Assembly: GCA_032139905.1 (NCBI GenBank)
Contig: JAQJDB010000005.1
Location: 603,001 to 667,000, forward strand
DNA length: 64,000 nucleotides
DNA from: Nitrospira sp. MA-1
GTDB lineage: Bacteria; Nitrospirota; Nitrospiria; Nitrospirales; UBA8639
Direction of reading: 5' to 3'
Shown: in pieces, positions 1-64,000 of the stretch
How the letters are laid out: each line of letters opens with the position of its first letter
How positions within the stretch are numbered: position 1 is the first letter of the stretch
Program-made: the position numbers and the translations under genes
Notes under the pieces: model-generated
Database searches by the model: none
What the model saw: only the letters and a program-made list of their open reading frames with translations
What the model was told of the DNA's origin: nothing

Positions 1-118
1 TAAAGAAAGGAACATGGGAAAGCCGGCTATCGCCGGGGTGCTATTCGAACCGGAAAGTTTGGATCGGGATCCCTGGAGTTTGGACCGGTTGCGGCCAATT
101 TATGCTACGATCCCCAGG

Positions 119-805
119 ATGAGACCGTTCACACTTCTTCAGAAGACTATTACGGACTGCACGATCTGTGAACGGCTGACGACCTACCGTCAGGCTATTG
201 CCAAGGAAAAGGTCAAACGGTTTCGGGATTGGAATTACTGGGGTCGGCCCATTACCGGGTTCGGGGATCCCAAGGCTCAGGTCTTCGTTGTGGGCTTGGC
301 TCCCGCAGCTCATGGAGGGAATCGAACGGGACGCGTGTTTACCGGTGATCGAAGCGGAGACTGGTTGTATGAAGCACTGCATGTGTTCGGGTTTGCCAAT
401 CAGCCGGATTCGATCCATCGAGACGATGGGCTCACGCTCACCAATTGTTTTGTCGCGGCGGTGGTACGTTGTGCCCCCCCTGCCAACAAACCCACAAAAG
501 CGGAATTCGCCGCCTGCCGTCCCTATTTGCAGGAAGAATTACGGTTGTTGGGGCGGGTCAAGGTTATCGTGGCCCTTGGGAAGATTGCCTTTGATGAATA
601 CTTGCGGACCTGCCAGGCAATGGGTTTGCACGTACCATCTCCTCGACCAAAATTCAGCCATGGGGCTCAATATGCCTTACCTTGGGGAGTGACCTTGGTC
701 GGGTCTTATCATCCCAGTCAGCAAAATACCTTTACGGGCACACTCACCCGCCCGATGTTTCACGGGATATTTAGCACCGTCCGCAAGCTGATCTCACCCT
801 CCTGA
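119..805 (+). CDS. uracil-DNA glycosylase, family 5 (UdgB)-like
   Basis: Base-excision repair enzyme that removes uracil and related deaminated bases from DNA in the cytoplasm. Motif I reads GLAPAAHGGNRTGR followed by VFTGDRSGDWL, typical of the family-5 iron-sulfur uracil glycosylases, and motif II is SYHPSQQNTFTG. Four cysteines fit the [4Fe-4S] pattern: CTIC near the N-terminus and a C-x15-C pair (RCAPP...ACRPY). The frame is open from base 14, but homologues begin close to the CTIC motif, so I place the start at the ATG at 119. No strong ribosome-binding site precedes either start. It stands alone, and the next gene is convergent. The family is fairly sure; the assignment to family 5 rather than family 4 rests on motif I. 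Confidence 0.85.
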   Translation: MRPFTLLQKTITDCTICERLTTYRQAIAKEKVKRFRDWNYWGRPITGFGDPKAQVFVVGLAPAAHGGNRTGRVFTGDRSGDWLYEALHVFGFANQPDSIHRDDGLTLTNCFVAAVVRCAPPANKPTKAEFAACRPYLQEELRLLGRVKVIVALGKIAFDEYLRTCQAMGLHVPSPRPKFSHGAQYALPWGVTLVGSYHPSQQNTFTGTLTRPMFHGIFSTVRKLISPS

Positions 806-838
806 GATTCGGATTTTTCCATGGCCATAATGGTCCGA

Positions 839-1492
839 TTAGGCCTTGTTGGAGGGTCTGGCTTCCCAATCCGAGAGAAATTTTTGTAAACCATTATCTG
901 TCAACGGATGTTTGACGAGCTGCTGGAATACGGCATAGGGCATCGTGCAAATATGTCCGCCAGTGAGAGCCGCTTCGACTACATGTTGGGGATGCCGGAC
1001 GCTGGCGACGAGCACCTGTGTGGTGAAATTGTAGTTTTCGTAGATCGTCAGGATTTGTCGAATAAGCTCCATGCCATTTGAACTGACATCGTCCAGCCGG
1101 CCAATAAATGGCGAGACGCACCATGCCCCGGCTTTGGCGGCCAACAAGGCTTGAGTGGGTGAGAAGCACAAGGTGACGTTGACACGGATACCTTCACTGG
1201 ACAATTGTTTCGTGGCCTTGAGCCCTTCCGGGATGAGGGGACATTTCACCACGATATTCTTGTGAAGTTTCGCTAATTCCTTTCCTTCCTTCACCATGGC
1301 CGCGGCTTCCGTGCTGACGACTTCTGCACTGATGGGCCCATCCACAATTCCGCAAATTTCCAGGAGTAGATCCTTGAAATCACGTCCCTCCTTAGACACA
1401 AGCGAAGGGTTTGTGGTGATGCCATCGACCAGGCCATAACTGGCCGCTTCACGAATCTCCTTGACGCTGCCGGTATCGAGATAGAGCTTCAT
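839..1492 (-). CDS. tal: transaldolase (fructose-6-phosphate aldolase-like)
   Basis: Class I aldolase of the small transaldolase/FSA family, 217 residues, the usual length. It transfers a dihydroxyacetone unit in the non-oxidative pentose phosphate pathway. Visible active-site features are Asp6 (YLD), the TTNPS motif at 26-30, the Schiff-base lysine Lys83 in VVKCPL, and SPFIGRLDD at about 127-135. The frame extends upstream to 1576, but MKLYLD is the family's N-terminus and an AGGGGA ribosome-binding site lies just before it, so 1492 is the start. It is convergent with the glycosylase. A second, degenerate paralogue lies at 47201-47794. 6-Phosphogluconolactonase nearby suggests a loose pentose-phosphate neighbourhood. 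Confidence 0.9.
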
Positions 1493-1828
1493 ATCGAGTC
1501 CCCTTTTTGGTTTGTCCACTGGTGTTGTCTGAGTTGTCTCGTGTCCTATTGTAATCCACACCCCTGGCTTGTACAAATTTCCCTATCCATTATTTAGAAG
1601 GGAAATTCATCTGCGAGCCTGCCTGACAGATGGTCACGGAGGGGGAAGTGCCAGCCTCTAGGAGGGCAGTTACCTATTGTTGACCTACCACGCGGAGAGG
1701 AGGAAGATTGAGTCCTCCTCCAGGATGATGAGTAACATTGTTTGACTGGTAGAGGATCGAAGGCTAGAATTTTCACAGAGTAAACAGTGTGTTCGCGTTT
1801 TCAGTCATTGTTGGGGGAGGAGACGGGT
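1493..1828. other. intergenic region, no gene seen
   Basis: Divergent spacer between the transaldolase gene and the small lipoprotein gene. Both promoters should lie here, but no convincing consensus stands out. The short frames in it have no ribosome-binding site or recognisable product. Confidence 0.5.
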
Positions 1829-2140
1829 GTGATCCACAAATATTTGCTGATAGGCCTGTTGGGATTATTGTGTGCCGGTTGTGGAGGGAATCCGTATTTA
1901 GACGCCTCCCTTGATCCCGCTAAATTTGAAGGAAAAGACAAGGCCTGGTTCGAGGAAAACTGGGGAAAGCCGAGCGGGAAATCCGCTCGATTCTTTGGAG
2001 GAGAAACCTGGGTGTATTCACGTATTTCCGGAGGTGAGTCGCGATTTCCCAATTTTAATTTTGCCCCGAATCTATGTCGTATTAATTTAGATTTTGATAA
2101 AGAAGGCAAGTTGGAAGATTATGATTATACGGATTGCTAA
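1829..2140 (+). CDS. small lipoprotein, possible BamE/SmpA-like fold
   Basis: About 103 residues. The N-terminus VIHKYLLIGLLGLLCAGC is a lipoprotein signal with lipobox LCAGC, so the mature protein should be lipid-anchored in the envelope. The GTG start at 1829 follows a strong GGGGGAGGAG site at 1813-1822; the frame is open from 1787 but without such a site. The mature part (WFEENWGKPSG, GGETWVYSR, LDFDKEGKLEDYDY) resembles small SmpA/BamE-like domains, where a W-G-P turn precedes beta strands. That likeness is from memory and weak. Function unknown. Confidence 0.7.
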   Translation: MIHKYLLIGLLGLLCAGCGGNPYLDASLDPAKFEGKDKAWFEENWGKPSGKSARFFGGETWVYSRISGGESRFPNFNFAPNLCRINLDFDKEGKLEDYDYTDC

Positions 2141-2259
2141 GAACTCTTGTGCCCAATGCACCTGCCAGGATTGAGGAGAGCGTCGCGCTGAATATTCCAT
2201 TGCAAACGGATTTTCTTTCTTTGGGCTGTCTGCCCGCTCTTTGTCCGTAGGAGGCTGAA

Positions 2260-3021
2260 TTGTCGCGGACAATTATCATTACACGAACAATCGACGAGTT
2301 GTTTGTGGCTGCCGCCAGGGAAGTGGTGCAGGTGGTGCTGGACTGTCGGAACGTCGGTCGCGAATGCCGTGTGGCATTGGCGGGTGGGTCCACACCCCGA
2401 GGCTTGTTCAAGCTCTTGACCGGTGCCCCCTACCGGGCTCAGATTTCCTGGGACCACCTTCGTGTTTTCTGGGGAGATGAGCGCACAGTCCCCCCGGATC
2501 ACAAAGAAAGTAATTTCCGCATGGCTAAAGAGGCGTTATTATCTCATGTACCGATTCCCCCTAATCAGGTGTTTCGGATTGAAGGAGAATTTCCGGCCGA
2601 TGAAGCCGCTGCACGATATGAAACCGTCTTGCGGGAACAATTCAACCTGTCATCGGGAGAGGTTCCATCGTTCGATCTGATCCTATTGGGTATGGGGCCT
2701 GATGGGCATACGGCGTCATTATTTCCTGGAACCTCTGCTGTGGCAGAGTCTCAAAAACTGGTGGCGGCTCCATGGGTCGAAAAATTACAAACGCATCGGG
2801 TGACGTTGACCCCACCGGTACTCAATGCGGCAAAGCACGTGGTTTTTCTGGTCAGTGGAGTGGATAAAGCAACGGCGCTACAGGTGGTGTTGGAAGGGCC
2901 GGTAGATCCTGCCCGCTATCCCGCCCAGGTTGTGAATCCTACGGCAGGTCAGTTGGTGTGGTTGATCAATCAGGATGCGGCGGGTCTATTGAAGAGAGAA
3001 ACGATGACGTCACGTGTGTGA
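2260..3021 (+). CDS. pgl: 6-phosphogluconolactonase
   Basis: Hydrolyses 6-phosphogluconolactone to 6-phosphogluconate in the oxidative pentose phosphate pathway, in the cytosol. About 253 residues, normal for the DevB-type family (glucosamine-6-phosphate isomerase superfamily). Hallmarks are ALAGGSTPRGLF near residue 46, FWGDERTVPPDHKESN, and LILLGMGPDGHTASLFPG. The start is TTG at 2260, supported by TAGGAGG at 2248-2254. Zwf and gnd are not in the window. The next gene follows after 15 nt and is probably cotranscribed. Confidence 0.92.
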   Translation: MSRTIIITRTIDELFVAAAREVVQVVLDCRNVGRECRVALAGGSTPRGLFKLLTGAPYRAQISWDHLRVFWGDERTVPPDHKESNFRMAKEALLSHVPIPPNQVFRIEGEFPADEAAARYETVLREQFNLSSGEVPSFDLILLGMGPDGHTASLFPGTSAVAESQKLVAAPWVEKLQTHRVTLTPPVLNAAKHVVFLVSGVDKATALQVVLEGPVDPARYPAQVVNPTAGQLVWLINQDAAGLLKRETMTSRV

Positions 3022-3036
3022 AGAAGGAGAGGTAAA

Positions 3037-3432
3037 ATGAAAATGGTCAAGGCGCCAGAGGCATTTATTCACGCCCTCCATAAAAAACCCATGACGTGTC
3101 CCACGCGGGATTGTTCGGGATCCGTGGCTGTGGAAGAGCGTTCCCGGCCCACTGACCGGGTGAAATCGTTTGGATTGCACTGTGAGCAATGTGATTGGCA
3201 CGACACGATAACGGGCGATGAACAACTGGATCCACCGTGGGATGAAGGGTCCTTGATGGAAATTACCGAGGAGCATCTTCTGCATTTAGAACCGGTTTGT
3301 CCGTATGATCAATCTCCGGTTGATTTTCATTCGCTGCCTAATCCACGTCGTCGGGCTCGCTATCGCATTTCATGTTTTTTCTGTGGACGGCAGGAGGAAT
3401 TGGATTGGCCGCCTGAGGAAGCGAAGCGATAA
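3037..3432 (+). CDS. hypothetical protein with two zinc-ribbon-like Cys sets
   Basis: 131 residues, good ribosome-binding site (GGAGAGG) before the ATG at 3037. Cysteine pairs are visible: CPTRDC and CEQC in the first half, CPYD and CFFC in the second, so two treble-clef or zinc-ribbon units in tandem are plausible. No catalytic motif or membrane segment is seen. It follows pgl by 15 nt. I do not recognise the family. A metal-binding structural or nucleic-acid-binding role would be inference. Confidence 0.6.
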   Translation: MKMVKAPEAFIHALHKKPMTCPTRDCSGSVAVEERSRPTDRVKSFGLHCEQCDWHDTITGDEQLDPPWDEGSLMEITEEHLLHLEPVCPYDQSPVDFHSLPNPRRRARYRISCFFCGRQEELDWPPEEAKR

Positions 3433-3532
3433 TCCTTGAAAGTGTGCCGGGGCCTGAGATTTCCCCTCAGCGTCCATGCGTGTTATTCCTCATACCCTGT
3501 CATTTGTATCAGACTCATCTTTGGTCAAACTC

Positions 3533-4288
3533 ATGAAAAAAATAAAAAAAAAGAAATCGGCTTCTCAAGCCGTGCCGGCTTTTCTTGTGGGGTGGACTCA
3601 TGGAGAGCCGCCTCCGCCAGGCTATATCGCTGCCTGGTTCGATGAAGCATATGGTGGGCCATTGCGCATACGTTTTCTCGCCTCGACCGGGCACCATCAT
3701 TTTGAGGCGGCCCATATCAATTGGATGGCCGAAGTCAATATTGAACCTTCAACTAAAATATTGGAACAGTGGCAGGGTCGCTTACAGTGGGAACAACCCC
3801 GCTTGGCCCTTCTGTTTCATCCGAGCAATACGGCGACTGATCGTCGGGATGTCGTTTTGCATGTGGCGAGAATGGCGAGGGGAGTGACTCTGCTCACCGA
3901 CGGAACAACCTATGATGTGGCGACTGGTGCGTATCTCAATCCCTCGGATTGGCGTGATCGGGATTTGGAGGTCTTTCAAATCACCGATCACATTCAGGTA
4001 GAACATCGTGAATACGTGCAGCGGGCGCGCATGTGGTTCCATACCAGGGGCATGACGAAATTTGGCTTGGAGGAAATCGAGACCTTTCAACCCATGGGCT
4101 TATCGGGTCGAGAGGTGAAGGACACCGTGCTTAGGATTGCGGGCCATTTAATCGAGGAGGGGAAGAACCCAAAGGTTGGGGAACGAATCGTTCTTGAGGG
4201 AAGGGGCCCTCAGGTGGTAGTGGTGCGTCATCGGACCGATCCCGTATATGGAATTCCTCTCGCATTCCGAGAGTTTACCCTCGAATAA
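3533..4288 (+). CDS. hypothetical protein, ~250 aa
   Basis: The frame is open from 3476, but the ATG at 3533 (MKKIKKKKS) is an equally good start; no strong ribosome-binding site decides between them. The start region is very A-rich and encodes a lysine run (KKIKKKK), which makes the N-terminus strongly basic. The rest is soluble and mixed alpha/beta, with TGHHHFEAAHINW and an acidic-aromatic stretch around YVQRARMWFHTRG. I recognise no family. It is codirectional with the pgl group, 100 nt downstream of the zinc-ribbon-like gene. Confidence 0.55.
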   Translation: MKKIKKKKSASQAVPAFLVGWTHGEPPPPGYIAAWFDEAYGGPLRIRFLASTGHHHFEAAHINWMAEVNIEPSTKILEQWQGRLQWEQPRLALLFHPSNTATDRRDVVLHVARMARGVTLLTDGTTYDVATGAYLNPSDWRDRDLEVFQITDHIQVEHREYVQRARMWFHTRGMTKFGLEEIETFQPMGLSGREVKDTVLRIAGHLIEEGKNPKVGERIVLEGRGPQVVVVRHRTDPVYGIPLAFREFTLE

Positions 4289-4327
4289 CAGCAACTTCAG
4301 CACACAGGATTCTGGCATCGAATGCGG

Positions 4328-4870
4328 TTACCGTGGGGGAGAAACGACGGTAATGCGAGTCCGTGCGCCTCCTCCAATCGCTTGATCGCAGGGGCTCAGT
4401 TCCGTATCAATGGCAATATTGGGAATGGATCCCGGCTTGCTCATGAGTTGCCGGGTAAGTGCCTCTCCCGAAGCCACAGGCTGTGGTAGGCGATACAGAT
4501 AGATCATGCCGATATCGTTCGCTTGAAACCAGCTTGCATCTAAGCTTCTCCTGTAAAATTCCAGAATTTTTTCAGGCGGATCAGGGGTGAGGAGCACGGC
4601 TGAAGGAATCGTCTGATAGGCCTGTCCATGAATTTGAGCATTTGCGCTGGGCATGGCACTGGCCAGGACCGCATTCGGATATGAGGGAATCATGAAATAT
4701 TGTGCTGGAGGCGTCCAGTTGTGGAGAAATATTTCCTGCATGGTGGTGAGCCGGCATTGGGGGTTTTTGCTCACGGCGGAAAAGTCAGCCAGGGGGGCAT
4801 AGGAGTCTGCATGGGCGAGCGTCGGTAACACGATCAGAGATATGAGACCCAGCAAAAAAAACTTTTTCAT
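4328..4870 (-). CDS. exported protein of unknown function
   Basis: About 180 residues. MKKFFLLGLISLIVLPTLAHA is a standard Sec signal peptide with a likely cut after AHA, so the protein is periplasmic or secreted. The frame extends upstream to 4912, but the ATG at 4870 has an AGGAG site and the correct signal sequence. Mature region: two cysteines (PQCRL, LSPCDQ) that could form a disulfide and a LTPDPPEKILEFYRRSL segment resembling proteins in which a helix packs on a small sheet. Convergent with the preceding gene. Function unknown. Confidence 0.65.
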   Translation of the reverse strand: MKKFFLLGLISLIVLPTLAHADSYAPLADFSAVSKNPQCRLTTMQEIFLHNWTPPAQYFMIPSYPNAVLASAMPSANAQIHGQAYQTIPSAVLLTPDPPEKILEFYRRSLDASWFQANDIGMIYLYRLPQPVASGEALTRQLMSKPGSIPNIAIDTELSPCDQAIGGGARTRITVVSPPR

Positions 4871-5100
4871 GCCTTGACTCCTTGCATCCTTGGGGGTTGA
4901 GAACATTTGCAAGTTCAGTATACAAAAAGAGAATCATGGAGTAAGCATGATGGGCCGTCAACGGAGAGGGGTTCCATGAATTCGGCGGCTTGAGTGGTGA
5001 GACAGAATGAAATTTCCCAGAACCTGTCAGGGAAGCTATTCAGCCTCATAATACCAAATAGCCCCATGAGGTGAGGCCGAACACTGGTGCTGGTCTTCAG

Positions 5101-6039
5101 TTATGAAAGCTTTGGGGCAGTTGCTGGTTTTTGATTAATCACGTTCATGGCCAACGCAATCATCGAGCCCACATCGGACACGGAAGCGGGGAGCACGAGG
5201 GTGTTACTGGCTTTCGCCAATTCCCCAAACTCTCCGATATATTGTTCCGCAACCCGAAGTTGAACGGCCTCATATCCGCCGGGGAGTTGAATCGCTTCGG
5301 CGACCTTTCGAATACCCTCAGCCGTGGCGGTCGCAATCGCCAAAATGGCCGACGCTTCTCCTTCCGCTTCATTGATTTGTTGCTGCCGCTTTGCTTCTGA
5401 GGCTTTGATGACTTGCTGCTTGTTCCCCTCGGCTTCATTAATGGCCGCATCCCGTTGACCTTCGGATGCCAGTACCACCGCGCGCTTTTCCCGTTCCGCC
5501 CGCATTTGTTTTTCCATGGCGCTGAGGACGTCCTTGGGCGGGTTGATATTACGAATTTCGTATCGAAGAACTTTGGCGCCCCAGGGGGAGGAAGCTTTGT
5601 CTAGTTCGTTCACGACGGAAATATTGATTGTCGTCCGTTCTTCAAAGGTTTTATCCAGGTCAATTTTCCCGATCTCACTACGAAGGGTGGTTTGGGCCAG
5701 TTGAGAAATGGCGAACCGGTAATCCGTAATACCATAGGAAGCCCGTTCGGCATCCAAGACTTTGATATACAAGACCCCGTCAACACCGACCTGCACGTTA
5801 TCTCTGGTTATGCAAATTTGTTCGGGAACATCCAAGGCCATTTCTTTTAAGGTATGTTTGTATCGAACAACATCCAAAAAAGGGATAAGAATGTGAAGTC
5901 CGGCGTTTAATGTTGAGGCATAGCGTCCTAATCGTTCAACGACATATGCGCTCTGTTGTGGGACCACGACAGCCGTTTTTGCCAGAATGATAAACGCGAG
6001 CCCGGCCAAAACCAATGTGACCAACAATTCACCCGACAT
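5101..6039 (-). CDS. qmcA: SPFH/band 7 membrane protein (stomatin/paraslipin type)
   Basis: 312 residues with one N-terminal transmembrane helix, then a band-7 domain (VVPQQSAYVVERLGRY, ARNVQVGVD-like stretch, SQLAQTTLRSEIGKIDLD) and a long Ala/Glu/Gln-rich coiled coil (about 180-250). Stomatin-like proteins form membrane scaffolds and modulate quality-control proteases. AGGAGGGA precedes the ATG. The start overlaps the end of the NfeD gene by 11 nt, the classic NfeD-stomatin operon, so the two products almost certainly act together. Confidence 0.9.
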   Translation of the reverse strand: MSGELLVTLVLAGLAFIILAKTAVVVPQQSAYVVERLGRYASTLNAGLHILIPFLDVVRYKHTLKEMALDVPEQICITRDNVQVGVDGVLYIKVLDAERASYGITDYRFAISQLAQTTLRSEIGKIDLDKTFEERTTINISVVNELDKASSPWGAKVLRYEIRNINPPKDVLSAMEKQMRAEREKRAVVLASEGQRDAAINEAEGNKQQVIKASEAKRQQQINEAEGEASAILAIATATAEGIRKVAEAIQLPGGYEAVQLRVAEQYIGEFGELAKASNTLVLPASVSDVGSMIALAMNVINQKPATAPKLS

Positions 6040-6502
6040 GAGATCCCTCCTGTGCGATCGCGTCCGCCTGGATCCAGAGCGTCAAACCTTCCACTCGAAT
6101 AACTTTGGCCTGCGATCCTTTTCCTAGGGTTGATGTTCCGGCATTGCGGGCCGTCCAGCTTGTTCCATGGAGTTCCACCTTCCCTATTCGTTGAGCCTCA
6201 AGATTTTCCAGAACAGTGGCAACCTCTCCGACCATAGAATCCACGGGAACCCCATCCTTTTCCCTTATGAAACCTGTTCCTTGAAGGGGTTTCCTCATGG
6301 CGAAGAGAGAGAGGATGCCGAAGAGCACGAAACACAACCATTGCAGCCAGGCGGCTTCGGTCAAGGTTAACCAGGTGAGGGCACTCACCATCAAAGCCGC
6401 GACCCCGAAAAACAGAAAATAAAAATTGCCGAGGCCTCCGAGGGTGAGGATTTCCAACCCTATTAATACCAAACCCATTATTGACCAATGCCACCAAAGC
6501 AT
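6029..6502 (-). CDS. NfeD-family membrane protein
   Basis: 157 residues: several hydrophobic segments in the first ~75 residues, then a soluble OB-fold-like NfeD domain (VGEVATVLENL, GKVELHGTSWTARN, VIRVEGLTLWIQ). It is the short, protease-less NfeD type. Members are encoded with stomatin-like proteins and are thought to support their membrane assembly. Upstream on the minus strand is a GAGAGGAG site. First gene of the two-gene operon with the SPFH gene. Confidence 0.85.
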   Translation of the reverse strand: MLWWHWSIMGLVLIGLEILTLGGLGNFYFLFFGVAALMVSALTWLTLTEAAWLQWLCFVLFGILSLFAMRKPLQGTGFIREKDGVPVDSMVGEVATVLENLEAQRIGKVELHGTSWTARNAGTSTLGKGSQAKVIRVEGLTLWIQADAIAQEGSHVG

Positions 6503-6977
6503 CGGGGAAGGACTCCTCTCTGTTGTAAGAATAGCGGCAGAGGGAGACAGGGGGAGCCGAGCTACTGCCGTTTTTCTATTATATCGGGCGTCGTATGGCG
6601 AAAACTAAGACCGAATGAATTTTTTTAGTTGAGATGGGAACACTGCGGTACCGTATTAGGGGAAAGACTAGCACAAATTTCCAGAAAGGTCTTCCTTCCA
6701 GGGAGACAACGCGACATGTGAAATGGGAGGTTGCCGGTGTATCCATGAACATTCAGCATTGCCCTGCACACTCTGTCTTTTGGCCTGAGGAATGTTCGGA
6801 TTGGATTCGATATTTTCAAACAAAACCGGGCACAATGCCCGGGGCCCGTGAATTCCCCGGCACGCCTTTTTTTCCCGTTTGAGAAAACGGAAGTTGTCAG
6901 ATGAAGACAACCAACAAGTACCATTTCCGGCTACACAGGTTTGTGGTGATGTATCGTGCAATGTCGCGGGTCCTGTT
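6503..6977. other. intergenic region with terminator of the amidohydrolase gene
   Basis: Between the NfeD operon start and the 3' end of the amidohydrolase gene, both on the minus strand. The only clear element is the hairpin at 6826-6842. Short frames here lack ribosome-binding sites. Confidence 0.5.
6820..6842 (-). terminator. Rho-independent terminator of the amidohydrolase gene
   Basis: Perfect 7-bp stem CCGGGCA / TGCCCGG with a 3-base loop. Read on the minus strand it is followed by TTTTGTTT, 135 nt beyond the amidohydrolase stop codon. Confidence 0.7.
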
Positions 6978-8276
6978 TCACCCAGTGGGCAGGTCAGGGT
7001 GTTCGACAAAAACAGAGGGTGGAAACTTTTTGCCGGTTTTAGAGTGGCGGAGGGTGCGTTTCAGGACGAAGTCAAACAACAAAGGATTGAAGTCATAGAT
7101 TTCATTGAGGGCGTCCCGTTCTTCAGGTTTGATGTGACCCGAGGACACGAGTGAGCGGGTCCGAATCACGATATTGATTGCAGGCAGGGGATAATCGCTT
7201 CCATTGATGAGTCTGGGGTGAATGGAGGGCTTGGATAAGATCATATCGATGTTGTGATGCCGATTGTATTGGGTCAAGGCCGAAATATCAGCAAAGACTA
7301 AGCCTGTATACTTGGGGTCTTCGAGCATCTGAATGGCCAGATCGATATAGGGCGTGCCGGGAGGACAAAGGGGCTCCTCATTTTTTTCGCATTCCCCCAA
7401 ACTGGCGACATGCGCCATCACGACTTTCACGCCCATATCCAAAGGCCTTTTTAATAACAAGGGATTTCCAAATCGCTGAAATTCCTCTGCTTCCGTGGCA
7501 ACCTCCACACCCGTATGGGAAATCAGAACCATGTCGTGCTCTTTCATGATGCGGTAATACGGAACGAGTTTGTCCTGCATCGTCTCTGACGCCGGGTGCA
7601 TGCCCATGGCATTGGGCAGCCATTTCACAAATCGAACGCCTTGTTGTGCATAGTGACGAAGCGCGGTTGTGGCATCCTCCCGATAAGGATGAATGGAGAT
7701 GATAGGGAAAAAGATTTCGGGGTTCTTCTTGGCGATGGTCATCACATATTCATTAGGCACGTAAAACGTTGATAACTCCCGATGAGGTTGCCCCTGCTCG
7801 TCATGAAAGAAGTCAAACGCCATGATGCCGAACTTTCCCTGTTCAGGCATGAACTGAATGAGGTCTTTCAAGCGCGTAAGGTACTCTGCGTTGGCCTGTT
7901 GTTCGCCGGTTATCCCTGCTGCACTCTTATAGATTTCAAATTGGAAAAAATGAGTTAATCCGCTCCACGGTGATTGCCATTCCTCATTAACGAAAGTTCT
8001 ATTGATGTCCTCATTCATGCCCAGCATATGCACGTGATAATCGCGACGGGCATTACCGTGAATGCCGTCGAATGCCTGTTCGATGAGCGCGCGTGCACTG
8101 GCGCTCATCTCTTTTTCCAAATCCTTGGGTTCATGATCGAAGGCGCCCCCCAAAAGATCGCAGGAAGCACAGAAGACGCTCACAGCACCCGGAGAAGATA
8201 TGTCGGTGCCGTTCTCATATGCTTGTGTGGAACCATATTGAGTGCATCTGGTTCGTGGAGACGTGTTTGATCTCAC
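6978..8276 (-). CDS. amidohydrolase-family (TIM-barrel) metal-dependent hydrolase
   Basis: 432-residue frame. DYHVHML near residue 80 supplies the HxH metal ligands of the amidohydrolase 2 family. Further candidate ligands are SIHPYRED, LISHTGVE (His), VVMAHVASLGE (His) and INGSDYPLP (catalytic Asp) near the C-terminus. The substrate cannot be read; relatives include decarboxylases and lactonases. The frame starts with GTG at 8276, but the first 56 residues are poorly ordered, and an ATG at 8108 (MSASARALIEQ) is an alternative. A degenerate signal-like stretch (GAVSVFCASCDLL) lies between them, so the N-terminus is uncertain. It is followed by a good terminator. Confidence 0.75.
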   Translation of the reverse strand: MRSNTSPRTRCTQYGSTQAYENGTDISSPGAVSVFCASCDLLGGAFDHEPKDLEKEMSASARALIEQAFDGIHGNARRDYHVHMLGMNEDINRTFVNEEWQSPWSGLTHFFQFEIYKSAAGITGEQQANAEYLTRLKDLIQFMPEQGKFGIMAFDFFHDEQGQPHRELSTFYVPNEYVMTIAKKNPEIFFPIISIHPYREDATTALRHYAQQGVRFVKWLPNAMGMHPASETMQDKLVPYYRIMKEHDMVLISHTGVEVATEAEEFQRFGNPLLLKRPLDMGVKVVMAHVASLGECEKNEEPLCPPGTPYIDLAIQMLEDPKYTGLVFADISALTQYNRHHNIDMILSKPSIHPRLINGSDYPLPAINIVIRTRSLVSSGHIKPEERDALNEIYDFNPLLFDFVLKRTLRHSKTGKKFPPSVFVEHPDLPTG

Positions 8277-8629
8277 TGACAGACGATATTGGGTATGGAA
8301 CGAAAGGTTTTAGGAAAGTACACACGTAATTTCTTTAAACAAAGAATGCCCACTCTATGTTGGCTTCCTTTGAGGGAAAAAGGGGGGTGGATGGATTTGC
8401 CTTGTGCATCTTTCGGGAAGGCAGAATGGTAAATAAGCATTTCATTTCAACCCTATCGTAAAAAATGGTTTAAGGAAATATTTTTTCATGCTTTTTGGGG
8501 TATTTCTGAAGGCTTGGTTTACAAACTTTATACCTTGACTAATTTTCAGAATTAACCAAGAATCTTTCCATTCATGCACATGTGAAAAATCAATTTTGAC
8601 TACAGCGATTCTGTGGTGGAAGAAGGTTT
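8277..8629. other. intergenic region, no gene seen
   Basis: AT-rich spacer between the divergent amidohydrolase gene and the DUF5996-like remnant. No ORF, hairpin or promoter could be supported. Confidence 0.5.
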
Positions 8630-8875
8630 ATGACTAATTCGGCAAAATCGGAAACTTGGCCCCCCCCTAATTCTGAACGAGTGGGAGGATACATATGGAA
8701 CCTTGCACATGTGGATGCAGATCGTCGGCAAGGTTCGCTTGACCCAGACCCCCTGGATCGATCGGATACACTTCTTGAATTCCTGCAAACAATGTATGAA
8801 GCCGCAGCCAATTTAGCAAAATGGGATCGCGCCTCTTTGGAACCAAGGATCGATCCCAAAATTACAGGGGCATGA
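8630..8875 (+). pseudogene. decayed DUF5996-family gene (frameshift plus internal deletion)
   Basis: An 81-codon frame is open here with a GAAGAAGG site before the ATG, but it looks like the wreck of a much longer gene. After MTNSAKSETWPP the reading frame slips at a run of eight C (8660-8667). Reading one base later gives LNEWEDTYGTLHMW and MQIVGKVRLTQTPWIDR, which is how DUF5996 proteins begin. The open frame then resumes as SDTLLEFLQTMYEAAANLAKW, which is how they end. Most of the middle of a roughly 300-residue protein is missing, joined near 8757-8765. The family likeness is from memory, but the alternate-frame motif is read directly from the bases. Confidence 0.7.
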
Positions 8876-9057
8876 GAATCCGGTCGGGATAATGCTCGGA
8901 TCTTTGCTGGCTCGGTCCGGTGTTCCCGTCTTCATCTTGGAAAAGCATGGTAATTTCCTGCATGTCTTTCGTCGATAGAAAATAGTTAGTAGTTCCCTCA
9001 ATGGAGGCGAGTGTTTAAACTTCAATTCTGCTGGCGACAGAAAGCAGGGAGGTGCAA

Positions 9058-9606
9058 GTGGAACATATCTTCTTTGATAATTGGCAGGCGCTGTTCCGAA
9101 CGGGATTGATCAGTATCCTGGCATATGTCAGCCTTATCACGCTTTTGAGGTTGTTCGGCAAACGTACCCTCTCCAAGATGAATGCCTTTGATTTAGTCGT
9201 GACGGTCGCGCTTGGGTCGACGCTGGCAACTATTTTGCTCAATAAAGACGTGACCTTGGCCCAGGGAGTCCTGGCCTTGGCTCTGCTGATAGGAATGCAG
9301 TTCGTTGTGACGTGGTCCAGTCTTCGCGTCCGATGGGTGCGTAAGCTGGCCACAGGGGAACCGACAATGCTGTTGTATCAGGGTACATTTTTACCTGTTG
9401 CTTTGGGGTGGACACGGGTGACCGAAGATGAGGTACGAGCCGCGGTTCGGAACGCAGGAGCGGCGACGTTGGATGAGGTTAAGGCGGTGGTGTTGGAGAC
9501 CGACGGCTCCTTCAGCGTAGTTCGAAGGGGTGGAGGTTCCGGAGAGTCCAGCCTCATAGGGGTCAACCGACCGTCGGGTATTCCACCCCCACATACCAAC
9601 AGATAA
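9058..9606 (+). CDS. DUF421/YetF-family membrane protein
   Basis: About 182 residues. Three transmembrane helices in the first ~85 residues (including [25 protein letters not shown]), then the cytoplasmic YetF-type domain ([44 protein letters not shown] split over two strands). The family motif [21 protein letters not shown] is clearly present, written here as [12 protein letters not shown] then [12 protein letters not shown] at 9058 follows AGGGAGG at a good spacing, better than the GTG at 9052. The role of the family is unsettled. fumC follows 20 nt later. Confidence 0.85.
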
Positions 9607-9626
9607 GCTATGCCGTTAGAGGAGCC

Positions 9627-11030
9627 ATGACAAAGAAGACAACTAGCGCACGTATCGAAACCGACTCCTTTGGTTCGGTTCCCGTGTCGGCTGACAAATA
9701 TTGGGGGGCACAGACCCAACGTTCCTTGGAAAATTTTCAAATAGGCCAGGAGCGTTTGCCTCGCCCATTGATCCGGGCGTTGGGGATCGTCAAGCGTTGC
9801 GCGGCTCTATCGAATATCCACCTGAACGCCATTGATGAAACAACCGGCAAGGCCATTGCTGATGCGGCACAGGATGTGATCGACGGCAAGTTGGACGATC
9901 ACTTTCCCCTTGTGATCTGGCAAACTGGTTCCGGCACGCAGTCCAACATGAACGCCAATGAGGTGATTGCCAATCTGGCCATCGAACGTCTGGGCGGGAC
10001 ACTCGGAACAAAAACGCCCGTTCATCCGAATGATCACTGCAATTGCAGCCAGTCTTCAAATGATGTCTTTCCGACGGCAATGCATATTGCGACAGTTGAA
10101 CAATTGCACCATGTCCTGATTCCATCCCTAGCACATCTGCACCGAGTGTTGTTGGAAAAGTCGCAGGCCTGGGAAGACATTATCAAAATCGGACGAACCC
10201 ACTTGCAGGACGCCACTCCTCTCACATTGGGGCAGGAATTCTCGGGATATACAACTCAGGTGCAATTGGGGATTGATCGGATTCAGGATGGCCTTAAACG
10301 ACTGTATCTCCTTGCGCAAGGCGGTACGGCTGTGGGTACGGGATTGAACGCAAAGCCAGGGTTTGGTGAGAAGTTTGCTGAGGAAGTCGCAAGGTATACG
10401 CAGCTGCCCTTTCTTTCGGCTTCCAATAAGTTTGAGGCGTTGGCCACGCATGATGCCATGGTGGAAATCTCCGGCGTGTTGAATGTTATCGCCGTGAGCC
10501 TGAATAAAATTGCCAATGACATTCGCCTCTTAAGTTCCGGTCCGCGCTCCGGTCTGGGAGAACTCTCCCTGCCTGAAAATGAACCGGGTTCTTCCATCAT
10601 GCCGGGAAAGGTTAATCCCACTCAATGCGAAGCCATGACCATGGTCTGTGCACAGGTTATCGGGAATCACACGACTATCACGATTTCCGGGGCACAGGGG
10701 CATCTTGAACTCAATGCGTTCAAACCCGTCATTGCGTACAACGTGCTTCAATCCATCCGCCTCCTCGGCGATGCCGTTATGAGCCTGACCGATAAATGCA
10801 TTGTGGGCATTGAACCCAATATCGGACGTATTTCCGAACTGATGGAAGAATCCCTCATGCTGGTCACGGCATTGGTTCCTCGCATTGGTTACGACAAGGC
10901 TGCCAAAATTGCTCAAGGGGCTTTAAAGAATGGACGCACCCTGCGAGAAGAAGCTATCGCCAGCGGATTTGTGACTGAAGAAGAATTCAATACCTACATT
11001 CGTCCGGAACAGATGATTCGTCCAGAGTAA
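9627..11030 (+). CDS. fumC: fumarate hydratase, class II
   Basis: Interconverts fumarate and L-malate in the (reductive or oxidative) TCA cycle, cytosolic homotetramer. 467 residues, the normal length. Signatures: [17 protein letters not shown] near residue 100, [16 protein letters not shown] (catalytic His), and [17 protein letters not shown], the fumarase/aspartase signature with its catalytic Ser loop. AGAGGAG precedes the ATG. In Nitrospira this enzyme would serve the reductive TCA cycle used for CO2 fixation; that is family knowledge, not shown here. Confidence 0.97.
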
Positions 11031-11074
11031 CCCCAACCTCACTTCCAGCATTCTGGATCCTTCGGGGAAGGAAT

Positions 11075-11434
11075 TTAAAACGAAAGACTGCGTTCTCTTT
11101 CCGCCACAGCTTTAACATAATCATCCATGCCCTTCATTACCGCACCCACCTCGAGATCAGATTCGTTAATCTGTCGGGCGATCGCACATGCCGAACAGAC
11201 CCACAGAGGAATACCCTGAGACAGAATGGTATTGGCTAACACCTTCAATGCCGGAAGCCCGACTCCCTGTACACCATCTACCCCATCTTTTTTTGTTAAG
11301 ACGACGGCCTCGGCCTGAAGCCACAAAACGACCTCATGCCCTTGTTCGTGAGCCGCCTGTGAGGCGATAAACGGAAGGGTGGCCATTGTTGGATCATCCG
11401 TCCCCTTACTTCCGGCAATGACAAAGCGTGCCAT
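11075..11434 (-). CDS. DsrE-family sulfur-relay-like protein
   Basis: 119 residues, alpha/beta DsrE/F/H-like fold: ARFVIAGSKGTDDPTMATLPFI, HEVVLWLQAEAVVL, GIPLWVCSACAIARQI. The conserved cysteine in WVCSACA corresponds to the usual persulfide-accepting position. Members relay sulfur or act as small thiol proteins. Convergent with fumC. A second DsrE relative (13423-13953) sits with a TusA protein, so the area may share a sulfur-handling theme. Confidence 0.8.
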   Translation of the reverse strand: MARFVIAGSKGTDDPTMATLPFIASQAAHEQGHEVVLWLQAEAVVLTKKDGVDGVQGVGLPALKVLANTILSQGIPLWVCSACAIARQINESDLEVGAVMKGMDDYVKAVAERERSLSF

Positions 11435-11763
11435 AGTTTTCTCCTTTTATTACCTTTTTTCTTTCATGCTTCTCCGACACCCTCATCTCATATCACAGGA
11501 AAGCTGGATCAGGATTAAGACGGGAACCCCTAATTTGATGGTATCAGTGATGAATGTAAGCCTACACCTCTGTAGAACCCTGGTTTTAGATGGGGCGGGT
11601 GAATAATGTTGGCTCCCCCGTTTCCGCCTATATTCATCTTTCTTAGAGTTTTCTGATCTGTCATGATAGCTGGCGTGACATTTTTCGGTACCTGCCTGAG
11701 GCTTGTGGTTCGATCGGGTCCAGGCCATGAGAAATTTGATAGTGAATGAAAAGGAGAACATCC
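11435..11763. other. intergenic region, no gene seen
   Basis: Divergent spacer between the DsrE-family gene and the alcohol dehydrogenase gene. Short frames lack support; no operator or hairpin is clear. Confidence 0.5.
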
Positions 11764-12780
11764 ATGGAAAAGATGAAAGCCGTGGAAGTCCGACAAGCAA
11801 AGGGGCCTTTGCAACTCGTGGAGCGTGAGGTGCTTAAGCCTGGCACAGGGCAGGTTCTTATAAAGGTCCAGGCCTGCGGGATCTGTCACAGCGATGTGTT
11901 TACGAAGGACGGTCTATGGCCGGGTCTTGAGTATCCTCGTATTCCTGGACATGAAATTGCCGGAATTGTTGAGGAGATGGGTTCGGGGGTGGAAGGATGG
12001 AAACAGGGCCAACGGGTTGGCGTGGGATGGCATGGAGGACATTGCGGCCGCTGTGAACCATGCCGCTTAGGGGATTTTGTTCTATGCCAACGCGGCTTGG
12101 TTCCGGGTATTAGTTATGACGGAGGCTATGCCGAATACATGGTCGCTCCCGTCGAAGCTTTAGCGCGCATTCCAGAAGATCTCTCCAACCTTGAAGCGGC
12201 TCCTCTGCTTTGTGCGGGCATTACGACATTTAATGCGCTTCGCCATAGCGGTGCGCGCGCTGGTGACGTGGTTGCTATTCTTGGCATCGGCGGTCTTGGA
12301 CATTTGGCCGTACAATTTGCGAGCAAGATGGGCTTCAAGACGGTCGCCATTGCCAGAGGAAAAGATAAAGAGTCATTGGCGAAGAAATTGGGGGCGCGGC
12401 ATTATATCGACAGCAGGGCCCAAAATGTATCGGAAACGCTTAAGGGTTTTGGAGGAGCGAAGGTAATCCTCGCAACCGTCACGAGTGGAAAGGCCATGAG
12501 TGCGACTATCGGGGGACTGGCCATCGACGGAAAATTGATTATGGTTGGCGCCTCTGAAGAACCGGTGGAAGTACCCATCGTGCAGTTTATTATGGGGCGA
12601 CATTCAGTTCAGGGCTGGCCGTCCGGTACGTCGTCGGATTCGCAGGATACGTTGGCCTTTAGTGTGATGACAGGTATAAAGCCAATGATAGAGGAGTATC
12701 CTCTTGAACGCGCGGCTGAAGCCTATGAGCGTATGATGAGTGGTGAAGCAAGGTTCAGAGTAGTATTACAGGTTAGTTGA
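11764..12780 (+). CDS. zinc-dependent alcohol dehydrogenase (MDR family, AdhP-like)
   Basis: 338 residues. Catalytic zinc ligands: Cys in ACGICHSD, His-Glu in GHEIAG, and a later Cys. Structural zinc cluster: HCGRCEPCRLGDFVLC. Rossmann NAD(P)-binding motif GIGGLGHLAVQF. It oxidises alcohols or reduces aldehydes in the cytosol; the substrate is not readable. The start at 11764 is chosen because AAGGAGA precedes it; the frame itself opens at 11746. It stands alone. Confidence 0.9.
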   Translation: MEKMKAVEVRQAKGPLQLVEREVLKPGTGQVLIKVQACGICHSDVFTKDGLWPGLEYPRIPGHEIAGIVEEMGSGVEGWKQGQRVGVGWHGGHCGRCEPCRLGDFVLCQRGLVPGISYDGGYAEYMVAPVEALARIPEDLSNLEAAPLLCAGITTFNALRHSGARAGDVVAILGIGGLGHLAVQFASKMGFKTVAIARGKDKESLAKKLGARHYIDSRAQNVSETLKGFGGAKVILATVTSGKAMSATIGGLAIDGKLIMVGASEEPVEVPIVQFIMGRHSVQGWPSGTSSDSQDTLAFSVMTGIKPMIEEYPLERAAEAYERMMSGEARFRVVLQVS

Positions 12781-13157
12781 AGAGCTCACTCACTGGTCAC
12801 TCCTCCAATGCTTTTCCTTCGGCAAAAACGGGAATGTGCATAATAAAGAAGCAGTGCGCATGAAAAGAGCCAAGTTAATCCGTGTATAAGGAGACAAGTT
12901 CCTCCCACGACCGCTCGACTTTCCATATTCTGAACAAGGCATTTTCCAACTGATGCGTGTTACCCTGGCATGTATATTTTCTCACCTCAGGGAATGACTG
13001 TAGGAGGGAAGGCGGGGGACATTCCAAAAAAACTGAGGTTCTGACTAGGGTATTCGTTGTGGAAATTTCGATGGATGGATCTTTCCCCAGCGTCTAATTA
13101 CTCGGTAGTTGATCAAGTTTGAGACCCGGCAAAGAGATATTCTACAAGGGCAGACTC
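12781..13157. other. intergenic region, no gene seen
   Basis: Spacer between convergent genes. No ORF with a ribosome-binding site and no strong terminator hairpin is evident. Confidence 0.45.
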
Positions 13158-13400
13158 TCAGGCCTTTTTGACATAGGCTTTGTAGACTTTTTTGTCCGCG
13201 GCCCCTTCTTCTTCCATACCCACCATGGCGTGTCCGGTTGTTTCGCACCAGGCCGGCATATCTTTTTTAATCCCTTCGTCATCCGAAATAACTTCAAGGA
13301 CTTGCCCTGAGGCGAGTTCTTTGATTTTCTTTGAGGTCAGAATGATCGGCATTGGGCAGAAATACCCCAATGTATCGAGTTTAACGTCGGCTGGTATCAT
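13158..13400 (-). CDS. tusA: TusA-family sulfur carrier
   Basis: 80 residues, the usual size of SirA/TusA/YedF proteins. The hallmark CPMP motif is at about residues 15-18 (LGYFCPMPIILTSKKI); its cysteine carries the persulfide. C-terminal part VLEVISDDEGIKKDMPAWCETTGH is also typical. Encoded 22 nt after the DsrE2-type gene on the same strand, so the pair probably forms a sulfur-transfer module, as in other bacteria where dsrE2-tusA are linked. Confidence 0.9.
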   Translation of the reverse strand: MIPADVKLDTLGYFCPMPIILTSKKIKELASGQVLEVISDDEGIKKDMPAWCETTGHAMVGMEEEGAADKKVYKAYVKKA

Positions 13401-13422
13401 GGTTTATCCTTTTGTGTGGTCG

Positions 13423-13953
13423 TTAGATAAATAAGTTCACGGATCCGTGCCGGGCTTCCGCCAGATAGGTGCTGACTCCGGCGAGTTGGTCGATGCCATC
13501 AATGAGCGTATCCTTTGAAATGCCCATGAGTCCCAGGGTTGTGGTGCAGGCAATCATCTTTACATCCAGGTCTTTGGCGGTTTCCATGAGTTCAGGGATG
13601 CCGGGCATGCGATTATCTTTCATGACCTTTTTCATCATGGTGGTTCCGAGACCTCCAAAATGAAATCGTGAGAGGGGCAGACGGCTTGCTCCCCCCTTGT
13701 TCAGCCATCCAAAGGCACGACGGAGCCAATCCTTTGGAGAGCTACTCATATTTTCCTTTCGGATGGCATTCAACCCCCAAAAGGTAAAAAACATGGTCAC
13801 TTGCATGCCCATGGCTGCAGCGCCCGTGGCGATAATCAGGGCCGCCATGACACGGTCCATGTCTCCACTCAGGACAACAAGGGTCACTTTATCGGGTTTG
13901 GTTTCTTTGAGTTGGGCTAAGGCGGTTGCTGGTTCAACGTGGGTGGCGTTCAT
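13423..13953 (-). CDS. DsrE2-like peroxiredoxin-fold protein
   Basis: 176 residues. Starts cytosolic, then a hydrophobic stretch (VMAALIIATGAAAMGMQVTMFFTFWGL) that in DsrE2 proteins is membrane-associated. Later MIACTTTLGLMGI holds the conserved cysteine expected to bind sulfane sulfur. It lies directly upstream of the TusA gene. Known DsrE2 proteins hand persulfide sulfur to TusA-type carriers; the exact pathway here cannot be read because no rhodanese or sulfur oxidation gene is adjacent. Confidence 0.85.
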   Translation of the reverse strand: MNATHVEPATALAQLKETKPDKVTLVVLSGDMDRVMAALIIATGAAAMGMQVTMFFTFWGLNAIRKENMSSSPKDWLRRAFGWLNKGGASRLPLSRFHFGGLGTTMMKKVMKDNRMPGIPELMETAKDLDVKMIACTTTLGLMGISKDTLIDGIDQLAGVSTYLAEARHGSVNLFI

Positions 13954-14215
13954 GATGTCACCTTCTTTCTCACAAAATTATGGGTCGCCTCTAACAGAGT
14001 CTTCGATAAAGGCGGATTGTTACGGAGTATAGCAGTTCTTGGCCTTTGATGGGGTTGATTCTGCCGGGATGCATTATTCACGGCTGAGGCTTACAGCTGA
14101 TTCGACTATAATATGGTAAATTTTTCGGTGTCAACAAAAGCCTGTTCTGGATTGAGCCTCCATGAGGCATGAAACTCAGGCTCTTAGCCGTGTAGGCATA
14201 TGTAGGGAAAGGGAC

Positions 14216-15133
14216 ATGGATTGCTTGGTAGAATGTGTGCCGAATGTCAGTGAGGGCCGAGACAAAGCCCTACTTGCTTTATTGACTGAGGGTATAAGGT
14301 CAGTACCCAATGTGTCCCTACTCGATCTTCATGTGGATTCAGATCACCATCGGTCTGTTTTTACCCTTGCAGGGGAGCCTGAGGCGATGGCCACTGCGCT
14401 TTTTCAGTTTATTCAAGAAGCCCAGCATACCATCGACCTCCGCAGACATCAGGGGGAGCATCCACGCATCGGGGCGGTTGATGTGGTGCCCTGGATTCCC
14501 TTACGAGGTGTGACAATGGAGGAATGTGCAGGCTATGCAAAAGATTTGGGCCGGCGAGTCGGGCAGGAACTGGGCATTCCCGTCTTTCTCTATGAACAAG
14601 CAGCTATCGTGCCTTTGCGGGCCAGGTTGGACGTGATACGGCGGGGAGATCTCTCGGGGTTACAGGAACGGATGTATCAAGAAGCAGATTGGAAACCTGA
14701 TTTTGGCCCAAATGTTTTGCATCCTACTGCGGGAGCCGTCGCAATCGGAGCCCGTTTTTTCTTAATTGCCTTTAACGTGGTGCTCAAGAGTCAGGATATT
14801 CAGGTGGCTCGTCGTATTGCTCGGGCGATCCGGTCTTCAGGGGGAGGCTTGCCTGCCCTCAAGGCCATGGGTGTGCCATTGCCATCAAAAGGGCTTGTGC
14901 AGGTGTCCATGAATCTGATTGATTTTCGACAAACCTCCTTGCGAGCGGCATTTCATGCCGTGGAGCGGGAGTCCCATCGGTGGGGTGTGGACATTGAGGA
15001 AAGTGAGATTGTGGGCCTGGTGCCGCAGGAGGCATGGGATGTGGATCTGTCTACCGATCTTAAGTTGAAGGATTGGAACCCTGAAAGAGTGTTGGAAGTG
15101 GCGTGTGGAAAATATGGCCTTTTCCCTTTGTAA
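14216..15133 (+). CDS. ftcD: glutamate formimidoyltransferase
   Basis: 305 residues, the transferase domain only. It moves a formimino or formyl group between glutamate and tetrahydrofolate. Motifs: VECVPNVSEGRD at the N-terminus, DSDHHRSVFTLAG, and RHQGEHPRIGAVDVVPWIPL with the catalytic His. The frame opens at 14162, but MDCLVECVPNV at 14216 is the family N-terminus and is preceded by GGGAAAGGGA. No histidine-degradation genes are adjacent, so a folate one-carbon role is likely. Confidence 0.92.
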   Translation: MDCLVECVPNVSEGRDKALLALLTEGIRSVPNVSLLDLHVDSDHHRSVFTLAGEPEAMATALFQFIQEAQHTIDLRRHQGEHPRIGAVDVVPWIPLRGVTMEECAGYAKDLGRRVGQELGIPVFLYEQAAIVPLRARLDVIRRGDLSGLQERMYQEADWKPDFGPNVLHPTAGAVAIGARFFLIAFNVVLKSQDIQVARRIARAIRSSGGGLPALKAMGVPLPSKGLVQVSMNLIDFRQTSLRAAFHAVERESHRWGVDIEESEIVGLVPQEAWDVDLSTDLKLKDWNPERVLEVACGKYGLFPL

Positions 15134-15265
15134 ATCATCAGGTACAATAACCGGAAAATGTGAAGATGAATTCCAAGTCCCGCTGTTTTTGAGCTGGGGC
15201 ACTGAAACTATTCAAAAAAGTAACGAAGTGGGGCATGACCTTCTACTCAAAAAGGAATAAACCAT

Positions 15266-15694
15266 ATGAGCGATGATGTCGCAGCTTTAAGGGCCAGTAA
15301 GTTTGGGCAGTTAACCGTGGGCAGTGTCATGGAAAAAGAAGTGCAATCGGGCATGAAGGATACGGAAGCCAAGTTGCTGGCTTCTTATATGATGGAAGGA
15401 TTTGGTTCGGTTCCCATTATCGATGAAACTTCGAAATTGGTGGGAATTGTTTCCGAGTTTGATTTACTTAAGGCCTTGCGCAAAGGGAAAAATCTGGAAG
15501 ACGTGACGGCAGGTGATATCATGACTGCCAACCCGGTGTCGGTCACGCAGGATACTAATGTGCTGACGCTTATGGATGTCCTGCAAAATAATCATTTGAT
15601 TCGGGTGCCTGTCGTGGATTCGAAGGGGAAATTGATCGGGATCGTGGCGCGAAGAGATTTGCTTCGGGGATATTTGCAAACATCGGGGAGTTGA
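15266..15694 (+). CDS. CBS-domain pair protein
   Basis: 142 residues forming two CBS motifs: VGSVMEKEVQSGMKDTEA...GSVPIIDETSKLVGIVSEFDLL and AGDIMTANPVSVTQD...HLIRVPVVDSKGKLIGIVARRDLL, each split here for length. Such stand-alone Bateman modules bind adenosine nucleotides and act as energy sensors. A decayed copy of its second CBS unit lies 1 kb downstream (16709-16822). Adjacent to the ion channel gene, 135 nt apart. Confidence 0.9.
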   Translation: MSDDVAALRASKFGQLTVGSVMEKEVQSGMKDTEAKLLASYMMEGFGSVPIIDETSKLVGIVSEFDLLKALRKGKNLEDVTAGDIMTANPVSVTQDTNVLTLMDVLQNNHLIRVPVVDSKGKLIGIVARRDLLRGYLQTSGS

Positions 15695-15829
15695 AGCTCC
15701 CCGAGGAGTTGAGCTACTCCTTTCCTTCACTGTGCTCATTCCTCCCATTTTCCAATACTAATGAATCGGTGCTCGCTCTCTTCCTGATTCCAGGTCGAGA
15801 ATGTGCCATAAGTTTGTGAGTTAACGACG

Positions 15830-16669
15830 ATGAAAGATCGAGCGAAGCAGATTGTCCACGCCCCATGGTTTGAGTATGGGATCATTGCCTTTATTCTCAT
15901 TAACGGGGTCATTTTGGGCCTGGAAACCTCATCAGCATTGGTGGAACAGTATGGTGTCCTGATGCATGTGGGTAATCACGTTATTCTTGGGATTTTCATT
16001 CTTGAAGCCCTCATCAAAATGATTGCCGTGGCACCTCAGATTGATAGATATTTTCGAGATGGCTGGAACATCTTTGATTTTTCCGTCATCGTGTTTTCTT
16101 TGATTCCGGCTACGGGTGAATTTGCCATGATTGCCCGGTTAGCGCGCTTATTGCGGGTGGTTCGTCTCATCTCGACCATACCTGAACTCCGCCTTATCGT
16201 TTCAACCCTCGTCAGATCTATTCCCAGCATGATTCACGTCATGACTCTCATGGGCGTGATCTTTTATGTCTATGCCATCATGGGCTATCAGTTGTTTCAT
16301 GAGCACGATCCCACGCATTGGCGATCATTGGGGATCTCGCTGTTGACCCTCTTTCGCGTCGTGACCCTGGAAGATTGGACGGATGTAATGTATACCGCCA
16401 TGGATTTTCATTATCTGTCCTGGATCTATTTTGTGAGTTTTGTGGTCTTAGGGACGTTTGTCGTGATTAATCTATTTATTGCCGTGGTGATTAACAATCT
16501 TGATGAGGCCAAAGCCGAACGGCTGGCTGAACTTCAGGGACCGGTCACACAAAAAGAGATACTCAAAGATTTGCGAGAAACACAAATAGCCCTCAAGCGC
16601 CTAGAGGAACGATTGGAAAGAACATCTGGAGAAAATGTCTTACCCCTATCGAAAGTGTTGAAAGGTTGA
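15830..16669 (+). CDS. voltage-gated cation channel (NavBac-like, filter TLEDWTD)
   Basis: 279 residues with a complete six-helix voltage-gated subunit. S1 is about 15-33, S4 carries arginines at 103, 106, 109 and 112 (RLARLLRVVRL), and the pore runs to about 230. The selectivity filter reads T179-L-E-D-W-T-D185, where the NavAb reference has TLESWSM. The two extra acids at filter positions 182 and 185 match those that make engineered NavAb calcium-selective. A C-terminal charged helix (LKDLRETQIALKRLEERL) should form the coiled-coil tetramer stalk. Inner-membrane tetramer; sodium or calcium selectivity is open. Confidence 0.9.
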   Translation: MKDRAKQIVHAPWFEYGIIAFILINGVILGLETSSALVEQYGVLMHVGNHVILGIFILEALIKMIAVAPQIDRYFRDGWNIFDFSVIVFSLIPATGEFAMIARLARLLRVVRLISTIPELRLIVSTLVRSIPSMIHVMTLMGVIFYVYAIMGYQLFHEHDPTHWRSLGISLLTLFRVVTLEDWTDVMYTAMDFHYLSWIYFVSFVVLGTFVVINLFIAVVINNLDEAKAERLAELQGPVTQKEILKDLRETQIALKRLEERLERTSGENVLPLSKVLKG

Positions 16670-16708
16670 ATTGCCAAGAAATATAGTGTTATTCATTTGC
16701 TCTCTTTT

Positions 16709-16822
16709 CTCATGACCGCCAATCCGGTATCAGGCGCGCAAGCTAACAAGGTGTGTCGCTTATAAATGTCCGGAACAAAATCATTGGATTCGGGTAGCTG
16801 TTGTTGATTCGAAGGGGAAAGG
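16709..16822 (+). pseudogene. remnant of a duplicated CBS-domain gene
   Basis: Short decayed copy of the CBS gene at 15266-15694. Reading from 16709 gives LMTANPVS, matching IMTANPVS of the intact gene. After a stop and frameshift a second frame gives QNHWIRVAVVDSKGK, matching QNNHLIRVPVVDSKGK at the same spacing. The DNA also aligns (gattcgaaggggaaa is identical in both). Two frames and an in-frame stop make it non-functional. Only the second CBS unit survives. Confidence 0.75.
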
Positions 16823-17485
16823 ATCCCCTCCACCTCAGAGAGAGTCGTTTGACCATCCGGCAGGACCTTGTTGTCAAATCCCGTTTCCTTCACGGCTGCA
16901 GCGGCTACTGGAGTTTCGATTTTCAATGATTTCGATCCAAATCTCTCCGGTCGATAGACGTAAGATCCTGATAAATTCCTTCCCGTCTTCCCAGCGAGAG
17001 AGAATTTGAAAATCAGAATGTACATTGAGTGCCATATGGATGCCATTGGGACATTCTATTAACGTCTGACTTCCCTATCCGGTTTTGACCTTATCCCCTC
17101 CATAAAAGGGTTGGATGTCTTACCTCTCCAGTTGATCCTGAATACCATCGGTTCGAAATACTCTGAATTCGCCTATGGCTTTCCTCATTCTCATCTTCAG
17201 CGAACTACTCCCGCCGTCGTTCCTTATGTAAGGCCAAAGCTGTACAACAGTTTCGATCCTGCTCCCCTCTTGCGTTGGTATTGATTCCAATCTCATTTAA
17301 CGGTCAGTAACGTGTTCTCTGTGCTCTAGAGCTGTGCCATCTCGATTTCGTCTCATCGTTTGGGCATTGCCTTATATGGCTCTATGGCCTTCCTGTGTCG
17401 ATGGAGGCATGGAAATGGATAGACAAACCGTTTTCGATGAGGGAAAAAGGCGGGCGGAAGGATCGTTATTTAAAAACTCGGTGTG
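16823..17485. other. intergenic region, no gene seen
   Basis: No frame here has a good ribosome-binding site or recognisable sequence. A 117-codon minus-strand frame (16693-17046) overlaps the CBS remnant and is probably spurious. Confidence 0.45.
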
Positions 17486-17503
17486 CGTATCTGAACAGAT
17501 ACG
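17486..17503. promoter_or_regulatory. palindromic operator / enhancer-type site
   Basis: Perfect inverted repeat CGTATCTGAACAGATACG (8-bp arms, 2-bp centre), followed at 17506 by a third half site CGTATCT. It lies 137 bp upstream of the -24/-12-like promoter at 17640, a typical distance for the upstream activator site of a sigma-54 enhancer-binding protein. The binding protein is unknown. Confidence 0.5.
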
Positions 17504-17639
17504 ATTCGTATCTCATCTTGTTTTCTTTCCACGATAAAGCTGAGTTGATCGAACAACATCTGGATCGAAATGTACTCAAATTGCCTATGAATATGGGAGA
17601 TTTTCACTAGCGGAAGTAATTTTCGTTCGCTGAAGATTT

Positions 17640-17655
17640 TGGCATTGAGGTTGCT
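17640..17655 (+). promoter_or_regulatory. sigma-54-type promoter (-24/-12) for the metalloprotease operon
   Basis: TGGCATTGAGGTTGCT matches the consensus TGGCAYRNNNNTTGCW at every fixed position except the R. The -24 GG and -12 GC have the required spacing. It lies about 190 bp before the ATG at 17848 and 137 bp after a perfect palindrome. Confidence 0.55.
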
Positions 17656-17847
17656 ATAGCAAGCTGCAGAATGATTTTTTCACATTAACTCACCAAGGAG
17701 GGTGCATGGCCAGAAAGCAGATGAACAAGATTCAGATGGTGCGAATGAAATGGACACACGATATCTTCGGGGATCCATAAATGAAGATTAATTCGTCACG
17801 ATTCCGGCAATTGTGTATTCACGCAAATGAAAGAGAAAGGGCATTCT

Positions 17848-18810
17848 ATGAAACTCAATGGGTTGTTCAAAATAGTCGTAATCCTTGGCATGGTGGCCAT
17901 CAATTCATCAGCATGGGGACATAGTCCAAACGATGCCGCCGAAGGCGGCCTTCAATCGAAAGTTCGTGAGTCTGGTCTGATTATGTATGGCCAGGTGGTG
18001 GATATCCAATATCGAAATTCAGAACCGACGAAAGAGCAACCACAGGGCCTTCCTCATACGTTCGTGAGTTATCAGGTTTTGGAAGTGTTGAGAGGTGATG
18101 TCCCGGACAAAAAAGTCACTCTCCGAATTCCCGGTGGGGCCGATGGGCAGGGAGGTGTCTATATGGTTTCGACAGCTCCCGCGTTTGCCCTTGGACAAAC
18201 CGATGTGTTGTTCGTCAAAGGAGGAGAAAACGACGACTGCCAGCTTGTGGAATGTGTCGAGGGAAGATTTCGTATTCATGAAAATCAGGTGTTGAATGGC
18301 TGGGGAGTGCCGGTTGTGGAAGCCCACAAAACTTTACGCATTGGAGGAAAACCACGGTTCGATCTTAATGTCATGGAAATACCTCGCCCCTCGTTTAAAG
18401 CCCTGCTGGAACGCCCTGATATGAAGGCTTATATCGATCGAGTGAGCCGGGAGAGCCGACAGAGCTTGAAAGATCTGCAGGCCCGCTATGAGCGGGAAGC
18501 TCCAAAAGTCACGACAGTCAATTTAGGCAATCAGATTCTGCCAATCCAAAAAGATGTCGCCGAAGAACAAGAGGCAATTCCAATGGAAACCTACGGAAAT
18601 CCACTGACTCCCGACGTATTCTTTGACGCCATACGTGAGTGGAATAAACGGGTAGGCGATCCTCAAACTCCAATAGTGATGGCGAATGTGAAAGAACGGT
18701 TTGAAGTGCCTGACAATGAGGTCCTTGCTCTTGAAGCCAAGGATGAAGCATTTCCTAAGATCAGTGATGAAGAACGCTACGACATTCATGCTAAGGAGGG
18801 ACTTCGATAA
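17848..18810 (+). CDS. exported protein paired with a metalloprotease
   Basis: About 320 residues. MKLNGLFKIVVILGMVAINSSAWG is a Sec signal peptide, so it is periplasmic or secreted. The N-terminal third (MYGQVVDIQYRNSEPTK, FVSYQVLEVLRGDVPDKKVT, LRIPGGADGQGGVY) matches a domain I have seen encoded next to matrixin-like proteases. It contains a cysteine pair (DDCQLVECVEGRF). The rest is charged and probably helical. The start at 17848 is preferred over 17827 because AGAGAAAGGG precedes it and it gives a proper signal. Its stop overlaps the protease start (TAATG), so translation is coupled. An inhibitor, chaperone or pro-domain role is possible but unproven. Confidence 0.75.
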   Translation: MKLNGLFKIVVILGMVAINSSAWGHSPNDAAEGGLQSKVRESGLIMYGQVVDIQYRNSEPTKEQPQGLPHTFVSYQVLEVLRGDVPDKKVTLRIPGGADGQGGVYMVSTAPAFALGQTDVLFVKGGENDDCQLVECVEGRFRIHENQVLNGWGVPVVEAHKTLRIGGKPRFDLNVMEIPRPSFKALLERPDMKAYIDRVSRESRQSLKDLQARYEREAPKVTTVNLGNQILPIQKDVAEEQEAIPMETYGNPLTPDVFFDAIREWNKRVGDPQTPIVMANVKERFEVPDNEVLALEAKDEAFPKISDEERYDIHAKEGLR

Positions 18811-19910
18811 TGAATATGACAAAAATTTTCGTACCCATAGTTTTTACGGTGTTGTGTAGCTCTCCCGCATTCTCAGCATCCTGGCTGGAATGCAATGGAG
18901 ACAGTGGCAAGAAATTGCGTTGGGGAGGAAATTCCACTACAGCACGGATCAATACCGGCAGTTTCCCGGCCGGGAGTGTCCTGCAGGCTGCCCAACGAGG
19001 TGTGAATATTACTAATACAAACCCATCGCCGTTTATGATCAACCATACAACCGAAACTGGTGGAGTGGGGAGTGGAAATGGACAAAATGAAATCTGGGCC
19101 GCAAGTATTTCCCCACCGGGAGAGGCACGCATGCGCTATCACTGCTACTGGTTATTTGGATGGCACTATGGGCTGGACGAAGTGGATATTGTGCTGGATT
19201 CCACCGGGCGGTCCTGGACTACCTCCCAAAACAAAAACGCCAATTTTACCTACACCGGGTCAAGCCGTCCCATTGATGCGGTCATCGTGCACGAGGCCGG
19301 ACACTATCTTGGCCTGATGCATGTCAATTGGGAATACAATGTCATGGGTGATTCCTGGCGCCACCATCACGCCAATGGTGGATCAGCTATCACGTACTTC
19401 GGGGAAGATGCTTCGCATGGGGCGAGAGTGCTGTATGGGTCACAAAGCTCCTCCTTTAACGATGTGTCCGCCTCGCACTGGCGAAGAACCGGAGCCAGCG
19501 GTGAGTATTCAAGTCATGACCGGGTACGGGTCCGGAATAGTGCCAACACAGGGACGTTGACGGGTATTACGATCGCCGGGGAGCCGGGGTATCGAGTAAA
19601 CCGGGGAAGTGTGGTACGGCCTGAATTTACGATCGAAAATAATGGGAAACAGACTCATGCCAACGTGAGTTTTGGACTCTATGTCTCAACCAATGATTTT
19701 ATTAGCTATAGCGATACCCGTATCGGTGGTGGAAGCTTTGGGTCGATTCACCCTGCCGATGTTTTCACCACCACGATTCCGGTGATCATCCCCAATTTTC
19801 TGAATGCGGGGCAAAATTACTGGCTGGGAATCATCGTTGATGAGGATAACGATATCAATGAGGTAAATGGTTCGAACAATCGGGCTTATATTCCCATCCG
19901 GGTCCAGTGA
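18810..19910 (+). CDS. secreted matrixin-like zinc metalloprotease with CARDB domain
   Basis: 366 residues. A signal peptide ends near SPAFSA. The metzincin zinc site is HEAGHYLGLMHVN at about residue 155 (HExxHxxGxxH), and NVMGDS supplies the Met-turn, as in matrixins. The C-terminal ~110 residues (VRPEFTIENNGKQTHANVSF, LGIIVDEDNDINEVNGSNN) form a CARDB-type adhesion module. It should cleave proteins outside the cytoplasm and bind a surface through CARDB. It overlaps the preceding gene by one base (TAATG). Expression is probably under the sigma-54-type promoter at 17640. Confidence 0.9.
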   Translation: MNMTKIFVPIVFTVLCSSPAFSASWLECNGDSGKKLRWGGNSTTARINTGSFPAGSVLQAAQRGVNITNTNPSPFMINHTTETGGVGSGNGQNEIWAASISPPGEARMRYHCYWLFGWHYGLDEVDIVLDSTGRSWTTSQNKNANFTYTGSSRPIDAVIVHEAGHYLGLMHVNWEYNVMGDSWRHHHANGGSAITYFGEDASHGARVLYGSQSSSFNDVSASHWRRTGASGEYSSHDRVRVRNSANTGTLTGITIAGEPGYRVNRGSVVRPEFTIENNGKQTHANVSFGLYVSTNDFISYSDTRIGGGSFGSIHPADVFTTTIPVIIPNFLNAGQNYWLGIIVDEDNDINEVNGSNNRAYIPIRVQ

Positions 19911-20190
19911 AAAAGGTGAAGATGCAAGTGAGGGATGCAGGTACAAGAACGCCTGTGGTTTTTGGCTCAAAAATGGAATGAGTCTTGGCCGGATCCCCGG
20001 GCCTGGTCAATGGGAGGTCAAGGTAGCGGATGCCGTCAGGATTCATGGAGGAATCTTGCACGGCATCGGCTTTTCAAGAATGTTCACGTCGACTTGTCCA
20101 AAGGGATCGTTGTTAATCATGTGCCCGTAGAATCAGGCAGTCTAAAGCAGGATGATAAAAATTAGAGTTCTGGCATAAAAGTCCTGTCAG

Positions 20191-20394
20191 TCAGTGAGAA
20201 AAATCCTGAAAGGGGTATTCTTGAAAAATCCGACGGGATGGGGTTCTCCATTTCTGAATGAAGCTAAGACGTTCGAATGCGGTGGCATCTCCGTGGAGGG
20301 CACAGTCCACCTTCCCGTCTTCGTGCACTCTCCACACATAATCGCTTTCTCGAAGTAGAAACATTCCCTCCTCACGTGATCGACCGATTGTCAT
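20191..20394 (-). CDS. small hypothetical protein
   Basis: 67 residues from the ATG at 20394, with a GAGGTGA site about 10 nt upstream on the minus strand. The frame is open further, to 20607, but without a better start. Sequence EEGMFLLRESDYVWRVHEDGKVDCALHGDATAFERLSFIQ reads like a small beta-rich domain (given here in pieces: RESDYVWRVHEDGK, ATAFERLSFIQKW). I do not recognise it. It may be real or part of a decayed gene. Confidence 0.35.
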   Translation of the reverse strand: MTIGRSREEGMFLLRESDYVWRVHEDGKVDCALHGDATAFERLSFIQKWRTPSRRIFQEYPFQDFSH

Positions 20395-20672
20395 GGTGGC
20401 GTTCACCTCTTGCCTCTCCTTTTGGACATTGAGGCGTTGCTGCTCACAGAATTTGTTAACACGTTGGTGCATTCCGAACAACGGACTTCTTCGTTCGTAA
20501 AAAATCCAGCTGGATAAAATGTTCTCATCGAACGCAAAACAAATATCCTGCAGCATAAAATCTATAGGTATAGGTGGGCAATAATTCACTTCAATTAACT
20601 GTATCAATCGCGAGCATGAAAGTTGTTAAGGAAGGCATGATATGGAGGTCTTCCCCAATTTAGAGTTCATGC

Positions 20673-20753
20673 CTAGGGTCGCCATAACCAAAACAAAGAA
20701 ACCAGTCCCAACAGACTTACACAGCTGATGATGATGAGTAAAATACCTTCCAT
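20673..20753 (-). CDS. 26-residue single-helix membrane peptide
   Basis: The ATG at 20753 is preceded by GAGAGG at 8 nt and opens a 26-codon frame: MEGILLIIISCVSLLGLV then SLFWLWRP. It is almost entirely one transmembrane helix with a basic C-terminus, like KdpF- or CydX-type subunits. A -24/-12-like sequence (CGGCATCAAGGTTGCT, minus strand, 20810-20825) lies 57 bp upstream. No large partner gene is adjacent. Below usual gene-calling size; ribosome-binding site and composition are the support. Confidence 0.5.
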   Translation of the reverse strand: MEGILLIIISCVSLLGLVSLFWLWRP

Positions 20754-22385
20754 GGTGTTGCCTCTCTTTTTATTCAGTCGTCTGTCATCTGTTCCTGGTT
20801 CACAATAAAAGCAACCTTGATGCCGTCGGTCGTTTTTGGCTTCTATACAACCAGGAATGCAAGCTAAATAACTAATTGTAAAGGGGAAAAACAAAGAGGA
20901 GAAAATCGTATATTCTAGGAACCTTTGTCCTGTGTGATGTGGGGAAGTACCAGAAGGGGTACATGCCGTAAACATAGGTGGCAGGTAAAAATATATTGAC
21001 TGGTCCTAATGCAATGATGAGGAAGGGAGCATTGTGCCGGTCCGACATTGAACGAAAATATGTGAAGAATTTGCTGTATAGCAATAGCGTGGTTTTTCTA
21101 AATGTCCATCTGCAGAATTTCCGAAATTCAGGATTTGGAATTACGGATTTTAGAATATCGAGTTTGTTGTTGGACGGGGAAACAATTTTGTCTGGGAAAG
21201 AAACGCCCCACCATCAACAAATAGACTTGATCGAACAAAATCCTTTAATCCTCCCGGTAAGTCCTGACCCGCCGGTCAAGTCGAACTGCGAGCGCTAGAC
21301 CATACTTCTTTCAACGGTCTGAAAATATAAAATCCCTTTTGTTTAATTAGCGTTGGTCGTCCTATAGGTCATTCAGTGATTTCGTAGGGCGAGGCCGCGA
21401 TCTCGGATTACTCCAAAAGCCAGCTATCACCTTTAAATACAACCTAAATTCCTCTCTCTAGGGCAGGAAACAATCCTATAGGACTTCACACCAAACAATG
21501 CATGGCCAGGGAGAGTCTCTTCATGTCTGCACCTGTAAGCTATAAAAGTAGAATTTCAATGCTCTACTTTCGGGAACTTAAAAAGGTAGGGCAAACCGAG
21601 GCAAGGGGATTTTCTTTGGAATATGGATGTGACCGGGGAATTCTTGGAAGCCGGTCTTTAATCCCAATATGGCTGTCAGGTAATTACGTTCTTTTTCCGG
21701 AGCAGACCAGTAAGGGCAATGCGGTCAATTGATGTTCTGCGTTGTTTGGGGTAAACGAAATTGTTTCAGGACTCCAGAGAAATATTGTCTGGGATGTGGT
21801 GGACTCTTACGATGGGGGTGAACCGAATGCTATTCGGGTTGAAGGTTTAAAATTTATTATCAGAAAACCAGTCCATGGGGGTGGTGGCTGGATACACGAG
21901 TCACGAAGGGAATTGGGAAAGTACTTATTTTTTTAGATTTTTCTCTTCTGTGGGCGGCTCGGTTGATTTCGGAATTGAGATCGTTGACCCTCGACGGGAT
22001 TGTAACTTTTCTTCCGGAATGGGTATTCGCGGTTCCCATTCCTCGACCAATCCTGCCGTTCCTCGTTGGCCCCATGTGGACAGATTGATGGTGGAATTTT
22101 TTCTTAGACGGGTGACCATGCGTACTTTCTCCATGTTGTGAAAGGTGAATAGGATAAATAGTCGTTTGGTAAATGACTCTGTCTGTGTGATTTTCCCTTC
22201 AAAATGTATCTAAAATAGGATGTTTTTAAGGAAAAAACACCATTTTAAATTAAACAGCAATTTATATGCCAGACAATTCAGGATTTTATGTATCCTTAGA
22301 CCTCATGTGGGATATGAGTACCATCAAAAGAATGTAAGTTGGGGCTGAATAGGAGGAGTGCGTAAAGGATGGAAAAGGAGCCTCG
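20754..22385. other. 1.6-kb region without a supported gene
   Basis: Contains several frames of 60-106 codons on both strands (e.g. 20978-21298 and 21742-21936 on plus, 21925-22134 on minus), none with a convincing ribosome-binding site or known sequence. Overlapping short frames on both strands look like eroded coding or spacer DNA. No hairpin array, tRNA or IS end is seen. Confidence 0.45.
20810..20825 (-). promoter_or_regulatory. possible sigma-54-type promoter for the small membrane peptide
   Basis: Minus-strand sequence CGGCATCAAGGTTGCT has the -24 GG and -12 GC at correct spacing and TTGCT intact; it differs from TGGCAYRNNNNTTGCW at two positions. It is 57 bp from the ATG at 20753. Confidence 0.3.
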
Positions 22386-22817
22386 TTACTCTGGACCGTT
22401 TCGCAAAAAACCAGCTAGTTTATTCAGAATCTTTCCCGGGGAAATGGGCTTTGGCCAAAATTCAGAGGCACCAGCCCTCAAGGCAAGCTCGCTGTTTGTG
22501 CTATCGGATTGTGTGCTCATGAGGATAATCGGAGTTCTTTGGAAACTCTTCTGTGCGCGAAGTTGTTCACAGACTTGGAATCCATCAAGGCCGGGCATTT
22601 TCACATCCATAAATATCAAGTCGGGTTGAACGCGTTTCGCCTGTTCGAGGCCGCTCTCGCCATCCTCTGCACACACAATCTGATAGCCAATTCGTTCTAA
22701 AATATCCCCCAGAATCATCAAATTATCGGGGGAATCATCAATGAGAAGTATGGTGACGGAAACGGTGCCGGATACCTGTTCTAATGTCTGTGGTAAAGAT
22801 ATTGTTATGTTCATCAT
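22386..22817 (-). CDS. single-domain response regulator (receiver)
   Basis: About 143 residues, a receiver domain with no output domain. Acidic pair in ILLIDDSPDN, phospho-acceptor Asp in LIFMDVKMPGLDGF, switch Ser in ILMSTQ and the conserved Lys in FWPKPIS. The strong GGAGGGAGG site is immediately upstream of two adjacent ATGs (22817 and 22814); either may be used. No histidine kinase is nearby. It probably passes a phosphoryl signal to a partner or acts by binding, as CheY-like proteins do. Confidence 0.88.
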   Translation of the reverse strand: MMNITISLPQTLEQVSGTVSVTILLIDDSPDNLMILGDILERIGYQIVCAEDGESGLEQAKRVQPDLIFMDVKMPGLDGFQVCEQLRAQKSFQRTPIILMSTQSDSTNSELALRAGASEFWPKPISPGKILNKLAGFLRNGPE

Positions 22818-23182
22818 GCCTCCCTCCAATCTTTGACGTATTGCCTCATATACTTTTGTTACCCATGTAATAAGCAAGGATAGTGCTATGTTGATTTTGT
22901 TGTATAACTATTTGAAATATAACTATTTTTATAGAATTTTTCTTGTTGGAACGGGTATTGTGAGGTGTTCCATGAGACAAATAGGATGGGACAGCTAATG
23001 GGTTTGAGACAAAGCAAATTTGGGACGTCCAGGAGAAAACCATTCACAAATGAGTGATATCCGTCTGTTCCTGGTGGTCACTGGGGCATTTGATACGGAG
23101 ATATCATAGGCCGATATCAGAGACCACGAGTGGGGTGGGCTTTACCAAAAAATGATATTTGATGAGGGTTGTCTGAACGTTC
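22818..23182. other. intergenic region, no gene seen
   Basis: AT-rich divergent spacer between the receiver gene and the glycosyltransferase gene. A weak -24/-12-like match on the minus strand at 22872-22887 lacks the -24 GG and was not accepted. Confidence 0.45.
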
Positions 23183-24106
23183 ATGGTAGTCTACCTGAAA
23201 TCTCTTTATCATAATTGGTTAATCGAAATTGACATGGAAAAGCTGGAAAATACAAGAAATCAAAAAAATCAATTGGTAAGTATTGTCATTCCCGTATACA
23301 ACGAGCGGAAAACAATTGAGACGATTGTATGCCGTGTGCAAAATGTGAAAATTTCAAAAGAACTGATCATTGTGGATGATGGATCCACAGATGGAACTCG
23401 CGAATGGCTCATCGAGCAGTTCGGTCAGGGGACTTCGGACGAAGAAGCAAGCCAGAAAGAATTGGGTGAATCTGGTGCTGATAGTTCTGGTGTCCGAGTG
23501 CTGACTCACCAACGCAATCAAGGGAAGGGCGCGGCCTTGAAAACGGGATTTCTGTGTGCCAAGGGGAGCATTGTCCTCGTGCAGGACGCGGATTTGGAAT
23601 ATAGTCCTGATGATTATCATCGGCTGTTGGAGCCAGTGATGACCGGTCGGGCTGATGTCGTCTATGGGTCCAGATTTTTGGGGGCACGGAAAGGGAATTG
23701 GTTACTCGTCTCATATCTGGGTAACAAGATTTTTACTGCGTTAACCAATGCTGCGACGGGTTTATCCTTGACGGATGTATGGACTGGGTACAAAGTGTTT
23801 AAACGGGAAGTCTTAACAGATATCTCCCTCGAAGAATCAGGGTTTGATTTGGAATTAGAACTCACACTGAAAGTGGCTCAGAAGAATTGGCGCGTGACAG
23901 AGGTACCGATTTCTTATTTACCCCGAAGTAAAGCGGAGGGGAAAAAAATTGGTTGGAGAGATGGGCTTCAGTCCATCAAAACTCTGTATCGGTATTCACC
24001 CCTCATAACTCGTCTGGTTGTTTTTCTGGTTAGCCACACATTCCACTGCATAAGAATTTTTAAGAAGAGTCACCCCAGTCTTATCTGGCTAGGCCTTCGG
24101 AAATAA
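23183..24106 (+). CDS. GT2-family glycosyltransferase (polyprenyl-phosphate type)
   Basis: Up to 307 residues; a second start at 23234 (MEKLENTRNQ) gives 290 and is more usual for the family. GT-A fold: SIVIPVYNERKTIETIV, ELIIVDDGSTDGTREW, then DADLEY (metal-binding DxD), and VVYGSRFLG. This resembles dolichol/undecaprenyl-phosphate mannosyl- or glucosyltransferases, which load sugars on a lipid carrier at the inner membrane. An unusual acidic/serine-rich insert (EEASQKELGESGADSSG) sits between the first two motifs. No transmembrane C-terminus is evident beyond a hydrophobic stretch near the end. The downstream opgH gene is convergent. Confidence 0.85.
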   Translation: MVVYLKSLYHNWLIEIDMEKLENTRNQKNQLVSIVIPVYNERKTIETIVCRVQNVKISKELIIVDDGSTDGTREWLIEQFGQGTSDEEASQKELGESGADSSGVRVLTHQRNQGKGAALKTGFLCAKGSIVLVQDADLEYSPDDYHRLLEPVMTGRADVVYGSRFLGARKGNWLLVSYLGNKIFTALTNAATGLSLTDVWTGYKVFKREVLTDISLEESGFDLELELTLKVAQKNWRVTEVPISYLPRSKAEGKKIGWRDGLQSIKTLYRYSPLITRLVVFLVSHTFHCIRIFKKSHPSLIWLGLRK

Positions 24107-24277
24107 GTTGAGTCAACATTAGAGAAATTGTCCACGCATTCCCGCGTGATGAGGAAGCCCAGGCATAGAACATTTGGCTACCTTGAAGGCCAAACCCTCT
24201 GCCCCTGTCATATTTCATTTCTCAAAGGTCATCCTGGTGGATGGTCCAAGGGATGTTTAGGTGCTGGTCAAATCCGG

Positions 24278-26401
24278 TCAGTGTTGGAAATGATGCTGAA
24301 GGGCTTTGCCCCAGTAGGAATCCGGTTGAGCTTGCCATGCCTGCTCGTGCAGCCATTGCAAACTGGCGCGGTCGCGTACCAGGTGACAGAGTTCTTTTTG
24401 CGTGAGGGTGTGCGGGCCATGTTGAAAGCATCGTTTGCGGAGCGCGAGGATCATTTCCTGTTTTTTCCCCCCACGATGCGCATGAGCCATGGCTTGATGT
24501 ACCTGGTTCAGCACCGGATCCAGGATAGCCTGTATGGCGGGAGAAGAGCGCTCAGTGTATGTTTCTAATTGAGGATAGGTCCTGGCATAGACATCGTCCA
24601 GCAATGGTGAGCCATGACGTTCCTCAGGAACTTGTAAGAATCCCCAGCGTTTCAGTCGTTCACCGGGTCCTACCCGACTGAGAAAGACGGAGGTGGGCGC
24701 GGCAAATACGAGTGGACCTGCGACCGGAAGGGACCAGAAAAAAAACATCTGATCAAGCCAGAAAGCGAATGCGGCCCAGGATCCGGCAATCAGTGTTCCT
24801 GGTGCCTGATTTAAAATTGCGGCTGACCAGCCGGTTTCATCTGTTCGATTCTGGCCAGCCCACCGCAACGACGTGTTGAGCAGGGCTTCTACCACAAAAC
24901 GGCTATGGGCCAACATGCGGATGGGCGCGAGGAGAGTGGACACCATTATTTCCAGCAAGACACTAATCAGGAGTCGAATGATGCCACCGTGCTGTTTGCC
25001 TCGTCGACATCGGATGACATCGATCACCGCCAGAAATTTTGGCAAAAACAGCAGAAACAAGGTGCTGCTGGCTAGAATGATGGCCCATTCCGGATTCCAT
25101 TCAGGCCAATGGGGAAAGAGGCTATGAGGTTCCGGAAAGTAATTAATGGGATATAGCACTAACCGTGCGGCCTCAATCGTGGTTAATACCAAAAAAATTA
25201 ACCATAACGGGGAGGCCAGATAGGACATTATCCCGTTCAAAAATGCCATGCGATGGGCAGGCCGCAAACCAGGTTCAAACAGCATGAGCCACATGTGCTG
25301 TAAATTGCCCTTGGCCCAGCGTTTATCGCGTTGCAAGTCATCCACAAGGGTGGGAGGGGATTCTTCATAACTGTGAGAGAGTTCCGGTTCCAGCCAGACT
25401 TCAAACCCGCCCCGTCCCATAAATGAGGCTTCCACAAAATCGTGACTGAGAATAGGGCCATGAAAAAGTCCTGGTCCGGGAAGCCGCTTCAGGCCGGCAT
25501 GTTCCATAAACGCTTGGGTACGAAGAATGGCGTTATGGCCCCAGTAGACTGCTTCCCCAAGCTGTAGGGAGGCAAGGCCTGTCGTAAACAGTGGGCCGTA
25601 GATATGATTGGCAAATTGCTGGACCCGTGCAAACATTGAACGGGAATTGATCAAGGTGGGGCTGGTTTGCAGGATGCCTGTTTGAGGTTCAGCCTGCATG
25701 AGTTGCACCATCGTGACCAGGGTGGATCCGCCCATGAGACTATCCGCATCCAGGACGATCATGTACTCATAGCCGGAACCCCATCGGCGAAGAAAGTCGG
25801 CAATATTGCCACTTTTATAATGTTGGTTCAAAGACCGGCGCCGATAAAACAGATGTCCGCCCGCTCCCAATTCGTTACATAATCTATGCCAGGCGGCTTG
25901 TTCAGCCAGCCACACATCCGGATTGCGGCTGTCGGAAAGAATGAAAAAATCAAAATGGTCAATCTGCCCTGTCTGTTCTAATGAGCGATACATTGCGCGG
26001 ATGCCGCCGAACGTCCGCTGAATGGGTTCGTGGTAGATCGGCATGACCACGGCTGTCCGTGCTAGGGGTTGAGTGCCTAACTCTGCAGCGGTATGGCGTC
26101 CCAGTGGTGAAAATCGATCCCCGCCGAAACACCGGAGGACAAATCCGAATATGCCAATCCAAAATCCAACGGAAATCCAGAGGAATAGCACAAAAAACAG
26201 GGCAATAATCGCCATCTCCAGGAAATTCCCCCCATGATAGGGAAGGATGGCCGTCATATACGAAGCGGCCACGAAAGATTGAATGAGGACTAATACGGTG
26301 AGCAGGCCACGGCGGAGTCCTGCGGCAATTCTCCAGCTTATTCGGCTGGGGGCGGCTAGCGAATGCTGGGCCTCGGCGATTGTGGCTTCACGAATTTTCA
26401 T
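24278..26401 (-). CDS. opgH: glucans biosynthesis glucosyltransferase H
   Basis: 707 residues. Polytopic inner-membrane GT2 enzyme that polymerises glucose from UDP-glucose into the osmoregulated periplasmic glucan backbone. N-terminal helices (about 28-100), then the catalytic domain with VVMPIYHEP, MIVLDADSLMGG (DxD), and the QRDKRWAKGNLQ (QxxRW-like) motif, then more helices. It is shorter than E. coli OpgH (847). Its ATG overlaps the preceding small gene's stop (ATGA), showing tight coupling in the opgG-small gene-opgH operon. Confidence 0.93.
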   Translation of the reverse strand: MKIREATIAEAQHSLAAPSRISWRIAAGLRRGLLTVLVLIQSFVAASYMTAILPYHGGNFLEMAIIALFFVLFLWISVGFWIGIFGFVLRCFGGDRFSPLGRHTAAELGTQPLARTAVVMPIYHEPIQRTFGGIRAMYRSLEQTGQIDHFDFFILSDSRNPDVWLAEQAAWHRLCNELGAGGHLFYRRRSLNQHYKSGNIADFLRRWGSGYEYMIVLDADSLMGGSTLVTMVQLMQAEPQTGILQTSPTLINSRSMFARVQQFANHIYGPLFTTGLASLQLGEAVYWGHNAILRTQAFMEHAGLKRLPGPGLFHGPILSHDFVEASFMGRGGFEVWLEPELSHSYEESPPTLVDDLQRDKRWAKGNLQHMWLMLFEPGLRPAHRMAFLNGIMSYLASPLWLIFLVLTTIEAARLVLYPINYFPEPHSLFPHWPEWNPEWAIILASSTLFLLFLPKFLAVIDVIRCRRGKQHGGIIRLLISVLLEIMVSTLLAPIRMLAHSRFVVEALLNTSLRWAGQNRTDETGWSAAILNQAPGTLIAGSWAAFAFWLDQMFFFWSLPVAGPLVFAAPTSVFLSRVGPGERLKRWGFLQVPEERHGSPLLDDVYARTYPQLETYTERSSPAIQAILDPVLNQVHQAMAHAHRGGKKQEMILALRKRCFQHGPHTLTQKELCHLVRDRASLQWLHEQAWQAQPDSYWGKALQHHFQH

Positions 26402-26646
26402 GGTTTAAAACTCATGCTGCCGCGTGTGATCGGTGGAGCGGTGGTTGGAAGTTCAGGAATTTGAAGGGCAAAGTGGTCATGGATTCTTGTCATCACAAAT
26501 TGCAGTGGATCTTCCTCTTCTGATGCCAATCCGGCTTCAACCAGAGTGAGAGCCCGCAGGGTGACCTCGCGAGTTAGTTCCACTCCCATGGCCGACAGGT
26601 AATCGCAGACTCGTGAAAGAGTATGTTCGGCAATCGATCGGGCCAT
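26398..26646 (-). CDS. small protein encoded between opgG and opgH
   Basis: 82 residues, soluble, helix-rich: LSRVCDYLSAMGVELTREVT, LRALTLVEAGLASEEEDPLQ, then RIHDHFALQIPELP. The frame overlaps opgG by one base (TAATG) and opgH by four (ATGA), so it is translated in lockstep with both glucan genes. No known Opg accessory protein of this size comes to mind. The arrangement argues for a role in glucan synthesis, perhaps regulating or bridging OpgG and OpgH. I recognise no family. Confidence 0.7.
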   Translation of the reverse strand: MARSIAEHTLSRVCDYLSAMGVELTREVTLRALTLVEAGLASEEEDPLQFVMTRIHDHFALQIPELPTTAPPITRGSMSFKP

Positions 26647-28187
26647 TATTCTTTGTCTTGTGCCAGAATGTTATTGTTCGTTGGTAGGCGGTACGTCCAG
26701 GTTTCCGTTAAGGTTGCCAAATCAGTTTTGAGAAATGCCCGCAAATGAAGCGGCTTTTTGTCTTGAGGTTTGGCCAGGATGGACAATCGCCATCCGTGTA
26801 TCTGTTCATGATACTCCACAAAATGTTCCAGGATGTCGCTATTATCCAACACCGTGACCTGGCCGCTGATGGGAGCATCGGGCGGCATTTTGCTCAGTGG
26901 GCCACCCGCAAAATCGATAATGATGCGATACGCCTGCGGAACATTTCCTCCCCCGATACGATTACCGTCTCCGATAAAGGTATTGACCACGGTTCCCAAC
27001 GGATTTTGTGAGAGAGTGGCCTTCCCAAAACTCACATCATAGGCCATTTCTAAAGGGGTCTCCCGGGTTACGGGCGCGACGGGTGTCCAAAATGCGACGA
27101 TGTTGTCATGCGTTTCATTGGGGGTAGGCAGTTGGACGAGCACCACTTTTCCCTGTCCCCAGTCACCCTGTGGTTCGACCCAGGCGCTTGGACGTTTTTC
27201 ATAATGCGCACCGAGATCTTCGTAGCCGGAAAAATTTTCCTCACGTTGTAATAACCCGAATCCTTGTACATTCTCCGTGCTAAAAAAATCCATTTCCAGG
27301 TTGGCAGGATTCATTAAGGGGCGCCACAACCATTCACGAGTGAGGCCATCATGAATCTGCAATCCGTCCGAATCATGGACTTCCCGGCGCCATTCTCCAG
27401 CTGGTCGTGGGGTATTCTCGCCATAAAAAAACATGCTGGTCAGCGGGGCAACACCTAATAACTGAATAGGTTTTCTGGGGAAGAGTTGAGTGCGTACCTT
27501 CATCTTCGTCTGGCTACCGGGAACAATGGTAAATTGATACGCTCCAGTGAGACTGATGCTGTCCAGTAACCCATAGACCACCATTTCTTTGGCATCCGGA
27601 GACGGGCGTACCAACCAGAATTCCGTGAATGAAGGAAATACCTCCCCGCTGGGGAGTCCTGTATCAATGGCCAGGCCTCGTCCTGCTAGCCCGAACACGT
27701 TTTCCTTTCCGACCCCCCGAAAATAACTCGCCCCTGCGAAAACCAGAAACTGATTTTGCTCATTTTTGTTTTTCAAGGGAAATGTCAGCTTGAATCCCGC
27801 AAATCCTACGTCGGCCGGCACCCGTTTTTCGATTTCGGGGTCGGCAAAAACAAAGTCGCTTTTCTTAAAAACCAGCGGGCGTGGACCTTCGGAGTCGATG
27901 ACGTTGAGTGTCACGGGGTGGGTGTAATGCAAACCCGGAGTCAGTAACATGACTTGGAAATTTGAATTACTCTCTTTCCAAAGACTGTGTTCAGGATTAA
28001 ACCGGATCCCTTGATATGCTTCGTAGGATATTTCCCGCATAATTTTGGGGATGGGTTGAGGTGCTTCATAGGGTTTATCTGCTAAAGCTTTCGCTCTCTG
28101 CACCACTTGATCGAATGTGAAACCCGCTGCAACATGCAGGGGGAACATCAAGAACATCGCGATCATACCGGCAAACAATAATCTCAT
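26646..28187 (-). CDS. opgG: periplasmic glucan biosynthesis protein G
   Basis: 513 residues. Sec signal MRLLFAGMIAMFLMFPLHVAAG, then the OpgG/MdoG beta-sandwich domains. Typical stretches: FDQVVQRAKALADKPY, YRGIRF-type YEAYQGIRFNPEHSLW, FAGASYFRGVGKENVFGLAGR, AIDTGLPSGEVFPSFTEFW. It adds branches or shapes the glucan backbone in the periplasm. The start is ATG at 28187 behind GGGGG; a GTG codon lies just before it. First gene of the glucan operon. Confidence 0.93.
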   Translation of the reverse strand: MRLLFAGMIAMFLMFPLHVAAGFTFDQVVQRAKALADKPYEAPQPIPKIMREISYEAYQGIRFNPEHSLWKESNSNFQVMLLTPGLHYTHPVTLNVIDSEGPRPLVFKKSDFVFADPEIEKRVPADVGFAGFKLTFPLKNKNEQNQFLVFAGASYFRGVGKENVFGLAGRGLAIDTGLPSGEVFPSFTEFWLVRPSPDAKEMVVYGLLDSISLTGAYQFTIVPGSQTKMKVRTQLFPRKPIQLLGVAPLTSMFFYGENTPRPAGEWRREVHDSDGLQIHDGLTREWLWRPLMNPANLEMDFFSTENVQGFGLLQREENFSGYEDLGAHYEKRPSAWVEPQGDWGQGKVVLVQLPTPNETHDNIVAFWTPVAPVTRETPLEMAYDVSFGKATLSQNPLGTVVNTFIGDGNRIGGGNVPQAYRIIIDFAGGPLSKMPPDAPISGQVTVLDNSDILEHFVEYHEQIHGWRLSILAKPQDKKPLHLRAFLKTDLATLTETWTYRLPTNNNILAQDKE

Positions 28188-28986
28188 CACTGACGCCCCC
28201 GTTAATAAAGATTATGAAACTGCAATCGCCCATATGAAATATCCCATTGAGTCCAGACCTGACAAAGGTTTGCTCGATGGGGGAGGTTATTCTGAGTTGG
28301 CTAAGAGGGGGATGGTCCACCTGCCTTATCTGTGCCCGGTCACCCATTGTACTACATGGGTATATGAAAAACTGAGGGGATGAGGGGAATTTATTGGGAG
28401 AAATCCCAGGGGTAAGAGAGGTGGATCTCTTTCTTCCATTGGATTTGGGAGACAGGGGAACCATTTGAGACGGTAGCACGCAAAAATATGGTCCTGGACA
28501 GTGTGAACAATTCCTTGAGGCAATTCTCGTCTTAGGACTGAATGAGAATATATTCTTAATCAAGGATAATTTGGACTCGATTATAGCATAATCTTATCCG
28601 GCATCTACCCTTGTTTTTGTTGTTTTTAAATGGTTTTTTAATTAGATCACACGATTCTGGAATATTATCGAATGATAACTGCGATTGAAAGAGGAACCGG
28701 AGTACTATCCAGGAGTGCTCATTTCATTAAAATGAACCCGGGCAAACCAGGTTGCTCCCTTCGGTAAGCATGGTGCTGGCCGGCTTTGCTGGTTGCCTAT
28801 GGGCCGGATCCGAGGAAATGGGCTGCATGCTTTTAGCGCCGAAGGTCTTAACGAGGTAATAGTATAAATTGTGTGCCCAGTATGTAGGCAATTACCCTTT
28901 TATCTCATGTCAGGGTGCAGTTAGGGAGCGCTTCGAAATTGTTCAACATAGAAAAACCCAAGGTCGCTCTAGAGATGCAGGGGGCC
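28188..28986. other. intergenic region upstream of opgG
   Basis: About 800 bp with no supported gene. It holds the structured element at 28741-28797 and presumably the opg operon promoter. Frames here lack starts with ribosome-binding sites. Confidence 0.45.
28741..28797. repeat. imperfect long-range inverted repeat (structured element)
   Basis: GGCAAACCAG (28741-28750) pairs with CTGGTTGCC (28789-28797), with a one-base bulge, enclosing smaller GC-rich hairpins. GGGCC and CCGG runs flank it on both sides. It could be a leader RNA or a repeat-family element. It does not match a riboswitch I can name. Confidence 0.35.
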
Positions 28987-30039
28987 TTATTTATTTGAAA
29001 GTGAGGTAAACAACGCAAGGGTTGAGCGGATGTCGATATCGGGAGTATCCGTGGTCCAGGAGACGCGTATCGAAAGGTTTGAGGGAAAGGAGGGATGGGT
29101 GAGAGTTTTCCAGGCAAGGGATTGAGTGGTGGAAAGTGTGTGCATGGTCTGTTCCGTGCGTTCGTCAAGACAGACGAACGATAAAATGCCTGGAGCATGT
29201 GGCCCGTCCCATTCTATCGTCCGAATACATGAATTTGGTCGGAGACAGGCTTTCCACTCCTCTCTAAACCCTTCAAGAACTTGGTTGTTTGAACTTGTTT
29301 GAGCCTTGAGATGGCAGGCTTTGGCGAATCCGGCGATCAAGCCGATGTTTTGAGTGCCTAATTCATATCCGGCCCAATAAGGTTGTGTTTCCTGGTGACT
29401 GTCCTTCCCGATTATCAGCGCGCCGGTCCCCATTGGACCGGTGCACCATTTATGGCCAGGGAAAAAATACGCATAGGGAGAAATCTCTTGGAAGGAAACC
29501 GGAATATGTCCGATGGCTTGTGCCCCGTCTACGATGAGCGGCGTGTGGTGTGACTGAGCGAGGTCCTGGATTGTGGTGATAGGAAAAATACGCCCATCAA
29601 AATGAGAGACGTGACTGATGACGATGGCCTGAATGGGTTGTTCATCCAATGTGCGTTCAAGAGCGGAAAGAAACCCTGAGGGGGCATCCGGGTCGAGTGC
29701 AATGACGCGGACGCCACGGTCATTCAGTTTTTTTATTTCATCGAGAATCGTGGAATTTTCATGTGTGGTGGTCAGTAGCACATTTCCGGATTTCCAATTG
29801 ATTCGAGAAAGGACAAGACTGCACGCGGTTGTGGTATTCGGCATGAAGGCGAGCCGTTGTTCATCGTTCAACGTCAACCAATCCGCAATGGACCGTCGAC
29901 ATCGTTGAAGGGTGTCCCGGTAATATTGAATGCCGGCATCCGCATACAACAAGTGGCTGAACGTTTCGAGTGTCCTGGAAATCTCTTGCTGCACCTCATG
30001 ATTGAACGGAGCGAGGCCAGCCGGGTTGAGATAGATCAT
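28987..30039 (-). CDS. class V aminotransferase-fold enzyme, probable EgtE-like lyase
   Basis: About 350 residues, PLP-dependent class V fold. MIYLNPAGLAPFNHEV at the N-terminus, VDGAQAIGHIPV (Asp that holds the pyridine nitrogen), and FFPGHKWCTGPMGTG, whose lysine forms the Schiff base. The family includes cysteine desulfurases and the ergothioneine beta-lyase EgtE. Because egtD is the next gene upstream on the same strand, I favour hercynylcysteine sulfoxide lyase. The frame opens with GTG at 30060; the ATG at 30039 (MIYLN) fits relatives better. NifS-like desulfurase is the alternative. Confidence 0.75.
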   Translation of the reverse strand: MIYLNPAGLAPFNHEVQQEISRTLETFSHLLYADAGIQYYRDTLQRCRRSIADWLTLNDEQRLAFMPNTTTACSLVLSRINWKSGNVLLTTTHENSTILDEIKKLNDRGVRVIALDPDAPSGFLSALERTLDEQPIQAIVISHVSHFDGRIFPITTIQDLAQSHHTPLIVDGAQAIGHIPVSFQEISPYAYFFPGHKWCTGPMGTGALIIGKDSHQETQPYWAGYELGTQNIGLIAGFAKACHLKAQTSSNNQVLEGFREEWKACLRPNSCIRTIEWDGPHAPGILSFVCLDERTEQTMHTLSTTQSLAWKTLTHPSFPSNLSIRVSWTTDTPDIDIRSTLALFTSLSNK

Positions 30040-30128
30040 GGGAGTAAGTTGGCGGAGCACCCTGCGGTAATGAGGTTAATTCGGATCTGAGCCATGATGG
30101 AGAAGGTCCTGCCCTTCTTGAACCCGGC

Positions 30129-31112
30129 TTAGGGTTTTTTTGCGAGCGCGAGACCAATCAGGCTGTCAGGGTCCGAGTACCATTTGACCAAGGCAAAACC
30201 CGAAGAGGCCAGAAGTTCTTCGGCCAAGGGTCGGTCATATTTCGTGCTGATTTCTGTGCGGATTTCCTCCCCTTGCTTGAGGTGGACCTTTAAGTTTAAG
30301 TCCTGAATGCCCAGAGTTTGATCTTCTCGCGACCGGAGCCACATCTCGATGCGATGGTCGGCTTCATTATACCGCGCGACATGGTCAAATGATTCTGAAT
30401 CGCTCTGACTACCGAATTGATTATGAAGCACTCGAATAATATTCTTGTTGAATTTTGCGGTGATGCCCTGCTGGTCATTATATGCGGCTTCCAGCCGATT
30501 ACGATCCGTAATAAGTTGGACACCCAATAAGAAATAATCTCCCGGTGCCATTTCTGAATTCACAGAGGAGAGAAACTCGTGAGCGGCGGTAGCAGGAAGA
30601 TTGCCAATGGTTCCTCCAAGGATGACCACGAGGCGCTTGCCGCCTTCCGGAATATGCTCCAAATGGACCAGGAAATCTCCCACCACGCCATGGATGTGGA
30701 GTCCTGGGTACTCCCGGACCAGCTCTTCGGAGACTCGCCGGACAATGGCTTCATCGACGTCAAAGGGGACGAAATAGTGCAGTTGGTTGACGTTGGCCAT
30801 GGCATCGAGGAGGACTCGCGTTTTTGTGGCCGCCCCCGATCCTAATTCCACAAGTTCTTCCGCTTCGCTGATGCCGACGATTTCATCAGCCCATCGGGTG
30901 AGCAGTTGATGCTCGGTGCGGGTTTGATAATATTCCGGCAACTCACATATTTGCTCAAAGAGGGTGGATCCGCGTTCATCATAGAAGAGTTTGGAAGGAA
31001 GCGTTTTGGGATTTGCCAATAGGCCACGGGTAATTTCGGTTTTTAGCAGATCCGGGTCTTCTCTGGTTAATGGAAGATCGATGGTAATTGATGGATCTGT
31101 TTGCGATGTCAT
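30129..31112 (-). CDS. egtD: L-histidine N(alpha)-methyltransferase
   Basis: 327 residues. SAM-dependent enzyme that trimethylates histidine to hercynine, the first step of ergothioneine synthesis. Typical EgtD features: SKLFYDERGSTLFEQICELPEYYQTRTE (given as SKLFYDERGSTLFEQI and LPEYYQTRTE), ELGSGAATKTRVLL (SAM motif I), VVILGGTIGNLP, and YNDQQGITAKFNKN. The start at 31112 follows AAGGAG at 5 nt; the open frame runs to 31157. An EgtE-like gene follows 89 nt later. egtB and egtC are not in the window. Confidence 0.93.
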   Translation of the reverse strand: MTSQTDPSITIDLPLTREDPDLLKTEITRGLLANPKTLPSKLFYDERGSTLFEQICELPEYYQTRTEHQLLTRWADEIVGISEAEELVELGSGAATKTRVLLDAMANVNQLHYFVPFDVDEAIVRRVSEELVREYPGLHIHGVVGDFLVHLEHIPEGGKRLVVILGGTIGNLPATAAHEFLSSVNSEMAPGDYFLLGVQLITDRNRLEAAYNDQQGITAKFNKNIIRVLHNQFGSQSDSESFDHVARYNEADHRIEMWLRSREDQTLGIQDLNLKVHLKQGEEIRTEISTKYDRPLAEELLASSGFALVKWYSDPDSLIGLALAKKP

Positions 31113-31503
31113 GAGCTCTCCTTGGGTGTGCACCGTAGTTAATCCTCTGGCCTCCACCCTCAGGCAGCAGCGCAGACGGCGCGATTTTTAGAATAAGATG
31201 GAAATGAAATGTTCAAGAAAAAGAACATCCTTCGAATTAATTTTTCTAATGTAATGCGGGATGGGGGAAGATTTCCGTTCAAAAAAATCGATGATCGGTC
31301 TTCCATAAGCATAACTGAAAGGCCGTCCGTGGATGATGGCGAACGTATTAGAATTACATCAGTACCTTTACTATACCGGCAGAGGGGTTTCCGGGCAAGA
31401 TAAGGGTATTAACCAAATCAGATATGTAAGAGGCTCTTTTGTCCGCCAAAACGTCACGTTGGTTGGGGTGCATCTTCAAATATCAGAAAGCGGTTTTGTG
31501 TGG
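31113..31503. other. intergenic region, no gene seen
   Basis: Upstream of egtD and downstream of the osmoprotectant transporter operon. Short plus-strand frames have no support. No terminator hairpin for the transporter was found. Confidence 0.45.
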
Positions 31504-33114
31504 TTAGTGAGCCGGTTCCAAGCCTCGTGGCCGAGCCCATTGTTCTACCCGACCTAAGACTCCATCAACCGATAAAGCCAATACCGTTGCGGGTAAGGCA
31601 CCGGATAAGATCAAATTGACATCCGCAAGTTGGAGCCCTGCCACGATGGGGACACCCAAACCTCCTGCGCCGATAAAGGCGGCCAGTGTCGCAGTCCCGA
31701 CGGTCCAGATGGCAGAGGTGCGAATCCCCGCCATGATGGTCGGCGCGGCAAGTGGAAGGCGAATGGTACGGAGAATTTGCCACTCTGTCATCCCAAGGGC
31801 TCGCCCGGTTTCCACAACATTTGGAGCTGCGTCCCGCAATCCCGAATAGGTATTCCGAAGGATGGGGAATAATGAATACATCCATAAGGCCATGATGGCG
31901 GGAAGCGCTCCCACGCCAAATATCGGAATCATAAAGGCCAGAAGCGCGATGGATGGAATGGTTTGCAACATGCCGACAATGCGGATAATCGTTTCCGCTC
32001 CCTTTCGCCATTGTTCGAGGGCCAATCCCAATGGGATGGCCACCAGAATCCCAAGGAATAAACCAAAACCGGAGAGCCCAAGATGTTCTCCCGTGCGCAT
32101 GGCCAGATTAGAACGCTTGGCCCACATGTAGGAAAAAATAGAATCGGATGAGTCCGCACTGGCGTCTGGTTGTGTGTGATTGCCGGCCACAAGATTGAGT
32201 GCCCGTAAAGCGCTATGCGCGACTTGGGGAACCGGTTCTCCCTGTTCTTGAATCCGAAGATTTAATTCACGCATGTGTGGTAGATCCAATGCATTGGTGA
32301 GCAAGTTGATGACCTTTCCCAATTCCGGATGACGGTTGAGAATTTCTCCGCGAACGAGTGCTGCGGCCTCATAAGGCGGGAAAAAGTGACGATCATCTTT
32401 CAGAACGACAAAGTCATATACGGCCAAGCGTCCATCCGTGGTGTAGACATCTAAGATGTCTACCTCTCCCTTGTCTGTGGCCTGATATTTTAAGGTTTGT
32501 TGCATGCCGATCACTTCCTGAAACTGTAACCCGTAGGATTGATTCAACCCTACCAATCCATCTTCTCGCTGGATAAATTCATACCCAAATCCGGCTTTCA
32601 TCTGTGGTGCGACATGCGCGAGATCAGAGATTGTTCGCAGTGCTAAAGTCTGGGCTTGATCACGGCGAAGGGCAAGCGCATAAGAATTATCAAATCCTAG
32701 CGGTGCCATCCACCAGATATCCCAACGGTGAAGGAACTCCGTGCGAACATGGTTTAAAACAGATACTCGATCGTTCATTGGGGGTTCACCGAGAATGGTA
32801 ACGAGCCCTGTTCCGGTGTATTCGGGATAGAGGTCAATCCCTCCAGTTTTTAACGCTTCAAAGCAGACTTGAGTGCCGGCGAGTCCCAGGCGACGCGTGA
32901 CGGTTAATTCCGTACGGGCCTCAATGAGTTGAGCAAACATTTCCGCCAGGAGACGGCTTTCCATAAAGTTCTTTGATCCCACCACAATGGTGTCAGAGGC
33001 CCAGACCGGAAGGGAAAGAGAATAGAGCAGGCCAAGGATTCCGACCACGAATCCTATAAGGATCTTCCCTCTGCGTTGTCTGATGGGATAGGTGTTCACC
33101 ACCTGCCTATTCAC
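31504..33114 (-). CDS. osmoprotectant ABC transporter, binding protein-permease fusion
   Basis: About 536 residues. An N-terminal signal or anchor helix (ILIGFVVGILGLLYSLSLPVWA) precedes a substrate-binding domain of the OpuAC/ProX type (TIVVGSKNFMESRLLAEMFAQ, DLYPEYTGTGLVTI, QPATDKGEVD-type region QATDKGEVDILDVYTTDGR). From about residue 350 follows the ABC permease domain with the EAA loop (ETGRALGMTEWQILRTIRLPLA). It imports glycine betaine, choline or a similar solute. GTG starts at 33114 or 33099 are both near the ATPase stop; the frame opens at 33204. The fused layout is known in Opu-type systems. Confidence 0.85.
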   Translation of the reverse strand: MNRQVVNTYPIRQRRGKILIGFVVGILGLLYSLSLPVWASDTIVVGSKNFMESRLLAEMFAQLIEARTELTVTRRLGLAGTQVCFEALKTGGIDLYPEYTGTGLVTILGEPPMNDRVSVLNHVRTEFLHRWDIWWMAPLGFDNSYALALRRDQAQTLALRTISDLAHVAPQMKAGFGYEFIQREDGLVGLNQSYGLQFQEVIGMQQTLKYQATDKGEVDILDVYTTDGRLAVYDFVVLKDDRHFFPPYEAAALVRGEILNRHPELGKVINLLTNALDLPHMRELNLRIQEQGEPVPQVAHSALRALNLVAGNHTQPDASADSSDSIFSYMWAKRSNLAMRTGEHLGLSGFGLFLGILVAIPLGLALEQWRKGAETIIRIVGMLQTIPSIALLAFMIPIFGVGALPAIMALWMYSLFPILRNTYSGLRDAAPNVVETGRALGMTEWQILRTIRLPLAAPTIMAGIRTSAIWTVGTATLAAFIGAGGLGVPIVAGLQLADVNLILSGALPATVLALSVDGVLGRVEQWARPRGLEPAH

Positions 33115-33859
33115 CCCGATGAGCGTGATAATGCTGAACGAGCAAATGAACATAGGGTGTGGCCGGAGAATGGAGAATTTCGCGTGGAGTCCCGATTTGC
33201 TCAATGTGTCCTTTTTTGAGAATGGTGATCCGGTCGCCTAACCGGAAGGCTTCTGACATGTCATGGGTCACAAGGACCATCGTTTTTTTCAACCTGCCTT
33301 GAAGCGAGAGAAACTGGTCCTGTAGGTCATGGCGGGTGAGCGGATCCAACGCTCCAAAAGGTTCATCGAGCAGGACGATGGGCGGATCGGCTGCCAAGGC
33401 ACGTGCGACGGCCACGCGCTGCCGCTGTCCCCCTGAGAGTTCAATGGGGTAGCGTTCCGCAATTTGCGAAGGATCCAGATTCACGAGAGATAGGAGCATG
33501 TCGACTCGTTTGAGTTGCTGTTCCGATGTCCACCCTAATAAGTGAGGGACGAGGCAGACATTTTGTTTGATAGTCCAGTGAGGGAAGAGCCCGCCATCTT
33601 GCGGGACATACCCCAGCTGTCGACGGAGTTGAATGGGGTCCTGTAAGCAGGCAGACTTACCTTGAATGACGACGGTCCCGGCTGTTGGTTCTATCAGCCG
33701 ATTCAGGAGCCGCAAAAAAGTGGTTTTGCCTGATCCGCTCTCACCAATCAGCGCCATGGTTTCCCCTTCCTTCACCTGCCATTCAATATTTTGAAGCGCA
33801 TAGGTGCCATCCGGGAATTGTTTGCTAACCTGCTGGATTTCCAGTGCCCCCGGCTTCAT
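33107..33859 (-). CDS. osmoprotectant ABC transporter ATP-binding protein
   Basis: About 250 residues. Walker A GESGSGKTT, Q-loop VPQDGGLFPHWT, signature LSGGQRQRVAVARAL, Walker B IVLLDEPFGALDP, H-loop VLVTHDMSEAF. It is the OpuCA/ProV type without a C-terminal CBS pair. It powers the fused binding/permease protein encoded immediately downstream (overlapping by a few bases). MKPGALEIQQVSKQF at 33859 is the family N-terminus; the frame extends to 33955. The ribosome-binding site is weak. Confidence 0.9.
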   Translation of the reverse strand: MKPGALEIQQVSKQFPDGTYALQNIEWQVKEGETMALIGESGSGKTTFLRLLNRLIEPTAGTVVIQGKSACLQDPIQLRRQLGYVPQDGGLFPHWTIKQNVCLVPHLLGWTSEQQLKRVDMLLSLVNLDPSQIAERYPIELSGGQRQRVAVARALAADPPIVLLDEPFGALDPLTRHDLQDQFLSLQGRLKKTMVLVTHDMSEAFRLGDRITILKKGHIEQIGTPREILHSPATPYVHLLVQHYHAHRGE

Positions 33860-34202
33860 AAAGATAAGTTTCCTGGTGTGGGGTTTGACGGAGCATAAAT
33901 GGTGTGGTGATGGAAATGGATCATCGTCATGAGGCAGGTGCGGAGAATTACCCATGGCCAGGATACCAGGGTTCGAGGGGAGAGACTAGCCACGTATCAA
34001 CACCGGTTGCAATGCTGATATAGGCAATGCCTCTATAATGTTGAGGATAAGCAGGAAGAACAGGATGCAAGTGTGCCAATTCGCTCATGCTGCCCTATTC
34101 ACCTTCGCACGGTTTTTTTACAAGAGTTCCTTCATCTACTGTCTCTGAAACCAAATGGCGAAATGTATGGGGAAATTTCTTGGCTTTTGGCTTATTGGAA
34201 AT
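33860..34202. other. intergenic region, no gene seen
   Basis: Divergent spacer. An imperfect palindrome around 34019-34038 (TATAGGCAATGCC and CTCTATA) lies about 180 bp before the -24/-12-like site at 34203 and could be an activator site. No ORF is supported. Confidence 0.4.
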
Positions 34203-34218
34203 AGGCATAGTGGTTGCA
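34203..34218 (+). promoter_or_regulatory. sigma-54-type promoter for the zinc-ribbon gene
   Basis: AGGCATAGTGGTTGCA matches TGGCAYRNNNNTTGCW at every position but the first. It lies 96 bp upstream of the ATG at 34314. Confidence 0.5.
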
Positions 34219-34313
34219 CAGAACCAAAGTTTGTAGTCTGAGGAAAAAGACGAAAATCTAACTACGGAATCGCATAACTGGTTTCTGAATTTATTTCTTC
34301 CTAGGAGATTCGA

Positions 34314-34559
34314 ATGAACGCCCACCTAATTGGAAACTCTCATAGCGTTGAAAGTCCGACCTTGACCCATGAACCTGGAGGCTGTTGCCGGTGTGGTGGA
34401 TTCATGTATAGGGAGCCTGTCGTTGATTCAGGTGAAAATGAAATGGAATTTATGGCCGCTCGCTGTCTGCAATGTGGAGATGTCGTGGATCCGGTTATTC
34501 TCATGAATCGATCAGGGAAACAAGTTTTGAGTAGTAGCACTGGAAGGGCTCGGCATTGA
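34314..34559 (+). CDS. small zinc-ribbon protein (paralogue of 56208-56432)
   Basis: 81 residues. Two CxxC knuckles: CCRCGG and CLQCGD, 25 residues apart, a rubredoxin/zinc-ribbon spacing. TAGGAG precedes the ATG. A similar protein is encoded directly after nxrB; the two share the CxRC-G/A-G-hM...C-x-x-CG-(D/E)-h-VD-x-h-I layout. It may bind zinc and act in regulation, but no DNA-binding motif is visible. Probably transcribed from the -24/-12-like site at 34203, perhaps with the two receiver genes downstream. Confidence 0.7.
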   Translation: MNAHLIGNSHSVESPTLTHEPGGCCRCGGFMYREPVVDSGENEMEFMAARCLQCGDVVDPVILMNRSGKQVLSSSTGRARH

Positions 34560-34628
34560 ATCTTCACATGATTTATGCGGGGCTAGAATTGAGAAAGGCC
34601 ACCGGCTGGAAAGCAAAATTCCATAAAT

Positions 34629-35084
34629 GTGAGCACCTTGATGGGGCACGATGTTGTGAGTTTCGATTTAAAGGCAAAAAATCTTAATGCTCGGTATTCA
34701 GAATTTGAACCTGGCCTCCCGGAAAGCGGTCAGCGCATATTGGTTTTGGGTGTTGACCTTAAGACATGGACTGGGTTGACCGACAGTCTGTGGGATTTAG
34801 GGTTTACGCTTAAACGTCTTTCCTCTTCCTTGCATGAATTGGATCAACTGAAGGATATCATTGTCGATGGTATATTGTGGGACTTGGAATCGAGTTCCCT
34901 GAAGGGTTTGGCTGTCGTGTCTCAGCTTCGCGGAAGAACACCTGTCCTCCCAGTGATGGTCATCTCGAGCCCCTCAAACAAAGAGCTGCTGATAAAGGCT
35001 CTTGAAAATGGGGCGATGGATTTTATTATAAAACCCATAGATCACACGGAACTCCGAAACAAATGTGTGCGGTTGTTTGGATAG
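34629..35084 (+). CDS. degenerate receiver-domain protein
   Basis: 151 residues. The fold is a response-regulator receiver (RILVLGVDLKTWTGL, DGILWDLESSSLKGL, PVMVISSPSNKELL, GAMDFIIKPID). The usual acidic pair after beta-1 is reduced to one Asp in LGVDLK, so metal-dependent phosphorylation may be impaired, although the acceptor-position Asp (LWDLE) and the Lys (IKPID) remain. The start is GTG at 34629 or ATG at 34641; neither has a strong ribosome-binding site. The next gene encodes an intact receiver. Confidence 0.75.
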   Translation: MSTLMGHDVVSFDLKAKNLNARYSEFEPGLPESGQRILVLGVDLKTWTGLTDSLWDLGFTLKRLSSSLHELDQLKDIIVDGILWDLESSSLKGLAVVSQLRGRTPVLPVMVISSPSNKELLIKALENGAMDFIIKPIDHTELRNKCVRLFG

Positions 35085-35128
35085 AGGATGAGACCCATAA
35101 AATAAGGTAATTTCAGGGAGGAACCATC

Positions 35129-35617
35129 ATGATACCCGTATGGGTTGCCGACTCCCAGAAACTTTCCCAGGAAAATACATCTGTAAGCGTACAGTCGCAG
35201 GAGAAATTGAATGGGATAAAACCTGGATTTTTAAGCCCTGTTTCTATTCTGGTTGTCGACGACAGTGTTGAATGTCGCATGATACTCCGCATAGCAATAG
35301 AACGAGAGGGTTATCGTTGTGTGGAGGCAGCAGATGGAGTGGCCGCGCTCAGGGTATTTCAGGAAAGGACGATTGATTTCATTATCACGGATTTTGAAAT
35401 GCCACATATGAATGGATGCGAATTTCTTGAAGTGTTATCCAGAGCGGCCATCAGTCGTCCTCCTGCGGTAATGATTACGGGAAACCTTGAGGATTCTGTG
35501 CGAATCAGAGCGATGCAGGCCGGGGCATTGGCCGTCCTCTCAAAGCCTTTTGAACAAAAGAGGATTTTGGAAATGGTTCGGGACGTCGTGCATCGGAAGC
35601 AAGAGGCCCTTCCTTGA
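35129..35617 (+). CDS. single-domain response regulator (receiver)
   Basis: 162 residues. N-terminal ~40 residues are unstructured, then a complete receiver: SILVVDDSVECRMIL, phospho-acceptor Asp in FIITDFEMPHMNGCEF, Thr in VMITGN, Lys in LSKPFEQ. GGGAGGA precedes the ATG at 35129. It follows the degenerate receiver by 44 nt, so they are probably cotranscribed. No kinase or output domain is adjacent. Confidence 0.88.
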   Translation: MIPVWVADSQKLSQENTSVSVQSQEKLNGIKPGFLSPVSILVVDDSVECRMILRIAIEREGYRCVEAADGVAALRVFQERTIDFIITDFEMPHMNGCEFLEVLSRAAISRPPAVMITGNLEDSVRIRAMQAGALAVLSKPFEQKRILEMVRDVVHRKQEALP

Positions 35618-36944
35618 AGGTTTACCACTTCATCCCGGGAATGGGGGCCTTGATCCATTGCCATTGGGAATGTATGGGGTAAGGAGAGCCGCATAATGAC
35701 CATTCTGGCCGAATAATCAACTCAATAAATGAAGTCTAAGTAGTGAGTTCTGCCCCTGGGTTGCCCTCTTCTTAAAATCATTGCTCCCTTCTTACCTACC
35801 TCCGTTGGCAATTGAAATGGGAAGGTATTCGCAATAAAAAGATATGGAGGTAAAATGCGCCCGGAGAGGGGAAGGATATGAGGCTCAGGAAATGGTTGCC
35901 TTTTGCCCAAGTTCATGAAGGGTGTATTTGCCGGATCAAATTAATGTTCATGACAGTCTTTGAGAATGCAACTCGTCGGTACCCTGGATTGCAAAGCTTG
36001 GAAGGGGATAGCGTATAGCGGCCGTCGTCTCAGGATTTTTGATCAACCGGGCAGAGGACCACTGAATCGGACAGGGAGATTAGGAGCGGTCCAGGATCAG
36101 TGGAAAGACCAGAGACAATTCCTCTTTTTCTTGTACGGCTGAGCGGTCTCCGCCAAAGTAGCGCTTCAAGTGTAGATAAGGTACCAGCAGGGGTGGTTGA
36201 CCGGTTGAGGCGCTGAGACATCCGGTTGGTATCGGCAGATGAAATAATGACATATCTTGTGCACTAAGAGTCTAGTATTCCAAGCATGCAAAATTGCGCT
36301 CCGTGTTTAGGCCTCCCTAGATGTCATGTGAGGGCAGGCACAAAGAACATATCAATGACCTAAGCTGCCTGAATTCTCCAAGGGACCGAACCTTCCGGGA
36401 TATTAATAGAGGAAAAGATTCCTCTCGTTCTGACTAGACTTAACCATTGTCCCTGAAAAATCTTTCGGTTCACCACCTCGAACCAACCGTTTTTTGGGCT
36501 CAACTCTTCTGTTGCATTATCGAGTCAAAACAACTGTAGAAACAACAAAGATCAATTGCAAAATGCCTCCAAGAACATTTAAAAGCCTGGTCACTCCATC
36601 CTCTAGGTTAAGGTAGAATGGGTTAATTCGTTTCACAACAGGCTTTCACGAGTGGAGTTTTGGAGAGGGTTCATTATGAAATGGGTGACGGGTAACCCTG
36701 GGGAGTGAGAAGATCTCGGTGGATGCGAAGTTATCATGACAGGACATAGCCCATATTTTTGTGTTTGGATAATGGAAATGGGGAGAGCGGTGGTCCAGCA
36801 TGGGATGGATTGGGCTGAAACCTTTGCAAAAGGTAGGCTGGCCATATTCAGTTGTTTCATGCGAGAAAGTCCCCAAACGCGCTAAAGCACCAAGCCAGGT
36901 ATTTGGGGGGCTTGTCTCATTTTTGAGTGCTACAGGAAGCAATC
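35618..36944. other. 1.3-kb region without a supported gene
   Basis: Short frames on both strands (e.g. 36646-36942 minus) lack ribosome-binding sites and known sequence. I scanned it for -24/-12 promoters and found none acceptable. Only the AGGAAG site for the next gene at 36934-36939 is clear. Confidence 0.45.
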
Positions 36945-38867
36945 ATGGAAGACAAAGGGTTCTTATCATCTACCGATAGTCACTTATTGAAGAATTCCGA
37001 CCAAGAATTGAAGCGGACCTTACACGATCTCCGGGAACGGGTGAAGGAACTAACCGCTCTTCATTCCACCACGCAATTGTTTCACAACGAAGACTTATCG
37101 ACTCAGGAATTGCTTCAGTGCATTGCTGATCTCATTCCGCCTTCCTGGCAATACCCTGAAGTCACAGCCGCCCGGATTCGTTTCGGACATCTGGAAATTA
37201 CGACGCCTAATTTTGTGTTATCCCCGTGGACCCAGCGGGAGGATTTTATTTGCCGGGATGGAACGACGGGTGAAATTGAGGTCGCGTATCTGGAGGAACG
37301 TCCGGCAGAAGTTGAAGGCCCCTTCCTGCAAGAGGAGCGAAATTTATTGCACTCACTTGGAGAGATGGTCCGTCTGCAGTTGGATCGCAAGCGGACGCAA
37401 GCTGCTCTTCGTGAGGCGCATGATGTGCTTGAGCAGCGGGTGCTGGACAGAACATCCGAGCTCACGACGGCCAATCTGTTACTGTCGCGGGAAGTGGCAC
37501 AACGGAAAGAAGCTGAAGCGAAATTGGAGAAATTGATTGCGGAGATCCAGAGGAATCATGATGATCTCATTGCTATTTTGAATCAATTGCATATTGGAAC
37601 TGCCTTGACCGACCAGGATGGAAAGGTGACCTTTCTGAGTCAGGCGGCACAACAGTTATGCGGAAAGGCGAATTTCCCTCATTCAGGTGAGTCGTGGCAA
37701 GCGTTGTTTGACGATCCCTCCTATCATGCTCAAATCGAGGATATGGTGAATCGGCCTACCGGAGAACGGGAGAGAATCTTAGTGCGCATGCCCGCGGTTG
37801 GTGGAGAATGTACCCGTTGGATCAATGTGGATGTGAGGGATGATCCACGAGACCCGGAACGGAAAATGTTTTTCTTGTACGATGCTTCGGAGGTGCAGAC
37901 CCTTCGTCAACTATTGGGAGAAACGGGAAAATATCAGGATCTTATTGGCACCAGCCATTCCATGCAATTGGTTTTTCAGCAGATCCAGGATTTTTCCCGT
38001 GTAGATTCAACCATTCTTATTGAGGGGGAAACCGGAACCGGAAAGGAACTGGTCGCTCGTGCCATTCACCAAGCCAGCCACCGGAATGCGTTTCCCTTTA
38101 TTGCGGTGAATTGTGCGGGGTTAACTGAAGCACTGGTCGCCAGCCAATTATTTGGGCATAAGCGAGGGGCTTTTACAGGAGCGGTATCAGATCAACAGGG
38201 TTTAATCGAAGCCGCTGAGGGCGGAACCTTGTTTCTGGATGAAATCGGCGATATTCCGCTCACCGTCCAAACCAGTCTGCTTCGGGTTCTGCAAGAATGG
38301 GAAATTACCCGTCTTGGGGAGTCCCGGCTTCGGAAAGTGGATGTTCGTGTGCTTGCGGCCACACATCATAATCTTGCCAATGATGTCACTGCGGGGACTT
38401 TCCGGGCTGACCTGTTGTATCGGATCCGGGTCGGAAGAGTGTTGCTGCCAGCGCTGCGGGAGCGACGGGAAGATATCCCATCATTAATCAGCCATTTTCT
38501 GAACCAATATCGGGCGACAACAGGAAGACCTGTTGAGGCCGTGAGTAATGAAGCTCTCCGGCTGTTGATCGCCTATGCATGGCCTGGAAACGTTCGCGAA
38601 CTTAAACATGCCATTGAATTCGCCGTCATTCGATGTCCTCAAACGATTATTCGACCTCAAGATTTACCGCCGGAGGTGTTTGATCAGGATGAAAGACTTC
38701 TCGTGATGCCTTCTGAAGAAATGACTCCAAGCCATGAGAAGGAGAAGATACTCTCTGCATTGAAGCAGACGGGAGGGAACCGTTCGGCTGCCGCCAAGCT
38801 GCTTGGGATCGCCCGTCTCACTTTGTATCGTCGCATGTCACGCCTCGGAATTTCTGCCCGCCGTTAA
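36945..38867 (+). CDS. sigma-54-dependent enhancer-binding activator (sensor-PAS-AAA+-Fis)
   Basis: 640 residues. An N-terminal helix and GAF-like sensor region (about 15-160) is followed by a coiled coil (about 160-205), a PAS-like domain (about 210-310), then the AAA+ domain. Walker A is GETGTGKE, the sigma-54 contact loop GAFTGA is intact ([13 protein letters not shown]), Walker [10 protein letters not shown]. The C-terminal Fis-type helix-turn-helix is [21 protein letters not shown] in essence. It should remodel sigma-54 holoenzyme at -24/-12 promoters. The ATG at 36945 has AGGAAG. It lies directly upstream of the two small-protein genes with palindromic sites and is their best candidate regulator. 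Confidence 0.92.
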
Positions 38868-39140
38868 ACTACTTCCTTATTGAAAGCTTTCTTGGGAGGG
38901 GCCGTTGTATGTTCTGGCTCTATCTCTGACCAGTTCGACTCAAATAACCTGAGCCGCCAAGTCAGGATGAGAGGCGATGAAAAAGGGGAGAAGCCCGAGC
39001 TGGCGAGATCTTTCAACACTTCTTTTGTGTTCCTCACCTCTATGAAACGGATGATGGTATTACGTTCCACATCGTCTGGTTGAGAAGTAACCTGCGATTC
39101 CCAAAAACATTCCGGGCGCATGATGAATGCAATAATGAGA

Positions 39141-39199
39141 TGTAACTTAATGTAACTAGTTGTTACAGAACTGTTTCACAATGATGTTACTTTGTAACA
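39141..39199. promoter_or_regulatory. upstream activator sites for small-protein gene 1
   Basis: TGTAAC at 39141 and again 10 bp on at 39151. The second forms the palindrome TGTAAC-N5-GTTACA (39151-39167). A further palindrome TGTTAC-TTT-GTAACA lies at 39185-39199. Their centres are 33 bp apart, about three helical turns. All lie 70-125 bp upstream of the -24/-12-like promoter at 39267. Confidence 0.6.
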
Positions 39200-39266
39200 A
39201 AAAAAATGATTATTGATTTCATTGTAAGTGTTTGCAGTCAAAAGAAAATTAATGTTTTTGGCCTGC

Positions 39267-39282
39267 TGGCATCTAAATTGGA
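39267..39282 (+). promoter_or_regulatory. -24/-12-like promoter of small-protein gene 1
   Basis: TGGCATCTAAATTGGA. It matches TGGCAYRNNNNTTGCW except the R and the -12 C. The same sequence, one base different, precedes the tandem paralogue (40867), so the element is conserved after duplication. Confidence 0.55.
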
Positions 39283-39365
39283 TTGGAAGGCAATTGTGGG
39301 TAAAAACATTGTTTGCGATTTACTGCATACGTTTTCCAGTGTTACGGGTCTGGAAGGAGGAAGTT

Positions 39366-39737
39366 ATGAATAAAAACACATTCATTCCATTTTTTCTGGT
39401 GGTGATGCTCCTAGGCCTTCCGCAATTTGTCCTGGCTAGTGAGGGCAGTCAAAAACAGAATTCTTCCTGGAAACTTGAAATGCAAGGGTGGTCGATTCAG
39501 GATCACATGGCTGCGGCAAAGGATAAAGAGGCTGAAGCCCAATCTCTACGGAGCCGTGTCCGCCATTTGGGGGAGCGCATAGCCCATTTTGAGAAAAAGC
39601 CCCACTTCGACCCGAAGGGGATTCAGAGAAATTCCATGAAACTTATTGCCTCGACTTTGACGGAGGAATTGAATCGTTTAAATAAAGAGATTGCCTGGCA
39701 TTTTCGGCAAGCCGACCATGCCAAACTTATAGAGTAA
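39366..39737 (+). CDS. small exported helical protein, copy 1
   Basis: About 123 residues. Signal peptide MNKNTFIPFFLVVMLLGLPQ to FVLAS, so periplasmic or secreted. The mature protein is helical and charged: SWKLEMQGWSIQDHMAAAKD, a heptad-like RSRVRHLGERIAHFEKKPHFD, and RNSMKLIASTLTEELNRL. The paralogue at 40969 is about 65-70% identical, with HFEKKPHFDPKG and RNSMKLIASTL invariant. GGAGGAAG precedes the ATG at 39366. It resembles small coiled-coil envelope proteins; no family recognised. Likely sigma-54 controlled. Confidence 0.75.
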   Translation: MNKNTFIPFFLVVMLLGLPQFVLASEGSQKQNSSWKLEMQGWSIQDHMAAAKDKEAEAQSLRSRVRHLGERIAHFEKKPHFDPKGIQRNSMKLIASTLTEELNRLNKEIAWHFRQADHAKLIE

Positions 39738-40015
39738 TGGAAAGTGCCTGTATGGGTAGGGATATAAATGAATATCTGTCAGCGTTTCCAAGAATAGAGG
39801 AGGGCATGAAGGAGCATCCCTGTGCAGGGATAGAGAGAGGTATCCTGTTTCGGATTTGGTTTTGTGCCTAACGGATATGTCAGGTATTTCTGCCAACCAT
39901 AGGCTGCTCGACCGCTAGGGCATACAATTTTGATTGATACTGTTGGGAGCCTGGCATGAACAAGGGCAGTTGTGGGTTGATGAAGTTTTGGCGAGTCTTT
40001 GAGGGCACAGGTTCC

Positions 40016-40390
40016 TCATCGTCCTCTTGGGAGTGGGGGACTGGTGTCGGGCGTTACGCCAAAAGCGTCCTTTAACTCTTCGAAATACCTTCTATCAGCG
40101 ACATTGTGCCTTATAGCTTTAGCTTTGCCAATATTGGCTATCGAGGATTGACCTTCCCTGATCCACCTTAATACAGGTTCAGACGTAACTTTCATGCTTA
40201 ACGAATCATTGTAGTTTGACAAAATGAAACAGCGAGCCCCCAGAATAATGGGGAATTTTGAAGGATCGGTCTGGCTATCAGTATCTCCCGTTTGAGCCCA
40301 ATCTGGTGCTCCGTTGGTGAATGGTTTTGCGGTTATATTGCCACTGGAACAATTTAGACAATCGACTCGCCGAACTAAACCATAATTTTA
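40016..40390 (-). pseudogene. 5'-truncated open frame (gene remnant)
   Basis: Minus strand. An open frame of about 120 codons begins after a stop near 40390 without any start codon in its first half: GLVRRVDCLNCSSGNITAKP, FTNGAPDWAQTGDTDSQTDP, KFPIILGARCFILSNYND, then MKVTSEPVLRWIREG, NVADRRYFEELKDAFGV. It looks like real protein sequence, with a CxxC pair, but has no ATG until residue ~70 and no ribosome-binding site. I infer the 3' end of a decayed gene trapped between the two small-protein copies. The family is not recognised. Confidence 0.4.
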
Positions 40391-40742
40391 ATCTCCCTAG
40401 CTTTTGAGCGAACCCCTTTTTTTTGGCGGAAGAAGCCGCCTTTCATGCAGCAGTAAAAGGTCTATTCTCGTAGGAGTATGTTTGGCGAAGCCCTGATGCG
40501 CACGCACGGGACGGTCAAGCTCTTAATCTGTATGGTCTAATGCTTTTGTTTGAAGAGCTTAGGTGAGTCGCCAGAGTGGAACCCAATGTTCTTCGCAGAA
40601 ATATCCTTCCCGAATGCCGATCATGGCTTCAAGATTTCCAGGCTTGCTGGTCTTCATCTTCTATGGCCGGTTCCGGTTTTATGTGACTGAGTATAAACAC
40701 GTAAAAGTGCCAATATTTAGGGTATCTGAGAAAGACGAAAAG

Positions 40743-40803
40743 TGTAACTGCATGTAACACATAGGAACACTTTTGTTTCATTTGTATGTTACATGCATTA
40801 CAT
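40743..40803. promoter_or_regulatory. upstream activator sites for small-protein gene 2
   Basis: TGTAAC at 40743 and, 10 bp on, at 40753; then the inverse, TGTTACA at 40787 and ATTACA at 40797, again 10 bp apart. The left pair and right pair are inverted relative to each other. The 10-bp doublet spacing is identical to that upstream of copy 1. They lie 64-124 bp before the promoter at 40867. Confidence 0.6.
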
Positions 40804-40866
40804 AATTATTGTGCGAAATGAATTTTAAGTTGTTGATTTTAAAATGAAATTATATGTAAGTCTTAT

Positions 40867-40882
40867 TGGCATATAAATTGGA
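40867..40882 (+). promoter_or_regulatory. -24/-12-like promoter of small-protein gene 2
   Basis: TGGCATATAAATTGGA matches TGGCAYRNNNNTTGCW at all positions except the -12 C, which is G. It lies 102 bp upstream of the ATG at 40969. Confidence 0.6.
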
Positions 40883-40968
40883 TAATGACGTAGAGGGATG
40901 GAAATTTCGCCAATGCTAACTGGGCAAGTTCGATGAACTCTGGTTCATCGAAGAATAAAGGAGGGGAT

Positions 40969-41340
40969 ATGAATAAAAAGATACTTTTACCACTTTTCCT
41001 TATGGGGATGCTCTTCGGCCTTCCACAATTTGTCTTGGGTGCTGAGACCAGTCAAGAACAAAGTTCTGCCTGGAAAGCTGAAACGCAAGGGTGGTCGATT
41101 CAAGATCATATGACTGCGGCCAAAGCTAAAGAAGGAGAATTCCAGGATCTACAGAGCCGCGTTCAGCAACTGGAAGCGAGAATAGCCCATTTTGAAAAAA
41201 AGCCCCACTTTGACCCGAAGGGGATGCGGAGAAATTCCATGAAACTTATTGCCTCGACTTTGAAAGGGGATTCTGAAATTTTGAATGAGAGGATCGCCTG
41301 GCATAATAGGCAATCGGATCAAGCCAGTCTGCGGGAGTAG
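40969..41340 (+). CDS. small exported helical protein, copy 2
   Basis: About 123 residues. Signal MNKKILLPLFLMGMLFGLPQ to FVLGA. The mature part has WSIQDHMTAAKAKEGEFQDL, QSRVQQLEARIAHFEKKPHF, RNSMKLIASTLKGDSEILNE. A regular heptad pattern suggests a short coiled coil. AAGGAGGGG precedes the ATG; the frame opens 12 codons earlier. A strong terminator follows at 41465. Tandem paralogue of 39366-39737; probably under the same activator. Confidence 0.78.
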   Translation: MNKKILLPLFLMGMLFGLPQFVLGAETSQEQSSAWKAETQGWSIQDHMTAAKAKEGEFQDLQSRVQQLEARIAHFEKKPHFDPKGMRRNSMKLIASTLKGDSEILNERIAWHNRQSDQASLRE

Positions 41341-41464
41341 TGGTCTACTGAATGATTTAGTTGGAATTGTCAAAAAATGTCTAATGGCGTTCTTTGGAAC
41401 GGGGAGGTTACTAATATCCCCGTTCCTTAAGAAAGAATAAGTTCTCTCGTTGTGTTGTCCTTGT

Positions 41465-41496
41465 GCCTGACCTAAGTGTCAGGCATTTTTTTTTTC
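41465..41496 (+). terminator. Rho-independent terminator of small-protein gene 2
   Basis: Perfect stem GCCTGAC / GTCAGGC (41465-41471 and 41478-41484), 6-base loop, then A and a run of ten T. Its degenerate twin follows copy 1 (39865-39890). Confidence 0.85.
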
Positions 41497-42162
41497 TGCT
41501 AAGTCGACTGCCATGGGTTCGTTTTCTATCACGCCATGATGACTTGAAAGTGACCAAGTTGCTTCATTTGGCGAATGAGACCGGGAGAGAACCTTTCCTC
41601 GATATCTACCAAAGCAGTGCCTAAGAAAAGAGGAATGATAAGAGGCTAGAGTATGATAGATCCATACGATAGATAGATGAGCGATTAAGCACGGTATCCC
41701 AGTGCAATTCCGCTCAATTTCTTAGTTCGAACATGAAGTTTTTTTAATAAAATTTCCTTAATTAGAACAAGTCATTACACTAGCCGAATGATATAATGAG
41801 CGATCTGGTCTTGGGAGTCATTAAGCTAAGAAAAAAATAATAAATCGGACTTAAACTTTATCTCTGGTTGGGCGACCATGACGACAAGAGGAATAGGTCT
41901 TGGTATGCAAAAATAAACGGTTGATGGCTTGGTAATTCCCGGCTCTTTTTGAAAAGAAATAAAGCTCTATAAATTTTGACCATGACTGACTTTTTACTTT
42001 CAAAATTTTTCGATATTTCGGTCTTAACAAAGGGTTATGAATAGTGATGGCTTTCTTGGTATTAGCCGACAGTATTTCAGGGAATATGACCGTGTTGAGA
42101 AAATTTACCGTAAGGTCATGATCCTTCTCACTTATGCTTGAGAGTGCGTGAAGGGATTAGTG
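41497..42162. other. intergenic region, no gene seen
   Basis: AT-rich spacer between the terminator and the next activator gene. No ORF or -24/-12 promoter is supported. Confidence 0.45.
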
Positions 42163-43710
42163 ATGAAATTTGATATGACTCACCAAACCGATCAAGTTGG
42201 CCGGCACTTTTATCAAACCTTGCTGGAAGTTACGAATGTCTTAAATTCCCAGCGGAATACAGAAGATTTGTGGAAAGCCATTACGGGACACATCAAAAAG
42301 GTGATCTCGTGGGAGCGCGCGGGTATTACGTTGTATCACCATGATATAGATGCCTTTCGGTTTTACGCGGTGGAAACGAGTATGCCTGTGGTGAAGTTGA
42401 AATGTGATGCCATTATTCCTCGAGAAGGAAGTGCCATGGGATGGGTGTATGGTCACCGGCGTCTTCACATACGTCCCCATTTACAACGAAACCCGGTATT
42501 TTTAGAGGATGCATTTTACCAGGAAGAGGGTTTAGGCAGAATGATCAATATTCCCTTAATAGTCGGGGATAATTGTTTTGGGTCTTTGAATATCGGCAGC
42601 GTGGAATCGGGGGAACCTGATCCGGAAAATGTCTTGTTTTTGCGCCAAGTGGCCACCCAAATTGCCTTCGCCGTTGATCTTGTGCGGGCCTATGAAGAGA
42701 TCAACCATCTGAAAGAACAACTCACTCGCGAAAATGCCTACCTCCTGGAAGAAATCAAAGTTAGCCATGATTTCGGAGCGATGGTCGGCAACAGCCAGAA
42801 ATTCAAGAACGTCCTGGACCTGGCCCAGGCTGTTGCACCCACCACGACTTCAGTGCTCATCATGGGTGAAACGGGAACAGGAAAGGAACTGTTAGCGCGG
42901 TTACTTCATGAGTTGAGCCCCAGAAAAGATAAACCCTTTGTTCGAATCAATTGTGCGGCGTTACCTTCAGGCCTGGTAGAGAGCGAACTTTTCGGCCACG
43001 AAAAAGGGGCGTTTACCGGTGCAGAAAATGGAAGGCCTGGCAAATTTGAATTAGCCCATAATGGCACCTTGTTCCTAGATGAAATCGGGGAGATGCCAAT
43101 TGAAGCACAGGCCAAACTCTTGAGGGTTTTACAAGATGGGATTGTGGAGCGTGTGGGCAGTATCGAGGGGAAGGATGTCGATGTGCGAATCATCGCCGCC
43201 ACCAATAGCGATTTAAGCAAGGCGATTGCGGAGGGGCGTTTTCGTTCAGACTTATATTATCGATTGCATGTCTTTCCGATTGTTGTGCCTCCTCTCCGGG
43301 AACGTCTGCACGATATTCCTCTGCTGGTGCGACATTTTATGGAAAAAAATCGGTTGCAATTTCGACGAAATTGTCAGGATATCGATGATCAGTCAATGGA
43401 GTTGCTCGTTCAGTATCCATGGCCGGGGAATGTACGGGAACTCAAAAACGTGATTGAACGAGCGATGATTCTTTCCCAATCGTCGCTCGTGCATGTGGAA
43501 GAATCATTGTTACCCTCACCGGGACATGGCATGGATGCCCTGCCGCCCACTCAATTGAAAGATGTGGAGCGCACTCGGATTCTACAAGCCTTGACGGCTT
43601 GTGAATGGCGGATAGATGGGCCATTGGGGGCGGCCAAACACCTGGGGTTGCATCCCAGTACACTGAGAAGTCGATTGAAAAAATTCGGAATCAAAAGACA
43701 ATCTGAATAA
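42163..43710 (+). CDS. sigma-54-dependent activator with GAF sensor (FhlA/NorR type)
   Basis: 515 residues: GAF domain (about 15-180), AAA+ domain (about 205-435) with Walker [15 protein letters not shown] loop (KGAFTGAENGRPG), Walker [12 protein letters not shown] and arginine finger FRSDLYYRL, then a Fis-type HTH (GAAKHLGLHPSTLRSRLKK). The frame opens with GTG at 42148; the ATG at 42163 has AAGGGA six bases upstream and is preferred. The GAF domain has few cysteines, so its ligand is unknown. Close paralogue of the activator at 44831; they flank a ferredoxin-reductase-like gene on the opposite strand. Confidence 0.94.
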   Translation: MKFDMTHQTDQVGRHFYQTLLEVTNVLNSQRNTEDLWKAITGHIKKVISWERAGITLYHHDIDAFRFYAVETSMPVVKLKCDAIIPREGSAMGWVYGHRRLHIRPHLQRNPVFLEDAFYQEEGLGRMINIPLIVGDNCFGSLNIGSVESGEPDPENVLFLRQVATQIAFAVDLVRAYEEINHLKEQLTRENAYLLEEIKVSHDFGAMVGNSQKFKNVLDLAQAVAPTTTSVLIMGETGTGKELLARLLHELSPRKDKPFVRINCAALPSGLVESELFGHEKGAFTGAENGRPGKFELAHNGTLFLDEIGEMPIEAQAKLLRVLQDGIVERVGSIEGKDVDVRIIAATNSDLSKAIAEGRFRSDLYYRLHVFPIVVPPLRERLHDIPLLVRHFMEKNRLQFRRNCQDIDDQSMELLVQYPWPGNVRELKNVIERAMILSQSSLVHVEESLLPSPGHGMDALPPTQLKDVERTRILQALTACEWRIDGPLGAAKHLGLHPSTLRSRLKKFGIKRQSE

Positions 43711-43902
43711 TATATTCAAGCGGGGACTGTGTCGATGATATGAAAAGCCGGACGATCTGGAGTCAACGAATCAATCTCGGCCACGCTCTGGTTTTGCCCC
43801 TACCACCTTAGCCCCCTCTCAGCACCGTTAAGTTGTAGAGTCCAGAAAATTTCCCATTTTCATCAATTGCTTAACGAAACAAAATGCCTCTTCATGAAAA
43901 TT

Positions 43903-44643
43903 TCAATAACCCACAAATTCTTCAGAGCGAATATTGGTCTTTTGAATGCCTGCAGACTCCAGCATCTTTCGTAATCCATTAACCATTGCAGGGGGCCCTA
44001 CAACATAATACAGAGCATTCTCCGTTTCTTTGACATATTTTTTGAGCATGACTTGGTCTATGCGGCCGGTTTCCCCTTCCCAGATTTCGGTGGTTCTGTT
44101 CGGGCTTGTCATTGTTCCAATACATGTAAAATGCTCATTTTCCTTTTGGAGGGTTTGCAGTTCATTAAGGAAAGCCGCATCTTTTGGATGCCGATTCGAA
44201 TATATGAGAATGAGTCGATGTGAAAGTTTGTGGTGGGCTGCTTCAACCAGCATGCTTCGGAAAGGTGTAATCCCGATTCCTCCCGCGAGAAAGACAATTG
44301 TTCGGGAATCGTCGGTGGGCAGAATGAATTGTCCGAATGGGCCTTCAATATCAATTGAAGCCCCAATAGACATATCTGTCAATGTGCGTTTAAAGGCGGT
44401 GTCCCGAAGACGTGTGGCAACCATGAGATGTTGTTCGGAAGGAGAGCTGGCAAGGGTCAAAGCTCGTGTGTGGCCCTCTGGATCGGCTTTTGAAAGATTC
44501 GGTAATGACAGATCGATAAACTGACCTGCGGTAAATGTGAATCCAGGCGGCCGGTCAAAATAGAATGCCATTGTTCCTGTAGCGATGGCCTGACGTTTCT
44601 TCAATGCCACGTGATATAAAGAAGGCTTGGTGAGTTTTTTCAT
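43903..44643 (-). CDS. ferredoxin-NAD(P)H reductase-like flavoprotein
   Basis: 246 residues, FAD- and NAD(P)-binding FNR fold with no iron-sulfur domain. FAD site in FTAGQFIDLSL and HTRALTLASSP, NAD site AGGIGITPFRSML, C-terminal VVGPPAMVNGL and SEEFVGY. It moves electrons between NAD(P)H and an unknown carrier. AGGGAGCAA precedes the ATG. It sits between two sigma-54 activators on the opposite strand, with a -24/-12-like site 41 bp upstream, so one of them may control it. Confidence 0.9.
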   Translation of the reverse strand: MKKLTKPSLYHVALKKRQAIATGTMAFYFDRPPGFTFTAGQFIDLSLPNLSKADPEGHTRALTLASSPSEQHLMVATRLRDTAFKRTLTDMSIGASIDIEGPFGQFILPTDDSRTIVFLAGGIGITPFRSMLVEAAHHKLSHRLILIYSNRHPKDAAFLNELQTLQKENEHFTCIGTMTSPNRTTEIWEGETGRIDQVMLKKYVKETENALYYVVGPPAMVNGLRKMLESAGIQKTNIRSEEFVGY

Positions 44644-44683
44644 TGAGATTGCTCCCTGGTGATTACAAATGAGAAGAGGCGAG

Positions 44684-44698
44684 GCAAGGCTGATTCCA
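44684..44698 (-). promoter_or_regulatory. possible sigma-54-type promoter of the flavoprotein gene
   Basis: Minus-strand TGGAATCAGCCTTGC keeps the -24 GG and -12 GC with correct spacing; two other positions differ from consensus. It ends 41 bp before the ATG at 44643. Confidence 0.35.
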
Positions 44699-44830
44699 TC
44701 CTATCGTTTAAGTAAGGGGATGAGTCAAATTTGGTATGTTTAATAGGCAGATGGGCTTATGCTCCTTCGAGGACTGAGGGGGAAATCTGGTTCTATGGTT
44801 GTATCGGTTTCAAGAAAGGATTGAAGGACC

Positions 44831-46366
44831 GTGGAACGAATTGAGAGAAATTACCGGGCGCTATTGAATGTCGCGATTGTGCTCAATTCACAACGGGATA
44901 CCAGTAGTCTCTGGCAAGCGATTATCGAGCAAATTGAACAGGTCATGCCTTGGGCACGGGCGAGTGTGACCTTATATGATCGTAAATCGGACGGGTTCCA
45001 GTTTTATGTTGTGACGACTCATTTGGCCAGGGTCGTGGTCCAAGGTGATACGGTGATACCGCGTGTTGGGAGTGGAATGGGGTGGGTGTACGATCACAAA
45101 ACGTTACATGTCCGTCCTGACCTCAATCAGCACCAGGTCTTTCTCGAAGACCCCTGGTATGCGGAGGAAGGACTTGGACGCATGATTAACCTTCCCCTGT
45201 TGGTTAGAGGGAAGTGTGTGGGAGTCTTGAATCTTGGGAGCGTTGATGCGGGTGACCCGGACCCAGATGCGATTGAGTTTTTATCGCAAGTGGCCATGCA
45301 AATTGCCTATGCGATTGATCATGTTCAGGCCTATGAGGAAATTAATCTGTTGCGTCAGCATTTGGCACGAGAAAATGTCTATCTGGTCGAGGAACTCAAA
45401 CTGACAAAACATTTCGGGGCCATGGTCGGACGGAGTCAGGTTTTTCAGCATGTATTGGAACTCGCTCGCGAGGTGGCACCTACGACGGCGACGGTCCTCA
45501 TCACCGGAGAAACGGGAACCGGGAAAGAACTCCTTGCCCAAGCCATTCATGATTGGAGCCTGCGTGCTAAAAAGCCGTTTATAAGGGTGAATTGTGCGGC
45601 CCTTCCAGCAGGATTGGTCGAAAGCGAATTATTTGGTCACGAAAAAGGCGCATTTACCGGAGCCGACACCAGGCGTGAGGGGCGTTTTGAGTTGGCTCAT
45701 GGCGGGACCTTGTTGTTAGATGAAATCGGGGAAATTCCTTTGGAGACTCAAGCGAAATTATTACGAGTGATTCAGGACGGGATGGTTGATCGTGTGGGTG
45801 GCAAACAGTCTATCCCGGTGGATATTCGGTTGATGGCCTCGACCAATGCCGATCTGCCTTCAGCTATTGAGCAAGGTCGTTTTCGGGCTGACCTTTTTTA
45901 TCGACTTCATGTGTTTCCGATTACTATCCCTCCACTCCGTGCCCGGCCGGAAGATATTCCAGAACTTGCACAGCATTTCCTTGAGCACTATGCCATTAAA
46001 CTTAAGCGGCCCTGCGAATTGATTGAACCGGATTCTCTCCAGCGGCTTATCCGGTATTCCTGGCCGGGAAACATTCGAGAACTGGAAAATGTCATTGAGC
46101 GGGCGGTGATTCTCTCCCACCAAAAGGTTCTGCGTATTGATGAACGGCTCTTGATTCTCCACAACACGAGGCAGGAATCCAAGGCCCCGGCTGGGTTAGT
46201 CGATTTTGAACGGCAACATATTCTCCAGACGCTGGCTTCCAGCAATTGGCAGATCGAGGGGGAGAACGGAGCAGCGGAACAACTCGGATTGGCTCCGAGC
46301 ACACTCCGGAGCCGGATCAAAAAGTTAGGTCTTCAACGGCCGAATAACTCACCCCCCAAAAAGTAA
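44831..46366 (+). CDS. sigma-54-dependent activator with GAF sensor, paralogue
   Basis: 511 residues, same architecture as the protein at 42163: GAF (about 10-170), AAA+ with [21 protein letters not shown] (GAFTGA intact), [20 protein letters not shown], and [22 protein letters not shown]. The recognition helices of the two are nearly identical (PSTLRSR-x-KK), so they may bind similar sites. GTG start at 44831 with GAAGGA. The GAF parts share EEGLGRMIN and VFLEDxxY, so ligands may be related. No cotranscribed target lies immediately downstream. Confidence 0.94.
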
Positions 46367-47200
46367 TCTTTGCAACATTCCCTTCTTCGCAGAGTCCGTC
46401 TTCATTTCTAAGATCTTTCCTTCATGATGTTTGGTGTCTGTACTCTACGATCTCCCACCGACTTATGATGTTGTTCATGTGATCAAAAATATACGAGTGT
46501 GTTCATTTCAATGAGTCTTCAGGCCGTATGCACCTGGTCGAAGACTTACACTGGTGTCTCCGCTGGTGAGAGGGTGTGTTTTGTCCTGATACTGGTGCCT
46601 TTTGCGTATTTGTAACCGACACACGGATCTAAGGTTCAGGTTGATGTAGTCTATTTTTCATGTGGCAATCTGTTCTCTTTTTATTGCCCGCTAGCGGTTG
46701 GCAGGTCAGGTAGGTAGCGGCCCAGTGGAACATCTCAGATGGCACCCAAACCTATTCCGAAATTGTGTTAGCGCATCAGGTCTTCAGGATCCAATGTGAA
46801 GCTTACCGTTCACCTCATGAATTTTTTTTACTTCTTTTCTTAATCTGATTTCCTAGTTTTTTAAAATCTCACTCCGAAGCATAGCCGCGTCATATCAAGG
46901 TTTAAGTGCTAGAGCCACCACGGACTGTCGTGGTTATGTTTATCCATCTTCATCAACCATGGACTTTTTTATCTGAATCAAAGCAAATTGTAGGAATTTT
47001 TTCCGTATGGGTTCTCAGCCGAACCATGGCTTAGTCTATGCATATCAGCGTGAAGCTACCTGAATGAGAACAAGTGAAGAGAGTGGTTGTCGTGAGGCTC
47101 ATGATAATTAAAGATTATGAGGTGAGAGCGGCACGTGATGGTTCCGGCAATGTTATTAAGGGCGAGGAGGGTTGTTCCTGTTCATGAGTAATGACCGTTC
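46367..47200. other. 0.8-kb region without a supported gene
   Basis: No frame with ribosome-binding site, no recognised motif. No acceptable -24/-12 site was found. It separates the regulatory block from the nitrite-oxidation island. Confidence 0.45.
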
Positions 47201-47794
47201 ATGAAATTTTATCTCGATACGGTGAGCCTCACAGAAATTCGGGAGATTGGCAGTCTGGGAATTTTGGATGGGATAGCTATGAACGCCAGTTTGGTTTCTG
47301 AGCAGGGTTTGAATTTTTATCAAGGAATTCGGGAAATCTGTCGTTATGTGGACAGCCCGATTAGTGTGGGTGTGTTGAGTATAGAAGAAGAAGCCATCGT
47401 CAAGGAAGGAATGGAATTATCAAAAATTCATAGAAATGTTCTGGTGAAATGTCCCTTGACACCTGCAGGTCTCAAGGCGACGAAGCGATTGACAGCCGAA
47501 GGTCTCCGGGTAAATGTGTCTCTGTGTTTTTCTCTTACGCAAGCATTGATTGCCGCGAAAGCCGGTGCGTGGTGTGTGTCCATTTGTCCCGATCACACCG
47601 GCGACAATCAATCTATGGGAAACGATATCACTCGCAAAATTGTCACAGTTTTTCGAGACTATGGGCTTTCCACTCAGGTGCTGCTCGCCGGTATCCGTTC
47701 TCCTCATGAGGTGCTTGAGGCGGCGTTGGCGGGAGGGCATATCTGCACCATGCCATATGCTATGTTTCGTCAACTTTTCGATCCTGCGGATTAA
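47201..47794 (+). CDS. divergent transaldolase-like protein (altered active site)
   Basis: 197 residues, shorter than the paralogue at 839-1492 (217). It keeps Asp6 (YLD), Asn28 and Lys83 (VKCPL), so the Schiff base could still form. The TTNPS signature has become AMNAS (26-30), and SPFIGRLDD has become SICPDHTGD, losing the phosphate-binding arginine. The rest is closely similar ([35 protein letters not shown]). It may be a pseudo-enzyme or have changed substrate. It lies alone upstream of the bd-like oxidase gene. Ribosome-binding site not strong. Confidence 0.8.
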   Translation: MKFYLDTVSLTEIREIGSLGILDGIAMNASLVSEQGLNFYQGIREICRYVDSPISVGVLSIEEEAIVKEGMELSKIHRNVLVKCPLTPAGLKATKRLTAEGLRVNVSLCFSLTQALIAAKAGAWCVSICPDHTGDNQSMGNDITRKIVTVFRDYGLSTQVLLAGIRSPHEVLEAALAGGHICTMPYAMFRQLFDPAD

Positions 47795-47955
47795 CTATCT
47801 TCCGACCACCTCCTCAGAACTGAATCACATTCTTCAGAGCTCTCACGCCATCTTGGGAATGCTCCGGTAGGAGCAGGTTTTATCCTTTCCGGCTGTGCTT
47901 TTGAAGTTTTGTCTCTTTGTACTCGTTCATATTTTTCCGAGTTCAGCCACGCAAA

Positions 47956-47991
47956 GTGGTGGGTGCCCACCGCGCCCCACCACGTCTTTTC
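47956..47991 (+). terminator. terminator-like hairpin before the bd-like oxidase gene
   Basis: Stem GTGGTGGG / CCCACCAC (47956-47963, 47976-47983) with a 12-base GC-rich loop, followed by GTCTTTT. A weak T-tail makes it either a modest terminator for the transaldolase-like gene or a structured leader of the next operon. Confidence 0.4.
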
Positions 47992-48144
47992 GTGGGCATA
48001 TGAACGACCTATCAATGAAATACTCCAATAAACACGTGCCACGCTATGGTTTATAAGGGATTGCCCGGGACCATTGAATAATTTTTTTTCGGGCATAGCC
48101 CATGCAGAGCGTTCAATAACATACAGAAAAGACAGGAATGTAAT

Positions 48145-50253
48145 TTGGTGAAGAAAAAAATAGGGCAAATTCAGAAAAGCTTCATGAATAAATTTCTCAA
48201 GGAGTACATTTCGGCTTACACGCCTGATGAGCTCAATGATCTTCGGGGGAGAGGAATGAAAGGAGTGCGTAGAGAAATGAGTGGAAGGAAACTTAAAAAA
48301 AATGCCGCAATCATCCTGATCAGCTTGATCACGGTAATGCTGTTGCTCCCGATCGGTATTGCTATGCCTATTCTGTTTGGAAATGGTGAAGCCATCGCAT
48401 CGGGGGGAGGAGGGCAAAGTCCTCAGTCTGCTCAAGAGGTGGTCGAAGGAGAGGAAGGCGAAGCGCCGGTCGAAATGGGTCGGGATATTTATTACAAGAC
48501 AGAGGGCGTGGTGTCGAGTGAAACGGCTCCGGTCACCGCGGACAATACGCATGATTATCCCCGCTATGGCAATTTTGAAAGTCGAGTGCTGATTTGGGTT
48601 GCGAACCAGCAGCATTTATATTACGGCAGTTTTGTCTTGGCGGTTCCTATCTTCTGCATGGTGATTGAGTTCATCGGCATGGTGACAAAGGATAAGGCCA
48701 TGGCGAAGAAATACGACCAGCTGGCCTATGATTTTATCCGAATCAGTCTGACGGCATATTCGCTCACCGCGATTCTTGGGGGAATTCTTCTCTTTACCTT
48801 CCTCACTCTGTATCCCACATTTTTCAGCTATCTTTCGGGAATTTTCCGTCCCGTCATGCACATCTACGCTTTGCTGTTCGTCGCCGAAAGCGGAACGCTG
48901 TATATCTACTACTACGGATGGGACAGGATGAGGGAAGGAGTCCTGAAGTGGGTGCATCTCAGTATCGCCGTGGTCTTGAATGTCATTGGAACCGTGCTGA
49001 TGTTTTTAGCGAATTCGTGGATCGCCTTCATGATGTCACCGGCAGGGGTGGATGAACAAGGACGATACCTCGGGAATATTTGGCATGCGATTCATAGCGC
49101 GTTGTGGAATCCGCTGAATGTTCATCGAATTTTAGGAAATATGGCATTCGGAGGCAGCGTCGTTGCCGCCTACGCGGCCTATCGGTTTTTATCCGCTAAA
49201 ACCGATGAAGAACGTGCCCATTACGACTGGATGGGATACGTCGCGATGTTTATCGCCGTCATTTTCCTCATTCCATTGCCGTTTGCGGGCTATTGGCTCA
49301 TGCGGGAGGTATATGCCTATCGCCAGCAAATGGGAATTACCCTGATGGGAGGCCTCCTCGCTTGGTTGTTTATTATTCAGGCCACCATGATCGGTGCCCT
49401 TTTTCTGAGTACGAGTTATTACTTGTGGCAATGCTTTGGCCGGATGCCGGGTGCGGAACGATTTCAACGGTATATTAAGTATCTGGTGTTTATTGCGGTC
49501 GTGGGATTACTGGTGTTCATCACGCCCCATACCATTGTCATGACCCCGGCTGAGTTGAAAGCCATGGGAGGTCAACAGCATCCCGTTTTAGGAAACTATG
49601 GGGTGATGTCGGCCAAAAATGGCGGAATCAATATGCTCATCATTGTGACGATTGTGAGTTTCATTTGGTATCAGCGCGGCAATTTGATTCCGGCCGTGAA
49701 ATGGAAAAAGTTCGGCAATATTTTCATGACCTGTTTTTTCGTGGTCGGCAGTCTCAATATTATTTGGTTAGCCATCTATGGGTATTTCATTCCGGCAAAC
49801 GTTCGGATTGGGCTGTCAGTTCCTCAAGTCGCCACCACAATGTCGTGCCTCTTGTTAATGATGCCGATGAATCTGGCCATGCTGAAAAATGCCAAGGTGG
49901 CGGGTCCCATTCAATGGGGCAAAATGCCGGCGAGATCGCAATATGCTCTGATTGCTCTGGCCACGGAATTTACCTGGATGATGGCCTTGATGGGATACAT
50001 CCGCTCATCAGTCCGTCTCTTCTGGCATGTGAACGAGGTCATGCGGGATAACTCGCCTTGGGCTTATACCCATACCATCGGGTTTGCCGCGAATATGATC
50101 TCCTTCAATGTTCTGCTGTTCTGGTCGACTATTCTATTCGTGTTCTGGCTGGCGGCTTTTGCTGGGAAAAAATCGCCGGTACCGGAAACGCCGAAGGTCC
50201 CAGAGTCACAGGCTGTGCCGCAGTTCACTCCTCAAGCGGCCAGTCGTTCCTGA
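48145..50253 (+). CDS. cytochrome bd-like oxidase, Nitrospira type
   Basis: Up to 702 residues with about 14 transmembrane helices. Conserved stretches reminiscent of CydA include NQQHLYYGSFVLAVPIF, NPLNVHRILGNMAFGG and histidines in MHIYALLFVAESG. Nitrospira genomes encode a bd-like protein of this kind, proposed as the terminal oxidase of nitrite respiration; this is family knowledge. Start is uncertain: TTG/GTG at 48145-48148, ATG at 48184, or ATG at 48256, which has the best site (GGGGGAGAGG) and still keeps all helices. A Gly/Ser/Glu-rich loop (GGGGQSPQSAQEVVEGEEGE) follows helix 1. The neighbours nxrA and a one-helix gene suggest an electron-transfer unit. Confidence 0.8.
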   Translation: MVKKKIGQIQKSFMNKFLKEYISAYTPDELNDLRGRGMKGVRREMSGRKLKKNAAIILISLITVMLLLPIGIAMPILFGNGEAIASGGGGQSPQSAQEVVEGEEGEAPVEMGRDIYYKTEGVVSSETAPVTADNTHDYPRYGNFESRVLIWVANQQHLYYGSFVLAVPIFCMVIEFIGMVTKDKAMAKKYDQLAYDFIRISLTAYSLTAILGGILLFTFLTLYPTFFSYLSGIFRPVMHIYALLFVAESGTLYIYYYGWDRMREGVLKWVHLSIAVVLNVIGTVLMFLANSWIAFMMSPAGVDEQGRYLGNIWHAIHSALWNPLNVHRILGNMAFGGSVVAAYAAYRFLSAKTDEERAHYDWMGYVAMFIAVIFLIPLPFAGYWLMREVYAYRQQMGITLMGGLLAWLFIIQATMIGALFLSTSYYLWQCFGRMPGAERFQRYIKYLVFIAVVGLLVFITPHTIVMTPAELKAMGGQQHPVLGNYGVMSAKNGGINMLIIVTIVSFIWYQRGNLIPAVKWKKFGNIFMTCFFVVGSLNIIWLAIYGYFIPANVRIGLSVPQVATTMSCLLLMMPMNLAMLKNAKVAGPIQWGKMPARSQYALIALATEFTWMMALMGYIRSSVRLFWHVNEVMRDNSPWAYTHTIGFAANMISFNVLLFWSTILFVFWLAAFAGKKSPVPETPKVPESQAVPQFTPQAASRS

Positions 50254-50402
50254 TGTGGTTCATGGCAAATTGATGGATGGCTTGGTGAATGTGAATAAAT
50301 CATGGATTCATGAAACCAATGGAGGACAGAGCGATGAAAGGCGCATTCACTCATTCAAGATGAAGCGCATGATGGATTGGTTGGATCGTGAAGGAGAGCG
50401 AA

Positions 50403-50600
50403 ATGATGGATTTTTGGGTTGCAAATCCTCTGATTGAAATGATCTTCGGAATAGTCAGCTTCGTGGGAGTCCTCGTATTGGGTTGGGCAAATCTTATGGT
50501 CGAGCCACCGAAAAACGCGGTGGCGATACCTGCTGACTTGAATGTCTGGGAAAGACACCGGTTACGGCAGTCTCAACGAAGGGAGGGATATCAGAATTAA
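50403..50600 (+). CDS. small one-helix membrane protein between bd-like oxidase and nxrA
   Basis: 65 residues from the ATG at 50403 (AAGGAG at 6 nt). One helix: PLIEMIFGIVSFVGVLVLGW, then a basic cytoplasmic-type tail (NVWERHRLRQSQRREG). Size and topology recall CydX/CcoQ accessory subunits. Its position between a bd-like oxidase and nxrA suggests it stabilises one of these complexes. The nxrA start follows 43 nt later. No family recognised. Confidence 0.6.
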   Translation: MMDFWVANPLIEMIFGIVSFVGVLVLGWANLMVEPPKNAVAIPADLNVWERHRLRQSQRREGYQN

Positions 50601-50643
50601 TCGGGCAGTGAGGAATGGAAACCTTAATTTGGAGGAGCGTTTC

Positions 50644-53600
50644 ATGTTTGTAACAAAAAGGCAATTTTTGAAAATTACGGCAAGCACCGTAGCTGCTGTG
50701 GCGTTGGCGGATAAAGCGCTGGCGTTGACGGCGTTACAGCCAGTCATCGAAGTTGGAAATCCTCTCGGGGAATATCCCGACCGCTCATGGGAGCGGGTCT
50801 ACCACGATCAATATCGCTATGACAGTTCGTTTACCTGGTGTTGTTCCCCCAATGACACCCATGCCTGTCGGATCCGGGCGTTTGTCCGAAACGGGGTCGT
50901 TATGCGGGTCGAGCAGAATTATGATCATCAAACGTATGAAGATCTCTATGGCAACCGTGGTACGTTCGCGCATAACCCCCGGATGTGCCTGAAGGGGTTT
51001 ACCTACCATCGTCGAGTCTATGGGCCCTACCGGTTGAAGGGACCTTTGATGCGGCGAGGCTGGAAAGCCTGGATGGATGACGGAAGTCCGGAGTTAACGC
51101 CAACTATCATGACCACATATAAATTCAATGCCCGCTATCTGGATGATATGTTGCGGGTCTCTTGGGATACCGCGTTTACGTATTTGGCCAAGGCCATGAT
51201 CGTGATCGCCAACCGGTATAGCGGCGAGGCTGGAGCGAGGAGATTGCGGGAGCAAGGGTATCCGCCGGAAATGATCGAGATGATGAAGGGCTCGGGAGTC
51301 CGGAGTATGAAGTTCCGTGCCGGTATGCCTGTGTTAGGTGTCATTGGAAAAATGGGCATTACCCGCATGAACGGAGGATGCGGAGCCTTGTTGGATAGTT
51401 GGGTGAGAAAAGTCGGACCGGACAGTGCCCAGGGGGGGCGGTATTTTAATAATTTAACCTGGCACGGAGATCAGGATCCTTCTCAGCCTTTCTGGTCAGG
51501 TGCGCAAGCCATCGATTGTGATCTTTCTGACATGCGGTTCACCAAGATGAACACGAGCTGGGGTAAAAACTTTGTTGAAAACAAGATGCCGGAAGCGCAT
51601 TGGAAACTCGAATCCATCGAACGGGGCGCCCGAGTGGTGGTCATTACCCCGGAATACAATCCGACGGCACAACGAGCCGATTATTGGATGCCGGTCCGCC
51701 CCGAGACCGATGGCGCGTTATTTCTTGGGGCATGCAAAATTATTTTAGACGAAGGTCTTCAGGACAGCGATTTCATTCGATCCGGTACGGATCTCCCCTT
51801 GTTGATTCGGACGGATACCTTGCAATATTTGGATCCGCGAGACGTTATAAAGGATTATGCGTTCCCGGATTTCTCCAAATCTTACTCCGGCAAGGTTCAA
51901 GGGCTGTCGGCTTCGCAGGTCGCTCGCCTTGGAGGGTGTATGGTATGGGACCTCAACCAGCAGAAGGCGGTTCCCCTTCATCGTGAACTGGTGGGTTGGC
52001 ATTTTAAAAACAGCGGCCTTGATCCGGCGTTAACGGGAACGTTCAGGGTGAAATTGCTGAGTGGGAGGGAGGCAGATGTCATGCCCCTTTTCCAGATGTA
52101 CCAGGTTCATCTGCAGGATTACGATCTGGATACCGTCCATCAAATCAATCGATGTCCGAAAGACCTTATTGTGCGATGGGCTAGAGATAACGGAACCATC
52201 AAGCCTGCCGCCATTCATAATGGAGAAGGCGTCTGTCACTATTTTCATATGACGTCGATGGGACGTGCGGCCGCCATGGTGATGATACTGACCGGAAACA
52301 TGGGGAAATTCGGAACCGGATGTCATACATGGTCAGGAAACTATAAAGTTGGTGTTTGGGCGGCCACTCCATGGTCAGGGGAGGGCATTGGCATTCATAC
52401 CGGGGAAAATCCGTTCAAGATCACGACGGATCCGAATGCCCATGGGAAAGAGGTTAATTACCGTCCGTACTATTACGGCGAAGAAACGACCTACTGGAAT
52501 CACGGCGATACGGCGTTGATTGTGAATACGCCGAAGTACGGTCGTCGGGTGTTTACGGGCAAAACGCATATGCCGACGCCGAGCAAGCTTCGATGGGTTG
52601 CCAATGTCAATATTCTCAATAATGCCAAGCACCATTATGACATGGTTAAAAATGTGGATCCCCACATTGAAGTGATTGTGACTCAGGACATTGAAATGAC
52701 ATCCGATGTGAATCATGCCGATGTGTCATTCGCGGTGAACGGGTGGATGGAGTTTACCTATCCGGAAATGACCGCCACCGTTTCGAATCCCTGGTTCCAG
52801 GTGTGGAAAGGCGGCATCCGGCCGTTGTATGACACACGGAACGATTTGGATACGGTCGCGGGCGTCGCGGCTAAACTCACCGAAATGACGGGGGATGGGC
52901 GGTTCCGCGATTACTTTAAGTTTGTCTATGACAATCGCGTGGACGTGTATCTGCAACGGTTGTTGGATGCGGGCAACTGCTCCTATGGCTATAACGCGGA
53001 TACGATGTTGAAGTCGGAAAAGGGCTGGATGGTCATGACCCGGACCTATCCTCGCGTCCCATTGTGGGAAGAAGTCAACGAATCGAAACCGCAGTGGACG
53101 CGTAGCGGACGCCTGGAAACCTACCGGGTGGAGCCGGAAGCCATTGAATATGGGGAAAACTTCATTGTCCATCGGGAAGGCCCGGAGGCAACCCCGTATT
53201 TGCCGAATGCGATCATGTCCTCCAATCCGTATATCCGGCCGGATGACTATGGGGTGCCGATCACGGCGCAACATCATGACGACAAAACCATCCGCAACAT
53301 CAAGTTGCCCTGGTCGGAAATTAAACGGTACGCCAATCCGCTTTGGGAGAAGGGGTATCAGTTCTATTGCGTCACTCCGAAGACCCGGCATCGGGTGCAT
53401 AGCCAATGGTCGGTGAATGACTGGGTGCAGATGTATGAATCCAACTTTGGGGATGCCTATCGGATGGATAAGCGGACGCCAGGAGTTGGCGAGCATCAAA
53501 TCCATATCAACCCGGCCGCGGCCAAAGATCGGGGGATCAACGATGGGGACTATGTCTACATCGACGGCAACCCGGTGGACCGGCCGTATCGGGGCTGGAA

Positions 53601-54081
53601 GCCCAGTGACCCGTATTACAAGGTGGCGCGGTTAATGATCCGGGCGAAGTACAACCCGGCGTTCCCGTACCATGTCACGATGGCCAAGCATGCGCCGTAT
53701 GTGTCGACCGCGAAGTCGGTGAAAGGGCATGAAACCCGGCCGGATGGACGGGCGATTGCGCTGGACACGGGCTATCAATCGAACTTCCGGTATGGAGCGC
53801 AGCAGTCGTTTACCCGCAGTTGGCTGATGCCCATGCACCAACTAGACTCGTTGCCGGGCAAAATGGCTAATAAATGGAAATTCAAATGGGGGTTTGAAAT
53901 CGATCACCATGCGGTCAATACCGTGCCGAAGGAATGTCTCATCCGTATTAGCAAAGCGGAGGATGGCGGTATCGGCGGCCGTGGACCGTGGGAGCCGGTT
54001 CGGACCGGGTTTACCCCAGGCCAGGAGAATGAATTCATGATCAAATGGCTGAAGGGTGATCATATTAAGATCAAAGTGTAA
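50644..54081 (+). CDS. nxrA: nitrite oxidoreductase alpha subunit
   Basis: 1,145 residues, the catalytic molybdopterin subunit of the type II DMSO-reductase family; oxidises nitrite to nitrate. The N-terminus TKRQFLKITASTVAAVALA fits a Tat signal with Lys-Arg in place of Arg-Arg, consistent with a periplasmic enzyme. The N-terminal cluster region reads C67-x3-D71-x3-C75-x39-C115, an Asp-containing [4Fe-4S] motif (plain Cys66 precedes it). GGAGGAG precedes the ATG at 50644; the frame is open from 50542. nxrB follows 665 nt later with a receiver gene in between. The 3' part (about 53.1-53.8 kb) is much more GC-rich than the rest. nxrC is not in the window. Confidence 0.96.
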   Translation: MFVTKRQFLKITASTVAAVALADKALALTALQPVIEVGNPLGEYPDRSWERVYHDQYRYDSSFTWCCSPNDTHACRIRAFVRNGVVMRVEQNYDHQTYEDLYGNRGTFAHNPRMCLKGFTYHRRVYGPYRLKGPLMRRGWKAWMDDGSPELTPTIMTTYKFNARYLDDMLRVSWDTAFTYLAKAMIVIANRYSGEAGARRLREQGYPPEMIEMMKGSGVRSMKFRAGMPVLGVIGKMGITRMNGGCGALLDSWVRKVGPDSAQGGRYFNNLTWHGDQDPSQPFWSGAQAIDCDLSDMRFTKMNTSWGKNFVENKMPEAHWKLESIERGARVVVITPEYNPTAQRADYWMPVRPETDGALFLGACKIILDEGLQDSDFIRSGTDLPLLIRTDTLQYLDPRDVIKDYAFPDFSKSYSGKVQGLSASQVARLGGCMVWDLNQQKAVPLHRELVGWHFKNSGLDPALTGTFRVKLLSGREADVMPLFQMYQVHLQDYDLDTVHQINRCPKDLIVRWARDNGTIKPAAIHNGEGVCHYFHMTSMGRAAAMVMILTGNMGKFGTGCHTWSGNYKVGVWAATPWSGEGIGIHTGENPFKITTDPNAHGKEVNYRPYYYGEETTYWNHGDTALIVNTPKYGRRVFTGKTHMPTPSKLRWVANVNILNNAKHHYDMVKNVDPHIEVIVTQDIEMTSDVNHADVSFAVNGWMEFTYPEMTATVSNPWFQVWKGGIRPLYDTRNDLDTVAGVAAKLTEMTGDGRFRDYFKFVYDNRVDVYLQRLLDAGNCSYGYNADTMLKSEKGWMVMTRTYPRVPLWEEVNESKPQWTRSGRLETYRVEPEAIEYGENFIVHREGPEATPYLPNAIMSSNPYIRPDDYGVPITAQHHDDKTIRNIKLPWSEIKRYANPLWEKGYQFYCVTPKTRHRVHSQWSVNDWVQMYESNFGDAYRMDKRTPGVGEHQIHINPAAAKDRGINDGDYVYIDGNPVDRPYRGWKPSDPYYKVARLMIRAKYNPAFPYHVTMAKHAPYVSTAKSVKGHETRPDGRAIALDTGYQSNFRYGAQQSFTRSWLMPMHQLDSLPGKMANKWKFKWGFEIDHHAVNTVPKECLIRISKAEDGGIGGRGPWEPVRTGFTPGQENEFMIKWLKGDHIKIKV

Positions 54082-54217
54082 ATGAGTTGGAGGCTGGGGA
54101 TATTTTTTTCTATATTGACGTCTAGAAAGAAACATGATGAATACCTCCCCCCAGCCTCCGCCTTTTTCAAGAAAGAAGGAATGTTATTGGTAGAAACCGT
54201 TTTGTAAGGAGCATCCG

Positions 54218-54298
54218 ATGAAGATAATCCGGTGCAAATATGTACGGCATAGACCAGGACCATGTGGTGACCAAACCCTTTTTATTCGTGGTGGATGA
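54218..54298 (+). other. short SD-led reading frame overlapping the receiver gene
   Basis: AAGGAG at 54206-54211 is placed six bases before the ATG at 54218, which opens 26 codons (MKIIRCKYVRHRPGPCGD, then QTLFIRGG) ending at 54298, out of frame with the receiver gene. It is the best ribosome-binding site in the nxrA-nxrB gap, so ribosomes probably load here. Possible leader peptide that couples or attenuates translation of the receiver; unproven. Confidence 0.4.
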
Positions 54299-54671
54299 TG
54301 ATGAGGTCGTTCGTCGGAGTATTGTCAAAAGATTGATTCGTCTGAACTGTACGGTGAGAGATTTTGAATCTGGGGAAGCGTTAATTAATTCCTTAGAACA
54401 TTTGAAAGAAAATCCGGACGTGATTTTGTTGGACTATAAAATGAAAGGGATAAATGGGATTGAAACATTACGGCGTTTGCGGAAAACTCACCCCATGATC
54501 CCGACGTTTATCTTTACGGCCTATGCCGGGGAAAGGGATTTGAGCCTAGTGGAGGAACTTGGCAATTGTGAGGTCCTGCTCAAAACCGTGGATCTTCATG
54601 CCTTGCACCACATCGTGAATGGGGCTATGGCGATCAAAAAATTACGAATGAGTGAATGTGCTGATTGTTAG
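54240..54671 (+). CDS. receiver-domain response regulator between nxrA and nxrB
   Basis: 143 residues, receiver only. FLFVVDDDEVVRRSI gives the acidic site, Asp65 in VILLDYKMKGINGI is the phospho-acceptor, and FIFTAYAG the switch Thr. The usual Lys-Pro is Lys-Thr (LLKTVD). The annotated ATG at 54240 has no ribosome-binding site; GTGs at 54264 and 54267 follow AGGA and are alternatives. An SD-led short frame overlaps the start. It overlaps the upstream frame of nxrB. Its place inside the nxr operon suggests it controls NXR or senses the same signal. Confidence 0.85.
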   Translation: MYGIDQDHVVTKPFLFVVDDDEVVRRSIVKRLIRLNCTVRDFESGEALINSLEHLKENPDVILLDYKMKGINGIETLRRLRKTHPMIPTFIFTAYAGERDLSLVEELGNCEVLLKTVDLHALHHIVNGAMAIKKLRMSECADC

Positions 54672-54745
54672 AGAATGGGATTTTAAATCAAGAGACAGCT
54701 AGCAGAAATTTTTATGCATTTATTTATGTAAGACGGAGGACGACA

Positions 54746-56035
54746 ATGCCTGAAGTGTATAACTGGCAGTTAGGACGAAAGATGCTGTATCCGTATGAGG
54801 AGCGGCATCCGAAATGGCAGTTTGCGTTTGTCTTTAACATCAACCGGTGTTTGGCATGTCAAACCTGCTCGATGGCGGACAAGTCGACGTGGCTGTTCAG
54901 CAAAGGGCAGGAATACATGTGGTGGAACAACGTGGAAACGAAGCCGTATGGGGGCTATCCACAATTTTACGACGTCAAGATTACGCAGCTCATCGAGCAA
55001 GTCAATCCGGGCGGCCAGGTGTGGAACGTGCGGGTGGGCCGCAAGCACCATGCACCGTACGGAGTGTTTGAAGGGATGACGATCTTTGATGCGGGGGCCA
55101 AGATCGGGCAGGCGGCCATTGGCTACATCCCGACCGACCAGGAATGGCGGTTTGTGAATATTTATGAAGACACGGCGACCTCGATGCGGGCGATCGTGGA
55201 AGGAGTGGATAAGACGGGGTTCACGAAAGAAGAGCCGTGGAAAATGCAAGGCAGCAGCTTGCCGGAGCATGAAACGTATTTCTTCTATCTGCAACGCATC
55301 TGTAACCACTGTACGTATCCAGGCTGTCTGGCGGCGTGTCCGCGGAAGGCCATCTACAAGCGGCCGGAAGACGGGATTGTGTTGATCGACCAGAACCGGT
55401 GCCGGGGGTACAAGAAGTGTGTGGAACAATGCCCGTTTAAGAAGCCGATGTACCGGGGCACGACGCGGGTAAGTGAGAAGTGTATTGCGTGCTATCCGCG
55501 GGTCGAGGGCAAAGACCCCCTCACGGGGGGCGAGCCGATGGAAACCCGATGTATGGCGGCGTGCGTGGGTAAGATCCGGTTGCAAGGGCTGGTGAAGGTG
55601 GGCGATGACGGGTTATGGGCGGAAGATCGCTGGAATCCGTTGTACTATGCCATTCGGGTGGAACAAGTGGCGTTGCCGTTGTATCCGCAATGGGGCACGG
55701 AGCCCAATGGCTTCTACATTCCCCCACGCCAAGCCCCACGGGGCTACATCCGGCAGATGTTCGGGCCGGGAGTGGATAATGCGATAGAGAAGTATCTGGT
55801 GCCGAGCCGGGAATTGTTGGCGGTGCTGCAGTTGTGGCGGGCGAGCCAACAGATCATCTTCCGGTATGACGTGATTCCGGGACCGAAAGTGTTCGAAACC
55901 CAAATCCATGGGCGGAAGTTTGAGATGTACAACGACACGGTGTTGGGGTTCAACAAATCGGGCAAGGAAGCGGTGCGGCAGCAAGTGGAAGAGCCGATTT
56001 ACATCCGCCCGGCCGAGCGGGTGAACTGGCTGTAG
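54746..56035 (+). CDS. nxrB: nitrite oxidoreductase beta subunit
   Basis: 429 residues, the iron-sulfur electron-transfer subunit. Four cluster motifs: C35-x2-C38-x2-C41-x3-D45 (Asp at the fourth position), CNHCTYPGCLAACPRK, CRGYKKCVEQCPF, and CIACYPR with CMAACVGK. It wires NxrA to the membrane partner. No signal peptide, so it is likely exported with the Tat-tagged alpha subunit. CGGAGGA precedes the ATG at 54746; the frame opens at 54665 within the receiver gene. Codon use is GC-rich (CGG, GCG, CTG) compared with the surrounding genes, like the 3' part of nxrA. Widely used as the Nitrospira marker gene. Confidence 0.97.
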   Translation: MPEVYNWQLGRKMLYPYEERHPKWQFAFVFNINRCLACQTCSMADKSTWLFSKGQEYMWWNNVETKPYGGYPQFYDVKITQLIEQVNPGGQVWNVRVGRKHHAPYGVFEGMTIFDAGAKIGQAAIGYIPTDQEWRFVNIYEDTATSMRAIVEGVDKTGFTKEEPWKMQGSSLPEHETYFFYLQRICNHCTYPGCLAACPRKAIYKRPEDGIVLIDQNRCRGYKKCVEQCPFKKPMYRGTTRVSEKCIACYPRVEGKDPLTGGEPMETRCMAACVGKIRLQGLVKVGDDGLWAEDRWNPLYYAIRVEQVALPLYPQWGTEPNGFYIPPRQAPRGYIRQMFGPGVDNAIEKYLVPSRELLAVLQLWRASQQIIFRYDVIPGPKVFETQIHGRKFEMYNDTVLGFNKSGKEAVRQQVEEPIYIRPAERVNWL

Positions 56036-56207
56036 GTTCAAAAATTGTCATGGATCATGAAAGACAAAGAGAACCATTAATCCGTAGTTAGGGCTGGGGA
56101 CCGGCTGGCGAAATTTTTCATGTGCTGAGATGATGCTTCTGTAACATCGCCATCCGGTCCTCCCCCCTGTAAAAGGGGGAAGAAGCCGGAAAAAAGGGAA
56201 TATATTT

Positions 56208-56432
56208 ATGAATTGTCAACGTTGTGCTGGCCTTATGCATTGGTTAACGATCGGGGATCATCTGAATGAATCGGGGCAATTATGGTCCACGGCCTGGCAA
56301 TGCTATAACTGTGGAGAAATTGTCGATTCTCTGATTATGGAAAATCGTGTTAATGAAACCAGACCCAAAGCGGGGAAAGCGCGCCTCAAAACGTTTTCAC
56401 CATCAAGGCAGGTGGTTCAGGGAAATGCATAA
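56208..56432 (+). CDS. small zinc-ribbon protein downstream of nxrB
   Basis: 74 residues with CQRC (residues 3-6) and CYNC about 30 residues later. Same layout as the protein at 34314 (CxxC, hydrophobic, CG-(E/D)-IVD-x-h-IM). It lies 172 nt after nxrB and 40 nt before a strong terminator, so it may be the last gene of the nxr transcript. The sequence before the ATG (GGGGGAAGAAGCC farther up) gives only a weak ribosome-binding site. Function unknown, metal-binding by motif. Confidence 0.65.
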   Translation: MNCQRCAGLMHWLTIGDHLNESGQLWSTAWQCYNCGEIVDSLIMENRVNETRPKAGKARLKTFSPSRQVVQGNA

Positions 56433-56472
56433 AACATAGGGTTCTAAAACACATCGAGAGGCAGCGCTTTGA

Positions 56473-56525
56473 GAGCACAAGGAGGTGGATAGGTTTCACC
56501 TCCTTGTGCTCTTTCTCGTTTTTCC
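56473..56525 (+). terminator. strong Rho-independent terminator after the nxr cluster
   Basis: Perfect 15-bp stem (56473-56487 and 56497-56511; left arm GAGCACAAGGAGGTG), 9-base loop, then TTTCTCGTTTTT. It closes the nxr/zinc-ribbon transcript. The left arm contains AAGGAGGTG, which is the anti-SD complement, sequestered in the stem. Confidence 0.88.
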
Positions 56526-56654
56526 CCCTCTGAAGAATATTTTTTTCATGTCAAAATTCCGATGTGGAATGTGATAAGTGCGGAAAGCCTGTTCCATTTT
56601 TTGTGGGGCGGTTCGGTCGATAGCATGGTTTCTTTCTGTTTGTAGTGTATCCAT
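56496..56654 (-). CDS. small hypothetical protein (52 codons)
   Basis: AAGGAGAT precedes the ATG at 56654 by about 7 nt. The product MDTLQTERNHAIDRTAPQKM to MKKIFFRGGKTRKSTRR is basic at its C-terminus. Its stop codon falls within the terminator hairpin of the opposite strand, which makes it doubtful. No relatives known to me. Confidence 0.3.
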   Translation of the reverse strand: MDTLQTERNHAIDRTAPQKMEQAFRTYHIPHRNFDMKKIFFRGGKTRKSTRR

Positions 56655-57169
56655 CGCGCCATCTCCTTTTTCACCATCAGCCGGACTCACGGCATCTTTT
56701 AATTGTCTGCATCCTCCTATATGAATCGTATTTTTTTTCGAGTGACTTGGTCCCACTTATGACCCTGAATATTTGGACAATAATAAAGAAATATTTTTCA
56801 TAATAGGCGATATCGAACAGGGCGCTCAGTTGTAATTCGCTCATTGATAGACGCGTCATTTAAAAACAGACAGTGTTCACAGGAACGATTCGCTCATCGG
56901 GATTTCAGATTGAATCCAAAAAACAGAGGACCTTTTTGATCAGCACGATGGATTTTGGAAATTTAAATAAGGAGGCTGCGCACCCATTTCCTTTTGATGA
57001 TATTTTTCTCGGCGTCGTATTTATAGATCCGTGTCCTGCAGTGATGGGATTTGGGATTTCCCGATATTTAGAAAGGGAATCGACAAGGGTATAAAGATTG
57101 CTGTGTTCTCCCTGAGTTGCCTTTAAGGCCTGATTGCCTCACGTCATTCTTCTATGAGGGAGAAGGATC
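56655..57169. other. intergenic region upstream of the FNT gene
   Basis: No supported gene. Contains a weak -24/-12-like match GGGTATAAAGATTGCT (57087-57102), 68 bp before the FNT start, with two deviations. Frames here are short and unlike known proteins. Confidence 0.4.
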
Positions 57170-57850
57170 ATGGACTATGTCAAACCTTACGGTGCTGTCG
57201 AGAGTATGCTGGCCGGCGCGTATTTTGGTGTGGCGACCAGTTTGGTTGTGAGCGTGGCTGTCGAAACCGGATTTTGGATTGACGGCGCCTTACTCTTTCC
57301 GTTTGAGCTCGCGTTGGCGATCCTGCTCGGGATGGAAATTGTCACCGGGAGATTGACGCTGATTCCCTGCTCGATGATCTCAGCCAATGACCACACAGAG
57401 CGCGTGGGCATCTCTCGAGTTCTTGCCCATTGGGGATGGGTCTTTTTGCACAATCTCCCGGGCAGCGCCCTCTATGCCGTGTTGCTCGCCATCGTGCTCA
57501 CCACCGGAGGTGATGCTCCAGTCTCCGCAGTCGGGACCAAACTGATTGTTATTGCGGAAGCGATGACGACGTATTATGCCCATCATGGCGATGCGGGGTT
57601 ACTGACGGTGGTGAACATGTTTCTCATTCCTGCCGGCATGTTATTGGGAGCAAAGATCAGTGTGTCTCACCGGTGGCTCAGGAACCAAAATCCGGTCACG
57701 TTGGGCAATTTGGTCGGCGGAATGTTCTTCACCGGCCTGGCAATGAACTATGCACATGGCTCAGCCCCCATAGTTCCTCAACAGGTTCAGAACGTCAACC
57801 ATGCCTCTGCTTCTCTATCAGCTAAGCCGGGAGGCAATGTCTGCTTGTGA
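57170..57850 (+). CDS. nirC: formate/nitrite transporter (FNT) family channel
   Basis: 226 residues, about six helices, pentameric inner-membrane channel for small monovalent anions. Motifs: GAYFGVATSLVVSV, FLHNLPGSALYAV, and NPVTLGNLVGGMFFTGLA (usual NPxxhGNhhGG loop). AGAAGGA precedes the ATG. In a nitrite oxidiser, just downstream of nxrAB, nitrite uptake or nitrite/nitrate balance is the natural role; formate is the alternative. The C-terminus is unusually extended and polar after helix six. It is the first gene before an efflux operon on the same strand. Confidence 0.9.
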   Translation: MDYVKPYGAVESMLAGAYFGVATSLVVSVAVETGFWIDGALLFPFELALAILLGMEIVTGRLTLIPCSMISANDHTERVGISRVLAHWGWVFLHNLPGSALYAVLLAIVLTTGGDAPVSAVGTKLIVIAEAMTTYYAHHGDAGLLTVVNMFLIPAGMLLGAKISVSHRWLRNQNPVTLGNLVGGMFFTGLAMNYAHGSAPIVPQQVQNVNHASASLSAKPGGNVCL

Positions 57851-57864
57851 GGAAAAAGTAAGCC

Positions 57865-59466
57865 ATGCCGGCTATGTTCCCCAAACGCCTGCGAGGTTGG
57901 CACTTTATTCTTTTCAATATTGCACTTGGCCTTGGGCATATTCTCGTGATGTTTAATGCCGGGTCTTATGTCGCGCTATTGCCTCATGTGGCCGGCGATC
58001 TGGAAGGCGTGTTGCCAAGCTTCATGACCTGGGCTCAAACGGATTTCATGATTGCCCTGGCGTTGGGTCTTCCTGTTGGCCGCGCCCTGGCTCACCGGTT
58101 CGGTAATTATCGTGTGTTTATTGGCGCTTTTCTTGTGTATGCCGTGGCTTCGTATCTTGGCGCCATCAGCCAGACCCATTGGCAGTTTCTCAATGCCCGC
58201 ATTATCCAGGGGTTCTCCGGGGGCCTCACTCTTTTTCTCTCGCAAGACATGATGCTCCGTGAGTATCCGGACCGGCTCAAGTCCTTGGGGTTAGCGTTAT
58301 GGGGCCTGATTACGATTACTCCGTTTACGATAGGTCTTCCTGTGGGTGGGTGGCTTGCAGATGATCTCGGGTGGTGGCGTTATCTTTTTTATACGGATGT
58401 CGTGGTCTCCCTGGTCGTCGTCGGTCTCCTTGGGGCTTTACTGTATGGTCGGGGCTTTCGTCGCCAGCCTATCCGGTTTGACGTCGTGGGATTTTTTCTG
58501 TTGGCCATCGTGTTGGGCAGCATGCAGACTCTTTTGAACATGGGGAACGATTTTGACTGGTTAGACTGGCCCTTTCTCCGCGGGGTCCTGATCGTCCTCA
58601 TCGTGGCACTGCCTTGTTTTATTATCTGGGAACTGGGTGAACGTCACCCGGTGTTGGATCTCCGGTTATTTGCGGACCGAAACTTTACCATTGGGGTGAT
58701 CTGTTTGGTGGTCGGCTTCTTTTCGATCCAAGGACTCCTCACGCTTCTGATTATCCAGCTTCAATTGTTGATGGGTTATTCGTCCCTCCTTGCCGGTATG
58801 GCGCTTCTTCCGATGGTGGTGTTGGCGGCTCCGATGATCGTTGTGATGCATGAGCTCTGCAAGCGGATGGACGTTCGCATGCTCGCGAGCCTCAATTTTC
58901 TTGGATTTGCTTTGACTCTGTACTGGATAGGGCAGTATGACGATCCTCATTCATTTGATCAGATTTTCTGGCCTATTCTGCTCGAAGGTCTTTTCCTGGG
59001 ATCGTTTTTTACCCCGATGACGGTGCTCATCCTGCATCGATTATCCGGCGTCCAGGTGATACGCGCCGCAGAGACTACGAATATGTTGCGCATCGCCGCC
59101 GGGGCGTTAGGTATTACGTACCAAGAGATAGTGCATTTCCGACGTCTTCCATTCCATCAGCTTCATTTGGCGAATCATTTTGGAGGAAGGCAATTTGCGT
59201 CCTTCGACGTGTTGGGAGGATTCTCTGGCAAGCTAGAGGGCGCCGGACTCGATTCTGCCATGGTGCATGGCAAGCTTCTGGCCCTTGTGAGGCAGTATGC
59301 GGGTATTCTGGCCATGAGCGATGCGTTTCTCCTGGCCAGCTACATGTTTGTGGGTTTGGCGGCCCTCGTCTGGTTGGCCTATCCCACCCAATTGCCTTGG
59401 TATCAAAGCCAGGAAGAAGAGTCGCTGGAGATGGAGGCTGAAGCACTTATGGAGGAGCAGGCATGA
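57865..59466 (+). CDS. MFS efflux transporter, DHA2/EmrB type
   Basis: 533 residues, 14 helices expected. Motif A-like stretch LGLPVGRALAHRFGNYRVF, motif C-like GGLTLFLSQDMMLREYPDRL (given to 20), and GLPVGGWLADDLGWWRYLF. The DHA2 members pump drugs or organic anions with an EmrA-type adaptor and an outer-membrane factor; both follow in the same operon. It overlaps the outer-membrane gene by four bases (ATGA). Start 14 nt after the FNT stop. Substrate unknown; in this context it could export nitrite-related toxic compounds. Confidence 0.9.
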   Translation: MPAMFPKRLRGWHFILFNIALGLGHILVMFNAGSYVALLPHVAGDLEGVLPSFMTWAQTDFMIALALGLPVGRALAHRFGNYRVFIGAFLVYAVASYLGAISQTHWQFLNARIIQGFSGGLTLFLSQDMMLREYPDRLKSLGLALWGLITITPFTIGLPVGGWLADDLGWWRYLFYTDVVVSLVVVGLLGALLYGRGFRRQPIRFDVVGFFLLAIVLGSMQTLLNMGNDFDWLDWPFLRGVLIVLIVALPCFIIWELGERHPVLDLRLFADRNFTIGVICLVVGFFSIQGLLTLLIIQLQLLMGYSSLLAGMALLPMVVLAAPMIVVMHELCKRMDVRMLASLNFLGFALTLYWIGQYDDPHSFDQIFWPILLEGLFLGSFFTPMTVLILHRLSGVQVIRAAETTNMLRIAAGALGITYQEIVHFRRLPFHQLHLANHFGGRQFASFDVLGGFSGKLEGAGLDSAMVHGKLLALVRQYAGILAMSDAFLLASYMFVGLAALVWLAYPTQLPWYQSQEEESLEMEAEALMEEQA

Positions 59467-60974
59467 GTGTTTTGTCCGCTCTGAAGGGCCATGGGCATTT
59501 CGCGTTCAGTCTGTGCGGCTTACTCCTCTGCGCCGGTTGCGCCTGGATTCCTCCCGGTGAGGAATCGGCTGGATTCTTAGAACCGGATTCCATGGAGGAA
59601 ACCCTTTCCCATGCGACCCACCACGAACCGGAGGATCCAATCCCGCATTGGCCGGAAGACCGCTGGTGGCAGGAGTTCGGCAGTCCTGAGCTCGATTCGC
59701 TGATTGATGCGGCTCTCAAGGATAACCCCGGCCTCAAGGTCGCATACGCCCGTCTCCACGAGGCGCATGCCCTTGTCCGCGTCGAAGGGGCGAGGCTGCT
59801 GCCGTTTCTGGAGGCGGACGCCGAGCTGACCGCAGAGCGCGTCTCTGAGCACGGCTTATTTGCCGCCCTCAATCCTGAGGTGGCCGGGATCGATATTACT
59901 TACGGCCTTATCCATCCGTTGAGCTTTCGCTGGGAGCTGGATTTCTGGGGGAAGAATCGCGCCATGATGGAATCCGCAATGAGCAGGGAATTGGCTCATA
60001 AGGCGGAATGGGCAGAGGTGCGGTTGCGGTTGACAGCGGGGATCGCCCGTGCCTACTTCCGCAGGGTCGCGTTGCGCCAGCAGCTTGGGGTGGTTGAGGC
60101 CATGGTGAAAATTCGACGCGATCTCCTGAATCTGGCGAAGATCCGGTTTCGGGCAGGCCTGGATGACGGCAATTCGATCATGCGGGCCACTGCGGAATTA
60201 GAGGCGGCGAATAAGCGCGCAGCCGGTACTCGGGAGCAGTTGGACTTTCAACAATATTTGCTGGTCAGGCTGAGCGGTCATGGGCCTGATTGGGGAGAGC
60301 ATGTGTTCAGGGATAAGGTGATTATGCCCCGGCGAATTCCCTTGCCGCCGGAGTTGCCGATAGGACTGTTGGCGCACCGCCCGGATCTCGCTGCGGCTAA
60401 ATATCGCGCCGAAGCTGCAGCCAAGCTAATTAAGGTGGCGAAAACTCGATTTCTTCCCACTATCGACTTGAATGGTTTCGTGGGCTTCAGAGCATTGACT
60501 CTAGCTAGTGGGGCCGGCTCTTTGGGTGATCTTCTGTTTTCATCGTCCAGTCTCGCTTATGGGGGCGGACCGGGTCTGCGACTTCCTTGGTTTGAAGGCG
60601 GTCGTCTTCGTGGAGAACTAGAAGCACAACGGAGAGAATATGATTCGGCAGTGGAACTCTATAACGACACGTTGCTGGAAGCCATGCGGGAAGTTGCCGA
60701 CAGTCTGAGTGTTTGGCATGAGACTCGCTCGATGCTTGAGGCACACCGTCGTCTACTGACGTCGGTGAGTGGCGATTGGCACCTTGTTGAAGTCCGCTTT
60801 CGCACCGGTCTTGACGATCGCCGTGAGGTGTTAAAACAGCATCATGCGGTATTGGATCAGGAATTCGCCTTGAAGGCCCTGGAATCTGATCAACTCGTGT
60901 CGATGGTGGGTTTGATCGAAGCCCTGGGTGGGGGGTATCCCATCGTTCGAGAACCTTCTCAGACAACGGAATAA
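59463..60974 (+). CDS. outer-membrane efflux factor, NodT-type lipoprotein
   Basis: 503 residues. Lipoprotein signal with LLCAGC at 21-26; the mature N-terminal Cys is lipidated. The TolC-like barrel/coiled coil follows: WWQEFGSPELDSLIDAALK and SLSWRWELDFWGKN-like stretch, RIARAYFRR-type AGIARAYFRRVAL, and LPIGLLAHRPDLAAAKYRAE. It forms the exit duct of the tripartite pump. It overlaps the MFS gene by four bases (ATGA) and is followed by the adaptor gene after 3 nt. Confidence 0.9.
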   Translation: MSVLSALKGHGHFAFSLCGLLLCAGCAWIPPGEESAGFLEPDSMEETLSHATHHEPEDPIPHWPEDRWWQEFGSPELDSLIDAALKDNPGLKVAYARLHEAHALVRVEGARLLPFLEADAELTAERVSEHGLFAALNPEVAGIDITYGLIHPLSFRWELDFWGKNRAMMESAMSRELAHKAEWAEVRLRLTAGIARAYFRRVALRQQLGVVEAMVKIRRDLLNLAKIRFRAGLDDGNSIMRATAELEAANKRAAGTREQLDFQQYLLVRLSGHGPDWGEHVFRDKVIMPRRIPLPPELPIGLLAHRPDLAAAKYRAEAAAKLIKVAKTRFLPTIDLNGFVGFRALTLASGAGSLGDLLFSSSSLAYGGGPGLRLPWFEGGRLRGELEAQRREYDSAVELYNDTLLEAMREVADSLSVWHETRSMLEAHRRLLTSVSGDWHLVEVRFRTGLDDRREVLKQHHAVLDQEFALKALESDQLVSMVGLIEALGGGYPIVREPSQTTE

Positions 60975-60977
60975 ATA

Positions 60978-62171
60978 ATGGATGCCCCTACCGTCAAAAT
61001 TCGCCCCAAGGAAATTCTTCGACGACGTAACCGCCGTCTGGCGTTGGTTGCCCTGATACTGGTGGCAGCTACATTGGCTTACGGCGGATACTGGTGGTAT
61101 TACGCCCGTTTTTGGGTATGGACCGATAACGCCTTTATTGCCGGCAATCTTGTCACATTGGAGGCACAGGCAACAGGCATTATCACCCAGGTCCTCGTGG
61201 AGGAGACCCAGTATGTGGAAAAAGGAGACCTCCTTATTCGTCTCGATGAGCATCAGGCACAGGCCAAATTGGGCCGGATGCGGGGTTTACTGGGAGGAGA
61301 GGTGCGCAGAATCGCGTCATTGTTTGCTCAGAGGCGGCAGATCCAGCAAAAATTCACCTCCAGGATGGCTCGACTCGACTTAATACGCCATGATGTGGTC
61401 CGTTTCCGTGAGGCGCTCCCGAGCGGGGCCATATCTGAGCAACTCTTCCAGAATGCCCTGGACAAAATGCGGGCACTTCAAGCCGAGGTTATGGAAATCC
61501 GGGAAGAATACCAATCCATCACCGCGGAGGTGGGAGGCGTGAATATCATCCATCATCCTGCCGTAGAGGCCGCCAAGCATGAATTCATCACCGCCTATCT
61601 CGAATACATCCGGCAGCGCATTCGGGCACCGGCTTCGGGCCATGTGGCCAAGCGAAAGGCCCAGGTCGGAGATCAGGTTCATCCGGGTGTTCCCTTGATG
61701 ACGATCGTGCCTTTGGATCATCTGTGGGTGGAAGTGAATTTGCGGGAAACCGAAATGCAGCAGGTCCGTCCCGGTCAGTCGGCACTGATTAATGTGGATG
61801 TATACGGGAAGCACCACACATACCATGGGACGGTGGAAGGGCTGGTGCCCGGCACCGGCAGCGTATTCGCCTTGTTGCCTCCTGAAAATGCGACCGGGAA
61901 TTTCATTCATATCGTGGAACGGGTGCCTGTGCGTGTCTCTTTTTTGAAAGAAGAAATCCTGGAGCATCCCGTCCGTCCGGGATTGTCGACCAAAACTTAT
62001 ATCAACGTCAGCGAGCCTGGTCACCCATTGGGTGTTTCGCTGGCAGAGACGTCCACTCAGGAATATGAGACGAACATCTATGCCAACGAACTCACTGATG
62101 CAGAGTCCTTGGCCCAAGAAATTATCAGGGAGAACCTTGTTTTGAAACAGGATCGGTCTGAACCGGCATAG
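60978..62171 (+). CDS. periplasmic adaptor (HlyD/EmrA family)
   Basis: 397 residues. One N-terminal helix (LALVALILVAATLAYGGYWW), then a lipoyl-like domain (VTLEAQATGIITQVLVEETQ, VEKGDLLIRLDEHQ), a long alpha-helical hairpin (LGEVRRI to QSITAEVGG region), and a second beta domain (RIRAPASGHVAKRKAQVGDQ, VNLRETEMQQVRPGQSA). It couples the MFS pump to the outer-membrane factor. Three nt separate it from the outer-membrane gene, so the three pump genes form one operon, probably with FNT upstream. Confidence 0.92.
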   Translation: MDAPTVKIRPKEILRRRNRRLALVALILVAATLAYGGYWWYYARFWVWTDNAFIAGNLVTLEAQATGIITQVLVEETQYVEKGDLLIRLDEHQAQAKLGRMRGLLGGEVRRIASLFAQRRQIQQKFTSRMARLDLIRHDVVRFREALPSGAISEQLFQNALDKMRALQAEVMEIREEYQSITAEVGGVNIIHHPAVEAAKHEFITAYLEYIRQRIRAPASGHVAKRKAQVGDQVHPGVPLMTIVPLDHLWVEVNLRETEMQQVRPGQSALINVDVYGKHHTYHGTVEGLVPGTGSVFALLPPENATGNFIHIVERVPVRVSFLKEEILEHPVRPGLSTKTYINVSEPGHPLGVSLAETSTQEYETNIYANELTDAESLAQEIIRENLVLKQDRSEPA

Positions 62172-62789
62172 GGGGTGCAGTCGTGTCGGTTGAGAAATTC
62201 CATGTATCGGGACGCACTGCGTCTATCAGCGTATGACATTGCCTGCTACTCCGGGTGGGGGACAAATGCATTCCCCCTTCCCTCCACAATCCTTCAGTTA
62301 TCTCTGCTGAAGGTTTGAGACCACCCATTCCCCTGCTCGCATAGTGAGAGCCGTAGTTCCGTCCCCGCCGGTCAACCGGACGGGGGTTGTCCTCATCCTG
62401 AAAATCCATTCTGTTTTCTTAAGAAATCTTTAATGAAGCGGGCTCTTTAATCGTTGAGCATGACAAGGGAACTCCTTCCCGCGAATAGTGGTGGTGGAAT
62501 CGTGGTGGGTTTCAGCGATCTTTCGTGGCATTCCCGCCGGTTAATTTTCATGTAAGCAAAGAGACCGTGATAACAAGGCCAATTTTCGACAGATAATTGG
62601 TTTGCCTTGTCGAAGCACATGGCGGCTCGCAATTTGCTTATGGGAAAAGTACGGAAAGGTATTGCCATGATTCAAAGAAAAACTAACTCAGAGAAGAGAA
62701 ATGTTTTAACTATATAAGCGGTTCATATTCCCGCAGACCGTAATTACTTAAAAAGCCGGCATCGATTATTTATGAGGAGGGGATGTTGT
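62172..62789. other. 0.6-kb intergenic region
   Basis: No gene with a supported start. A weak -24/-12-like site CGGCTCGCAATTTGCT (62623-62638) lies 150 bp before the next gene. An inverted repeat TTCGACA ... TGTCGAA (62586-62614 area) is nearby. These may be regulatory but both are weak. Confidence 0.35.
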
Positions 62790-64000
62790 ATGTTGTCAGG
62801 GAAGAAAGTGTATGAGGAAGTGAAGCTCTTGGTCGCATGCGCAGGGATGGTGCTCCTGATGAGTACCATGGGACATGCGGGAGAAGGGATTCAGGATGAA
62901 ACGGATTCCCATGCCGCTCATAACGTGGCTGCAGCGTCAGGAAAGACCAATCATTGGGTAGAGAGGTTGAAAGGGCAGACGATTGTAGAGGACTCGATAG
63001 AGGGGAATCCTGACCGTGCGGCGAAGGTGGATCGGCAACATGAACGGTTAATGTCAAAAATGGGCCATCAAATGCAGGCCGATCTGAAGTTGGTTGACGG
63101 GAGTGGGGCATATGACACCGCCACGATGCTCCATCAATATGGAGCCGGCCCGGCAGACTATCTTTTGGCTTCGGACAATGAAATTGAACCCGTCTCGGGT
63201 GAGCCTGGACTGTGCCCGGCTGGTGCTCCCGAAAAGCATTACGATATTTCAGCCATCGACGTGGAAATCACGTTGAATAGATGGCTCGACTATTATGTCG
63301 GCTACATGTACGTCCTCACCGAAAATCTGGAGAAGGTACGGGAGGAAGAAGCGGCGAATGCCGCGGCCCGTGAGAAGGAAGGGTATGACCCTGGCGCAGT
63401 TGAGACGGGCTTGCAGAATAACTGGATTCAGCCATTGGTGATCCGGGGTAATCAGGGTGATTGTGTGAGGTTCACTCTTCGCAATCAGTTGATAACCGGA
63501 GAAGGGGTGAGTCTGCAGATCGGCGGATCAAGTATGATGGTGAGCACAACCGGCCAACCGGCGACAACCACGAACCCCGATGCAATCGCGATGGAAGGCC
63601 AAAGCATCGACATGGAGTGGTACATTCCACCCACGATGCAGGAAGGCGGACGGCAGTTTCATAGTTACAGCAATGATCGTGAGTTGACGGTGATGGGCCT
63701 GATGGGCACTTTTGTGGTGGAACCAAAGGGTTCGACGTATCTGGATCCGCTTGGTGCAGGGGAACCGACGCCGATGACCAGTGGTTGGCAGGCGATCATC
63801 AAAAACGGCACCGGCCCGGATTTTCGCGAGTTCGTCCTCATTTATCATGAAGTCGGCGATGAAGCCTTCCGTCCGGTCAATAAGCATGGTGACTTTATTC
63901 CGCAGCGGGATCCAATCACCGATGTGTATCGGCCCGTCGCGCGCGCGCTGAACTACCGAAGCGAACCGTTTGGTGTGGACAACATGCAAACGCAGCATGA
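62790..64000 (+). CDS. multicopper oxidase-like protein (3' end outside window)
   Basis: Partial; at least 403 codons, open to the window edge. ATG at 62790 follows GAGGAGGGG. A signal-like N-terminus (VKLLVACAGMVLLMSTMGHA) makes it exported. From about residue 180 a cupredoxin domain is readable: QPLVIRGNQGDCVRFTLRNQ, IDMEWYIPPTMQEGGRQFHS, LMGTFVVEPKGSTYLDPLG. In the usual T2/T3 positions the first HxH is replaced (LQIGGSSM) and WYHSH is reduced to FHSYSND, so the copper sites in this half are degenerate. Large MCO-type proteins are known near NXR in Nitrospira; the rest of this one is needed to judge activity. Confidence 0.8.
   Translation, partial: MLSGKKVYEEVKLLVACAGMVLLMSTMGHAGEGIQDETDSHAAHNVAAASGKTNHWVERLKGQTIVEDSIEGNPDRAAKVDRQHERLMSKMGHQMQADLKLVDGSGAYDTATMLHQYGAGPADYLLASDNEIEPVSGEPGLCPAGAPEKHYDISAIDVEITLNRWLDYYVGYMYVLTENLEKVREEEAANAAAREKEGYDPGAVETGLQNNWIQPLVIRGNQGDCVRFTLRNQLITGEGVSLQIGGSSMMVSTTGQPATTTNPDAIAMEGQSIDMEWYIPPTMQEGGRQFHSYSNDRELTVMGLMGTFVVEPKGSTYLDPLGAGEPTPMTSGWQAIIKNGTGPDFREFVLIYHEVGDEAFRPVNKHGDFIPQRDPITDVYRPVARALNYRSEPFGVDNMQTQH

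What the first reader, a model, noticed from the sequence alone, without database searches (positions are those of the whole stretch)
48145..50600. bd-like oxidase and a one-helix partner placed directly before nxrA
The 702-residue bd-like protein has CydA-like stretches but no CydB gene. A 65-residue single-helix gene with a good SD separates it from nxrA. The set may form one electron-transfer unit from nitrite to oxygen, with the small protein as a new accessory subunit.
Basis: partly seen in the sequence, partly recalled or inferred. Interest (0 to 1): 0.5.

Follow-up and report, generated by a model that had tools for sequence, protein, structure and literature searches.

The report
bd-like oxidase relative beside nitrite oxidoreductase
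In one group of nitrite-oxidising bacteria, an extra copy of an oxidase-like membrane protein and a tiny one-helix protein are inherited together directly before one version of the nitrite-oxidising enzyme, so the tiny protein is probably a real, undescribed helper of this membrane module, although the module is not shown to reduce oxygen.

Summary
A CydA-like gene (likely start 48256, 665 aa rather than 702), a 65-aa one-helix gene (50403-50600) and nxrA (50644) lie in that order. The small gene is real: clear matches occur in 8 of 235 Nitrospirales genomes, the same 8 in which the listed matches show a bd-like copy of 84% identity or more. It follows that gene in 8 of 8 loci, and its dN/dS is 0.07-0.18 in 21 pairs. 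It has no significant match in Pfam, NCBIfam or the PDB, and lacks the CydX motif.

The bd-like protein is known in kind: an OR-N/'bd-like' CydA relative, for which a missing CydB is normal. It is a second paralog of the universal 'bd-like_3' and lacks that gene's cytochrome c neighbours. It carries Gln and Phe where the proposed oxidase (NIDE0901 type) has His, so a complete nitrite-to-oxygen unit is not supported.

The NxrA of this locus contains the peptide that defines NxrA_2 of Nitrospira marina, a protein quantified in that bacterium. The likeliest reading is a lineage-IV cassette: one NXR isoform, a bd-like electron-transfer partner, and a helper helix working like CydX. Function is untested.

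The parts
   Evidence: PF01654 E=1.7e-14; AF2 model pLDDT 70.2, pTM 0.69; closest solved folds are cytochrome bd subunit I, Z 29.1-32.4; start site; Q478/F626; tree
50341..50368 (+). inverted repeat GCGCNTTCA..TGAAGCGC between the bd-like and small genes, exact in 5 of 6 aligned genomes (one change in G224), single match in this genome
   Evidence: alignment of six genomes; one match in own genome, 0 in the control; no pair of this helix changed on both sides; RNA fold z=0.37, so no evidence of an RNA structure
50391..50396 (+). Shine-Dalgarno AAGGAG of the small gene
   Evidence: read; conserved
50403..50600 (+). 65-aa single-helix protein gene, undescribed family; invariant M1 E12 G16 F20 G22 V23 L26 G27 N30 P35 P36 R55
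   Evidence: 8 genomes; no Pfam match below E 0.18, no NCBIfam match at E<=0.1, no PDB match below E 0.22
50644..54081 (+). nxrA, nitrite oxidoreductase alpha subunit, N. marina NxrA_2 type
   Evidence: Pfam molybdopterin oxidoreductase; 3 copies in genome, third cut by a contig end; NxrA_2 peptide at 51634
54240..54671 (+). response-regulator receiver gene lying between nxrA and nxrB
   Evidence: PF00072 E=1.7e-20; same place in G216, G217, G224
54743..56035 (+). nxrB
   Evidence: Fer4_11 E=1.8e-22; 100% identical over 430 residues to the nxrB beside nxrA copy L008
47201..47794 (+). transaldolase / fructose-6-phosphate aldolase-like gene before the bd-like gene, syntenic in 8 of 8 loci
   Evidence: PF00923 E=8.8e-33; TIGR00875 178 bits, under its cut-off of 245.95; synteny

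Best explanation
The locus is a lineage-specific respiratory cassette. A second paralog of the universal 'bd-like_3' CydA relative sits, without that gene's cytochrome c partners, before one nxrA isoform, and a 62-65 aa one-helix protein evolved or was recruited beside it. Shown: order, co-inheritance, purifying selection, CydA-like fold, paralogy, and that an NxrA with this locus's isoform peptide is made in N. marina. Inferred: the helix packs against the bd-like protein as an assembly or stability subunit, working as CydX does for CydAB without being CydX. The bd-like protein carries heme and passes electrons between the periplasmic NXR (or its cytochrome) and another membrane complex, most likely as the non-catalytic half of a CydAA'-type pair with a His-complete NIDE0901-like subunit, rather than reducing oxygen itself. 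No Cys or His of the small protein is invariant, so it is unlikely to carry electrons.
For: Small gene (E<=2.4e-5) and nxr-linked bd-like paralog (>=84%) found in the same 8 of 235 genomes and in the same order in 8 of 8 loci. dN/dS 0.07-0.18 in 21 pairs. Invariant helix-region residues E12 G16 F20 G22 V23 L26 G27 N30 P35 P36 down to 31% identity. The nxr-linked bd-like proteins form one clade, 100/100, inside an extra-paralog clade, 96/91, with fixed changes such as E608 (15 of 15 rows against A in 11 of 11 bd-like_3 rows). Fold like cytochrome bd subunit I, Z 29.1-32.4. H157, E248 and H327 kept in every row with a residue there; H157 and E248 align with His and Glu of solved CydA sequences, H327 only approximately. 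Q478/F626 where the NIDE0901-like copy has His. NxrA_2 peptide in 6 of the 6 nxr-linked nxrA sequences that reach it; N. marina NxrA_2 measured at 1,154 and 851 copies per cell (PMC8115632). Small one-helix subunits, and convergent analogues of them, are known for cytochrome bd oxidases (PMC4325964, passages).
Against: No direct evidence of physical contact, translation of the small gene, or function. Two nxrA loci of genus g28 have the bd-like gene without a helix gene, so the helix is not needed for every member of the extra clade. Two nxrA genes close to one of those have no bd-like gene before them. The gap to nxrA is 43 nt, the gap to the bd-like gene 149 nt, and the latter holds a conserved inverted repeat that may mark a separate promoter or operator, which would pair the helix with nxrA rather than with the bd-like gene. 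CydX goes with a long CydA Q-loop (PMC4325964), which bd-like proteins are reported to lack (PMC3578206), so the analogy cannot extend to that contact. One His is shared by 7 of 8 small proteins.
Confidence: 0.45

Rival explanations
1. The small helix is an NXR assembly or docking factor: it anchors or helps the isoform NxrA_2/NxrB at the membrane, and the bd-like neighbour is incidental.
For: Small gene lies 43 nt before nxrA with a strong SD between; 149 nt with a conserved inverted repeat separate it from the bd-like gene. The NXR gamma (anchor) candidates of Nitrospira are not encoded beside nxrAB (PMC6606698).
Against: 8 genomes have it while 179 of 235 have an nxrA match at E<=1e-100, and the other two nxrA copies of this genome lack it. 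It comes with the bd-like gene in 8 of 8 loci. Charges hint weakly that the longer tail is cytoplasmic (N side -1, C side 0 to +2 in 7 of 8; -2 and -1 in G209), while NXR is periplasmic.
Confidence: 0.22
2. One reading: NXR, bd-like protein and helix form one complete nitrite-to-oxygen respiratory complex.
For: Gene order; a respiratory supercomplex of related parts, with alt-NxrC and cytochromes, was proposed in print (PMC6606698).
Against: Q478 and F626 in place of the His of the proposed oxygen site (PMC8026999); no cytochrome c or NxrC among the neighbours scanned in Pfam, while the universal copy has two cytochrome c genes after it.
Confidence: 0.1
3. The bd-like protein works on the quinone side, letting electrons from nitrite flow uphill (reverse electron transport), with the helix as a structural part.
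For: This role was raised for the bd-like protein of Nitrospina, should it bind quinone (PMC3578206). The model also resembles the F/C subunits of alternative complex III, Z 20.8-22.9.
Against: The same paper states that the quinol-binding residues of CydA are lacking; PMC12324825 states the same for complex IV of Nitrospira. The fold likeness is weaker than to CydA.
Confidence: 0.15
4. The small gene is the relic membrane anchor of the c-type cytochrome that follows bd-like_3, kept after duplication of that gene pair.
For: Eye alignment with a helix of the 442-aa cytochrome of L012; hhalign picked that same helix, E=0.14.
Against: E=0.14 in a single comparison and negative HMMER scores; no DNA similarity beyond short chance matches.
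Confidence: 0.06

Closest known systems
bd-like_3 protein of Nitrospira, in the conserved cluster with two cytochromes c and alt_NxrC (PMC6606698, PMC8026999, PMC3578206; passages read)
   Same: 77-79% identity to the copy in this genome, same Gln/Phe pair
   Different: Window copy belongs to a separate paralog clade, has no cytochrome c neighbours, sits before nxrA, and has its own one-helix neighbour and fixed changes such as E608. That the L012 copy is 'bd-like_3' is my inference from its neighbours
NIDE0901-type OR-N2 bd-like oxidase, proposed complex IV of Nitrospira
   Same: Same superfamily, 41% identity to the candidate copy in this genome (L013:12380-14278)
   Different: Has His at both positions where the window protein has Gln and Phe
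Canonical cytochrome bd subunit I (CydA), PDB 5doq, 9r2g, 7ose
   Same: Fold, Z 29.1-32.4; aligned His and Glu in the N-terminal half
   Different: No CydB neighbour; sequence match limited to the N-terminal half; quinol site reported absent for bd-like proteins (PMC3578206)
CydX, 37-aa small subunit of E. coli CydAB (PMC4325964, passages)
   Same: Small one-helix protein encoded beside a CydA-type gene
   Different: CydX motif YxxWxxGx15E/D absent from all 8 small proteins (sequences); no family-model match; 62-65 aa with a longer tail; no CydAB beside it

Membership tests
Cytochrome bd subunit I superfamily (CydA-like) | PF01654 match above gathering score | tested here: met
   53.7 bits against cut-off 26.2
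Cytochrome bd subunit I superfamily (CydA-like) | CydA fold | tested here: met
   All 9 Foldseek matches with E<=0.001 are cytochrome bd oxidase chains; Z 29.1-32.4 over 345-357 residues; model only moderately confident, pLDDT 70.2
Cytochrome bd subunit I superfamily (CydA-like) | Heme-ligand His/Glu of the N-terminal half | tested here: met
   H157 and E248 align with CydA residues and are kept in every row that has a residue there; H327 aligns only approximately; that these residues are ligands in CydA is recalled. The C-terminal ligands were not tested
OR-N / bd-like proteins of nitrite oxidisers | CydA-type protein without a CydB neighbour | tested here: met
   No CydB among the neighbours scanned in Pfam
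OR-N / bd-like proteins of nitrite oxidisers | Place in the published CydA tree (OR-N1, N2, N5) | not tested
   The defining paper (Murali 2021) is not held; subclade number not assigned
NIDE0901-type proposed cytochrome c oxidase | His at the proposed CuB and high-spin heme positions | tested here: not met
   Q478 and F626 in all 26 bd-like_3, extra and nxr-linked rows; H and H in the L013 copy. Matching these columns to the paper's residues is my inference from its text
Canonical quinol-oxidising cytochrome bd (CydAB) | Quinol-binding residues of the Q-loop | not tested
   PMC3578206 reports them absent in bd-like proteins; the C-terminal half did not align by sequence
CydX | Motif YxxWxxGx15E/D, in 97% of 299 homologues of PMC4325964 | tested here: not met
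   Read on the 8 sequences: no Tyr stands three residues before a Trp
CydX | Match to a CydX family model | tested here: inconclusive
   No match in Pfam (E<=1) beyond one chance hit, none in NCBIfam (E<=0.1); presence of a CydX model in those copies was not checked and short helices match poorly

The most novel reading that the evidence does not exclude
Lineage-IV Nitrospira carry a dedicated, isoform-specific electron exit for one NXR (the NxrA_2 type): a neofunctionalised bd-like subunit with an acquired glutamate in a predicted membrane helix (E608) and its own obligatory one-helix subunit, making the first NXR isoform that comes with its own membrane electron acceptor.
Probability: 0.15. 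Interest if true: 0.7.

Novelty: new variant of a known kind. Interest (0 to 1): 0.42.

Why it matters
How electrons get from NXR to the respiratory chain in Nitrospira is unsettled in print (PMC6606698, PMC12324825; passages). This cassette ties one NXR isoform to one bd-like paralog and one small protein, apparently in a cultured bacterium, so co-migration and expression can be tested directly in N. marina. If the helix is a subunit, it would be a small subunit for a bd-like protein of nitrite oxidisers; my searches and the passages I read show no earlier proposal of one.

Tried and rejected
Relic anchor of the cytochrome c that follows bd-like_3: hhalign E=0.14, HMMER scores negative, no DNA similarity beyond chance; not supported.

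One-helix partners as a recurrent feature of lone bd-like copies: a 26-aa peptide lies after extra bd-like copies in G138, G093 and G067, but a wider search found the peptide in 43 of 235 genomes; in the 30 loci fetched (up to 1.5 kb each side) a DUF721-like gene is near it in 29 and a bd-like gene in only 3. Not a bd-like partner. (The DUF721 label is recalled; no family search was run.)

Sigma-54 promoter for the operon: 27 matches in the window against 32 expected by chance, none between 45982 and 60713; no sigma-70-like site in 46300-54800. RNA structure before the small gene: z=0.37. Small family in the PDB: best E=0.22 to a rhodopsin, taken as chance. Small family in the phylum: of 395 genomes sampled 22 matched; five are known carriers, the other 17 have E 0.011-0.043 and I take them as noise without having looked at their neighbourhoods. 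The same holds for the 97 further genomes at E 0.017-1. The pattern scan of genome contigs returned 5 loci, whose contig lengths are those of five of the eight carriers.

A joint history of NxrA and bd-like was tested: the bd-like tree joins family f1 and f3 copies while NxrA follows the families, so the pair was not shown to be inherited as one unit. Which neighbour order came first is open.

Limits: one search scored at most 4 or 5 matches per genome and printed only the best rows, so extra bd-like copies below about 1,088 bits may be missed. In G206 the small gene is followed at the contig end by nxrA residues 111-149, so adjacency to an nxrA start is shown in 7 of 8 loci. Two nxrA copies and one half copy of this genome were compared; one search also printed only its best rows. 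Rows left out: L078 was dropped from the cytochrome set because, unlike the other 21 of 22 loci, no cytochrome follows it; L078 and G045_x in the tree are the same protein.

Full report
Observation. The order bd-like gene, small gene, nxrA is in the sequence. The bd-like ORF matches PF01654. Its stated 702 aa begins at a TTG. An ATG at 48256 behind GGGGGAGAGGA has counterparts in the five other genus-g1 copies (GTG in G220), and in 6 of 7 relatives a stop makes the upstream frame shorter than the 702-aa version needs (G224 stays open), so about 665 aa is likelier. The small gene begins at ATG 50403, 6 nt behind AAGGAG, and ends at 50600; nxrA begins at 50644.

Is the small gene real? In 235 Nitrospirales genomes it is found in 8 with E<=2.4e-5: six of genus g1 (this genome, G216, G217, G220, G224, G225), G206 (68%) and G209 (31-34%). 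Weaker matches in 97 further genomes have E 0.017-1 and I take them as noise. The 8 form one alignment with 12 invariant positions. Nucleotide changes are mostly silent: dN/dS 0.07-0.18 in 21 pairs among seven genomes; of the 7 pairs with G209, 5 are undefined and 2 saturated. In all 8 loci the order transaldolase-like gene, bd-like, small is kept; nxrA sequence follows in 8, though in G206 only a piece of it (residues 111-149) at a contig end. The family f1 is therefore probably the UBA8639 family, Nitrospira lineage IV; that equation is mine, from the name and from PMC12342949.

Co-occurrence. The bd-like search lists copies of 84% or more identity in exactly those 8 genomes; all other listed copies are at 73-82% (best rows only). 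In this genome there are six bd-like matches, the sixth weak at 24%, and three nxrA loci, the third cut by a contig end; only this nxrA has the two genes before it.

What the bd-like protein is. The closest paralog in the genome (79%, L012:14588-16555) is followed by two c-type cytochrome genes and farther on by a gene with 24% identity to what I take for an alternative NxrC of L013 (L091). In 21 of 22 such loci fetched, the same cytochrome follows. This fits the published cluster of bd-like_3 (PMC6606698, PMC8026999; passages read). A tree of 50 rows places the eight nxr-linked copies in one clade (100/100) that joins eight other rows, seven different extra copies of family f3, in a 16-row clade (96/91), apart from the universal copies. 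Members of the extra clade in G055 and G056 also lie directly before nxrA, about 340-360 nt away, with no ORF of 35 aa or more that has a membrane helix in between. Two nxrA genes close to that of G056, in G054 and G059, have no bd-like gene in the 5-6 kb before them. NxrA itself follows the families. The extra paralog is thus old or mobile, and its place by nxrA is accessory.

Can it reduce oxygen? An AlphaFold2 model from 33 rows (pLDDT 70.2, pTM 0.69) resembles cytochrome bd subunit I best (Z 29.1-32.4; all 9 Foldseek matches with E<=0.001 are cytochrome bd chains) and next the F/C subunits of alternative complex III (Z 20.8-22.9). H157 and E248 align with CydA residues and are kept; H327 is kept and aligns roughly. 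PMC8026999 states that one variant of bd-like oxidase keeps all residues for heme and copper binding, while the conserved-cluster variant has a Gln for one CuB His and a Phe for the high-spin heme His. In the alignment the NIDE0901-like copy L013:12380-14278 has H and H where all 26 rows of the universal, extra and nxr-linked groups have Q478 and F626. That these columns are the ones meant is my inference. So the window protein probably lacks two of the proposed ligands. The extra clade has fixed E608 (15 of 15) against Ala in the universal copies (11 of 11), in a predicted helix (596-632): a possible change of function. CydB is not expected: published work treats OR-N enzymes as putative CydAA' pairs (PMC12342949, PMC10839748; passages read).

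Is the locus used? PMC8115632 quantified isoform-specific NxrA peptides in N. marina (section read). The NxrA_2 peptide is in the nxrA of this window and of the five other nxr-linked loci whose contigs reach it, and not in the other two nxrA copies of this genome. Genome G217 carries all seven isoform peptides over its three nxrA loci, so N. marina, or a very near relative, has this cassette. NxrA_2 was measured at 1,154 (air) and 851 (low oxygen) copies per cell; it was not the isoform that rose at low oxygen. Nothing I read reports the bd-like copy of this locus or the small protein at the protein level.

How it most likely works. Small protein: one hydrophobic stretch around residues 10-33, about 10 residues before it and a tail of about 30 after it. 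Charges hint only weakly at N-out, C-in (N side -1, C side 0 to +2 in 7 of 8; -2 and -1 in G209). No Cys or His is invariant (one His in 7 of 8), so a redox role is unlikely. The conserved helix and the strict company of the bd-like gene suggest a packing subunit. CydX does this for CydAB, and analogous small proteins have been found beside other cytochrome bd operons (PMC4325964, passages). It is not CydX: the motif YxxWxxGx15E/D is absent, and CydX goes with a long Q-loop that bd-like proteins are reported to lack. The bd-like protein is likely a heme-bearing partner subunit that takes part in electron flow from NXR, not a complete oxidase. These last steps are inference.

Novelty. Searches for bd-like oxidases in Nitrospira, CydAA'/OR-N, bd with nxrA, complexome data, and small or accessory subunits and CydX and the passages read do not show a bd-like gene directly before nxrA or this small gene; most listed papers were seen as listings only, and supplementary files and closed papers were not searched. 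It is a new variant of a known kind.

Noticed in passing
54240-54671: A response-regulator receiver gene sits between nxrA and nxrB, also in G216, G217 and G224 (54-57% identity); in the other complete copy of this genome nxrA and nxrB are adjacent.
   Followed up: partly
47201-47794 and 839-1576 (minus): Two fructose-6-phosphate aldolase/transaldolase-like genes; the one beside the bd-like gene scores below the NCBIfam cut-off and is syntenic in 8 of 8 loci, though its role beside NXR is unclear.
   Followed up: partly
L082:6785-6862 (minus), L090:6030-6107 (minus), L087:7473-7550: A 26-aa conserved one-helix peptide (such as MISFIEVFLLAAIFGVLYAMLQLASR in L108) in 43 of 235 Nitrospirales genomes, all of one genus, near a DUF721-like gene in 29 of 30 loci.
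   Followed up: partly
50341-50368: Conserved inverted repeat before the small gene, one match in the genome; may be an operator or promoter element.
   Followed up: partly
L012:12021-13899; L080, L081, L168, L169: Formylglycine-generating-enzyme-like (FGE-sulfatase) genes precede the universal bd-like_3 gene and also nxrA or bd-like-nxrA loci of genus g28; a link to bd-like or NXR maturation is possible.
   Followed up: no
L009 and L010 (ends of contigs C5 and C7): The third nxrA of this genome stops at a contig end, and a 20-residue nxrA tail opens another contig; probably an assembly break in a repeat.
   Followed up: no
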